DNA from: Paramacrobiotus metropolitanus | Taxonomy: Eukaryota; Tardigrada; Eutardigrada; Parachela; Macrobiotidae | Reading direction: 5' to 3' | Length of the DNA: 64,000 nt | Assembly (NCBI RefSeq): GCF_019649055.1 | Contig: NW_026570223.1 | Location: 3,472,001-3,536,000, forward strand | Shown: positions 1-64,000 of the stretch, piece by piece | How positions within the stretch are numbered: position 1 is the first letter of the stretch | Layout of the letters: every line of letters starts with the position of its first letter | Notes under the pieces: generated by a model | What the model saw: the letters and a program-made list of their open reading frames with translations, nothing else | What the model was told of the DNA's origin: nothing | The model's database searches: none | Translations under genes and position numbers: made by a program

Positions 1-114
1 CGTAATTAGCGATTCCATAAATATAACGTATTCTTCTGCATTTTTGGCACGTCTAATCGGGTGCTCGCAATAGTGAATCATTCTCAAACAAATTTTACCA
101 CGTTTTTGTTTCAG

Positions 115-2629
115 CTATCCAATTTCCTCGTTCTCATTCACTGGAATGCATGTTTCTTTTATCTGATATCAGCGCGAGCAGGTAGGAAAAGGTTATGATG
201 TTCTCTTTTTCGCTTTCGGTATACAATTAGTATGAAATGGGTGCCGAACTACTGCAAAATCGTACATATGTGTTTAATAATAATAATAATTATATTATTG
301 TAATTATTCTAGTACAGCAAGTACTACGTACCATATTAATAGTTTGACTTCGTTTGACTATATTATTATAGTAAATTCTCGATTGCGAAATAGTGCAAAT
401 TTGTGACACAAATACAATTGTTTAGCTGTTTACAATCATATCTCTATCAGGGTTGGATTCCGATGAATGGGTCTATCCAGGAGAAAATGGAAAAAAACTG
501 GATCATATAAGCATGAACACAGGGGATGGACACGCAAAAGATCCGGTAGATAAGTTTAGAGAATATGCTGGTTTTGATCGCACTTCTAAAAGTAATTCGG
601 ACAGAGACGCATTGTACGTAACCGTTTTAAGTTAATTAATTATAACAAAATTATTTATGTTTCGCTTCTCTGTTTCCGAACACATAATAACCTATATTAC
701 CGAGTCGCTTTTGTAGTTGTTGACGAAATACATCATCTGCTTCTATAGATCACTGTAAGTATATTAACATAGTAATTTTGTTTGTCTCATGCTAAGTTAA
801 TGTCAACACTAACTACTGACGGTGAAAATGATAACGGAATTGTCAATTATTGCAGACACACGTTGACCATGATCGGTATAGTAGAGCAACCGCAATATCC
901 AGGAGAGTTACTCTTCATGGTGGGGAGTTTATTGGTATCCGTAATGTTGTTTTCCCAAATACTCGGAAACGTATCCAGAACGATTATCAATCAGGATATT
1001 CATGGGATGGAGTTCCGCACCAACATAACCAGTGTTAAGGCGTATATGGAGATGCGCAATGCAAGTTGTTATACCATATCATGCCCTGATATTTTTCTAT
1101 ATATATATGTATAATAAGCAATTCAAAACTATGTCTCACATATTCACACTATCTAATTATATTTAATGTAACTCGTAGTCTTCACTGATCTTTCTGTCTT
1201 GCAGATTGGCGAAGCGTTAAGAAAACGAATAATGTAAGTGCATAATTAACATAACCCTTAATCATGCAAACTACAATAGTTAAGCCGGGTTTTATGGTCG
1301 TCACATAATTCAACAGTTTTTTGTGACTGTACATCTATTATCTCATATTTGCCGTTGTTTTATATCTTAGTGTCATCTATTGTGTTATTTATTGTATTGG
1401 TTATTGATTGTGAGTTTTTGGTCTGCACAATTGCAGAAATCACTTTGAGCACCAATGGGTCACACGTGAAACAGTTGACGAAAGAAAAACTCTGACCTGT
1501 TTGCATGACAAGCTGGAATCGGAACTGTCAATTCAAGTCCACCTGGAAACTATGAAACGAGTACGAATATTCCAAGGCGTCGAACCTGGATTACTAATGG
1601 ATCTCGTTATGAAACTCAAGCTGCAGGTACACTATTGTATTTGCATTCTGCTCACATATCGCAGCTGACAACGACTCCCGCGCTCCCCAAGCTCGCCTTA
1701 TTTATTTACACAAACGGTGACAACCCTCTATCGATCTCCGCTAAGTCCGCTTTCCATTTTCTAACAGCTTATATATGCTTGGTGCAGCTTTGCAACACGA
1801 ATGACAGAGAATCCTCGATTCATGATTAACTGAAATCGGCTGAAAATATGTATAAATGCGAACCCAGAGTTTGATTTGCTTCCCTGCACATACAAAAAAT
1901 ACGAAAAGGTCACCAAAGGCCGGAGTACTAAAAATTATGAACCTTAATGTTACTAGTTTAGTCTTAACTCTTAACTATCGTACCTTATATTATTTTTGTA
2001 CATATGCACTCAATAATCTTGTAATCGTACTTGTCTGATAATATACCTATGTTATCGTACCTGTGACCGATTTTATGTAGGTTTTCCTTCCGGGTGACTA
2101 CGTCTGTCGCAAAGGTGACATTGGTCGGGAATTGTACATCGTCAAGCGCGGTTGTTTGTCGGTAGTGTCCGATGATGGAGAAACGGTTTTCGCCACCATA
2201 GGAGAGGGCTCCGTGTTTGGTGAAATCAGTATCCTGAATATTGCCGGCATCAAATCGGGCAACCGACGGACCGCCAATGTGCGCAGCATTGGCTACTCTG
2301 ATTTGTTCTGTCTTTCAAAAGAAGATTTGTGGGAATCACTGGGAGACTATCCGGAAGGGCAAAAGAAAATGGTAGAACTGGGTAAACAACTGCTGATCAA
2401 GGACAACCTTCTTGACACGGAGGCAGCTGAACAAGCGGAACGCCGGAAAAATGCCTTCTTAAACAAGCTGGATAATGTTGAGGCCAAGATCGAAAACATT
2501 CAGATACGATTTGCTAGTCTGGTAGCGGAACGGGCGGCTGCAGTACAGAAATTAGAAAAACGTCTTGCTAGAATTGATAAAATGATGAGATTGCAAGGGG
2601 TTATACCGGAAGAGGCGGTAGTATGCTAA
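115..2629 (+). CDS. CNGA: Cyclic nucleotide-gated channel, CNGA-type alpha subunit, 3' part
   Basis: Seven in-frame exons can be joined: 115-181, 451-617, 717-754, 856-1060, 1205-1233, 1437-1626 and 2081-2629 (stop), giving 414 residues; S1-S4 lie upstream of the window. In order they encode S5 (LVLIHWNACFFYLIS), the turret (DEWVYPG), pore helix and filter (FYRSLHTLTMIGIVEQP), S6 (VGSLLVSVMLFSQILGN), the C-linker (KRIINHFEHQW, TVDERK, VHLETMKRVRIF), a cyclic-nucleotide-binding domain (GDYVCRKGDIGRELYIVK; FGEISIL; GNRRTANVRS with the cGMP-binding Arg-Thr) and a C-terminal coiled coil (FLNKLDNVEAKIENIQIRF) like the CNGA leucine zipper. Family members are plasma-membrane cation channels opened by cGMP or cAMP in sensory cells. 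The CNBD and zipper argue for CNGA rather than CNGB, but the filter departs from the TIGE of CNGA channels. The fourth intron uses a GC donor. Confidence 0.9.
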
Positions 2630-3499
2630 ATTTTTTACTGAAGCAAATTATTCTGAAAAAATACACTGCTAACACCTATTGTCAGCATAAAATTAAAAAA
2701 TTAAAATCAATTGATGCTGTGATAGAACATCCACTGTCCATTGCCCGCGGGCACTGACTCCCATAAACTGATAAGCGAAACGATTAATCTCTGCTCATGA
2801 TGGTTACTTAACTTATTTTCGGCGTATAGATCACGGTGATTTGGTTTAATCTGTATAAAAGTAACGGCATAAGAAGTAGCGGAACGATATGTAATGTGGA
2901 ATGTACTTAATTGTATGAAATTAATAATATTATTCGGAAATCTGGCATCACCAGAAGACAAGGAAACTGCGATGTTTACATAGTACTGTAAAACATGCAA
3001 TTGCAGACATGGCGGTTACGTGAAATTTTGCTATGCGGCTTAACAAATCCCAAAGGAAGAGTATTTACTAATTTACACTCTATTTAAAGCGGAAGAAGTA
3101 CAGTATGTGGAAGTTTCAGGGATCACAACTCCCACTGAGTGACACGTTTGTTAATGAACTGAAAGAAAAAACTGAAAGTGAAAACTGAAACTGTTTACGA
3201 TCTGGATCTGTCTTGGATATTCGGGCCATTATTTCGGAGCAACAGGGATCCTCAGCATCTTTCAGAATTAAAGGATTCTAGCGATCCAGGAAACTAGCAA
3301 CTTCACATTTAGTATCTAAATTCTGCGAGCAGGTTCTTGTTTATTGTTGCGTCGGAATTCGCGCTAGCGTGAACATTGCTCGGATGCCATCGCATTATTA
3401 AAAGTTGTTTGCGTAATCGTTGCTCCAACAGTGTATTCCACTGAAAGACTTATTTATTTTGTCATTGGACTGATTGGAGTCTTTGGATTTACGTTCATC
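2630..3499. other. Intergenic: CNGA 3' flank and MRPL24 upstream region
   Basis: AT-rich sequence between the channel stop codon and the MRPL24 start. It contains only short ORFs with no family resemblance. It should hold the channel 3'UTR and the MRPL24 promoter; no motif was convincing. Confidence 0.5.
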
Positions 3500-4896
3500 A
3501 TGCGACTTTCAATTGCAAGGTTATGTTATCACCGAAATTTTCCTAAGGGTTACCTAAAGAAAGAGAAGGGCATTAAGCAAGACCCAAAATGGGAGCGAAG
3601 CACTTATCGATACACTGAAGAGCGTTTTTGGAGTAATTCGGAGAAGAACCTAAATCACCCTTCGAGCAGGATTGCGGATCGCGATAGATTAGTCCATGCG
3701 CCTCTTAAAAATTGGTGCATTTACCGTGGCGATTTGGTAAATTACAAGCAGATAACCAGAAAGAATTTAATTGTAAAAATATTTGGATTCTTTTGTCGCT
3801 TCGACTTGCAGTCACTTGCAGCCTTGCTGGCTAACATTTCGTTTGCGCCGCGTTAGTCTGTTTATTATTCTGTGGTTTTTATCGATGGAACCCTATTTTA
3901 ATCTTCTTTTGGTTTGATATTTTTACACTTTCGAGATACTCTAAAATCGGTGAAACCACTGCTTTTTTTCTGCACTCTGTGGGTATCTGCGCTGTATAAG
4001 TTGTTTGTTACTTTTTAGGTCCAGATATTAGCTGGTAAAGATAAGGGGAAACGAGCTGAAGTGGTGCAGGTTGTTCGCGAACGGAACTGGTGCTTTGTCA
4101 GGGGAAAGAATCTTGTAAGCGTGGTGCTAATTTTCTGGTTTGTGTGCTGAATGATGGTTGCTGTTTCATTGCTTTTATGGTCACCACTTAGAAATATGAA
4201 GAGGTCGGGAAGGCCGCTGGTGTTCCGGCGCGGATCGTCGGGAAAGAAATGCCGCTGGATGTCGTCCACGAAGTAGCATTGATTGATCCAACAGACAAGT
4301 AATTTTATTGTTTAATGATACTATACTGGAAAAAAATTTAAATCAAGCGTCTCTCTAGCACTGCTTTTAGTAACTTCAAAGCAAAGTCTATTTTTATATT
4401 ATTTAACTATTGAATGAACTGTTTGCTTAAATATTTAAAATCATTTGATTGGTAATACTTAACTGAATCGGTTAAATTATGACCGCTTTCACATGACCGC
4501 TTTCACAAAAATAAGAATCGTAATTTTTTTAACGTTCTGTAGTACGGCTACCCAGGTGGAATGGAGATATACAGAGGAGGGCGATAAAGTACGCGTGTCG
4601 AAACGTACTGGGCGAATAATTCCTTTACCGGTACAAGCTGAAGAGACTTACGAATACAAAACCAGAAGCAGCTATAAAGGTGAGAAAAATTGGTTTCGTT
4701 AGACTTTTCGTATAAGTTTTGAAGTTCGTGGATGTCTGAGTTGGTAATTTTTTTTTTAGAAAATCCCAAGGATACCGATGATAAAACTTTAAAAGAAGTC
4801 ACATTCACTCCTGCTCCTCGGACTTTCGAAGAAGATATTATGCAAGCAATGGGCATAGTAGATACAAGAAAACCACCGCGAACGTTTTGGTATTAA
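3500..4896 (+). CDS. MRPL24: Mitochondrial large-subunit ribosomal protein uL24m
   Basis: Five exons: 3500-3736, 4019-4114, 4192-4298, 4543-4679 and 4760-4896. All phases close, giving 237 residues against about 216 in human. It is a protein of the large mitoribosomal subunit. A basic N-terminus suits mitochondrial import ([14 protein letters not shown]). The KOW core spans the exon 1/2 junction ([19 protein letters not shown], then [20 protein letters not shown]). It is followed by the diagnostic [20 protein letters not shown] block and the C-terminal [14 protein letters not shown]...TFWY, close to the human EEVMEAMGIKETRK...VYWY. The exon 4 acceptor at 4542 is chosen because it keeps phase and retains the residues before EWRYTEEG; the CAG a few bases downstream would break the frame. 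An upstream in-frame extension has no ATG, so ATG 3500 is the start. Confidence 0.93.
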
Positions 4897-5663
4897 AGTT
4901 AAGGCATTTTTTACGCCTCGGTGTAGCGATTTGTCTCGTTTTGATACGAAACTATGGTTTTTGGTGTAATCATGATCGAGAATTGAGTTGCTGACTTGCT
5001 GTAATAATTATGTATTTTGTTTTGTTGAACGAAAGAATGCTTGTAAGCGTTCGACGCTGCATTGGGAGCGCTCACTACTCAATCTTTGCTAGCAGTTTTT
5101 TTCAACTGGAAACGACGAAAACCTTCGAAACTATCAAATCGTTTACTTGGAATCCGTTTATTCAGAAGTAAAATGTTCGAAACGAGAGATCCAATTGCTG
5201 ATTTAGTACAGCAGCACAAAATAGCAGAAACTAGAAAGCTTGTTAATTTTTCAAAACCAGACGCAGGTGCGTATTGTGGGTAATGAATGGCGGATAATTT
5301 AATAGGTACTTAATTTTTAAGACCTTTGTATCACAAGTGGCTGCCAGCTGGTTCAGTTAGCGCTTAGTCAAAAGTTGTCTCGATGAAATACCGCTGTCAA
5401 GGCGGCTACTTTATTCGCGTTGCGTTTATTAGAAGTCCACGTGTCCAGAATTTACAGTTACCATAATTTTGTCAAGTTTTGATTTTTCTTTTTTCAAATC
5501 TGACTGGGAGTGTTTGTTTTTGCTTTTGTTCATCATAGAAGTACTCGGAATTTTAGTTCTGACATCCACTTGTCTCAGTGGTGTGCCACTGCCTGAAGAT
5601 TCAAGATCGTAGCTGGTGATCGCGAACATACAGTAATTACTGAAAGGACTCAGTTTGTCCGAC
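4897..5663. other. MRPL24-COPE intergenic region with unconfirmed small ORFs
   Basis: Three small ORFs lie here and none is recognised. On plus, an ATG at 5173 opens a stretch (MFETRDPIADLVQQHK...) ending at a GTGCGT donor near 5267. It could join to an acceptor near 5432 for about 47 residues. On plus in another frame, a 45-codon ORF begins MLVSVRRCIGSAHYS and looks like a mitochondrial leader. On minus, 5429-5665 encodes 78 lysine/serine-rich residues. They conflict with one another, so no more than one or two can be real. The COPE promoter and 5'UTR should also be here. Confidence 0.3.
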
Positions 5664-7889
5664 ATGGCTCAACGCGAACCTCCCGCAGACCCTTTATTTG
5701 ACATGCGTAATTCATACTATCTGGGAGAATATCAGAAATGCATTAATGAGGCAATGAAAACTAAGGTAAGACAACTACTACAAGGGCCATTATTGAACTT
5801 TGTAGTCTGTGTTAAATCGCTACCCCGTTTTGCATTGCTAATCGCTGTATTTTTGCAAAGTCATAAAACTTAAAAGATGGTCTGCTTTCTTTTGCTGTAC
5901 TTTGTGATTTTGTGTCATTGCGACTTAACACAATGTCAAATTCTTGAACGTAGGTTTCAGCGGCTGAATTGAAACTAGAGCGCGATATTTTCATGTATCG
6001 TGCATACATTGCGCTGGAGAAGTTTAAGCTGGTGCTGGATGAGCTCCGGAATACTCCGAGTGAAGAACTGAAAGCTGTTTGTTTGCTTGCGGAGTATATG
6101 CAGATTTGCCAGGCTAGCCAAATTGATGAATCCAAAAGGTATATATAATTAATGATTAATGATGTTAGTGCGCTATCGGCTTGTGAATGCTTGCGAAACA
6201 TAAATCTTTGTAGAGCCACTGTCGTAAAGAAGTTGGACGAAAAACTCGCGTCCGGTGGAGTTGCCAGCACCAATTATGCAATGTTTATCGTTGCGGCATG
6301 TATTTATGGGTTGGAAGAGGTACGAAAAACTTATATCCTGGAAACTGTGGATAGATTTATATACTTGCATCGTTATGTAAATTTTGGTAAATGTTTAAAC
6401 AAAAGAAGTTTTGAGTGCTCAGTTAAGAAGTTAATATATCTGCGGTACGTTTTCCTTCATGTTTGTTCCGTTTTTTCTTGTTTTTGTGCGTCATTATGAG
6501 ATTGTTATCTGCAAATCTAGTCATGACAGTTGATTGCAGTTTTTCAAAATAACTTTTACAGTAGTATTGGCTAAAGGCAGTCCTTTGGCTGATTTTTGAA
6601 GTGTAATGTGCTTATCAAAAACAGTATTTAACATAAGTAACTTTAAACCTTGGCTTTCGTAACGCTGTACATGTTGCTCCGAAAATACTGTATTGAAAAA
6701 TTATTTTTGTTTTGCTAGAATTATGAAGCTGCTTTGAGGATACTGCATCAATCTGACCATTTAGAATGGTAAGTTATTATCTGCCTTCTAGAAAAATAAT
6801 TATTGTCTTGTCTTGCTAGATTTGGAATTATGATCTGCTTACTTGCTTCTGTTCGGCATTTTGAACAAGACTTAGTACGAAGCATTGTCACAGGGCTTTT
6901 GGTAAACTGCAGTAACTAAATAATCGCTGCCATTACAGTATTATGGGTTTTGACTTTTGACTAAAGTTGCCGAGACACGTTTCTTGGTAATGTTTGTTTT
7001 AGTACTCAGTGAAATGTAGTGGATTACAGTCCTACAAGTCTGAGATCTAAACTATTGACTTCCACTTTGCAGCCTTGCGCACACAGTTTTCATCTACTGC
7101 AAAATGGAAAGACCGGATGCCGCGAAGTATTTCGAACTGTTGATTTTTTTATTATTTTTGTCAAATAATTTTTTTCACAGAAAAACCGTGAAGCGGATGC
7201 AGGAGTTTGAAGAAGATGCGACTCTTACCCAGATTGCCGAAGCTACTGTTAATCTCCAAATGGTACTGCAGAATGACATTAGGAAATTTTATCGTTTTCT
7301 ATCGGAGTTTTTATTTCGCTAAATGTTTCAGAATGGTGAACATATTCAAGAAGCATACCATATTTTCAAAGACTTATCTGATAAATATTCTGCGTCCACA
7401 ATCTGCTTGAACGGGATGGTTACCGCACTACTTTGCATGGGACGATGGGAGGAAGCGGAAGGTTATTTACAGGAAGCATTGCAGAAAGTGAGATTTTGTA
7501 ATTATAACAGTGGATGTCAGCTTTACTTGAGTTTTCTTTCTGTTTTGTTTTGCTCGTAATATTTGAATTTTGAAAACGAACTGCTGCGAGTGAGATGTGT
7601 AATTCAAATTTCAGGATCCAAATAATCCATCAATTCTGGCGAATTTAATAGTTTGCGGTGGACATACGGCAAAACAAGATGATGTAATTAATCGCTACAT
7701 CAACCAGTTACAAGATTCTCATCCCAATCATCAGTTGACGCAGTTGTTCAACGTAAAAGTAGGCATATAAGTGTGAAGTTCTTTATTTATCTTTGAAGTT
7801 GTTACTGGTTACTCATATCTTGTTAATTGCAGACAAGAGAGCTCGAAAGAGCATGCCGACAATACGCGCCAGAAGTTGCATCGCCTTGA
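5664..7889 (+). CDS. COPE: Coatomer subunit epsilon (epsilon-COP)
   Basis: Nine exons: 5664-5765, 5954-6138, 6214-6319, 6719-6768, 7073-7126, 7181-7262, 7332-7487, 7615-7758 and 7833-7889. They total 311 residues against 308 in human, with every phase consistent. Epsilon-COP is an all-helical, TPR-like subunit of the cytosolic COPI coat; it pairs with alpha-COP in Golgi-to-ER transport. Recognisable blocks are LFDMRNSYYLGEYQKCINEA at the N-terminus, LERDIFMYRAYIALEKF, KRMQEFEEDATLTQIAEA, QEAYHIFKDLSDKYS, GRWEEAEGYLQEAL, and the C-terminal ELERACRQYAPEVAS, which resembles human DFDRLVLQYAPSA. The intron at 7127-7180 is only 54 nt, which sets the practical minimum intron size here. ATG 5664 is used because the frame upstream has no other ATG. 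Adjacent to MRPL24 on the same strand; the promoter should lie in the 770-nt gap. Confidence 0.95.
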
Positions 7890-8873
7890 AAGATATTCTC
7901 GATTTGGGCAGCATGGCGTTTCGTTTTTCTCGTTTTCCAGTCCTTGTAACCTTTAGCGAAAATATTTCCATGCTTGCAGATCATTTTGATGATCGTGTGG
8001 CGCTTAAAAAATTGGTATTAACGCTTAGTGGTTATTTTCGTAATTGATTTTGGAAGTTGTCATTTCTCTGCACTTGTTTATTTCGTTCTTCGTTACCTGG
8101 AAAGGTTATTTCTTTAATAAAAGCGCTACATAGGAATTTCCGGGAAGATGTTCTACTTCAGGGCAACGTCAAAACTCATACGTCTTATACCAAAGCGGAT
8201 AAACTTACCCAGTTTTCCTGGTTCAGTTTCAGTAATTACTTTGTTCTATGTCGCAAGTTCACAAACAGGATGTAAAGTAAAAGTATAAATCAAACTGGGT
8301 CATTATCAGTAAGTACGGCATCCGTGTCCAGTGAATATAAATCGCTAATTTAATTAATTTCCTCCTCCATGATCCCAAAACTTTGGTTTGGGATTATGTG
8401 TACTCGTACATAGAAAATATGACTAGAACTTACTTAGAAAATATGACTCCAAGTCAAGAACTATGACTATGAGACTGCATAAAGTGACACATATTCTCGT
8501 ACTTTCTTATTTGATGAGGAGACAATCAGTTCCACGTCGCATCACATCTGAAGAGTTTAATTACTACTGTACTCGCAAACTGTGCTGCTAAACTGATTCG
8601 AATGAGTTCGAGAAAATTAAAGATCAAAGAGATGATAAACGGATGCATCATGCTCAACGAAAAAAAGCACATGACACCTGAAAACAGAAGACTACCATGC
8701 CAAAACATTTCCAATATACAGATCAACACCTTAACCACACGGCCTCTAACAAAACAACTTTATTCTCATCACGTAAAAAAACTGAAAAGAGAAAAACCCA
8801 GGTATACCATAACAGTACCATGGATGACATCATAAAAACACGAAAGGAATATTCCTGGCTGAGATTCATTTCC
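7890..8873. other. COPE-SKP1 convergent intergenic region
   Basis: Noncoding between two convergent genes. It holds a short direct repeat (TAGAAAATATGACT twice near 8411 and 8438), one copy of GTACTCGTAC at 8400-8409, and presumably both 3'UTRs. No coding signal was found. Confidence 0.5.
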
Positions 8874-9416
8874 TCAAACCAGATCGCGATCCGGCTCACA
8901 CCATTCCGTCTCACGGCGAATCTTTTCCTCCTCCTCCGGCGTAAAATCGTTCTTGATGCCGAATTCCGCACGGATCTGCTCCGGAGTCTTGTTCTTCAGC
9001 CAGGACGCGATGGTCTTGCAGCAGGCTTCCACCAGACCGCGAATGTTCATGTAGTTGGCACCCATTACCAGCTCGTAAATCTGACCGCGACGCATCTTTC
9101 CCAGCCATTCTTTATCCCAATCAGCCACGTCGTCCAGTTTGCGCAGAATAACGGATTCTTCGTCCTCGGCCAGTTCCGGCTGGTCCTTGTACTGGTTCAG
9201 CCACTCGACGATCTTCTCCAGCACGGCGAACTTCACTTCAGCCAGGGGAATCGCTTCATCGCCGTCTTTAATGGGCTTACTCGGCGTACCATCGGCGTTC
9301 GGCCACTGTCCTAAGTTAATCAACATCTCCTTGATGAGCTTGGAATGTTTGACGGCATTGAGCTCCACTTCGATAGTGTTCTCATCCTTGCTTTCCAGTG
9401 TGACCTTCTGATCCAT
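8874..9416 (-). CDS. skp1: SKP1-like SCF ubiquitin-ligase adaptor, intronless
   Basis: A single ORF of 180 residues from ATG 9416. The reading frame continues upstream without an ATG, so this methionine is taken as the start. SKP1 bridges CUL1 and F-box proteins in SCF ubiquitin ligases. The N-terminal POZ/BTB-like fold (KVTLESKDENTIEVELNAVK) and the C-terminal Skp1 dimerisation region (LMGANY-type ELVMGANYMNIRGLVEACC, KTPEQIRAEFGIKNDFTPEE, WCEPD) are clear. It is longer and more divergent than canonical SKP1 of about 163 residues: the loop after QWPNADGTPSKP is expanded and the tail DRDLV replaces the usual EEK. Every other confidently identified gene here has introns except the CENP-B-like one, so a retrocopied SKP1 paralogue is plausible. 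Multiple SKP1-related genes are known in nematodes and other invertebrates. Confidence 0.88.
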   Translation of the reverse strand: MDQKVTLESKDENTIEVELNAVKHSKLIKEMLINLGQWPNADGTPSKPIKDGDEAIPLAEVKFAVLEKIVEWLNQYKDQPELAEDEESVILRKLDDVADWDKEWLGKMRRGQIYELVMGANYMNIRGLVEACCKTIASWLKNKTPEQIRAEFGIKNDFTPEEEEKIRRETEWCEPDRDLV

Positions 9417-10234
9417 TTTCGAACTTTCACGAATCTGTCTTTTGAGTTTCGACAATCGGATTCGAGAAAACAGGAGCGAGTAAGGCGCAAGGACTGTTTA
9501 ATGCTATATAGTATATACTGTATAACAACTGTGGACAGTAAATGCGTAAAATTAATTCGCGAAAGGTTCACGGATTTAAATTTCTGGATTAAAAGTAAAG
9601 TACTTCGTAAAAAACTCAAAACTGACAAGCGCAACTGTGGCCAGCAAGAACAAGATGTCGGACTTGGTCTGACGAAAATTAGGGCTATATTAGCCTATAT
9701 ATTCCACGAATCAAACGAACTTTTTGGCGCATTGCATCATGGCTGCAAGACTGAAGCGGATCATCACATCCGTCAGATTAGTTATGCCGTCATCTGCGTT
9801 ACTACAGAGTCCAGAGAGACGGCTTGAAGCGAACCCACATCCTGAGAGGCTGAGTCTGGTTGTTGAGGCGCACCTTGGACTCACCGTCAGTATCGATTTT
9901 TTTTCGCACAAAACTTGACAAAAGATTGCAATCACTTGAAAACGAAAGATTTTGATAAGGTGTTTGTACTATTTGATGATATTGATCACGTAATGAGCAA
10001 TAATTAATCCCAACATTTTGCAACATATGCATTTTCTTCGTCATTACGCCATCTTTCTCGATATTAATAGCGTAAGCCTTAGCAAAATTCCATTCGTATC
10101 TCCCTTTTGCAAACGACACACTGAACCAAACTTTGGTGTCTATAGATCATTTGATAGCGCTGCGATCATAGATTTGCAGAAACGGGTTGGTTTTTCTAAA
10201 CTATTTGAGACTTGAGAGAAAATTTTAAAAAAGC
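9417..10234. other. SKP1 upstream region, mostly noncoding
   Basis: Probable promoter side of the SKP1-like gene. At 9740-9900 a GC-richer stretch is open on both strands: on plus it begins MAARLKRIITSVRLVMPSSA, which resembles a mitochondrial leader, and on minus it contains a GTGAGT donor. No homologue was recognised on either strand, so it is left unassigned. Confidence 0.35.
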
Positions 10235-10611
10235 TTAACATACGAAGTCTATGGGAAAAGTAAAGAACCCACCACTGCAAACCCGCCCACACCACCACTG
10301 TCTCCAACAGAATGACAGCCAGAAACGCAATTCTGACAATTCCGCTAAACATTACACGTACGGAATTAAATTCAAACCTTTGCGTATGTCATTTGGGAGC
10401 TTCGAGCTTAATAATTTCTCATCGAAAGTCAGTTTCGAGGAAGAAAATGAAAGGTTGAAAGGACTCACATTCACTGTGGGGAAGCGGGGGCTGGAAGCCG
10501 CAAGGTCTGCAGATAAAGTAGCTGCCTGCCGAAGCGGTTTAATCAGTTTTAAATTTAGTGCTACCACTTGCGGGTGCGATAGTCTTTGTTGCCGAATCTC
10601 ATCTGCCCTTT
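10235..10611 (-). CDS. Unidentified spliced ORF, C-terminal exons
   Basis: Two minus-strand exons are proposed: 10362-10611 (acceptor CTCCCAG, donor GTACGT) and 10235-10274 (acceptor GTTTGCAG, stop TAA), separated by an 87-nt intron. The larger exon encodes RADEIRQQRLSHPQVVALNL, then KLIKPLRQAATLSADLAASS and SSSKLTFDEKLLSSKLPNDI. The last exon adds GGFFTFPIDFVC. Codon composition is richer in GC than the flanks. No upstream first exon was found, and the family is not recognised. An unspliced reading would stop just past the donor, next to an overlapping ATG frame with a hydrophobic N-terminus, which is an alternative model. Confidence 0.32.
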
Positions 10612-12152
10612 CTGGGAGCAAATTTTTCGAATGTTACAGAACTTATTATTTACTTTTAGAAAAGCATTGTACGTGACGCTTGGTTATAAAATGACTGTGC
10701 ATTGAATTTACACTGTATAAAAGTCAACGAGATTCCTTACACTGTTTGGGGCCTTGGATTAACTAGCGTATGTCACAACAATTGCAATAAAATTTTAAAT
10801 AAGTAATTTTAATGTTGCGTATAAACTATAAACTATCAAAGTAATAGCGACCACGCATTGCAGACAATAGTTATGGCTGAAGGCGGAAGCCATCATGATT
10901 ATTAACTGGGACGTAAGTACTGCAACCTGGAAGTGGCGGCACGGACAATACGGTGGCGAATCAGTTGGTTGCTTTCAGCGGGACGAGAGAATATTAAAAA
11001 ATCGCAGAATGGGGCGAACATATAATTTTGGGGATAAACTTGAGCGGAATTTGCTTGGTGGCTGGTCAGGTAAAATTGAAGAAATCTGTTTGACAACTGC
11101 ACAAAAAAACAGAACGTTTCCGAGAAAAAAAATTTTATATTTTTCGTGTCCCAGGTAATTTGAAATTTCCTGCAAGCGGACCGGGAATGCTTAAATGTTC
11201 ACACAATTGTGAACTTACGGATAGCTCGGGAGTAGTTATCGTCAGTGCGGTGAAAAACGAAGCGTGGGCCGTGGATTAAATGTATTTTGGTCATTACAGT
11301 ATTTGCCAGTCAAATTAAATTATTTTAAGCTTAATGTTTTTGAAACACATTAATTTTGCGGTAATGGGTTTATATTTTTTGTAGTAAGTATTCCAACGTG
11401 GATTTATTCCGCGCAGTTTGCGCGGGGTCTACTACTGTGTTTCTAAATGCCTTGCGCCAACAGCTTACAAAGGCTACAATTAAGCGAGGGAAGCCGGTGT
11501 TTTGTAGCAGATTCTAGTGTATCCAGTACAGACAATGCTCTATACAGTAGTAAGTAAAACATTGCGGAAAACTGAAAAGTATTTTTCAGCCCAGTGGTAC
11601 TAAATACTAATGAACAAATACAACCGGCGACGGCATCACCTGTACGAGTAGTCTGGCTTTTTGCATTCACTTGTAAATTTAAATGCGCGGGTAGTTTCGA
11701 TACTTTCTTGCATGTGTTTTGTTACTTTTGTACAAGTAGCCGATAGGTTTGACGGACGGGACTGCAGGTTTAGAATTTACTGAAATGGAAGCGCAATCAC
11801 AGAAACGCAGGACTGCTGTGCAAGAAAATAATATCTGCAGCATTAGCTGTCATTTAGAATTTTTTATAAAATTCGTTAGTTGCAATACAGGATTTCATCT
11901 ACAGAACACCGTCAAAGATATAAAAAAAGCAGCCACTAGCCACATAAGACCGGTAAATTGGCATCGTAAGCTACAGTACAATAATTTAAAACATTCCCTG
12001 GTTACGTTGAGCTGTAGTTAACCCACCAAAGTCAGCTACCAAAAGGAGTGCGAATAATAACTTGAAAATTGGCACTCCAGAACCAAATAATTCAATCAAG
12101 AAAAACTGATTTTTTGAGAATTTTTGTGACCATAGGTCAAGCAGGGCGATAG
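10612..12152. other. Intergenic, no supported gene
   Basis: AT-rich with only short ORFs. Small hairpins occur near 11192 (GTTCACA with TGTGAAC) and 11410 (CCGCGCAGTTTGCGCGG). An upstream exon of the unidentified minus-strand ORF could be hidden here, but none joins in phase. Confidence 0.4.
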
Positions 12153-13264
12153 CCTGCCAAACTGACAGGGATGGGCATCCTGCCATTTGGCAGGTAGCAC
12201 GCCGAAATTTATAAATAGTTATGGGAGGGTAGCACTGGGGCGGGGGAACGCTTTAACGAAAGGCCTCAAAAAGCTCTTCAATTCCAGACAGTGTTGTGGT
12301 CATCGAGATGACCAGTGGTCAGTAATAACAAAAATTGTTAAAAAACTGCACTTTTCGGCCGCCACGCGTTACAACAGATACAGTGTCCACGCTTTTCAGT
12401 AAAAAACGATAGAAAACGATTTTCAGTTAGATAGAAACAACAACTGCATTCTTGCCACTCATACCAGTACAGTACTGGCAGTACATATGCGGTGTTTGCC
12501 GCTGATGTTCGCGTTATACTGTATGGTAACCAATCTTCGTTATTTCCGCTTACTGTTTTCAGCCGACGTTTGGTACCTTTTTAGTGAATAGAGGTTGTAG
12601 AGGGTACTCTACAAACGGTCTCAGCCATCACTAAGCGGTTCATAAGCCAGTAACCACAGCGACACTACCCGCAACGCATCACCTACATCCTAGAGTATAC
12701 GGCGTATGCCGCACCGGCAATGAAAAACTATTCCCGCATGGTCATTTCCGCTATTATCCGCTATAGCTTGGTAACTCAATGACGCCTATTCGTAAGGGAC
12801 AATTTGTACAAAGTGCTGTACAATTTTAAAAATGGCTGGGTGAAATACCTTCCATGAATTTACGTTTACATCAGTTCAAATCTCATCATTTCTTCTAATC
12901 CTGGACTACTCTAGGCATAGTGCTTACTGCGTAGCATATTCGTTTCTCGAATATACTATAAATCTGAATTTTCAAACCGAAACACTTTTTAGGTCCATAA
13001 TTCGCGTTAGTTAATGTTGTTTGCACTTTATTTGTAAATTGTTTTTCAAATTCTCCGCCCAAAAAAAGCGTTTTTTGAAAATTTTCGAGCTTAGTGACCA
13101 CCGGTCATTTCGATGACCACCAAAATACCAACCTTTGTAACACTCTTTTTGCTCGAATTTTTGATTGCCTGTGTGGCTTTCCACTAAGCCTTTGAGATTT
13201 TATATCGAATTTATAGTTTTATTGATAAAGTAGATCCATGCCCATCCCTGTCAAACGTGGCAGG
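12153..13264. mobile_element. Candidate non-autonomous DNA element with long imperfect inverted repeats
   Basis: The left end (12153-12178, CCTGCC...GACAGGGATGGGCAT) recurs reverse-complemented at 13238-13264 with a few differences. A second matching pair lies inside: 12296-12321 (GTGGTCATCGAGATGACC) against 13095-13120 (GGTCATTTCGATGACCAC). The sequence between these pairs shows weaker but collinear inverted similarity, giving arms of about 180-270 bp around about 0.7 kb of noncoding DNA. No transposase ORF is present and no clear target-site duplication was seen. This fits a MITE or foldback element; the outer boundaries are uncertain. Confidence 0.6.
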
Positions 13265-13584
13265 AAATTTTAGGATGACCGTGCTTGTCCGCTGTCCAGT
13301 TATTTTTCTTGTCTTCTAATGATTTTGCAATAAGGGCCGCTAGATTGGCTTGAATTATTTATTTTGGAATTATCTCGTGCTGGGAGGCTGCAGGGGCAAC
13401 GAAGACCTTCGCGAACCCAAAACTCCAGATTTTGGGCACCTTTGGTCACTTGGTGCATGCCCAGACCACACTGTGTTGGACAGTCCGATTTTTAAAAACG
13501 ACACCTAATGTCTCTATTGTGAAATATAACTAAAGAATATGAGCTATGTGCGTTACGGGCTCTTGTAGAAAACGAGTCCCCCGC

Positions 13585-13610
13585 CCTGCCATTTGACAGG
13601 AATGGACGGG
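13585..13610. repeat. Degenerate extra copy of the inverted-repeat end
   Basis: CCTGCCATTTGACAGGAATGG resembles both ends of the element at 12153-13264, 320 bp beyond its right end and seven bases from the mLST8 stop codon. It probably lies in the mLST8 3'UTR. It could be a second element end or a nested insertion. Confidence 0.5.
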
Positions 13611-13616
13611 AACGGG

Positions 13617-15264
13617 TTAAACAGCAGAATCAGCGAATGCCATGGACGTCAAAGCTTTCTGATGCCCGGTATATTCACGCTTTATCGTCTGGTCTTTCAC
13701 TGACCATAGCCGCGCAGCTCCATCGGAAGATGCGGTAATAACGTATTCGGAATCTAAGGAAAAAGCAACATCCCACACCCATCGTTGCCGCTCATCTTTG
13801 AAGCATGTCACTTGACTTAAATCTGAAGTTTTCCAAATTTTGGCAGTCTTATCCGCTGACGCTGTAACTAATAATGTGGAATCAGGACTGAAGCGGACCT
13901 TTAACCCGTATGATGTATGAGCCGTGATGGGAGAAGAATTCGTTCCGGTAGCTTTGAAGTCATTTTGATCCGATTTCAAACCGGAAATCGACCACACATA
14001 GAGTGAGCCTAAAAGATGCAAATTTTTCAAAAATTGTATAACGTACTTTATTATTTAATCAGCGCGGAAATTCTCTGACTGGGTTACTAACTTCGGACTC
14101 GATATTGTTAACTATCGAATACTTTAATTACACTATTTCCTATCCCATGTAATCGACGAAACAAAACAAAAACAGTAAAACCACGAAAGTAAATACTATA
14201 TTTTCTTTTGGTCAAATTTGGTGTGTGATGTACAGAGTACGTAGGCCACTCATAGGTACGGTGTCTCACTGGTGAGCGAAAAAATTCTATTGTACATTCA
14301 TACTGACCAACTTCTGTGCTCGTACTTGTACATAATAGTAATTATACTGTGACTACTCCAACAACCCAACAACTCCTTGTCACAATCGTTTGTGATTTTT
14401 AACTATACAACTAACCAGAAAATTTACACCATTTACTTAATAAAAGAAATGCATTTGCTGATTTGCACAAATATTTTGCTTTAATCGTCACGTCGGGGAG
14501 ACGATATCACAGCAATATTCTAACTCGATGTCTAATCGCAATTATCGCACAATTATTCGCTGCTTTTATTAAAAAGAGATTTTACTAGCACACTTGCAAA
14601 TCTATTCGCTATAAAATTCACGTACTGTAATTAACAAATAATAAAATAAAAATGACACTACTGCAACAATAAAGAACTCGTAGAAGTATCTGTACAACGT
14701 ACCTTTGGATGTCACACAGGCCAAGTAAACGCCTTCCGGATCCACATCGAGAGCCACCACATTGGTGCCTTTTTCCGGATAGAGTTTCTGCGTCTTGTCC
14801 GCCCTCAAATCCCATATGAATATCGTTCCATTTTGGTCGGAGAAAAGCAGGTTGGTCTGGTTCGGGTGCAAGCAAGCGGCACTGAGGGGACAATTGGCTT
14901 GGTTGAGTTTTTGGCAGCTGGTGCTATTCGTCCGCAGATCCCATACTCTGGCTGTTCCATCTTCTCCCGCACTGTACAGCCATCGACCATCCGACTGGAA
15001 ACCGACAGCAATCACGTTTTTGCTTACGCCTTCGTAGGAATGATCATGTTGCGTGTTGGGGGAATTCACTTCGTATAATCTGACGTGCTGGTATCCGGCT
15101 GCTGCCAAGAGATCTTTGCTGGAACTCAGCGCCAGTGCGTTTACCTGCGAGTCCGGATGCTGCACGGTGCGACAGCAGATTCCAGAGTGTGCATGCCAAA
15201 AACGGATCGTGTGGTCATAACCCCCAGTAGCAAGGACGACTCCATTTGGCGAACTTCCCGCCAT
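13617..15264 (-). CDS. LST8: mLST8 / G-beta-L, WD40 subunit of mTOR complexes
   Basis: Two exons: 14703-15264 (first) and 13617-14008, with an intron of 694 nt. They give 317 residues against 326 in human. mLST8 is a seven-bladed WD40 propeller that binds the mTOR kinase domain in TORC1 and TORC2. Diagnostic text includes [86 protein letters not shown], then across the junction [44 protein letters not shown] and [20 protein letters not shown]. The donor is AAAG|GTACGT and the acceptor TTTTAG|GC, phase 1. Start ATG 15264 gives [18 protein letters not shown], matching the family. It diverges from PIGM with about 630 bp between starts, and its 3' end abuts a repeat fragment. Confidence 0.96.
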
Positions 15265-15895
15265 TTAAGCTTTTAGGGGTGCTAAAACAACAGAGTAATT
15301 CAGAAGGTGCCTCTGAGCCTCTCTACATATACAGAGTACTTCAGCATACAGTGAGCGCACTTTAAACGATTAATTTTCCTGAATGATACCACTCTCGAAC
15401 AAAAAAGTTAAAAGTTGTAAAACAATCTATAAAATAAAAGAATACTTTACTTGTTAGTGAGAAACTCAGAAACAATTCATAAAACAGGCTAAAAACACCA
15501 ACTTGCAGGCTTGCAGCGAAGTCACGAAGTTAAAAAACTGGAGATGTATGGCGTAGCCGCCGTAGCGTGTCCAGTTGCTGTTTATTAATTTATCCTTACT
15601 GGCTTACTCCATATGATTTATGATTTACACCCCCGGAGGTTTGTCACCGGCTGCCCGGCACGCCACCACATTTCGGTTTGAAAAAATCCGTAAATTCTGA
15701 CTTTTGTTTTGGATTTCCGTTGTTCTTTAATTTACTATGCTTGCTTACACGGCGTACCCGTATTTGTAGGTTGCCCGTGAAAAAAAAACCTTGGCAGTGA
15801 ATTCTTGGTAATATCAATATGTGTTAGAGTATCATTTTCCCCTGACAGTACACACTGTCGAGTGTCGAGAGCTTTTCTTTACAACTGGACAAGAG
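15265..15895. promoter_or_regulatory. Divergent mLST8/PIGM intergenic region
   Basis: About 630 bp separate the start codons of two divergent housekeeping genes, so both promoters should lie here (inference from layout). No TATA-like or other element was convincing. Confidence 0.5.
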
Positions 15896-18041
15896 ATGGA
15901 GATGGCTGCGACAGCGCCAAAGTACTCCATGCCTACGGAGTTTGAAAAATTTAACACCAAGTTTAGTTTCCTCTACGACCATTTTGCCATTGCTTTTCTG
16001 GTTCGTATGGTCCTGGTGATCTATGGAGAATTTCATGATCAACATTTCGATTTAAATTACACGGATATTGATTATCGTGTGTTTTCGGATGCTGCGGAGT
16101 GGGTTAGCTTGGTAAGCCATACTTTGTGACGATAAGTTATAACTAATCACAAGTTAAGTAAATCCAGGTCCTGCTATATAAGTATCATAACTGTTAACGA
16201 AGTAACACAAGTTTGAATCTCGCAGTTCGCACTCTTCGCAGCAGGCCTTTGTGCAGCTTGTTTGGTTATATTTCAGTTTGTTCTGATTCGCTGAATAACT
16301 TTATAGTTATTGTTTAAAAAACGTTTCCTCATAGTTATGAATTATTGTGGTTATACCGCCCTGTCTAAAGTCTAGACTATAGAGTAAGGCCTTGTGTGCA
16401 TACATTGCGAAATTGCTAAATCATGGTTTACACGAGCTTTGTTTTGGAACAAAACTGTAAAGTTTAACCTTTCGTACACCCAGTACCCACAGTCCCACAG
16501 GAATAAAGTTCAAGCGCGTACAGAATTTATGGTATTATTATTATTGTTATTAATTAGAAAATCTTTGAGTTTGTGGTTTGTTATCCATAGCGACTGCGGA
16601 TAGTAGCGAGTTGCGATGCCAAATTACTAGTAGCATCTTGCGTAAATGGTTGTTTATTTACCGTGCCCAGTTTGTTGTGTCTTTGCTTTTGTTATGTCGT
16701 TTACTTCAGTACTCGCACTACATTTATTCACTATATTGTTCTTGAATATTTCCCAGCACATTTACGTATGTTTGCTACTGTACACTGTACACCGCAGTTG
16801 CATTGTTGTTTTGCACAGGGAAAATCACCTTACAATCGGGATGGATACCGGTATACACCTCTCCTGTCGTACATGCTGCTGCCTAACATGTGGATACATC
16901 CGTCCTTCGGGAAAGTCCTCTTTGCCGGACTGGACATTCTTGCGGCTTACCTCACGTATAAACTCCTTCAGAAGATCCCGCTCGACCGGGACATGATGAA
17001 ACTCTGCATGTTTCTGGCCTTGTACAATCCTGTCGAGATTAATGTATCCACCCGTGGAAACGCGGAATCTGTGATGAGCGTGTTATGCCTCTTGACGTTA
17101 TACTATCACGAAAAACTGCAGTTTCTCCTGTCCGGCGTGATTTTCGGATTGTCTGTGCACTTCAAGATTTATCCGGTCTGTTATGCAATGCCACTGTACT
17201 TTTGGTGCAGCAGTAATTCGAACAATCGGAATGGAGTCATGGATTTATTTTGGCCAACTCGAGAGAGGTCCAGTTTGTAACAGGAGCGGTTGTGGCATTT
17301 GTTGCCCTGACAGGGTTTTTCTACTTGGTTTACGGGCAGGAATTTCTACAAGAAACTTACCTGTACCATTTGACTCGCCGCGATATCCAGCATAATTTCT
17401 CACCATATTTCTACATCATGCGCTTAACCAAAGGAAACCAACCGATCGTTAACTTAATTCCTTTTATTCCTCAAGCGATTCTCTGGGTGTATTTTTCGTT
17501 TCGGTTTTTCCGAGATCTGCCATTTGTTTGCTTCGTTAATACGGCGGTGTTCGTGATTCTGAATAAAGTGTGCACTGTTCAGGTGAGCTAAAGACAATCT
17601 CGGTCGTCACATGATCACGTGATGGAAGTATTTCTCGAGATCCGTATATACCTCTTAATTTAGGCATTCATAAGGCGCCTGTAATGTTTCGATCGGCATT
17701 TTTAATTTTGTGTTAAGGAATTGCCCTACAGATTTTTGTTTAATTTATGTTATACGAAAGTTTGTTGGGTTTGCAGTATTTTATGTGGTATCTCACATTC
17801 CTGCCCCTGGCCATTCCGCGAATCAATCTCCCTCGACAACGTATCCTCTACCTGATATCGGCGTGGTTTTCTTCAATGGCTTTTTTGGTTGGGATCGGCA
17901 TATCTCCTGGAGTTTCAGCAGCGCGATATTGTCTTGCTGGTTTGGGCAGCTAGTTTGGCCTTTATGCTCGTGAATTTAGCGATACTGTTTAACATTGTTT
18001 CATATGCAAAAATTCCCACGGATACGAAAAAAGAAGAATAA
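15896..18041 (+). CDS. PIGM: GPI alpha-1,4-mannosyltransferase I (PIG-M), with frame breaks
   Basis: Exons: 15896-16111, 16819-17212, 17266-17582 and 17777-18041, about 396 residues after allowing for one frame break, against 423 in human. PIG-M is a multi-pass ER enzyme; it adds the first mannose from dolichol-phosphate-mannose to GPI precursors. The lumenal DXD motif is present (NYTDIDYRVFSDA). Other family blocks are YRYTPLLSYMLLPNMW, STRGNAESVMSVL, HFKIYPVCYAMPLYF, ETYLYHLTRRDIQHNFSPYF, LNKVCTVQYFMWYLTFLPL and GSAYLLEFQQRD. The frame changes between exons 2 and 3; a 53-nt intron (17213-17265) with a weak acceptor resolves this. In exon 4 a run of four T at 17867-17870 has one base too many, so the literal frame ends at 17953 and loses the conserved last membrane segments. 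An AATAAA overlaps the restored stop. Confidence 0.88.
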
Positions 18042-18278
18042 AAACAACAACGACGCGGCAACAAAGGATCCATCGTAAAAAACAAAACGATTGTGAAATA
18101 ACGAAAAACTAGAAATTAATCAACGTGAACATTTTGTATATTTTTGTACTCACAAAAGTTATTACTGCACTGTACAATTTTATATTTGCGTCTAGTAAAG
18201 ATATTAGTTTTGTACAAAGAAAGTATTTGACTCTGATAACCGGTATTTTGTCGCATTTTGTGATTCATTGAGCGACCC

Positions 18279-21188
18279 TCATATTACCACCTTGGTGTGG
18301 TTATTGTTAGGTGATTGCTGGTGGCCAGCCCAATCATTCTGGTAGATGCCATCCCTGAAAAAGGAAATGAATAAAATACTACGGACTTGTAGTGTGACAA
18401 GAATTTTTTGTAAAACACAAATTAGAGACCGAAAACAGTACTAAAGTTTTGTACGGCTACGTACGGTTTCGCTTACGGCTCCTACGGGTACGGTACGGTT
18501 ACGGCAAAAATAACCGGATTAATTTGTGTCACAAATTAAGTGTTTTAAGTTTTACTTACTTGCAGTGCATTGCTACGATGCCGTTGTCATCCGCCATGAT
18601 AGAAGGATCCCAAACTGTTGCCATCTGGCTAATATAGTTGCCGTTTTTGTGTATCAGTTCAGTGTCCGACACACGCCCATAAATTTGACCATTCTATTTA
18701 ATTAAGAAAACAATGTTATATGCTTGGAACATAGCTGTAAATGCAACAGGATTAAATCGATCCACAGCAAAAGCATATCTGATGCCGCTTCCGGCTTTTG
18801 CAAAATAAACTATTGCATGCATTATTATCAACTAGAGAAAAACGACTGCATGCATTACTGTCAACTAGAGAAAGTCAGAAAGGCAATAAAATTGATACAC
18901 TGTAACACTGGTGCTAATTCAGTAAGTAATTAAATAATTATTAATATCGTCAGTTATCGTACCTCGTTGTTTAGAGGTCGTAGTTGATTCCATTCAGGAT
19001 TTTCATTTGTCTGTGTTGGGTGTGACTTTACATGGTAAGGCGTATTTAAATTATTGCCGCTGCCATACATTTGACGAGAGTCCATATATGCTAGCTGAAT
19101 TGGCGAACTTCGGGATGGATAATTGGTCTGAATATATAAAGGTGTATCTGATGGGGAGGATATTAAAGATGCTCGATAAATGGCTAACTGCTGCAAATAA
19201 TCCTTCTTTGCCTCTTCCGTCCGCTTCTTGTACATCTAAACAATGATTTGCAAAAACTCATGATAAGTAATGTTATATATTCATCAAATCACTCATCAAA
19301 TCACTAAACCATAGACCTTTAAGCAAATAATATCATGTTAAAGCTTGACGTAGATTAGAAATTATCTGTAGATTCAGATACGCTGCTCATCTCTGTGCAT
19401 ACCGATTTCTTTTCTGGGTCCAAACTGTCCCATAAGCTAGCAACAATCTTGGATACTTCGCCAAAACTAGCATCCGGTTTGGAGCCTTTAATTGTTGCTT
19501 GTTTATCGCGGAAAAATAAGGCGTACGCAGATACCGGTCTGCAAAAATGATTATTGTAAAATTATCGTACGACAACAATAACAAGATTTACCTATTCAGA
19601 TAATTATAGTTTACATGCAGACAGGCGATGGAATTACGAGCGTCTGCAGAGTATGACCTTTACATTTACATGATACGCTAAACTGTGCGAAAATAGTAGT
19701 GCTACGTAAGAAGTGTTTAAGCGAACGCAAACGTTTTCTTACTTTGTGGGTTCATTGGGATCTCGCTTCCGGCGTCTGGGCTTCGAAGGTTTTGATTTTT
19801 TCGCAGTTACCGTGTCTTTGGATTGACGCCTTGACAAGGGTTTCTAAAAACAGATAAAAATTTCGTGCCTGTACGGCTAACAAAAATAACAAAGTTATAG
19901 CCTCAGTTCATATACTGATCTTTAATAAAAAATCAGAAAAATATATTCAGGCAGCCACAAAAATCCTTTCCAGTAGCAAGTGGAAATTTTCACAGAAAGT
20001 CGTTAGAAATAACATCCAACCTAATTTTTAAAAAAAATTCTAAGGCTTTGATTTTAACTTTTGCAATTGCTTACCGGTGCTGGTTCCGAGAACTCCTCCT
20101 CACTAACTGGCGACTGCGAACTGGGAGAATTTCCTCCCGATGAACTGGCACGATTGCGCGACGGTGGCACATGGGCCATATTGTTGCCGACATTAGGACG
20201 TGCCGATGCTGCGCCAGGTAATGATGCATAATTTTCGTAATTAAATACCAAATGATTTCCGCCGCTCGGCTGCTGCTCTGGACCAGGAATATTCTGTACA
20301 CTTTGAGCCACATAGTACATGGGAGAGTTATGAGTAAACGGATCAGGAACATTATTCGATGGGTTATAATAATTCATATTCTGCATGGGATTTTGTGCTG
20401 ACATTTGAAAATGTTCAACGGGAAAATGCTGATGATCCATGTATTGCATCTGTGGGTTAGCGGTATAATACTGTTGTGAAGGATCAACATAATCGTAGCC
20501 ATTGGCATTGGATATCGGTTGCTGGCTAGCGCTGCGTTGTTGTGTGTCCACCGGAAGTTGTGAGAGAATGTTTGCACTATCTGGTCCACTGTACGGCGGC
20601 TGTTGCTGTTGCATTCCGTGACAGTTATTCTCCATGCTACTACCGGTCATCGTGCCGGGCATTGACATCTATGGCACAAGAAAAAACCAATGTTTCAATC
20701 TGCATGATTATGAAATGCAATGAGGAAGACATATTATATTTGACATGATTGCCAGTATCTTAGCCTAAGGGCAAAAAGTGGAATTTAATTTTTGTTGTAA
20801 ACAAGGCATACTTCGAGTAGTGATTCGCACAAATGCCGCATTACGAATCGAGCGGAAAACCGCAAACTATAAAATGTAAATAGAAAGATACATAACTGTA
20901 ATTGCTACCAAATTTCATTTGCGAACGATTAAAGACTACAAGTACAAGATTCAAAAGCGTTCCGTATGTCATTAACTGTAAGATGTGTACTGCAAGTACA
21001 TCACTGTTAAAACGATGCATGCTGTATTATTTCCATTTAAGTAAGTACTACAGCAGTCAAAAAATATTAGTAAACAATATTATATTATATTATTTTATTC
21101 TGTTTTAGCGTACCTGGAAATCGGGGTTAGAAATCATGAATAAAGCATTATCCACGACTGCCCAATCATCATCCAAGGAAAAAGAGCC
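18279..21188 (-). CDS. TOX: TOX-family HMG-box protein, 5' end not found
   Basis: Seven minus-strand exons in transcript order: 21114-21188, 20075-20668, 19743-19843, 19403-19538, 18963-19235, 18560-18693 and 18279-18354. Phases close over 462 residues. The single HMG box spans exons 3-5. It starts with a basic stretch ([20 protein letters not shown]) like the TOX nuclear localisation region, then [37 protein letters not shown] and [23 protein letters not shown] proteins are nuclear factors that bind DNA by structure rather than strict sequence. The long second exon is rich in Gln, Asn, Pro and Tyr, as expected for a disordered activation region. The last two exons ([32 protein letters not shown]) do not resemble the cysteine-containing C-terminus of vertebrate TOX. 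The methionine at 20668 directly follows an acceptor, so translation may start further 5'. Confidence 0.88.
18814..18873. repeat. Two-copy tandem repeat in a TOX intron
   Basis: A 27-bp unit at 18814-18840 recurs at 18847-18873 with two differences (TGCATGCATTATTATCAACT against TGCATGCATTACTGTCAACT). It is intronic with no coding role. Confidence 0.75.
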
Positions 21189-24131
21189 CTGCAAATAATA
21201 TTAATGGGTTGCGTTTTATGAATGTTAACCGTTAAGCGTGAAAATACATTTCAAGTTATCTAACACTTGAGAACTGGAAGAAACTGCATGTTTGCAAGTT
21301 TCACTTTCTATACTCGTACTCTGCTGGCATTTCCGATCAACGCTTCTACAGTTATTACAGTACTTTTATTATTTTGATTAGCGTTCGCACGCCGCCCAAT
21401 GTCCTTTGTATTACGAAAGCGTAAATGAACTGAACGTCTGCTGCTAATAAAACGCTGCCGGTTTACGTTGTGTGTAGTGCAATACAGGTGTGCCACATGA
21501 TTTTACACCCACGTTTGCTTTTTTGTTCGTTAACATCATGTGACCATGATACACACAACCACAAACCTATGTTTGTCTTGTTTCCTGTTATGATTGTTGA
21601 GGCAACCTTATCACAATTGCTGATTGGAAGATAAGTATGTATATTACGTGATAGGTAGAATTGTAACTTGAGTCTCCAATGGGCGGTTTTGGGGTTAGCC
21701 TGATAAGCTTAACTGTTTAAACAAAAAGAGCGTCAAATGACGCATGCATGAAATTATAATTGTCGTATCGGTCTGATTACACTACAGATAGGAACGTTCC
21801 TACAGGCTAAAACTGACTGAAAACAACAAGTAAAAATTAAAAAATCACATAAGATTTCTGTTTTGTTAAAATTATTATTATCTTGGGGAAACAATGTTAA
21901 GTTTTAGCGAGACGTTTTAAGCTGAGATAAAGGTCACCTTTGTTGGACCATAGTAATCCTTTTACGACAAGAACTCTACAAATAGCGCTTATGCGACAAT
22001 ACGGCATGGCTTATCTCACGATTTTCACACCAGTGGCTGTGAAATAATTGCTCTCGAAATCGTCTTAATTGGCCCCATCACGAAAATTAAAAGTTAAAGC
22101 AGCTCGCTGCTGTCTTTAGAGCAGCGCCAAGGCGACTACAAATGAATAAAGGAACTCGAATAATTTTGGAGGCTGGCTCCATTCTTTTACAATTTTAGAC
22201 TAAATTTCCTGCTCTCTTTCGCCTTTGGAGAAAAGAGTTTATAAAATGCAGACAAAAGTTGTCAAAAGAGAACAGAGAGGTAGGCTATGATGACTTACAA
22301 CATACCGGCATGAGGAAAATTATGAAGAGACAGCAGCAGCGCCGCGTCGCGATCAGTAAAAGTTAATCAGCTGTAACAAATGGGCATTTAAGAAGGCAAC
22401 AGGTCTAAATTTTAGCTGCGACACCGATGACCACCTGTTGTTCAATTGAAAATCAATTAGATCGGTTAATTCTTGAGCAAATCATAGATTGTGCATGAGT
22501 TCAAGACGTATCATTTTGCTTTAGTAATTGGTGGACAACCATATGTCTATGTTGAGCTAGCTGAAATCTCATTGACTGAACTTCTTATCATTATGCGTCA
22601 ACAGCAGCACGTACTGCTTATAATGCTAACTAGTCCCAGGCCAAATCACTCGTTCTCGTTACATACCTTACTGGAAAAAAAGTTTTTATTAAATGGACTA
22701 CTCCCAAATTAAAACTGTAGCATGATTTCGAAACCAAAAGTAACAAAATTTAACAAACATTATTAACTATGTAACATTGTAACCTGTCCTGTCAGTCTTG
22801 TACGTGTGTAAAACATGCAATTTCGTTCAGCTTCTACCCTATGCAGATCGACATTTATTAACATTAATTCATCGAAACTGTATTACTAGGGTTAACGGAG
22901 TTAAACGAGCTTAGAAAATTTCTCCTACGCATCGGCTTGCTTACATATGGCACAACTTTCTCTCATTTGTGAAAACAAAACCTCGGTTTTTCTCTACGTC
23001 ATCAGACAAAACGGAAAAGTACAACGTCCTCAACAGTTCCACACGAGTTGCTCGACTTGCCCCCGAGGTAAGTTCATCGTACTCTTCTCAGTTCACTGCC
23101 GGTTTCACACTTCATGACTTGTGAATTTATAAAATAAATCCCAAATTACAGACCTTCTGTCTTATGAAGCTTCGACCGGAAAAACTCCGTTCACCGATGT
23201 GATAAAACAGAGTTTAATCTTGCCGTTTCGAAGAAATCACCTGTACAGCTGATACCACAATCGCTAAATTTTTGGGTGCTGGCCAAAGATAATTATGTAA
23301 GCATCATTAAAATTGGAAAATTCAAATTGCACAATTGGTACCGCAGGTTTTCGATAAAAGAGTTACTATTTATTAGCTCAAAAATCAAGCCGAAAACTCA
23401 TCAGCCGAATATTCGACCAAACTACAGTTTTGTTAGATTGGAACAGTTCGCTTTTTTTGCAATTCAACGCATCCGTGAGAACAACTGCATTCTGCACAGT
23501 GTTAAATGGATCAGTTGTAAACACATTATGATTACTATTACACGGTAGAGAGATTGAAAACCAAACGAAACTGAGACTGCAATTTGAACTCCATGAAAGC
23601 CCCGCGGCGAATTATGAGTTCAAGTTCGGAAGCATTATTAAATCCTGAAACTGACTTTTTCTAGGCCAAATGTATCAGCCGTATATCATCAAAAACTGAA
23701 CAACCGGAACAGCTGTCAAAAAATTAAACATTATAACTTGCAGGTAGTTAGCGAGATCGGAGCATTAAAAACGGTAATGGAATCACTGGAACGTTGAGTC
23801 AAAACTATCTCATAACTGATTCATCATTCCGTAGCAGTTTACGAATGATTATGATCTACCTGTATTTAGCCGAATTGCGAGCAGGAACAGCTACGATTAG
23901 CAACCCGCAACGGAAGACTCGACAGTCTTCTTCTGGCACCCGTGTAATAAAGTCATCACTCTGTGATGCAACGAACCGAGTAATGAACTCTTTGCGGGTC
24001 AATCAACTTGAAGAATTTCAACAGAATGCTCTCGCAGTGCATGTAAGTAAGACTGACGTTCTCACCAGCCAAATGCACAGTTTTCCGGTGGGGAACAGGG
24101 GATCTTAACAAAAGCACGATGACCTTTACAG

Positions 24132-24210
24132 AGTGTCACAAACCTTGTTCCCAAGATACTGATCGACCATCGTGGACACTTCATTGTCGGAAGGTCCATC
24201 GAATCCAAAT
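24132..24210 (+). pseudogene. Isolated coding-like exon, unidentified
   Basis: An open segment bounded by TTTACAG and GTAAGA reads SVTNLVPKILIDHRGHFIVG then RSIESK. Other open pieces nearby are 23,900-24,045 (ending at a GTAAGT donor after LEEFQQNALAVH) and an ATG ORF at 24378-24518 (MRFEDFCDKDLHDKIIRILL). They cannot be joined into one frame, so a decayed gene or transposon remnant is as likely as a real exon. Confidence 0.25.
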
Positions 24211-27200
24211 GTAAGAGGAGTGGAATAGTCAACTGACGATTTCGTAGTGTCCATGACGAATTGGATTTGGGTCCCCAAGAAGGTTCGCAAAAACGATACT
24301 CAAAACATTGCGGCGCTAGTGTGATCAGACGGTGCACAAACACGAACAATTACATGCATTAAAAGGATACAAAAATCATGCGGTTCGAAGATTTTTGTGA
24401 TAAAGATTTACACGACAAGATCATCAGGATCCTATTGAATTGCTTTGAAGTCGTCTCGTTTGAGCCAATACACAGGTGGTTGTTCAAACGCAAATACCGT
24501 AATCTTTGCAACAAATGATGACGGACGACCTTTGATACAGCAGCCAGCCGGTGGATCGGCCAATGGCGGCCGGCGATGGGTGGGTCGTGTACCAGAGTCA
24601 AAACACCTTAACCACGGTCAAGGTTGGTCAACCTATCAGAAGATTTCACTATTAGTACTGTCAGTGAAAATGGCTCATTAATAGTTTTTCTTTACGAAGC
24701 CACTGACACATTACAAAGACAAAGAAACACGTGCGAGCAGTAAATTTACGATTTGAAACGATTTGGACATTTTCTGCCATGAAACTTTAATCAACATTTA
24801 CGGCGCATGCTGCGATTGTGCTGTATCTTCGGTGGAATGAATATTTGTTTATTAATTCAATCAGGCCTGCGGCCGGAGATCTTTCCTGTTTGAAACAACA
24901 ACAATATTTTTAATTTAGAAATTAGGTAATGTCTTATGTGTCGTTCCACATCAAAACAGGTCAAAACAGGTCTAAACAGGTCTCGTATACCTGGTTGCTT
25001 GCTGCAAGACAATGTACTGCAGGTGAAAGGACAATGCACCTGCACTCTGCCAAATTTCACCATTTTTTCCTTGACCTGAGCTAGACGGAAGAATCTTTGA
25101 ATGAAAAGAATGATGGCTTAATACTGGCTTAATAATATAATCTTTGGCTGTTCGTGGCAATTTATAATATATGTAATTGTTGCAGAAGTTTAACTTTTAT
25201 TCGAAACCTGCAATGGCTTATCCAAATTAAAAACTGAAGTTGTAAGACACAAAAAAATGTTAACCTACGTACGTAACGTACGTACGAGTATTAAACAATA
25301 AATATTTCTCGAATACTATATATTTTCCAGTTATAAGTAAGCTGTTTAAGTCAAATACAGTCGACATGCTTTAGTCGGACTTTGATATGATTACGCCGCC
25401 GACACAACTCAATTTTTATAATCACCATAAAAATATAACTTATTCAAATGATTCAAATTGGCTTACAGCGAATATCCGATCGACTGGGCATAAATATTAC
25501 TAATTTATAAAATATAATAGTACACATATAGAAAATCTGTTATCGTGTACGATAATTTTTGGCAGACTGTAGTTCAGTTTTATAATTATTTAATTGGTTT
25601 ATGTCTTTGAGTATAACTTGGATTAAAACTGCCAGTGTTTAGTAAAGCACTTAAAGCGTCGTAATAAAAACACACTGTACAAGAGTCACAAGTGTGACTC
25701 TTGTTAAGTTACAGCAAAACATGTTGGTGTCGTCCAGTATGCCGCATCTGAAAAAATTGCTCGTCGAATTTTGAACTGGACAACACATTTTCGTAAAAAA
25801 ACTCCCGTATCGCCTATATTCGCATGCAAGTTTGAAGATTCCGTACGCAAAATACGTTGAAGTTTTAACTACAGTACCGTCAGTACGCATGGTCTAGATA
25901 CACATAATTATGTCGTATCTGTACTCGTAGTTTGAATTACGTCGGTGTTAATGATGATAAATAAGACGCGATGTTTTTGGTTGCATCGCCGTGAGTTTCC
26001 GAAGGTACAGTCTGTAGAGTTTGACGGTACAGTTTAAATTTATTCAGCAAATGTTAGAGAAACGTCTGGTTTTAAGTTCCGCATTTTTGTTTTAAGAGAC
26101 AGTGAGTCAGCATCTCAGTTGATCTAAAAGAAGAACTCGGTTCCGGTCATTTAAAGTTTTATTTTATTCTTTGGCCATACAAACGGTATTCTGATATACT
26201 AAATAAATTCAAGGTTAGAGGCGTTTTTTAAGACGGTTTATGCACAGTCAATACAGTTACTGAATCCCTGTCACATTACTTTGATTTCTGACCCATTTTC
26301 GTTCGTTACTAACTTCTGTGAGTGAGCTTCTTCTGCTCGTACCCGGAATTGGTTCCGTTCTGTCTGTGAGCGTGATTTATAGTATTTACTTAATTGCTGT
26401 TTACGGCTAGACAGCATTATTATTCTGTGAAACTGACGTAATCGTGTGTAGATGTTGCTTTTATTCGGTACTTCATAGTCTAGAGATGCTGTGGATGCAG
26501 TATAAACAGATCTTTACAAATGTATGGCATCGCTCCGACTCGCTTTATAATACGCAGAACACGGCCGACATAATTTATTAACTAAAAACCGAGATTAATT
26601 ATGCATTGTTTTCTTTTATGCATTTTTTTATTCATTTTTTTCTTTTTTTATGCATTTTTTTCTTTCTATTGCTCCTAATAATTTCAGGATTACGTGCAAT
26701 AGACTAAGAGGCAGCCGAAATAATATTAACCACAAACGTACAGAATCCACGAATTTAGATTTATACATAATTCATCGTTCAATACATACATGCGATACGA
26801 CTGCCCATACTGGACAATGGGCATTACATATACGCCCTACCCTATCGTATGCGTGTGCAGTTCAACTACGGACACCTTTTGTATTATAATTGTCCTTGAA
26901 TTCGATAGCTCCCGAAGTTCATTTCCGATCGCGTTCTTTGTAGGGCAGTGATTAATTCCACTGATTAATCACTAAAGTACTCGTAGTCGTTATATCAAAC
27001 GCGCAACGAAAGCATGACATACTCTGTACAACTTACCATTAATAACACAGGAGTTACTAGCTAAGCGAGTACTTAAGGTTATGACAAGATTATCAGCATT
27101 CGGTCTCGATACATTAATAGATCTTCTCGCGAGAACAAGCGTTAGATTTTGGTTAGTTTAGTCGCTCCCTCTATAGTTTTGTTCTAAATTCCGTTCTAAT

Positions 27201-27999
27201 GTTCCATTAATTTCAAACATGTAATTTTAAATAGTTACGGCAAATGTATAGAAGGTAGAGTAGGAAGTTGAAGGAACATCCAATTCGTTGTAAATTTTTT
27301 TTAATAGGCAATAAAACTGTTGTATAAAAGATCCAAGTTAATTCATAACAATATAGTTTATCTTTTAATTTAATTAAGCTTGGTGGTCTGCTTAAAGGTA
27401 GCTTCTTGTACAGCCGTAATCTAATACTTATGATAATTATAGAAGAACAAACGTTACAAACTTTCATGAACAGCCTGCCGAATGACAATTTTCGCTATTA
27501 CGACAGAAATTAAAAAATTACAGCAAGCAGTATGGTACAGCGTTCTACTGAAGCAGAAAATGACTTCGCAAGTGCTTGCATTACTTTTGTCAGCAATAAT
27601 ACATAGTCTCAAGGATGGAGGCATAGCTCAAGACAACGAGCGAACGGGAACAAATAACTCTAGCTTTGCGTATATGTTCAAGTTAATGAACTGGTAATTA
27701 ATTTGAGTTGTCTCATTTTGCACTACCACTTAATTACAGGCTATGACTGTCTGCCTTTGTTAAAAACAAGTGATAAGCACAATTAACAGTCTTCGACAAA
27801 TTCTTTACTGTGCACATGAAGCGAAACATTGCATATTAAACCTCCGACACACCGTCACACAACACAATGGAAAATAGCCACTGGGCAGTACGCCGTATGT
27901 TTATTGTGCAGTCACGTTTTTCAGCTACCCTACCAATATCGATACTTCTGTTCGATTGTAGGCTCGCATGCCGATATCGGCGTACCACTAGCACATATG

Positions 28000-28024
28000 G
28001 TACTCGTACATATGGTACGAGTAC
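28000..28024. repeat. Perfect inverted repeat GTACTCGTAC / GTACGAGTAC
   Basis: Ten-base arms at 28000-28009 and 28015-28024 are separated by ATATG. The same ten-mer recurs elsewhere in the window. Confidence 0.8.
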
Positions 28025-28415
28025 AGTTATAATAAAAATATGATTATTATTATATTATTGCGCACTTTGAGCTCACCTCACAATCAGATACAGCTTGCTC
28101 ATTAATTTGCCAGTAGGTGTAAGGTAAGTATTGTGTTGTCATTCTAATTGGCTATGGAGTACTTAAGTATTGCTCAGGGCCCTCAGGCAATGAGTGCACA
28201 GTACAGTATGTATACAATATCTATATACATTAAAATTAAAAAAAAAACAATATATGAAAATAGATCATTAACAATTAGTTGTGACATATATTGCAATTGT
28301 TTAGAATTGCGCTAACTGATAATTCAAAAATGCCCCACCAAATACATGTTCAGTGTACGAGTACGAATATACGTAAGTAATACTAACAGTAAGGGCAAGA
28401 TGATTATTATGGCAG

Positions 28416-28574
28416 GAAACAGGCGAGAAACGTGCAACGGAGTTTTTGCGCCAGAGGTTCAGCATCGAAGTTCAACGTGGAAACGCGGCATCCATCCTGG
28501 GAACGGCACCGACCTCGGCTAATTTAGATCAAATGTTCTCTGTAATCCGGCCGCATCTTCCTGCTGTTTGTTAA
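28416..28574 (+). CDS. Unidentified terminal coding exon
   Basis: After a GGCAG acceptor, 53 codons are open to a TAA. They read ETGEKRATEFLRQRFSIEVQ, then RGNAASILGTAPTSANLDQM and FSVIRPHLPAVC. Local GC is clearly higher than the flanks and the peptide looks protein-like. No upstream exon was identified and the family is not recognised. It could be the last exon of a plus-strand gene lying in 21-28 kb, or a fragment of a retrocopy. Confidence 0.35.
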   Translation, partial: ETGEKRATEFLRQRFSIEVQRGNAASILGTAPTSANLDQMFSVIRPHLPAVC

Positions 28575-29154
28575 TAATATTACGATGTGATGTTTCTTTT
28601 GTGAATTGTAAGCTTGTCTTTGTATTCGATCAACAAAAGTCAATACTGACCGTAAGTAAGTAAAGTTATTTTCAGAGAAATTTTACTGCTACTGGTAGTG
28701 GTCGCTGTTCACTGCCACTAGGGAAGAGTTTAAAATAACAATTTGACATTATTATAGCGCATTGATACAATATAATGCGTCTGGTTTACTGATAACAAGA
28801 GATTATTAAAAACAGTTAATTTTGTAATGCACTGGTATCGTTAGACAGATGCGCATCTGTTAGACGTTTAATTAATTGTAACGTACTGATAAAAGTAAGT
28901 ACTGTACTGTACGGTACAAAGTAAAAATTAAAGACCTTTTGCTGGCTATTTGTAACTGCACTTTGTAAGGAGGTGCGTCACCGTGCGTGGTCACCCAAAA
29001 CATCATCAAAGCACACGAAAATAGTGCACACTGCACAGATGCAGCTTTTTTCTTGTGTTTTTCATTTCTGGAATTTTTCCTTTTAAGTTTTTAAGAATAA
29101 ATTGTTGTTGCTGTCATATCGGATGCTTTTATAAGGGATGTTTAAGTTTTAAAA
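28575..29154. other. TRAPPC3 upstream region
   Basis: AT-rich noncoding DNA preceding TRAPPC3, with a pyrimidine-rich tract at about 29047-29090. No gene seen. Confidence 0.45.
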
Positions 29155-29860
29155 ATGGCGGCGAAAGGGAAAGCAGCACTTTTCGATAACAATAAAGTCA
29201 ATGCGGATCTCATCAAGTTAACATACGGTGCTTTGGTTGCACAAATTATTAAGGATTACGAACGGCCAGAAGAAGTCAACAAGCAGCTGGACAAACTTGG
29301 GTATAACATTGGAGTGCGTTTAATTGAAGATTTCCTTGCTCATCACAACATTCCTCGTTGCTTGGATTTTCGCCAAACTGCTGAGCGCGTGCAACAGGCA
29401 TTCCGTTTTTACATGGGTAAGAGTGTAAGACTAATTAAGAATTTACAGATCCTTTGATAGCATGCCAATTTTGACAAATTCTCATCTCCTCGCGGTCTCA
29501 TGTCGCAGTTAGAAATTTATTCCGCTATCGAGTGTTTCGTTTATTAAAATAATAATGGTTTAAATAATTTATTTAGGTGTGCAACCATTTGTGGGAAACT
29601 GGTCTCCATCGGCAAACGAGTTCTCGCTGATTTGGGAACAAACTAGTCCTATTGGAGATTTCGTTGAATTTCCGGATAGCTGTCGGAACTTGGAATATTC
29701 TCGTGTTCTCTGTGGTGCAGTTCGAGGAGCTTTAGAAATGGTGCAAATTGATGTGAAAGTCAGCATCGTACGCGAGTTTCTGCTGGGCGAATCAGCCACC
29801 GAGTTGAAAGTGCATTTTACTAAGCGCCTGGAAGACGCACTACCTGTTGGAGAAGATTGA
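29155..29860 (+). CDS. TRAPPC3: TRAPP complex subunit 3 (Bet3)
   Basis: Two exons, 29155-29416 and 29577-29860, give 181 residues against 180 in human. Bet3 is a core subunit of the TRAPP complexes that activate Rab1/Ypt1 for ER-Golgi tethering. The Bet3 fold is clear: LIKLTYGALVAQIIKDYE, NKQLDKLGYNIGVRLIEDFL, then NWSPSANEFSLIWEQ, LCGAVRGALEMVQIDV and the end RLEDALPVGED (human RIEDNLPAGEE). Cys69 in PRCLDF corresponds to the acylated cysteine of mammalian Bet3. The ATG follows AAAA and is the first in frame. An AATAAA lies at 29970-29975. It converges with the NDUFAF8-like gene. Confidence 0.97.
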
Positions 29861-29969
29861 TGTTGTGTTTGTTTTCTTTTTTATTAATTAATTATGATTT
29901 TATTAATCATTTTTAACCGCGAGGCACCGAAAGTTTCAAAGAGGTCGTAAAATGTGCATCATAAAGCCA

Positions 29970-29975
29970 AATAAA
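29970..29975 (+). terminator. Polyadenylation signal for TRAPPC3
   Basis: AATAAA about 110 bp beyond the TRAPPC3 stop codon. Confidence 0.6.
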
Positions 29976-30146
29976 AAATAAGAGCAAATTACGGCAGATA
30001 CTTCAGGCTTTCGTGGTTCTTGCTGACACAAGTTGCACTTTATTTACCACAACAACAGTGAATACAAAGTCGGTTACATTTTAATTTTAAACACCCATGC
30101 TCGCACGTCATCCAGCTGCTCCTGCGCTCTCGGAGCGCTACTAATA

Positions 30147-30343
30147 TCACCGAATGAGCGAAGTTTTTAATGCTTCAGTAAAACATTTCTTCAAGATGTC
30201 AAACTCTTTTTTGCACTGATCCTTTTGGGATGGTCTGCCGCTCCAATGCATCTGGCATAAAGCACTGAATGTTCCGTGCACTTCCCAAATGCCACAGGAA
30301 ACTGTCGAAATTTTCTCCTGGCATTTTCAACAGCTTGGGACAT
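30147..30343 (-). CDS. NDUFAF8: NDUFAF8-like twin-Cx9C protein with a one-base frame break
   Basis: From ATG 30343 the frame reads MSQAVENARRKFRQFPVAFG then KCTEHSVLYARC. After a run of four A (30223-30226 on this strand) the continuing similarity is one base out of frame: DQCKKEFDILKKCFTEALKT, ending at TGA 30149-30147. Joined, the protein has 65 residues and two exact Cx9C motifs (C-TEHSVLYAR-C and C-KKEFDILKK-C). Human NDUFAF8 has the same layout (RAFPERLAACG..., CAREFEALRSCF) in 74 residues. It is a complex I assembly factor of the intermembrane space, imported by the MIA40 disulfide relay. The literal frame stops after SAKKSLTS and would lose the second motif. It diverges from VPS72 and converges with TRAPPC3. 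Confidence 0.72.
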
Positions 30344-30939
30344 TCCGGGTATCGTTTTTATTATAAATTCTCGAATTCCTGGTGCGACTGAAAACTGGAA
30401 AAGAATTCAAAAGATCAAAGCATATCGGATGAGCTCTCGTGCAATATTCGAGAATTTCGACCTTCACACAAATCAGAGAAATATTACAAAGCTAACCAAA
30501 ACTATTCTCAGCTTTTCACCAAGCAAATCACTGAGTATATTGAAAATAGTTAAAAAATTATCTTTCTTCGATAGTCATTATTTTGATTTTTTAAAAAATA
30601 ATCTCCCATAAAACATTCCAGGATTTGGTTAAAAGCTGCCTCCCTGGTAGGTTGCAAGGTGAACATGCCGTTGTGCACAAACCAGAAGATATGAGTACAC
30701 TGTGTAGCAGTTCTTCATATTTTTGAACAGTCTGCAGCGAACTGTTTGCTCCTTTAATTTTTGTTCTTAATTATGTTGAAGTTACCGAAGTAATTTAGTC
30801 TACAAAAAGCAAACTAAACATTGGTTATTTGACAAAGTCGGAGGATTTCATTTCAAGAAGATCAGCGGTTGCGTTCTAGATTGGTTTTTGTAAGATTCGT
30901 ATCATTCGTTTGCGTAGATTTCTGTAAGCTAGTAGAAGG
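30344..30939. promoter_or_regulatory. Divergent NDUFAF8/VPS72 intergenic region
   Basis: About 600 bp between two divergent start codons, so both promoters are expected here by layout. The plus-strand ORF overlapping 30276-30611 is treated as a chance frame. Confidence 0.45.
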
Positions 30940-33091
30940 ATGGCTGCGAGTCGAGCGAAACGCATCAATGCTGGTGCATTGATGCCTGGTCTGATCAAGG
31001 ATTTCCACGAGGATGAAGTTTACAAGACGTTATACGAAGGTTTCGACGAGGTAAGACGCCACGCGTCCATTAGTCACTTCATGGCACGCCTTTTTTAAGC
31101 GCGTAAAGAGAGCTTCGTACGGAGGCCATGAATTAATCATGCAACGCAGTAACTTAATTTGTCGAACAGAAATCAGACGACGAAGATTTCGGTCTGGAAG
31201 CCCTGTCCGATAATGGTTCAGATGTGGATTTCGATGAAGAAGAGGAAGACTTGGAAGATGACATCCAAGAGGGCCAGGAAGAAGATGAAGACGCCAAGAA
31301 GCGCAGGAGACCGGCCAAAAAGCCCTGGTTGAGAGCGAAACGCAAGGCTGTAGTTGAGAAAACAGCACCACCAGTTAAGAAGCGTCGAGGAGCTCGCGAC
31401 GATGAAGATACTCGGATATCGGATGAAGAGTCGGACGAGGAGGCGCCGCTAACACCAATCGAAGGGGAGGACACAAGTTCCGGTGATAAAGATGACAGTC
31501 ATGGTATGGGGCCGAGTACGCCGGCGGATGCCAAGAAACGGAAGAAACCCACTGTGATGCCATCAGGTGGGTTGACTGGTGTGCAGTTTCTACTACAGCC
31601 GTCAAATATATGTACCGCTGAAACTTAGGCTGAATATTTCACGATCAGAAGCGTTGGACTAAAAGCCATTCAACTGTGCATTGTAGCCGTAGTCGTTTGC
31701 CACTGTACTACAAGATCTTCCGCCTTCACTTTGCGCTTCTAGTGGTATTCCGGCCTGTCAACTGGGTAGTCACTAGTCACTACTCGCATCCTGTTTTGCG
31801 CCGGTTAAATGAGTGCAGTTTTAGAAACTGCGCTCGTTAAATTACACAAGGAAAAGAAAAAATTACAGCTTTACAGGTCGATTGGGTTTTGCTAAAAATT
31901 CAGCCTCTGTTTGCTCGAACTCCAAGGAATAGTTTTTGGCAGGGCTCTTACAAGGGAGACCCAACTACGGTACTTCGAAGTAGTCGATTTTGTCAAAAGA
32001 ACAGGCTGCGTTGGCTTTCGTATAAATTGTTCCAAGTCGAAACGAAGGCCATGGCCTGTTTTCAAGTTTAAAGTTTTTGCTTTTCATCATATAGTAGTAA
32101 CAGATCGTGCTGTTATCATTGTCTGTATGTTTGTGACAAATGGGTTTTTGCAGGACGAAGTATTCGTGATAGTACCGCTGCCAAGCGATTCGCTGCTGAG
32201 GAATTGGAATTACAACGCGAACTGCGACGCCAGGAAATCGGCCCGAGGAAAAAGACTAAATATCGCATCCCCACTCAGGCGGAGAGATTGGCTAAATGTG
32301 TGGAAACGGAAAAGAAAAATCGAGCAGATCTGGGTAATTGTGACTTTTTGGCATCCCTGGTATCGTCTGTCATGGCATTACTTTTGCGCTTTTGGTTTCA
32401 GCTAAATACCAGAAAGACGAAGAAGAAAACGAAAAGAAAAAGGCGAAAAAACAGAAAGTTGTCCGTGGTCCATTTGATATTTGCTCGATCTCCACCACTG
32501 TTCAGTTGCCGCGGGTGGAAGAAATTTCCGATAAAAGTATTCAGTAAGTGGACACTGTCCGATGTTCTTCACGATCAGAAATTTGGTGCCTTGCTGCTTA
32601 ATGGCCCCTGTAGGCCCTGGTGTGTGCTTTTCATGCTGTTAATCGTTTTGAATAAAGCGTGTTGAATGTGTTTGATAAGATAGGTATGCTGAATTTGTAG
32701 AGCCTTATTGCTGGAGGCAGAATCTCTGACCGGAAATAAGCCCGGTGAACGTTATGCACGCTCAGCCGTCTGTTTTCGCACGGAAGATGACTTCCATCGC
32801 GCCTTCCCCGTCCCGACCGAATCCCTGCATGCTCCGGCTCCGCGCACATGTTTAATCACCGGCAAACCGGCACGCTACCGGGACCCGGTGACGATGCGAT
32901 ACTACTACGATTCCCAGGCATTACATGCCCTACGCGGTCTGATTTATCGCCATCTGCTGATGCAAGCGTCCCATTTGCAGAACGGACATCTGACGGAATA
33001 CGTCCAGTGGTATGAATCGCGCTACAAAGCCGCAGCACGGAATGCCGACGAAGCCGAACCGCCGGTAAATGGAACAGCAGTCGGTCAATGA
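30940..33091 (+). CDS. VPS72: VPS72 / YL1, H2A.Z chaperone of SRCAP/SWR1-type complexes
   Basis: Five exons: 30940-31050, 31170-31566, 32154-32333, 32402-32543 and 32701-33091, giving 406 residues (human 364). YL1 delivers H2A.Z-H2B dimers to SRCAP and TIP60/p400 remodelling complexes in the nucleus. The N-terminus has the YL1 signature (RINAGALMPGLIKDF, DEVYKTLYEGFDE) followed by long Asp/Glu runs that bind histones and a Lys/Arg-rich region. The middle has GRSIRDSTAAKRFAAEELEL (human RKSMRQST), then TQAERLAKCVETEKKNRADL and AKYQKDEEE. The YL1 C-terminal domain is FRTEDDFHRAFP, then RTCLITGKPARYRDPVT and YYYDSQALHALRGL. Every junction keeps phase. It converges with the CENP-B-type gene at 33579. 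Confidence 0.95.
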
Positions 33092-33578
33092 GATTTTTAT
33101 CTCCGTTTTTGTTATTCATTTTATCTGTCTTCCACTATCGTGGTTACTTAATTGCTTGAAGGGCGTTGCTTTCTCATTGAGCTCTGTTTAAGCATTTGTA
33201 TTGCTCTACAGCCGTCAGATCTTTTTTGCGTAAACTTCGCAGACTTGTACTGTTTCAATTATACTGTCTGTTTATATTCTGCTTAGAACTGGGCTAAATG
33301 TTATGATCCTTTTATTTTTCCGATTGAATACAAAACGAATACCCGAAGGTCTTAATAATGATTCGAGAAAGCGTGCACATTATAAAATCAGGCTATTATC
33401 CTTCAGGCTTGGTTTACATTCTGCCTTCCGGTAGAAAAGTTTCTTGCAGCAATTACATCATAAATTTTGGCAACAACGAAAAAAAACGCTTTATATAAGA
33501 AAAAATGTAATCTACAAGAATTATGGGGACAAACATTAAAAAAAATAATCTGACTACACGGAGAAATTTTACAAGTAA
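33092..33578. other. VPS72 / CENP-B-type convergent intergenic region
   Basis: AT-rich DNA holding the 3'UTRs of two convergent genes. No other signal. Confidence 0.5.
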
Positions 33579-34555
33579 TCAATCCAGGCCAGCCGCCAGT
33601 CTTTCCGTTACCGACTCGATATAGGCCAGCCAGTCACGGATATCATCGAAAAACCGATTGCTTTCCTGGTTCATTCGCTCCACCATTTCGCGATCCTGTG
33701 GCGACATGTATGTATAATCAGCACCGGCAGTCGCACCGCTATCGACTACCATCGTAACCGGTGTTTCGACCGTGCTTCGCTGCACAATGACCGAGGGAGC
33801 GGGTGCGGGAAGCAGCGGCTTCAGTTTCTCCGGAACGGTATACGGTGCCGCCCGTGTAACGACGGTCGTCTTGTCGATGGAACGGAGCGCTCGCTGTTCG
33901 TCCGCATAATCAGGGCGCCGAACTGCTGGCATCATCGGTAAACTGGCCTGCATCTTCGCTCGCTCAAAAATCAGGCTCTCCATCTTACTGGTGAAACGCT
34001 GCAGCCAACCGGGGGAGGCTTTGAATTCGGCTTCAGGGGCGCTTGGGTACAGTCGACTGAACAGCAGCAGCGCTTGAGCTTTGACATCTTTGGCGCGCAG
34101 TTCACCACGGCTGTGCTGCGCCATCCACCATTCACTTAGGGCTTTTTCTAATTCGGGATATTTTACGCCCGTCGCTGGCGGGAGCATTTTGGGGATATGG
34201 TGCGCGTATCACGGACGCTGGCCGGCGGAGCCGTGACCACAACCGAGACCGAGTTGGGCTTGGCCGGTGACTGGGTAATAACGGGTACAGCCGCGGCTTT
34301 CGGTTCTGTCTTAAGATTGCCCCGGAAGAAATCCTCCTGTTCCACCCAACTGCGCACTAACTTCCGATCCACCCCGAACATCTTGGCGGCCAGGGAGATA
34401 TTGCCGGCGTGAGCATGGTAGAAATTGATGACTTGGGTTTTGAACTCGATACTGTAGGATTTACGGCTCTTACCCTCGGTCCCTGTAGTGATCACCGAGT
34501 CCCGTTGTTGTTGCTGTGGTGGCGGACGGATGTGCGGCATCTCCAGCGATGACAT
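33579..34555 (-). CDS. Intronless protein with brinker/pogo-type and CENP-B-type HTH domains, two overlapping frames
   Basis: The upstream frame (ATG 34555) encodes a Gln/Pro-rich start and a helix-turn-helix region (RKSYSIEFKTQVINFYHAHA, ISLAAKMFGVDRKLVRSW). This resembles the brinker/pogo N-terminal DNA-binding domain. It ends at TAA 34163. The downstream frame (33579-34187) encodes a CENP-B/Tc5-type second HTH (LEKALSEWWMAQHSRGEL, AKDVKAQALLLFSRLYP, KASPGWLQRF) and a C-terminal tail with no DDE nuclease. The frames overlap at CCCCAAAA (34187-34194) and differ by -1. One extra base there would give one protein of 325 residues. The architecture matches DNA-binding proteins derived from pogo/Tigger transposases. 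Function is unknown; sequence-specific DNA binding is the inference. Confidence 0.75.
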
Positions 34556-35420
34556 CACAGTTCATTCATACAAACGGCAGTGTGAAAGGTTTATTATCAA
34601 CAACGGGAATCGGGGCAGAAATTCAATGGACGGCCCAGGCTCGATATGATCACATTAGCACAGCTGTACTGTGCTTTCGGTATTTATCAATGGAACCTGA
34701 CATGTTTCGGCAAGCCATGTAGGCAAAGCGTGGCAGAATGGTCAAAATAAAGGGTAGAAATTCAGTTCTTTCGGCATTAAAATTTGGCTGCCGGTATTCG
34801 CATTCCACTTGTGATTGTATGTATAAGTACGTTCGTCGTCGGTGAAGCTTTAGTACCTAATAACTGCACCTTGGAAAAATCAGAACAGCACAGTGGCATT
34901 CTACGTCGTCTTCATGGGTAGCCCTGGGGTAGAAAAAGTGCACAGGCTAGTTGCTCAATTTGCAAACAGAATTTCTGTAAACCACGTGTGTGTTGTTGCC
35001 GATGAGCGCTTGTTGCGATTATTTCCTTTGATTATGATTATGCAGACGGAGATGGTGGCGCAGGGCGTGACCTGTCCTGGGAAAGCTGATATCGAATGAT
35101 CGAGCGAAAATTTTTGTATGAAATAGCTTCAATTTCTAACCGGTTCTGGTTCTGACAACAGAAGCCATGGCCTCACCGCGCGGGAAATTAAATTCCGTAA
35201 CAGATGTAAAGCGCGTAGTTCATTAAATATTCCAGTGATTCGTAAAAAATAGAAATTGTGTGTACCTATGTATAAGTAACACCGCACATACAGTACGCGT
35301 ATATTATTGCTGATTTTCTATATATTCCGTAAAAACGTGGACGATCGTTCCAACAGCAACAATTACTGAATTACTGTACAGTAGGAGTGCAATAATACAC
35401 AGGTGTGCAACACCGAAACA
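34556..35420. other. Upstream region of the CENP-B-type gene
   Basis: Noncoding; expected to hold the promoter of the minus-strand HTH gene. No other signal. Confidence 0.4.
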
Positions 35421-36080
35421 TCAGCATTTAAGGAAAACGGCCCGGTATATAGTGTCAAAAATGGGATGCATACACTAAAACGTTCGCTTTCGCGCACTAC
35501 GAATCACTTTTCGTAACACTTTATGTCATTCTAAAGCTAAATTGTTTGTACACATTGTTCTGAAAACCGTTTGCGCGCGCAAGATGTGGTTGTCGAGATA
35601 CAGCGAACTAAAATGGGCGAAAAGTTTAAAGGCATTGTTGCGTACCAAAAGTATGGTTATTACCCGATCTTGTTGAAATTTTTCTGTAACCCAATATGAG
35701 ATTCATAGCATTTTTTTCCGATTTTAAAATTAATTTCAAAAAAGTTAAAATTATGGGAAAGTGGTATGAACCTGAAACTGGTTCACTTTCGACTTCATGG
35801 CCATGTGCCTTTACAGCAAAGTTTCAACAAGATCGGGAAATAACCAGACTTTTGGTACACAACAATGCATTAAACTTTTCGCCCATTTTAGTTCGCTATA
35901 TCTCGGTAATCGGATGTTCTGCGCGCAAACGGTTTTCGGAACAATGTACGTATACAACTCATTTAGCTTTAGAATGACATAAAATATTACAAAAAAGTGA
36001 TTCGAAGGGCGGAAAAAAGTTTTAGTGCATGTATCCAATTTCTGACACTATGGACCGGGTCATTTTCCTTAAGTATGTAC
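35421..36080. mobile_element. Foldback/MITE-like element with about 265-bp inverted arms
   Basis: The left arm (about 35421-35690) and right arm (about 35811-36080) are strongly similar in inverted orientation. Shared blocks include AAGGAAAA, ACTAAAAC, CGAATCACTTTT, TATGTCATTCTAAAGCTAAA, GAAAACCGTTTGCGCGC, GCGAACTAAAATGGGCGAAA and CCCGATCTTGTTGAAA. A spacer of about 120 bp separates the arms. The RNA or single strand could form a very long hairpin. There is no transposase ORF; target-site duplications could not be identified. Short ORFs inside are treated as chance. Confidence 0.85.
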
Positions 36081-37719
36081 AAAAATTACCAAATTGCCTT
36101 GTCAGTTTTCACAACTCTAGTAACACTAACTACGATAAAAGATTTATATTTCCGTGCCATTTATAAGCCTTATTTTTTAAAGTGAATTAGATTAGTGTCT
36201 TAGATTAGATTACTTGTGAATTAGGTTACTTTTACCTGTGAATTAGATTACTTTTATATTTGTGTTGTACAAAATTGCTATAATATCTATATAAATAGTA
36301 CATATCCTTTTATGTACAGTACATCTAAACAATGCAGCGGCATAACGAACTGATTTGACTATACGTAAGACTTAGGAGGAAGAGAGATCAGCGTGTTCAG
36401 TGTGCAGTGCATGACACTACATGTACTGTACTCGTATTGATTGTAACTTCTAGGTAAGTACAATTAATTATAATTAATTAAATGTACTTACCTAGAAGTT
36501 ACAATCAATACGAGATTAGGTCTGGCAATTCGAACTTGCAACATTTTCGCGTCTACAGCAGCTTCCGGTCAGTTAACGCACAGGTTTCGTTTTTCTTGTC
36601 AGTTAGTCACAGGTACTTATTTGGTGTTCCTAGCTGCCCCGTAAGTACAATATGTATTTTGCAGCAGTCAGTGACCTTTAAATTTTTAAAGTGGAAGCAA
36701 CTCCGTCACTAGCGTAGTGACTCTAAATAAAATCGTAAGCCATGGTTTCAAATGCCTACATCTGACTCCTTTTACATTTTTTCTTTAGCAAGACGTTCCA
36801 TCGATTATTAACTGCACTAGGAAGAAGTTGTCATTAACTACTGGGTAGTATCAACCGGCAAGCCACTGGCAATGGCTATCTGTTTAATTAATTAAACCAG
36901 CTCATACATTTTCAACATCATTACTGGAATTTTAGTAAGAAGGAAATGGCGCAAATAAATGCTTTGCTAAAACCAAAGGAGATATCTAACATCAGGAAGA
37001 GAAAATCGGATCTGACAGGAAAACAAACAAAAACTCCAATCCAACAAGATCCATACTGTCCACTCATAATTGTATCCAAATATACAGTATGCATGCACCG
37101 AGATTTGTCCAAAAGATTATATTTCCATCCATCCGTACGGGGATTTATGTAGCTTCCGCTAACATAAGGGCACTGCAGACGACCGGAGTTGGGACACAGA
37201 CACAAATAAAACACCGAGGCATAAACAAAGCGACAAAGTAAACTAAAATTTATTCAATAATTAAAAAATGAAATTCCATTTTATATATACATACAGGAGA
37301 AGCGCCCATTAAATGAGCTAAAAACCTGCCACGTAACTGTGAGATTATTGCCTTGCGATTTGGCTGCGCGAGAAGGAGGAATAAAGTAACGGAGAAAAAA
37401 TTTATAACAAAACAAAACCAAGACAAAAACTCAAAAAGGAACAGAGATGCTAGTGCTGCTCGTCGTTCCTCTCCACCATGAAATAACTCACAAGAATGAC
37501 TCCCATCACACATCCACAAAGCATCTTCAAACAAATGGGGGAAAAGGAAGCCAGGAGGAAGATTCGCGTGATTGGTTGTGCTGATTATGTTTAAGAGATT
37601 GCGGTTCACAGAGAAAAAGAGCGGTCACGGAAAAACCAAGGAGATTAAGGAGAGACAGACGCACAAAGCACGGTAGTGGAGCGACATCAGATCCTCCACA
37701 TCGAAGCGATTAACAACAT
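36081..37719. other. Intergenic region and ZFHX 3' flank
   Basis: It contains three imperfect copies of a GTGAATTAGATTACTTTTA-like unit at about 36183-36262 and a 31-bp perfect inverted repeat (36431-36514). Nearer the gene is probable ZFHX 3'UTR. A 119-codon minus ORF at 37250-37609 has no recognisable similarity and probably lies in that UTR. Confidence 0.45.
36431..36514. repeat. Perfect 31-bp inverted repeat with AT-rich loop
   Basis: The arm at 36431-36461 (beginning CTCGTATTGATTG, ending AGGTAAGTAC) is exactly reverse-complemented at 36484-36514. The 22-nt loop consists of AATTAATTA-type sequence. The perfect match implies recent origin or selection. Confidence 0.9.
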
Positions 37720-40700
37720 TTATACATGACCCAGTCTGTCAGCAGATTCACTGGCTGATAACGAAGGACGCTTGATAGGAAGACCCGACTTCTCTTGCCG
37801 GTTCTTGTGATGCGTGGAAGAATTGCAGTGATTACGGAATTCCGCAACTGTCGGGAAAGATTTCTGACAAGCTATGCAGTGGAAGTAAATCTGTAAAAAC
37901 ATCACGGCTAATTAAGAAACAAGGTAGTGAAAAACAAATATGTAAAAATGGCAATCTCAAATCTCAAAATATGTAAAAATATGTAAAAATGGCAATCTCA
38001 AATCTCAACAAGTATATTAAATAACAAGTATATTGTTATCTCAACAAGTATATTAACAAGCCAATATTAAATATGTAAAAATGGCCATCTCAAATCTCAA
38101 CAAGTTTTTAGTATACTGTTATTGTTCCCGTACCTGCATCAGCTTGAGAACATTCTTGGCTGTTTTAGTACCGGGATAGCACAAGGCAGCCTGGTGCGCC
38201 GTACAGTTATCTTCCGTTGGAAATACCAGTTGGCACTTGCGACACACGGTACCAATATCACTTTGTTTCGATGTGGCACACGTAAAATCATGAGCGGAGA
38301 TACACTCTTTGAGATCGCTTAAACGTTTGCCGTCCTGTCCAAAAGCCACACTATTTCCGCCTGACGACGAGGCACGGTCATTTAATTTGGCAAATATCAG
38401 TTCTGGCACACCGGATGGCAGACTCAGTCCGCCCAATGGCACACCCTGGATACTCGGGTCGTAAAAGGCCCCGAAACCTAAACGTAGCAAAACTCAAATT
38501 AATGGTTTCCACATACACTTTAATATCCCCTAACAAAATGCATCTTTTGCAAACCAATATCTGTATAGCTGGATGATATAACAATATCGCCAATTCTTTT
38601 GTTAATTGAAATTGAAAACTGCAAACAAACCTCCATAGGGTAACATTCCAGGAATTCCTGCAGCAGGATTGTAATAAGGATTCATAGCTGAGGCATACAT
38701 GGCCGCATACATAGCCATACTGGGATCGCTCATCATCAGTGCACCCAGATCGCCGAATCCAGCCACGGGAACTTGTCCCTGCCCGGCCGTCGACGATGCT
38801 TCACCTTTTCCATGTCCCGCCTTTTTTCCTTCAAACTCTGCCGCTTTACGCTCCACCTCAACATGCTTCCGGGAAGGAAGCTGGCCGCGGTCTCGCGGTG
38901 CGCTGACCATCGGCGTACTGATTGCCGGTCCATCGGTGCACTCCTCCACTGTCTTTAGTACTTCCAGATGACCTTTGGTAAATAAATGATCCTGTAGGGT
39001 CAGTTTGGGTGTGTAAACCACGTTGCACAGTGTGCAACGATCTGGCACCGGTGTATTGTCCGGTGTTCCCGGCATTTTGTTCTTTTTCTCTTTGGCCCGG
39101 GCATTTTGGAACCACACTTGCACCACGCGTTTCTGAAGACCGATTTCCCGGCCGACAAGATCGCACTCACCCATCGTCGGGGTTTTGTAGTCGGCGAAAA
39201 GACGTTTCATGACTTTCAGTTGGGCATTGGACATCTGGGTACGGAAACGTTTGCCCGGTTTGCCATGCTGGTGATGCGCGCTGGAGCTGAGGGAGCGCTC
39301 GGGTGAAGATGCGTGGCTGTCGTAATCCCTTTCTCCTGCTCCCCCGCTGCCGGATGATTCGCGGTGGAAATAGTGGGATGGCGCTTTAGGTTGGGCTGAA
39401 GACAGGTCCAGGGGGGATTCCCCAGCGAAGCCAGAAGATGGTTTCACATTCTCTTGTAGACCATTACTCTGGACAGATAAAAATAAAAGTTTTATGCATA
39501 TGCAGAAAGGATTCCCTTACGGGACAATTAATCATGCAAATAACGTAACAATAAAATGAGCTGGAAGATCACAATTACATAATTTGCAAAGAAGTCAATG
39601 AAAGCAAAGTAAACAGTTTTCAGATTAAAAGAATATCTCTTCATTTTTTAGTCACAAACCTGTAAAGACGACGGCATTGTCGCCAATTCCGGTTTGTTCT
39701 GCAGATACTTCTTGACAGTTTCTCCATAATATTTCACCATGGATTCGTTCATATTATTCAGATAGGCCGTTGAGGTCGATGGTGACTGACCGGTCAAACT
39801 GGCGGCCATCTCCATGTTTCTCCGACGTGCCGATGTCGGCGGCACCGGACTGGACGTGCCAGAGCGGTCATCGTTGGATTCTGAGTCCGTATCGGGTAGT
39901 TCATCAATATTGACATCGCCTTTGCAGTAAACGTCCGCGTGCTTCACGGAGATGTGCGATTCCAGAGCACTGCGCACTTTGAAATGCCGGCGACAAACCG
40001 GACACCGCTTACTGATGCTCAATTGCTGCAAATGCAGCTGACCTTTCCGTTCACGGGCGCGTGTGTTCTGATACCACACTTGCGCTACTCGTTTTTTCAA
40101 TCCTGTAAAAAATATACCATTGTAATCAGCAAAATACTGCATGATTATCATATGTGATAGCATTTTTCTATTCTTAGTACTTGTATTCGGCAATCGGCAC
40201 AGCAAAAGCGGAAGAGTACGACAGAAAACAAAGGTTTGTCGTTTTTCATAAAACTTTTTTCGGCTAAATGTTATGTACCCACATGATCCACATCTGACGT
40301 TCTGCCTTCGCATATTTTACAAGTACACTCTTTCATACAGGTCATCGTCAGCTAGCCTTCGCCGTAGGCCAAATTTAAAATCCACTACTTGTATAGGAGT
40401 AATATTCCCTTTATCGTACCCGTCTTTGCGGCGATGATTTCCAGTTGTTTCCGACTAGGGTTGCTATCTAATTTGTACTGCTGGTACAGATAGTCCAGTT
40501 GTTCCGGCTGGATAGTAGTCCGTACTCGTTTATTATTCGGGGATTCGTCCTCTTCTTCATCTGATGATGCGCTGCGCTTTTTGGCAAAAGGAGATGTAGA
40601 ACCGCTTTGTGGACCACGACTGCTGATCGCTTCCATTTGCAGAATTCCAAAGGGACTGTTCGGCGGATATAACCCAGCTAAAAGCAATACAACCAATAAA

Positions 40701-43700
40701 ATCATCAGAATAGCGTCAAGGCGCAAAAATTATCATAAACAAGAACGCATATTCTGTAAAGCTTGAATATCCAAAGGTATTCAAATGCTAATTAAATTTC
40801 AAGAAACTGGTTTTTACCTGCGCCTGGGAAGATGAAGGGCGGCACTCCCAGCATTTGTCCAACGCCGGATACACCCATACTGGCCTCCCACAGCTTCTGT
40901 TGCTGCTGTGCAGTTAGGGTTTCATTCTTATTCTGACCGCCGATTTTACCAGACACCGCCGAACTGGTTGACGCGATGCTGTTGGTATCATCAACATCCT
41001 TACTTCCACCGCTACCAAGTCCGGCCGATGTTCCCGAACAATGCGAGCGCGTGTGCTTGATCAATTCATAATAGCGTTGGAATACTTGCAGACAGCGTTT
41101 ACATTGATAATTCAAACTAGGCGTCCGAATAATGGGAACTTCTTCTTCGGGAGGAGTCTGATTTTCGTATGTCTTGCGGGCTTTCTGACGGGCATTTTGG
41201 AACCATACGGTAATAACGCGGGGCGACAGGCCAAGAGCGCGGCTGAGATCTTCCAGGTCATCGTCTTTGGGATAGGCATTTTTGTCGAAGTAATCTTGTA
41301 AGGCCTTCACCTGCAGAAATGCAGAAAAGTGAATTACGACTGCAAATATGCCAACATTATACCGGTCGTATTTATATAAACCGGAGCAGGAAAGAATACA
41401 ACACTAACGGTTATTCAGAAATATTCCATATAAAAAGTGCAAATAATAATAAACATCAGTGTAAGTAGAAGTACGAATGATGACTGTAAACGGTAACGGT
41501 TATATTGAAAAGTACTTAAGTGCGCACTTTTGTCAACAGTGTTTCTAGATAATGAATTCGATAGTTAACCGTTCTGTGGACAATCGGAACTGTTAGCTTG
41601 CACTAGTATAGTGACATAAAGACTGCGCTTTTTTGCGTTCGTTCGCCGCAACGTAAGCGTACAAAACCAACAGTGGCGTGTTATTGTCAAGAGAACAGAT
41701 AGCTTTTCTCACCTGAAAATCGGTAAATCTTGTTCGGTTAGCACGCTTGCCGGCATGTCGATCGTCGCGTGGTACCAACGACGACGGCATACTACTGCCC
41801 GGTGTCGGTGAAGGTGTCAGCGACGCCTGCAGTCGTAGATCCGCGGGCGATCGTCTGCTGTCAATCGAATCGACACTTTCCTCGCGCTTAACCACATTAA
41901 TCGTCACCGGTTTCTCTCGGGGCTCGTCCACGTCCATCTTCTCCTCCTTTACCACCACACCGGGTAAGGCAGGCGCCGATTCCGTTGGAGACGCAACCCG
42001 GTGCCCCTTTTCTTCTACTTTCTCATCGGTTTCCATTTCCAGTCCCACCGGATTGGGCGGGACACTGAAATTATATGGGGAATCTTTGTTGCGCTGGCGT
42101 TCTTTGAACAGCGTATTCCGATACCAGTGCTTCACTACTTTCAGTTCCAGCCCGGTCTGTTCGCACAACCGCTGCAGTAGTTCATCACTGGGTGGATTGC
42201 GGATATCGAAATTCGCTCGGAGAATTTGCAGTTGCTCGTCCGTGATGCGCGTACGATTGCGCTTCTGTCCTGATTGTAAATCCAACAGTTTCGACGAAGA
42301 ATTCTGCATCCCCACGGATTTGCTTAATTCCGACAGGTTCAACGCTTCAAAACCGGTCAAACCCGGATAGTTCACATTAGGTGAAATTAAAGGTGGTTGG
42401 AGATTCATCATGGCCTGCATACCCATCATACCGATTCCGCCAACACCCGGATACAATAGCGGCAGCAACTGCATCTGTGCCGCTAGCAGATCAGCCGAAT
42501 AATTCGCCGGTGGCACCGGACTGTTGGACTGCGCAGACACTTTCTTTAGTGGCGCTTCCGGTGAGCATTTAACCGGCGGCTGGCTGCTTTCCTCTTTGGG
42601 CTTCGGTTTGGCTTTTTCAGCGAACACTTTTCGGTACTCTGCCGCTACAGTCTCCAGTATCTTAATGGGAACAATATCCACATGGGCCGACTCGCGGTGG
42701 ACTTTCAAAATCCACGGCGACGAAAAAACTTTATGACATGTGGAGCACTCATTCTCCGCAGTGGACGGTGGACGTCGATTCTCATCTTCCACCGGTTCGA
42801 GCATCGTATCCCGCGCTTTCTTCACCGGTTTTTGACCATTCTCTAAAAACTGTTGCACCATCTCTACCCCGATATTTTCCAGCATCGACGCCCAACCATA
42901 ACTTCCACGGCCGCGGCCTGCCGGACGAATCGACGCTCGTGGGGAATCCACTGCGGGAAGTGACCGGGGTTTTCGCTGTTCAGGATTAACCATCTCCTCC
43001 TTTTGTACCGGGACCGCTGGTAATGGTCGGCGCTCAGGCGAAGTGGCGGCCTTGGGAGCGGCGGGGTCATCGGGTTTGGAGAGATCCATCACCACTGATT
43101 GTTGACTTTTCGCCAACCGGCTCTGATGCGCCACCGATCGCCAGTGAATATCCAGATTGGATTTACTAGCGTATGCCACTTGACAGGTCGCACACCGGTA
43201 TGGCTTATTTTCATCTTCAAACGTATTCTTCCGGACACTGACGGCTGTGGGGATCAAGGACGACGATGAGGTCACCGGGTGTGCGGGTGGGGGCGTCAGC
43301 TCCAGAATTCCAAGATTCTCCAACTTCCCATCGCCTCCCAATCGATACTTCTTCATCTTATGTAAATGTGCCACCGAGTTATAATGCACCAGGAGGATAT
43401 TCTTCTGCGTGAAGGATTCCTTACATACCTCGCATTTATGCGGCCGATTCGGATCCTGATACTTCTCCATGGATGTGTTACATTTCTCGCCCTTCCGATG
43501 CTGCGGCGTCTTATTGTGCGCTGACAGATAGATCTGCTTAGTAAAGGCGACTTTACACCGGTGACACTTGTACTTCCGTTGTTGATCACGATAGCCGTTC
43601 TCCGCCAGGGCCTGGGTATTCATCTCATCTTCTATCTCCTCACCGAGAGAATTCTCATCACCAACTCCGCCAATATCATCCACATCCATCCTTTCTCCAC

Positions 43701-46700
43701 CGGTCTTCCGTGCATGAATTTCCCGAAAGTGAATTTGTAGGGAAGTGGCGCTTTTGAAGTACTGATTACATCCCTTCTTCCAGCACAGATAACCGGGTCC
43801 CCGGGGCGTCTGGGTTAACTCCAGATGTCCGGTGGTGTTCTGGTGCTGATACAGCTGTTCAATATCATTGAAGGTCATGGCGCATTTCTGACACCGGTAC
43901 ACGTCGCCCCCATCCCCGCTGGGTCCACCGGACAACATCTTGGTGTCGGTATCCGAGGAGCTGGGCGAGACATCGCGTGAACCGCTGCCCCGAGCGCAAC
44001 GCCGATTACCGTTATTCCAGATACCGCTCGTTTCCACCAGCATCATCAGACGCTCCAGCGCTTCAGCATGCACGTTGTGCTTGCTGATCAGATGGGTTTC
44101 CAGTCGGTTCCGCTCTGGATAGGCTTCTTGACACAGTGGACACGTGAATGTCTGCAGCATGGAGGAACGATCGGAATCCGGATTCAGGCTGTCATCCAAT
44201 TCTGACGGAGAGTACTGATGACCATTATCTCTTTCTGAAAAGTTAAACATGAGTGTCAGATGGAAGAAAGATAATGAAACGAACTTCGAGAGAAATAAGA
44301 AAGAGTGGATATAAAAAACGCCAACTCATGCCACAACTTCGTGTCGGCTATCGGTAGGAAATGTAAAACAAGCGAATTTCACGTGTACCAATTTTAAAAC
44401 ATAAAAAATTAACACTTTGTATTGTTTATAATGGATAGCGACTAACCGCATGCCATAGACTGGCGAAAAACTAAATATCCCAAATTGTTTAACCGTTTCG
44501 CCCTCATCGGCAAGTTAACGTAAGCGTCCGTATAAAACGCAAATCAAAACTGCTTTTTTCTGCATGGAATAACATCCATTAGGGCGAACTTGTTATTTAG
44601 CTTATCAGGGCGAAGTGTCGATACAGGCAGTTAAAACAACTGCACAATTGGCAAGATTGCAGCGTGGAAAATAAACATGAGCTGTGTAGACGCGGTGTGA
44701 CGATTAAGCACGAAAAATGTGCAGAGATATGCAATTATTTTTCCATGACTATTCTTCCATTTCTTTTGTCTAATAATGACTAGCGAATAAGCTGAGCCAC
44801 TAATATCAAAGACCAGGAAACATTCTCTTTCGTCTAATAAAATGCTCAAACTTGGTTGCTTAAGCACGCACAGCAAATGACCCTTGAGTTGTCGGTACGT
44901 AGCCGACTTCACATATATAATATTCGCATCAATGCGCATGTTTAATTTTTGTCAAAACTGCCGGGGTGCGCCAACGTAATTACCTCGCGATGATAAATTA
45001 ATATTTGCACTGGTAATCTGCTCTCGAGAGAAATGATGAAACTACTTTGGCATGTGGGGCTCAATTTGCGCATTTTGTCGCTAGCATCAGCATTCAGCAG
45101 TACCACAGCAGCATCAACTTCAACAACGTCAACGCCCTTCACCATGTTTAAAATTTCAAGGAAAAATTTCATATTGTAATTAAATAAGCCAAATTAATCT
45201 GTTAAGGACGAAGTGAGTATGGTAACACTGTTATTCATATATATTATCGGCAAATGCTTCAAGCACGTATTTAAGCCACGAATGATTGTCACTTCCGCCA
45301 GGCATTTTGCCCAGTTGTTGTTACATGCCTTGTGTACATATCATGTTCTGGGCATTGTTACCGGCTTGTCACATCTGAACAATCTTGCAGACGCTAATAA
45401 AAATCGAAATTTTCACAAATCTAATGCGACTGAAACATCATTTCATACAATAAGCAACACTGAAACCTTCGTATGCTTCAAGCCGTCTCGTAAGTGCATA
45501 CATCGCACCAAAGGTGACTTCATTACACTACGCATTTAAAGCGCCACAGTCTATTTTACCAATGAAATTTTCACTATCTGTAAACAAAACAAAAGGCGAA
45601 GAACATTACACTGGCAGTCTGATTCAATTAACAGTTAAATGACTTTATAATATAAAATGTTATGTTTATTTCGGCGTAGCGCTACTCGTTTGAGCACAAT
45701 GTTCATCAAATTTCGTTGCCATGATTTACATTTTAGGTTCACTTTATCATAATTAGTCACTGACGCCCATAGATTAACCGCCGATGAAAACAATACGAGA
45801 GAAATTTTTCTAGCGAACACGACACAGTTTAACCAAGAGTGATTACATGTCACAAGTATAAACTGTTTCATAAGTTCCACCTGTAAGCTGACCGAATGAT
45901 CGATTAAACCGCTATATGCATCGGGGATTTAACATCAGAGCCAGGTTAATGACTTACGCTCTTATACAAGTACCTACACAGTTAGCACGATTACGAAAGC
46001 TTATATTCCATTTCTCTGACGAGCATTAATTTCGTCTATATACATAATATCGTAAGTCATCATTCACGGAAAACTCAAGTACCGAACCGGTCAATTAAAT
46101 TTACAGTATTTTAATACTTACGCCAGTGTAATCAAGAATCCTATAATTCCATATATCGACGGATGCCCGGCTTAAAGATAGTTATTATAAAGTGTTTATT
46201 TTGATTACATGGGGAAAATTTACCCGGTTCTGACGCCAACGCTTCGACATGTGTTGTTTGCAGAAATGTCACTAAAACCTAAATTGAAAATTTCCAACTG
46301 ACGGCAATGACTTGATATCAATTATGTGTCTTTCATAATTCCCACATGATAACATGTATAATAAAATCATTTACGTGTATGCCACATTAAACTCCGAACT
46401 TCAATACCCCGTACGAGATTTGCCGGGTGTAAATTAGTAAACCGGATTTCATATTGCGGTGGAGCGCGAGCGTCATGCTTACTCATTTTTAAATCTTATT
46501 ACCGAGCGCCCGATCGTTATTTGTTGGGCATTCGTGCCTAATCACATGCAATCATCATCGCTCGTGGCTGCAGCGAAAGCGCCCCAGTAATATTCAGTTT
46601 TATGGAAGCAAACAAGGCCATTACGCAGATGGCTTTCCCTGCATATTTCTGCTTACAATATTCAATTGTCAATTAAAAAATTTCGCCCACCCTATACGAG

Positions 46701-49700
46701 CACAATGACTATCGCCACCACTCTTCTATTGTTCTCCATGAATCAACTTCAAGTTAAATCGGTACCGTTAAATCGGTACCTTGAAAAAATCCCGAAACAG
46801 CCTTTCACAGCGGTGCCGGCAAACTATGAACTCGCTGATTAGAACAGCCAATCATCTACTTAATTGAATGCAGGAAAGTGTTTAAAAAAATTTTTTTAAA
46901 CAGCTGGCGAAAGCCATTGTTGGAGAAGGAAATCTGAAATTATATGTCAAATTAACGGCACAACAGGAAATTACGTCAACTGTCATATATCTTTTAGTAA
47001 CTCAATTCTTTTACAGTAATTACCCACACACCGGAAAAACCGGATGCAAAGAAATTTTGCAAAATAAAATCAGCAAATAAAAACCATCACCACCTAGAAG
47101 CGATCAAGGTGGATCGACAGATAAGTTGCCGGAAATGATATCAGAACGCTCGTTATGACGTATATTTATTAAACCAAGATAGCATCCTTTGGTAATGTTA
47201 AGGTTATAAGCGTAAGAACAAATTCAACCCTATTTGCCACGCACTTTACGAATGTTATTCACGGAGAATAAGCGCAGAAAATTATGATTAACGAAGCCTA
47301 TAATTATTGTTGGACAGACATCGATGTTGCACCGGTTAATACGGCTGAAAACTGATTCTAGCGTCACCGACATTATTGGTACGAATCATAAATTAGTGAT
47401 TACCCCACCAGTGGAAAGTATCATTAAAAAGGCTCCAGCTAAAGTGAAGTTCAACAACTGTGCTCATTAGGTGCTAGATGCATGTTTGCCGCGGATGCTA
47501 AGAGAAATATAATTATTACGTTCTGCTTCAGGCGCTTTGTGCACGATAAATACTACACCAGATGCACGTATACACAATCAACCGGCATCTATATTGATTT
47601 GTACTCCTATGTAAAAACCTGCCGCGCAAGAGGCAATAATTTAACGGTTCGCTCGTACTGCAGCCGGTGAATTTCTGGTATCCATCACACTTTCAGGGAA
47701 AATCTTTCTCTAACACTCATAATGCAATAGTCGCGCCAGTCAATAAATTTCGATCCGTCAAGATAAAAATAATATGGCAAATGGATTGTTACAAATTTTA
47801 AGGGGACAACTGTGGAGTCTTACTCGAATTTGGATCAATTTAAACACCTTGTATTTTCTTTTGGTTACCTATTACAGTTACCGTTGTCATTAATCCCCTG
47901 CATTTCAGGAAAACTTGGAAGTGTTGCACTTAACATAATACACTGCTTAAATTTTAAAAATATTAGGCTTACTCTCCTATTTCCGGTAAATATTTGACAG
48001 TTTTATCTTTTCATCATCAAATGTTTCATAAACTGGAAGCATAGCGATAAGGAATCATTTTTATAACAGGAAAAGCTTCCCGGTATAATCCACGGTACAG
48101 AGTTGGTATACTTACCGATATCGTCAGCGTTATCTTCATCGGACTCCTCTTCGAACTCACTGTAGTCCGGCTGGCTTCCGCCGTTATGAAGATTTCCCGC
48201 CGGTTTCCGGTTAGCCAAATCGCTCTCTGCTGGCTTAACCGTAATGAAGTAAGCTAAATCAGAGTGCTGTTGTGCATCGAGTTGGTGCTGCTTCCACTGA
48301 TTCCAATGCCCAGCACTGCGGACATGCTGCATGAAAACTGATTGGTATTTAGCGGTAAAAGTGCACAGTGAGCAGAATAATTTCCATTTCCGTGTTGATG
48401 TTGACGACGCCGATGATGACGAGGGAATTAAAGCTGATGAGGCATTAAGCAAATTTTCCCGAGCTGCCGCTGCATTAACACTGGCTGCACCACTGTCTAA
48501 TTGAAGGTCGTGCAATTTCACTAAGGCCGCCACATTAACTTCGTGCTGCTGATTGTTTTCCAAATGACTACGGAGCTGATGAAGACTGCTGGTCTGGTAA
48601 TCACATGCATTACAGCGGACCTGCACACAACGCAGAAAAAAGAAAACCCGTTAAATTCATTTGCACGACATGCGTTATGCGCTTGGTGTGTGCACTGTAC
48701 AACTAGTCATAACTTTAAGTGCTTCACTAATGAAGGCAAATTATGATTCCGCTAGTGCGAGCCAAAACCTTTAAATTATGGTAGAGAGTCATCAATAGTA
48801 CTTGATTACTATTAAGAAACTGATGAGCCTTCTGGCAATTTACACATTGCAAATGCGAAACCAGCCACACATGACAAATGGCAAATACAATCTTAAAAAT
48901 CACAAAGAGACCATTTTACGTTACCGGTATTGTTCATTTTGTACAGCAAAATTTAATAACCGAGAATCCGCGTTGTCAAAGCAGAGCGCTCAAAGCGGAT
49001 TGAGCATTTATTTACGCCGTCAAAAACTTTAATTAAATTTCATAATTTTGTTCATATTTTTATTTGGAATAATCACAAATATTTTCATGGTTTCGTGAAT
49101 TCATCAGTTATACTATACGCTATAATTTAGCTCAAATACCATTACGCTAGCAATCATGTCTAGACGATATGCCACATTTACTCGGATTAAGTGACCAAAA
49201 AATTTTCATGTCGCGCTAAATAATGCGTTACCTGAACTGGATTACTGGTGTTAAGATACTGCAGCCGCCATTCATTGTCCACCCCGCCTTCCCGTACATG
49301 ATTGACCAGCTGCATTTTTTGTATGTGTTTATCCGTTTTACAGTGCAGTTGGAAGTTGGCTTTCAAGGGGGTCTTGTACGGGCAGTATTTACACATTGAC
49401 AACTGCCCATTAATAATTAGGCTATCCGACTGCTCCCGACTATCAGTCCGGTCACGGGTCACATGTTCGCGCAGTTCTTCATAGGAATCCACCATAAACA
49501 CGGAGCACACTAGGCACTGCAGTGTCCTGGCATTCTCGGGGATCTTATCCACCGGGCGCGACTGTCCGGCATCGACCATCAGTGCCGGCATGCCCATCAT
49601 GTACAGCGGATGATGACCCATCATCTCCGGATTCATATTCATAAACATTAACGGACTGCCCTCCAACAAACCCGCTGCCATATTGGGATGAATGTTGCCC

Positions 49701-51190
49701 ATCTGCGACTGGAAAAATAAAGCCTGGTTTTGTTGGTGTTTTTCACTGGTAAGATGAATCCGCAGGTTGCGCTGGACGCGGGTTTCATAACCACATACTT
49801 CGCACCGGAACGGTTCGCGCTGTGCCGAACTGGTAGATGCGGAGCGTTGAATTACCGGCGGTTCATCGGGGACAATATTATTCAGGTTACTGTTATTCTC
49901 CGCATTTCCTCCGTTCTCACCGCCATTTTTCTGTCGTTCTTGGACGTTGGTCACATGCTTATCAGACTGCATATGAATGGTTAAGTTTCCTTTCGACGTC
50001 GTGGAGTAATTACAGGTTTCACAACGGAACGGTTTATAGCCGCAATTGTAGACTTCCCCGCGGGACAGTCGAGGATGCGGCTGATTGGTCAGGCAGTAGG
50101 GACATGTCTCTTCTGATTCTGGGTGTTTATCTTTCATATGGATCTCCAATGTTTCTTGGTACTTGTAGTGCCAGTTGCATTTGGGACATTTCAGTTTCTT
50201 TGACGAATTCCGCGAATGGACCATGGTCATATGTCCGCCTAGCGATTTGCTGGAGCCCAGAACAATATCACACTTGGGACACTCAACGCTACTTGATTTC
50301 GCGGTGTTCAGATCACTGTCAGTCGGCTGGGTGAGATCCTCAGGAAAGGAATGCGTCGAATGATCCGAATCATCGCCATCATTAAAGCCATTGGTTTTCA
50401 ACGCTACTTCTTCCGTTTTGACGGTTACTTCTGGTAATCGGTCTATTGCGCGTAGTGACAAGAGTTTCGTCACGACGATCGTGCCCTTAGCATCTTTCTG
50501 TATGATTCCACCGCAGTCCTCCAGATCAACCGAAAGGTCATGCTGCGCTTCGCCATGCTGAACAAACGCTTCGTGGTTCGCCAGGGTTTGGCAATCACAT
50601 AGCAAACACATGAAGACAAGCTGAGATTCACCAGTGGAGATTGGCAGCGGAAGCCTCCGGTAGCGCTCCAACACCGTGGAGGCTGGAAGATGCCCATTAG
50701 GAAAACAACATCTAAAATAACTCACCGTGCCCCGCTGCACGATGAGGAGAAAATCAAACGGATACAGGGTCGGAGGAATGCTCGGGGATGCTGCTGATTC
50801 GGAAGAATATTGATAGGAATTCGGGGACCATGGCCAGAGGTCCAGGATGTCCTCACCGTCCTGCATACAGCAGATGACACCGTCCGGATTAGCCACCACC
50901 TTCCCCTCGAAGGCCGAAGAAGTCCCGTTGGAATGGCACTTGAAAGGCACACTATCCTCACCACTTGTCGCCACAGGTGACAGGCCATTACACCGTTCCA
51001 CCGACACGTCGCCAACGTCGACCGATGACCCATTGGTGGGGACAGATGACACGGCTTCGTTATCTGCCGTATCTGCCGCTGCTACGTCACAAGGCAGCGG
51101 ACTACTGCCGTTGTCACCGTTCATGTACGGGGAATAGCTGCACGAGAGGAATGGGAGGCATACCGGTAGAGCAGCGGTTTCGGTTTCCAT
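37720..51190 (-). CDS. zfh2: ZFHX3/ZFHX4/zfh-2 type zinc-finger homeodomain transcription factor
   Basis: Nine coding exons, transcript order: 49232-51190, 48116-48620, 41713-44234, 40818-41310, 40420-40677, 39660-40102, 38631-39468, 38134-38477 and 37720-37890. All phases close at 2,510 residues. About 22 C2H2 fingers are visible, including [38 protein letters not shown] and [19 protein letters not shown]. There are four homeodomains. HD1 (about 1478-1538) ends [21 protein letters not shown]2 spans exons 3/4 (NRTRFTDFQ, then [10 protein letters not shown] and [12 protein letters not shown]). HD3 spans exons 5/6 ([33 protein letters not shown]). HD4 contains [13 protein letters not shown] and [15 protein letters not shown]. 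Each matches its counterpart in vertebrate ZFHX3/4. These nuclear regulators act in neural and appendage development. ATG 51190 follows an in-frame stop; a TTATAG acceptor near 51230 implies an upstream 5'UTR exon. It is shorter than human ZFHX3 (about 3,700). Confidence 0.97.
37938..38106. repeat. Intronic tandem repeats in ZFHX
   Basis: At least three copies of ATGTAAAAATGGCAATCTC followed by AAATCTCAA, interleaved with AACAAGTATATT units, fill most of the last intron (37891-38133). Confidence 0.85.
46753..46780. repeat. Perfect tandem duplication of GTTAAATCGGTACC
   Basis: Two adjacent identical 14-bp units in the large ZFHX intron; each contains a GGTACC palindrome. Confidence 0.85.
46880..46901. 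repeat. 22-bp perfect palindrome of A and T runs
   Basis: GTTT, seven A, seven T, AAAC. It is self-complementary and able to form a cruciform. Confidence 0.85.
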
Positions 51191-54100
51191 TACTTCGCTT
51201 TGATCAGCGGATCATCCCAAACCGACTCTATAATAAACGGAAGTTATGATTCCAACTATGTACAATCTTCTCAATTCGAAGCATATGAGATTAATTATAC
51301 GACGATTCCAAATACAATTTAGCTATAGTTAAGCATCCTTTACTACACTGTTCAAAATTCGGTTTTCGTTTTCTTAACTTCGTTCGCAACTTCCCACAAA
51401 AATTTCAATAAGATAATCAAACAAATAATCAGTATTTTCCTAAGTGCAAGGCCTCAAACAAAAATGAATCTAGCTGCAAGCCTAAAAAACCGTTGCCTTC
51501 GGTTTAGGCGCTCAGTTTTCAAGTTTTTGTCGTTCGATAATAATATAGAAACAACTAATTTCACTGCTATCCATTAGAAATCCACGGTCCTTATCACCAT
51601 TGTCACAGGCAAACCATTTTTATCCTTAAGACAACACACCTATGACGAGATAACGTTCCGAATGCCATGGCGATCAAGATTTAAATAATTTGTGGAAAAA
51701 TATTCAAATACGTGCAACGGAAATTCTTTAAGCGCAGCATACCAAGACAGCCAAACAAAGTTTAAAAATTACCGCCAAATGTTTAATGAGTCAGCTGATA
51801 GCGCCAAAGATAGCATTATTGACTGCGGCTATACTACGACATATCGCATAATGCAATAATTCTAAAATACCATAAAACCCGACTATGTTGAACTTCTTCA
51901 ATGAATGATGCTATCAGACTGCAAAATAAAATTATCACACATCAACATACAGCGGCACTGTTGCGGTGAATAGAAAGTTTACTCTTCACATCATAGCGGT
52001 TATCTAATCGTTTCTACCATTGATGAGCACTCACAAAAATGACATTGACTTTAGAGAGAAAGAACGATTATCGCTTTACACATAGATATAATTAAATGCC
52101 AGTTATAAATTTTACTAAAACAATAACCGTGTATTGCTCAACTTCAAATTACATAAATACATGCGGTACGAGTATGAAACTGAAAATATTTTTTAATTCG
52201 TTAATGACTCCAGCAGAAACTTTTAATTCCAAACGTCAACTAGTGCTGTTTGAAAACGCGGTCCTTTTGGGACCGATGATTTCATTTATGCGTGCTCAGT
52301 TTTAAGAATTATGCGTGTATATACGTCCGCAGTTCACCTGACAAGCCAGCTAACCCAAACGCAGAAACCATCAAGAAACGGTTCTGCACAAGGGGGAAAA
52401 TATCGCTAGCTAATTAAATAATATCTCTTAAGTAAACATCTTCAATCTGGCAAACACGTCAGTTTTGAAATTTCAACGATGCGAACTTTCAACCATACTA
52501 CCAGTTCAGCTTAATCGCTCTATGGCACGTAATCCAGCCAAGAAAAGAAGTCATTTGAGCTCATTTATCGACTACGTATGACTATGTGCATTTGTGCATT
52601 ATGGGCATAGTTTATAGCATACATACTGGGAACCCAATGACAAAACCATGGCAAACGGAAATCAACGCATAACGAGAGTATACCCTGCATTGCTGGCCGC
52701 TAAGTAAGCACCATTAACTATCGCGCATTGGAAAAAGCACAGCAATAATATCACACTTAAAACCACGGTACATCAGAACAATAAAACCGCACCGAACTGA
52801 CCATTAATTTTCTATCATTCTGGGGTCGGAGCATATAACTGTTTCAGTTTGTTGTATAACCCAATCACAAATGTGCATTTGCAATATATACGATTAATAG
52901 GTTTTCATATCTTCAGAAAACTACAGTCATGTCTCACGCCGCTAAGTACTGGTAATACTTCGTACCGACGGACATCTGCTCCTTTGTAGTTCCGAACTCA
53001 TTGTACCGCCAAAAAACCGACTTCGATACTTCGACACATGAAATTAAAAAACAAATTCTATTTTTGTGTTATGTGTACACTTATTCTGGGTTTTAGGTAT
53101 TTGATGACAGTTTTAGGTGTTCTGGGTGCAGTAATATTTCAACTGAAAAACAAGTCCTCAAAGGTTAAGATAAACGTAGAGAAAAGGTATTCCTACCAAA
53201 AGTTGTACCTCTTCTAGACACGTTCCTGTAGCCATTGTATAGGAGAGGAGCCTTTACCAAAGTTCAAGTCTAATACGAACGTCACGTCAGAAATATGGAT
53301 GAGGAGACATGATACTCGTGAGTTATAATTTATTAATGCCGGTTTGAATTGCTCGGCAGAATGCTCACCTAAGAGAGTCTTAAGCCGGCCTCAGCTTAAA
53401 CTTGGAAAATTAGCACTGACGCGAGCTGGGGCGCTAATCAGGTTTTCCTTTGTTATTCGGCTACATATCATAACTTTCGTACTGCAAACTGGCGCATATC
53501 ATAAAGCCAGACGTACAAGCCTGTACAGCTACCAACACACTCTTTTAAAATTTTCACCCTCATCTCATCTTGCAACAATATCGTTCGACCCTCTGCTGCT
53601 GCCTGCAAATTTTCAACCGCGATGAGCCAAGCCTCTATTTCATCTCTGTTTTCATAAAGAGATGAATATTAGCACATACACACAGTTGAGCCGACTAATG
53701 TAATGCATGCTGCGCAGCCATGCAGGCCAATTACCAATAACGCCACTAATCTCAAGTGGTAAAACCAGACTGCAAGAATGTGTTGTTCACCTCTCCAACA
53801 CACACACACACTTGCATCATTATCATATTCATACTCAGCGACGTAGCCTTTTGCTCTCTGTTTTTCACCTCTCAAATTTATTAATAAATTATAATTTCAG
53901 GAACTTTATAATTAAGAAACAACACTGGAAAAACTCAAATCCATCTCCGACGGAGACAGTAATTTTTACTGACGAAATACAAAACAATACGCTCACAGGC
54001 TTAAAAAATTGATGTCCTGCGGCTATGTTAGCCTGTTCACTGCACAATACTGGATGTACAGAAAGACAAAAGCACGTCATGATCATTTACGTGTACCGAA

Positions 54101-57100
54101 GACTGAATATAATGGATACCTTTCTATCTCCGTTTGCACATTTCTAACGTGACTGTACACTGTTCTTTGGCCATTTCATTTCGCACATTTCATAATTAAC
54201 GAGAAAAATTATCACAGTGCTCCATTACACGTACAAGCTAGTTAATTAGTCTACCGACACACTTGAAACAACAACCTGTCACGAATGAACCTATACGGAA
54301 AAACACACGCCGAAAGAACGCAGGGCCAAGTGGTTCGGGTTATAATAATTGCCTTTTCTCTACACATCTGACTACCATGTACCATGCTCACGACCAATAA
54401 TAGCGGTGTAAATTCATTAGAAAACAATCACGGTGCTGTTTTTCTGCGCGAGATCTTTAATCTATTCCTAATATACTGTCACACTTTCCAAGCTATTAAC
54501 AGTATTAATTATAACTGTCTTGCTGTCCGTAAATAATGAGTATGCACTGCATGAACAATGCTGCGAGTGCGCACTCGGCAAATGAGATCAAGTATTTTAC
54601 ACCACTGAAACTTTCCGAAAAAACGAAAGCTTTCGTCGTCTTTTCCTTACACACTTACAAGCGGACAATAACTGTTAGATTCGATAGCGATCCACGGAAA
54701 CGTCTTGTTTATAGCTACAGTTACGCGAAAACTACTGCGGAAGATGGGAACGCGATCGGGAGTTCTGGTGAAGAGTATTATTATTACGAAAAAAAATGGA
54801 GTAGAAGATTCGTCCTGGTTTAACAGTATTATTGTTGTATTTTCATAATTTTTTAAATGTTAAAAAGCAGCTTGAAAAGAGGCGTCAAACAAAGCATTCA
54901 TTTATACCAAAACCGGCATTCCCGATACAGAAACCACGAATAATTACACAGAATAAGCAACAAAATCAACAAGTACATGACCGAACCGGAACAATATATA
55001 TTTCTTCCGTTCGAACAAATGCCTGACAATTAGCCATACTGTCTCTGGTATTCGGTAACGATTCTAATAGAGAGAAATCTTAAAAAACAATGCAAGGCTA
55101 GAATCCCAGTCATATATCCCGCGGCGACCATATCGTCCAGCACGACGTCATCGCAAGCAACAGATTATACACGAATTCTTAAGAATCCCAGGCATCAACA
55201 CAAGCGTACATAACACGATTACTTACCGACTGACCGTAGAAGAAATTTCCAAAAGCCCGGCTATGAATTGAGCAAAATCTCGTTGTTCATTTAAAACACT
55301 GCGTATGCATAATATTCCAATGCAACGGGCGCGCGCATTATTACATGCTTGTGCAGACGAGTGAGCTTAACAACAATGCGGTAATCATTTAATCGACTTT
55401 TCCCTATGCTAAGCACGAAGCAACGCGTGCAACTTACACCGAGAGAAATTTTCGGTTTATAATAGTACAAAATATCTATCGCTAGTCGACACTCTCAACT
55501 ATAAAATCCGATTTTACACCCTGCACACAACTGCTGAGACAACAAGCCCGGTCCATATGAGAGAGAAAACACCAGCTAGCGTCCAATGCAATATGCAACT
55601 TATGAACCACCGGCATCAAATCAACGCTCTCTGCAACTTCCATGGCCCATCAATTCATAACTAGATCATAATTCGTAAATTTCATTAGTCATCATTAAGA
55701 GCCCGGCCCCAGTCAGACGTCCTGCTGTAAACTGACTTAACGTTTCATCTCTCGTTTGATAACCATCGTAATATAGTAATACACATACCACCATATCGCT
55801 CACTTCCTCCATCGAAATCTTTTCCCAGCTGTAATAGCTTTCGTAGGCGAAAATGATTATTAACGTTCCTCAACGTAAACGCAATAAGGTCTATATCGTC
55901 GGCTGATATCATACTGCAAGCCTCACACTCTTTCTCAGCCCAAATATCTGGCTAAAGCAAAGACTCTTAAGACGGACCTTACAATACGCCGGTTAATGTT
56001 GCACGTTTAGATGAATAGGTGCACTACATCCAGCCAAACAGTGAAAAAACTACCGGAAGATTTTCTATATGGATGCAATTACTTACTGCTCGCAACCGCA
56101 AGACTTTTAAATCACAGAGTAATGCCTTATGAAAATGACGGAAAAAGCTGTATTGTAACGACAATGATTGTGCTAAAAGCCAATGGTAATGAAAGGTACA
56201 CCCAATGCTCCCAATTTCTCATTCCGATTATTGCTATTTAAGTGAGGGTCTTAGCTGTACAAAAGCCGGCTCTTCAAAGCGCAGCACTCTGTGCGGGGAT
56301 CTCTGATAAATTCCTTCTAAGGAACTCCCGAGAAAAGTACACATACAGGCAATCTCCTTGACTATTTAAAAATTTTCGATCGCTCTTGCGCTCTACCTTC
56401 TCTCTTTTCATACTTCATAATTTGTGCGTTGTATTCCACGGGCAATCATTTCTATTCCATCCATCACAGATCCGATTTTATACACATGTACAACATGGTA
56501 ACAGTATACACAGGTAATTCAGGTTGAAAAAGAGGACGCTTTAGTACCGGTAATGGCTGGACGATATTATATCAACATCTCCTTTATTCTTCCTCTTCCA
56601 AGTACCCACTGCACTCCAGCAAGAGGACGCATTTAGCCAAGTATCGCAATTTGTACGTTCACGGTTTCGATATATGAACACGAAATAATCATCCGCGGAC
56701 GTAGTTTTCTACTTGTTGTGTGTTTTGTTTTACGTACTTGATAACACCGGGGGAAAATCTAACGCTAAAGAAGTTGTAGAAATCTTTACTGACCCAGCTG
56801 ACCAGTACATCGTAATTTAAATTGAAGCACACAGATTTAACGAACTATACCCTTAAAATCTTCAGATGCACAGTCAGGGTAAGCTGAAATGTGCCATCGC
56901 TATTACAAACAATATTGTTTTCAATATTTCTATTAGCGTAGTACACATTGTAATTATTACCGCTTCTGCCGTACAATCTCTTGTGATTGGCGGTAAATGC
57001 TACCAGTTAACACTCTAACCGAATAAATCACGTGTATGACGCCAGCATGTACAGACTATTCTACGGACTGTGTTACCGATGTCTGTGTGTGTACTCCAGG

Positions 57101-57494
57101 TAAAACGGCTTTCACCCACAACCGAAATCACCGACTGACCGCACGATATTGTTCACATTAATGAAACATATCGATATCCGGACCATATCCAAGATTTGTG
57201 GTGGCAGTGTATTAAGTTGCTTTTACAGTTAAATTAATTTATGATGAGCAAGAAAAATTCACTTCATATGAATGTTGCATGTGAAATTTATGCACAATCC
57301 AAGGCACAAAATTCGCGACACAACGTGAAATCCAACGTAAACTGCTCTTTAGAAATTTATTAATTACCTACAGGTATCATAATACAGAAACGAATATTCT
57401 GCAATATTTTTGCGTATTTTTGCAACTATAACCAATAAGCGTACCAATATCAAACATTTCTTCATAAATATACGTTATTAACTGTCTCAATCAA
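51191..57494. other. ZFHX 5'UTR and upstream gene desert, proximal part
   Basis: A probable acceptor (TTTATTATAG near 51230) marks a 5'UTR exon of ZFHX, whose first exon lies further upstream and was not identified. A short CA repeat occurs at about 53800-53812. ORFs up to 95 codons (for example 54536-54823) show no family resemblance. Probably regulatory or intronic DNA. Confidence 0.5.
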
Positions 57495-57563
57495 GTGACA
57501 GTCACACGGAATCAGAAGCAACCTTCAATTTTGTATAAACATTGCTGTAAGGTATTAGAAAAA

Positions 57564-58007
57564 ATGTTCGTCGCGTTTTTTAATTACATGCTTTACAACC
57601 CAACTTTATGGCATAAGCGCAATGAAACGCGTACATCTATAAGGTTCACAAAGAACAAATGGCACTGCATATATATCTCGCGTAATTACGCTGAAGGGTT
57701 CATCAACAGTTCACCACATTCTGCCGGAAGCTGTGGTAAATTACGAGCACTAATAATTGCTGTTGAATTAATTTGCACTTTTCTTACGGGTAAAGGACAG
57801 AAAGAAGTTACATTGTGCAAGGCGTTATCAATATGTATCTTTAACATATGCCGTGCATTTATCGTATTTCTATCTAACATCTTATACCAGAAAGACCGGT
57901 CCGTCTGCAAAACGAAAAACGGAAAGAATAAATTATCTACTGCTGTTCAGGAGAAGCACTCTCATCAACGACTCAGAGGACAATACCGCGTGAAACTCTA
58001 TTATTAG
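57564..58007 (+). CDS. Orphan ORF of 147 codons, doubtful
   Basis: An ATG at 57564 opens 147 codons (the frame is open for 23 more upstream). It has two hydrophobic stretches (ALIIAVELICTFLTG and ALSICIFNICRAFIVFL) and a basic C-terminus. No homology is recognised. It is long for AT-rich noncoding DNA, but neither promoter nor splice evidence is visible. Confidence 0.2.
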   Translation: MFVAFFNYMLYNPTLWHKRNETRTSIRFTKNKWHCIYISRNYAEGFINSSPHSAGSCGKLRALIIAVELICTFLTGKGQKEVTLCKALSICIFNICRAFIVFLSNILYQKDRSVCKTKNGKNKLSTAVQEKHSHQRLRGQYRVKLYY

Positions 58008-61000
58008 AAATTAAGCCCTCCAATAGACGTAATAATTTTCTATCATTTTTCATCCTTTGTTTTGCTGATGGCGTGTATACACTTTTCCACTATTAAACCA
58101 AGTGGACCTGCAAGGCCGCTGCTGACGTAAACCGAACAGCATTTTACACACGTACAATGGAACATAATAATCATAATCCGTGTCCTCAATTGCATTTGCC
58201 GGCGTTAATTACTCAGTGCTACATTTAGAGCTAGAGTCGTGTTTGGCATTTTCAACATTTATGACTCTGATGCATATGAATTTCACGCTGCAACCTTCGT
58301 CGACCCTTACCCATTACGAGATGCTCATGTACAATGCCAGCGCTTAATTTCTGCTTCATTTTAAAAAGCCATTTGCAGATGTGTTAGAACTAGGACGATC
58401 ATAAAATAATTCGAAAACAACAAAACACACGGTTCACAAGTTGAACTTCACGGCGAACCAAATATCCATTCTCACTATAGGTAAAAAAGGGATGGCAGCT
58501 CCCTACAAAGGCACTGTAAGCCCAGTAGAGCTGACATACAACATACTGAACAGAAAACAATAAATCTTAGCGTAAAATAATCTATATTCTCAACGTCAAA
58601 ACCAAAGATTTTTTTCTGCCGATTACAGAAATCAGAGTCGTGGTGTCCTTCAGTGGTCGCTTTTGAAATTTAAATACGCGATTTTCTAACGAAACTACCA
58701 GCGAACCTAAATTCCCTCAAGCAAGCGCACCGGAAATCGGTATAATGCTCACAAGGCAAAACAGTGGCTTTCGTCGGTTTCTACCCTCAGCCACTGAACG
58801 GCTCCGATCCATCGCAAAACCGGTCTATTCACTCAAAGTTTCACCCAACTGAAATACATATATTGCTTAACAGTTTAAAAGCAAACAGAATATGAAAGCC
58901 GGTGTAGATATTCGCAGAATCCATATTATTTTCCTTTGCACCAGTAGCCATACCAGCCACAATTATACGCATTTAATTATATCCTGCCAAGCTGGTGACC
59001 TAGGCGCACTGCAATTAATTTTAAACTTCTGTCTGTACGTTTAACTGAAGCACTGCTCGTACTGAAGGAAAGCATTGCACATGACAAGGGAGCAGTACAC
59101 TGTGCACACACCCATGCGTCTTTCTTTGCAAAAGGCAACGTTTACGAAACTTAACTAATGTTTACGGTCTACAAGCTTTTCATATTTAGTGGATTTACAA
59201 ATTCTACCTCCGGAGACATATCATGAGGCACGAGCAAAGAGGAATATAAGTATTTCAGAAATGTACCTTTTCATATAGCTATTTCATGTGCCAGTTATTT
59301 ATGAAAAGCACCTTTGAACCACATGCAGTAATTACATAAGACTTTAATTTTATGCCTAGTTTCGGGATTCGAATTTCGATTTAAAATACTGCAATAAATA
59401 TGCAGTACTCGTACAGATCTGTTGAATTAAATAACGTTGAAGATAATACACACCAAATACAATTGTGGTGTGGAACTTAAATGCCGGCAGAGGACAGCAT
59501 AACAAAGGTTTCTGCGTTTTACATTAGGCATTCGGTTACACTCCGGGGTCCCTACAATCACATATAAGAAACACATATTTTATACGGCTCTGGAGCTCCA
59601 CAGTTCTTGAATACACGCATTCGCACATGCAGTATCCGCCTACAAATCCATGTGCAGATCTAATAGCACACAGTTTTCAGACAGCACGTCTGAAGGAATA
59701 CTTCATTACAGGATGGTTTAATGATTGAAATTTAATGGTAGTAGCTCGGCTGCATTGATTAGCTACTCGCGTATCGCCTTCACATCGTACTTCGCATGAG
59801 CAAATTTCAAACTTTACAACTTTACTGCAATATACACGCTTCAAATGAGTTGCATTCAGTCCTAACCCAGAACCGCATTCGTGTGTATACAGTCAGACAT
59901 TACAGGAATTCGGAGCCTCCTGATCACAGCACACACCCTTAATAACTGTAAATGTCGGTATACACTACTACCAAGTATACTTGTACACCGTAGAAGCACA
60001 TCAACGGGGTAATATTATAATAAGCAGAAGTTCGGCTGGTTTATAAGAACATAATTTCATACACGGAATATACAAAGTATGCTATGATTTAAGAATTTTA
60101 GAAAATGAGCGGGTTATACTACACTTCAAAGCAACCGTTTCAAAAGAAATGCAGAGCAGAACGCACCACAACTATCCGACTAGAAGTAGTATTATCACCA
60201 CGAACAGGAAGTGAAACTGAAAATCGCTTAATTTAAATACTTTATCGAAAATAAGAGTAACAGACGAACAACGACTTGACTCACGAACTTCTTGCCGTAT
60301 GATTACACACCCTAAACATTCAAAATGCAAACCATCCAAGGAACGACGCCCCGCTTAATCGGCTATGTAAGAAACATCAATTTGCAATTATCCCATGGCC
60401 TCATTACGGATCGGCGTTTTCGCCTTCATAATGTTAACATTCTACGTAGCTGCGCTGCTTTGGGGAATAAGTAATGTGCACATATAGTACAGTACTGTAC
60501 ACATTTTCTTACGTATGTGAGCGGGAAGGTTTAAGACTAGCACATTTCCCTAGTACAGTATATTGTCTCAATTTTCCGTCTGCATATGCATACATGCACT
60601 TTATGGGCATTTGTATTAACGAACCCAATCAAAGTGTAATGGATCGAAGTGCAGGATCTGGTCGCATGTACTCAACAAATGAATATTATCCGCTCCTCTT
60701 CCTTATATTACGGCAATGCCCTAACTATAAACATCAGAATAGAGCTCAAGTCCCATTTCGATATGAACTATGAACGGCAAATAATAAGCCAAGCAAACTA
60801 GTTACGCCATGCAGGCCGGCAGCCGAAACTTATGGATCAGGAATCCTGTCCATATTTTCCCCAGTGAGCGCGTTTCCTCATTGGATGCCAACACACAGAT
60901 AACACTGTGCTCAAACTCCTTCACTAACGAGTTGCATTTATGAACTCCACCGAAATTATCGACAGAAATTAAACTCCTTTTGCCGACACAGTACTTCTTC

Positions 61001-64000
61001 CATACAGCGAGCAGCGCACTCGCTAACGCATACATAGCTCACTCATCCATTCTCCTTTTGCGCAATAAACATGTTTTCGACATATCCCTCTTAATTCAAC
61101 ACACTGGAAATTGGAGATAATATGTTAATCAAATGAGCATCACTCAGTTAGTTGGACGAGAACTGGGTTTCGGGACTAGTGCGTTTATGAACCTTAACAA
61201 ATTATGCATATAACGTGTCTGCAAAGCTGCAGCGCATTTCGTGATATTGTACATTATCAACTTCACCATAAAATGCGTTAGGCTCATAATCGTCCCAGTT
61301 AATTCCGGACAGTATTTGAAGCTAATGTCGCAGCTCCTACAACTGTTAAAATTCTGAAAAGATAAACTTTAATTTAAGAATGCCACTTATACACCGACAT
61401 TTTATAATATTCCGTATGCACATTAGTAATTTTAAATGCCACAATTATGTTATACTATCAAAAATTTGATAACCTATTCCAGGCTAGGGTGGGAATTTAA
61501 AATTCGCAAGTTCTGCTTTTTCAAACCACATCGGTTCGGCGTTGAACTGAAGACCACCAGATAACTGATTGTACGCAAGCCGTGTTCTGCGACGCGCAGC
61601 AGCTCTTCGATATATGTCGGCTATCCCGCCAAAACCGAAACGTGTACAAAAGAACCGTGTACCTTTTGGACACTAACCGGCACGTTTCGAAACTGACGAT
61701 TTCCTCTGAAATCGTTGGTTTAAATTTAATTCGTTGCTGCAGGGAAAAAAATGCGCACCTTTGGCTTTTGCTCTGTATCGTTCCGAGGATAATTGTGAGC
61801 TAGCGTTAAAATATGGCAGTGCAGTTTAATTTAATATTGTGTGCTAATCAGTATACAATCAGTATACGTCCGGCAGGAACACAACCGAAACACCTGCAGA
61901 ATATTCATATTCATACCTCACCAATGCAGAGTAGTGGTAGTACCTCTATGGTCAATATAAGAAATTATCCACGCATACATGATGCAGGATTGCCGAATCC
62001 AGTATATATTCCGAGGTGAACAACAAGCGACTTAATAGGCACCGGTTCGCAAATGTATGCAAACAACATAAAATGCGTCACATTCCGCACTTAACTATCA
62101 AAAGTTATGGATTCGCTGCCTGGCTAATCGAGCTACGGCATAACCACGTTCTTCTGATTGAGGCACGAATAAACATTCATGAGCCCTGAACTTTCACAGC
62201 GCATTAAAATGAAAACAGAAGGAATCATCAACGCGGTAATACACGGTGTCGCACATGAACATGTATATATATCAATATATGTGAACACAACCAGCAGTGC
62301 ATCATTTGTGGATGATGGTTGAAGCTAGTTTCTATTGCTAGTTGTTAGATCCGGCCAATAAAGGTACATCACTTCTCCTAATTAATTTCTAGGAAGAACA
62401 ACCGGTCGATAACGCCAACTAAGACGTCATACCCATTTCCATTAGCCCTGTACGCCAGCACGTTGCGGCGGATATGTGCAATACAAACACACATCTCGTC
62501 TCTCCCAACATTTAACTCGTCCTACTTTGCGTACTGTGCTTTTGCTTAATTAACCCCATGGAATTAACCAGCGGAGACAATGAAGGCCGTTAAACACTGG
62601 CAACGACAGCGAACCAGTCCAACCTTCGCTTCTCGTGATCCTACTTGGATCTCTTATACAAAAAATCCCCCAGACTTTGTACACACATTTCCCTTGAGAT
62701 CACAGACCGCCACTTTCTATGTCTTACATGTTAAAGCTCTCTGGTTTCACAATTACAAAAATTTTAACCAACGATCTTACAGTGCAAAAACAACGTAGTA
62801 GACAATGTTTACGCATACGAAAGCGAAATATTGTATAAGTCCTTAACGGATATTCACTTTATGTGCATAATATTAATGGGATTCAAAATCTGATTAACTT
62901 GCTAAATACATCTCCAAGTTTATAGATAAAACAAACTGTTTTTATAAACCAATATAAAAAGATTGTGCCTGCATAATTACCACAAATTATCGCGTTAACG
63001 AACATATTGAAGCCCAAATATATCTTTTAAAAATGTTTATTTAATGGATACATACACGTAAACAAGAGTTTTTGTACATTGTCCGGTTTCGCTTACCCAA
63101 CCCAAAGCCGCGCTGCTTTTCCACTAACTTATCGGTCTTCTCCGATATTTTTTCTTATTGGAGAAACGCGGGAATCGGCCACAGCTGTGGGTGGAGATCT
63201 CTGGTCAAATATACGAACCAGGCGCTCGATGTTTCGGTGAAGGATCCTTCCCTTCCAATCAGAATGTGTGTTTCCCGTCTGTCAAAAGAAACCGCATATA
63301 TGAAAACACAAGTTACTAAAAAAACTATGGACTTCCAAAATCAGCGATGACTAAGACAATCAAATCTATTGAGTTTGTTACCGGCGCAGTTAGCGCAGCT
63401 TCACAGTTCACATTAGGATATACACATATGTGCCCGTGTCGGAATAAAATCACCTAACAGCACGAGCATCTTTGGCGACTGGCACATTCAATCAATTTTC
63501 ATAATGCATACTAATCGTCGGAGATCATATTACAAAGGAATTCATGGTGAGCGGTTGCGCTGTTATGCCGCTTATACTCTTACCCCAGCAGACAATATGT
63601 ACATCCGAGACTCGCAACTAACTACAACTTTCCATCGGGTTTGGCTGCGTATATTGCGCTTGTTTGGCCGGCTCATTTAAACGTTCGTCCTTAGCGTCCT
63701 AACTACGGCAATCCATCAAAAGTTTAAAGAATAAGTGTTATAAGGGGAAGGGATAGATAACGCTCTATAGGCAAGTGCGCACCAGCGCTAGGTTGCGTAG
63801 TTAACGCTGACATACACACATACACTCTCGCGATTCAAATATGAGTACGAGAATGAAATTTCGTCAGTATGGAGTTGTGTACGTGTAGACGGAATGCCGG
63901 GCTATGATCAGCCTCGTTAGGATTGGCCGGCTAATTGCTAATCTACATACAGACCAGACCAATAGATGATCTAATTATTAAAAAGTTTTCCATCCCATCG
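58008..64000. other. Distal gene-poor region
   Basis: No gene was found on either strand. Small features: GTACAGTACTGTAC palindrome near 60485, GTACTCGTAC at 59405-59414, and a repeated AATCAGTATAC near 61846 and 61857. Open frames are under 100 codons and unconvincing. Confidence 0.5.

Follow-up and report, generated by a model that had tools for sequence, protein, structure and literature searches.

The window, a stretch of 64,000 nucleotides of a tardigrade genome (G000:C3:3472001-3536000), carries most of a complete gene for a cyclic nucleotide-gated (CNG) channel subunit which, judged by alignment, is CNGA-type by lineage and a variant by its selectivity filter, where MIGI is found opposite the TIGE of CNGA channels. 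It belongs to a clade of four paralogues without the filter acid, and on balance we lean towards regarding it as a functional CNGA-lineage subunit turned modulatory, in the manner of CNGB or CNGA4. The whole-genome searches described below covered 169.8 Mb in 533 contigs.

Gene structure and domain content

The computed gene model consists of nine coding exons, two of the nine lying upstream of the window, and has 613 codons in a stop-free frame ending at a stop codon (Table 1). A single protein combines the Pfam domains Ion_trans (PF00520, 1.3e-23), cNMP_binding (PF00027) and CLZ (PF16526), all above the cut-off. The preliminary description of this DNA had the cytoplasmic domains as CNGA-like and intact, not decayed, which is borne out by these domains together with the stop-free frame.

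Table 1 Features of the window gene. Positions are those of the window unless a contig is given; a slash marks the splice junction.
Feature	Position	Strand	Remarks
Upstream exon	G000:C3 3470470-3470594	+	outside window, from genome sequence
Upstream exon	G000:C3 3471246-3471717	+	outside window, from genome sequence
Exon 3, S5 helix	115..181	+	spliced frame, TTTCAG/CTATCC ... GAGCAG/GTAGGA
Exon 4, S5-pore loop	451..617	+	ends ...DALY, aligned with ...DSLY of paralogue C12a
Exon 5, pore helix start, TKYIICFYRS	717..754	+	TTGTAG/TTGTTG ... ATCACT/GTAAGT
Exon 6, pore helix end, selectivity filter, S6, C-linker start	856..1060	+	TTGCAG/ACACAC ... CGCAAT/GCAAGT
Exon 7, C-linker	1205..1233	+	TTGCAG/ATTGGC ... 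AATAAT/GTAAGT
Exon 8, C-linker	1437..1626	+	spliced frame
Exon 9, CNBD and C-terminal leucine zipper, TAA end	2081..2629	+	Pfam cNMP_binding 3.6e-16, CLZ 3.5e-12
C-terminal leucine zipper (CLZ), residues 529-598	2372..2581	+	Pfam PF16526
Filter codons MIGI, opposite CNGA TIGE	869..880	+	alignment
His codon, pore helix, opposite CNGB1 K841 / CNGB3 R403	857..859	+	alignment; K841/R403 role from PMC10761061
Ser codon at S6 hinge glycine (G388 of CNGA3)	938..940	+	alignment; hinge role from PMC10761061
Arg codon in S6, one residue past CNGB arginine-gate position	977..979	+	alignment; arginine gate from PMC10761061

The exon 4 donor GTAACC at 618 is required for the frame, because GTACGT at 614 brings an in-frame stop. 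The two donors overlap (window 614-620) and only the weaker one keeps the pore in frame, so that use of GTACGT would yield a truncated subunit; regulated splicing is possible at this site. Exon 6 has a GC donor (AAT/GCAAGT), the intron after it being of the GC-AG type. An exon for an immunoglobulin V-set domain (L009 410-620; G000 C3:3462410-3462620) is located on the same strand some 8 kb upstream, and a long ORF on the minus strand of the window (8874-9497) is a candidate Skp1-like gene by eye.

Selectivity filter and pore

Joining 717-754 to 856-1060 (donor ACT/GTAAGT, acceptor TTGCAG/ACACAC) gives, in spliced translation, the product LLTKYIICFYRSLHTLTMIGIVEQPQYPGELLFMVGSLLVSVMLFSQILGNVSRTIIN in a single open frame. 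Its filter codons are T (866-868), M (869-871), I (872-874), G (875-877) and I (878-880), and the alignment of this TMIGI with the TTIGE of CNGA1 and CNGA3 sets Met opposite Thr362 and Ile opposite Glu365, just as the preliminary description had read the filter glutamate and the second threonine. The filter thus differs from those of CNGA (TIGE, or TVGD in CNGA4) and of CNGB (TIGG), being non-acidic but not Gly, as well as from K+-type or HCN filters (GYG/GFG; TVGY/FG or CIGYG), opposite which it reads MIGIV. Two objections had been foreseen, namely a different exon encoding TIGE and an assembly error: a search of the gene for an alternative TIGE or TIGD exon found none, and since the same filter change recurs in paralogues, an assembly error is improbable.

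The change is concentrated in the pore, with S6 altered as strongly as the filter. Identity to human CNGA1 over the pore helix with filter and over S6 is 0.40 and 0.32 (32-40%), versus 0.80 and 0.85 (80-85%) for C2, the canonical gene of the same genome, and the CNBD of the window gene is 0.64 identical. Within the four-gene clade (C3, the window gene, with C12a, C6 and C124), the alignment has His at the K841/R403 pore-helix position in C3 and C6, Met in C12a and Gln in C124; Ser replaces the S6 hinge glycine in three of the four, and an S6 Arg one residue beyond the CNGB arginine gate (R880/R442) is common to all four. The pore-helix Trp is replaced by Arg in the window gene alone among the clade. 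An Arg in the pore helix is likewise present in one CNGB-type gene on C26 (FWRS there, FYRS in the window gene).

For the pore exon, comparison of C3 with C12a gives pS of about 1 (saturated) and pN of 0.24, with 19, 12 and 49 differences at the first, second and third codon positions. By these figures purifying selection acts on this exon among the paralogues, which means constraint and not decay. Neither frame breaks nor relaxed selection, the marks of a pseudogene, were found in the 613 stop-free codons and the constrained pore exon.

Lineage and paralogues

In a PDB search CNGA chains matched the window protein at E of about 1e-138 over 600 residues, which is not a chance similarity. The score was 466 bits for CNGA1 vs 241 bits for CNGB1 (1e-138 for CNGA1/3 vs 1e-70 for CNGB1), and both the bit scores and the tree put the protein closer in sequence to CNGA than to CNGB. 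The four genes C3, C12a, C6 and C124 form one clade with a support of 100, or 98 when the pore columns are removed, so the idea that pore convergence drives the tree was rejected. C2 is sister to this clade with a support of 100 with and without those columns; the tree gives no firm branching order inside the clade. The most parsimonious account is that the filter acid was lost once, in the ancestor of the four genes. The window gene is filed here as a CNGA variant, since it has the CNGA-type lineage but lacks the CNGA filter.

Paralogues were modelled with a spliced protein-to-genome aligner checked against the window gene, all models being computed. Nine CNGA-type genes were counted in the genome. 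Their filters are TTIGE in C2, TNVGD in C18, TMIGI in C3, C12a and C6, TLIGQ in C124, TSKPYEL in C45a, TSILPN in C45b and TSIIPQ in C12b. A zipper is borne by seven of them (C2, C3, C12a, C6, C124, C45a and C45b), and there is no Pfam CLZ match in C12b. Only C2, the canonical CNGA-type gene, keeps TIGE among the seven (1/7), the filter glycine also being gone in two (2/7). A genome-wide CLZ search recovered six of the seven zipper genes above the cut-off, C6 being split by an intron there and passing as a protein, and found no further CNGA genes above the cut-off. The filters of C124, C45a, C45b and C12b each lie inside an unbroken exon; in C12a and C6 they extend across introns, and the C12a model needs the non-consensus donor GTCCGT. 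The earlier reading was right as to the CNGA type, the remodelled filter and the intact domains, and had missed the four-gene clade, the tardigrade expansion and the remodelling of S6.

Several related loci stand apart from this clade. Three CNGA-type genes that have lost the filter glycine (TSKPYEL, TSILPN and TSIIPQ, in unbroken exons) form a second clade with a support of 99-100 (loci L030, L031 and L032; G000 C45:689-706 kb and C12:1525-1533 kb). In C45a, a long open Gly/His/Ala-rich repeat is located just upstream of the pore in the S5-pore region (L018 835-1809; G000 C45, about 695 kb) and could be a long extracellular turret. Three CNGB-type genes with Asn after the filter glycine (TIIGN, TIIGN and TAVGN) are found in one region of C26 (L033 and L034; G000 C26:187-210 kb). 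Two CNBD channels (L036, G000 C93:241-250 kb; L037, C229:20-28 kb) have pores, VVLAQDVDG and VILADEGDN, in which neither a CNG nor a K+ filter can be recognised, but their Ion_trans and CNBD domains are intact. The channel genes of L037 (C229) and L038 (C42) are near-identical, and the pair is probably a haplotype or assembly overlap, since the C42 copy is near the contig end and its model is partly poor.

Comparison with known channels

The window gene shares with CNGA1, CNGA3 and TAX-4 the order of S1-S6, C-linker, CNBD and CLZ, as well as S4, the CNBD motifs FGEIS and NRRTA and the KDNLLD zone; it differs from CNGA1 and CNGA3 in having MIGI, not TIGE, and Ser in place of the hinge Gly. With CNGB1 and CNGB3 it shares a non-acidic filter position, and its potentially charged residue (His) at K841/R403 and its S6 Arg near R880/R442 may be further likenesses; however, it groups with CNGA, its filter residue is Ile and not Gly, the Arg is one residue off, and the CLZ is present, whereas CNGB lacks it. 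Mammalian CNGA4 is likewise a CNGA-lineage subunit with an altered filter and a replaced hinge glycine (Ala in CNGA4, Ser here), and the likeness at issue is that CNGA4 is modulatory only. In contrast to the window gene, CNGA4 has kept an acidic filter (TVGD), and the two differ in origin, the window gene having come from an expansion of its own in which it is sister to the canonical CNGA of the same genome.

Proposed function and alternative explanations

It is reasonable to suggest, slightly more confidently than not, that the tardigrade-lineage expansion of CNGA genes gave rise to a modulatory subunit in which the CNBD, C-linker and trimerising zipper were retained. Because these three are kept, the subunit would be expected to assemble via the zipper with the canonical C2 subunit (TTIGE) and CNGB-type subunits. 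One filter carboxylate (Glu to Ile) and one filter hydroxyl (Thr to Met) would be removed from such a tetramer. The two Ca2+ sites of CNGA1 are shaped by the filter glutamate together with T362; once the glutamate is neutralised, Ca2+ current and block are all but lost and the current rectifies outwardly (PMC10761061). Both sites would presumably be weakened here, with less divalent block and less Ca2+ permeation, and the current would turn more monovalent and more outwardly rectifying. The effect of Ile at this site, as opposed to Ala, Gln or Gly, was not found in the open-licence literature.

This role is supported by the intact gene, the filter change, the clade, the purifying selection and the retained domains. 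Candidate CNGB- or CNGA4-like marks are the His at K841/R403, the replacement of the hinge Gly by Ser and the S6 Arg beside the arginine gate. A modulatory role is preferred to a homomeric or non-conducting one because the CLZ is retained and because the changes in hinge and filter are reminiscent of CNGA4 and CNGB, neither of which forms functional homomers (PMC10761061). Against it, the S6 Arg may point away from the pore, since it is one residue off the gate position, the pore-helix His is missing from two of the four clade genes (C12a and C124), and a zipper is equally a feature of homomeric CNGA channels. The earlier suggestion of convergence on CNGB-like pores is supported in part by the His at K841/R403 and by the Arg beside the arginine gate.

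A possible though less probable explanation is a CNG channel of altered selectivity, homomeric or heteromeric within the clade only, with a ring of Ile or Gln in place of the glutamate ring. The protein is a complete channel with a zipper, TMIGI is identical in three genes, and the pore is conserved among the paralogues, as would be expected if a new pore conducts. However, a set of four isoleucines would make the outer constriction hydrophobic, the hinge glycine of S6 has been lost, and in bovine CNGA1 the substitution of the filter glutamate with Ala resulted in inactivating channels and that with Cys in no current (PMC5758780).

We consider it unlikely that the product is a non-conducting or poison subunit which binds cyclic nucleotide, keeps its assembly and damps or localises canonical channels. 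The hydrophobic filter entrance, the pore-helix Trp to Arg change of the window gene, the changed S6 and a CNBD better kept than the pore would fit such a subunit, but purifying selection on the pore exon would be needless for a dead pore, except for folding.

A decaying gene, an assembly error or a wrong model, with true transcripts using another pore exon, is very improbable: the weak donor next to a stronger-looking one, the GC-AG intron and the Trp to Arg change private to the window gene might suggest it, but the frame is stop-free and the gene offers no other TIGE exon, the same filter recurs in two paralogues that lie on other contigs and have their introns at different positions, and DALY, which precedes the weak donor, is matched in the alignment by DSLY within an unbroken C12a exon. 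One-off decay was rejected, as paralogues carry the same filter change, and with three sister genes changed in the same way an altered channel family, not a broken gene, is indicated.

Implications for tardigrade CNG channels

The expansion of CNG channels in tardigrades is already known: their nine CNGA-type genes were the largest such set in a published survey (PMC9803222), which agrees with the nine counted here, but the terms "selectivity filter" and "pore" are absent from the main text of that study. No earlier account of filter remodelling in tardigrade CNG channels was found in the open-licence literature, though one may exist elsewhere. Among metazoan CNG channels the TIGE filter has been regarded as a clade-level constant (PMC7576140). 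We tentatively raise the possibility, which we hold with limited confidence, that tardigrade CNG pores were rebuilt at least twice, in the TMIGI/TLIGQ clade and in the TSxxP clade without the filter glycine, while the CNGA ligand-gating chassis stayed unchanged and the selectivity became unlike that of any known animal CNG channel. If true, this could mean, for example, Ca2+-impermeable cyclic-nucleotide-gated currents.

The filter glutamate controls Ca2+ entry and block, and TIGE is lost in six of the seven zipper-bearing CNGA genes with the gating machinery under selection. The paralogues make up a natural mutagenesis series in which trade-offs among the filter, pore helix, S6 hinge and arginine gate are testable, and they bear on the question of modulatory subunits arising from the CNGA side. 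The family is also relevant to sensory and desiccation signalling in tardigrades, in which induction of a CNG gene upon drying has been reported (PMC5531438).
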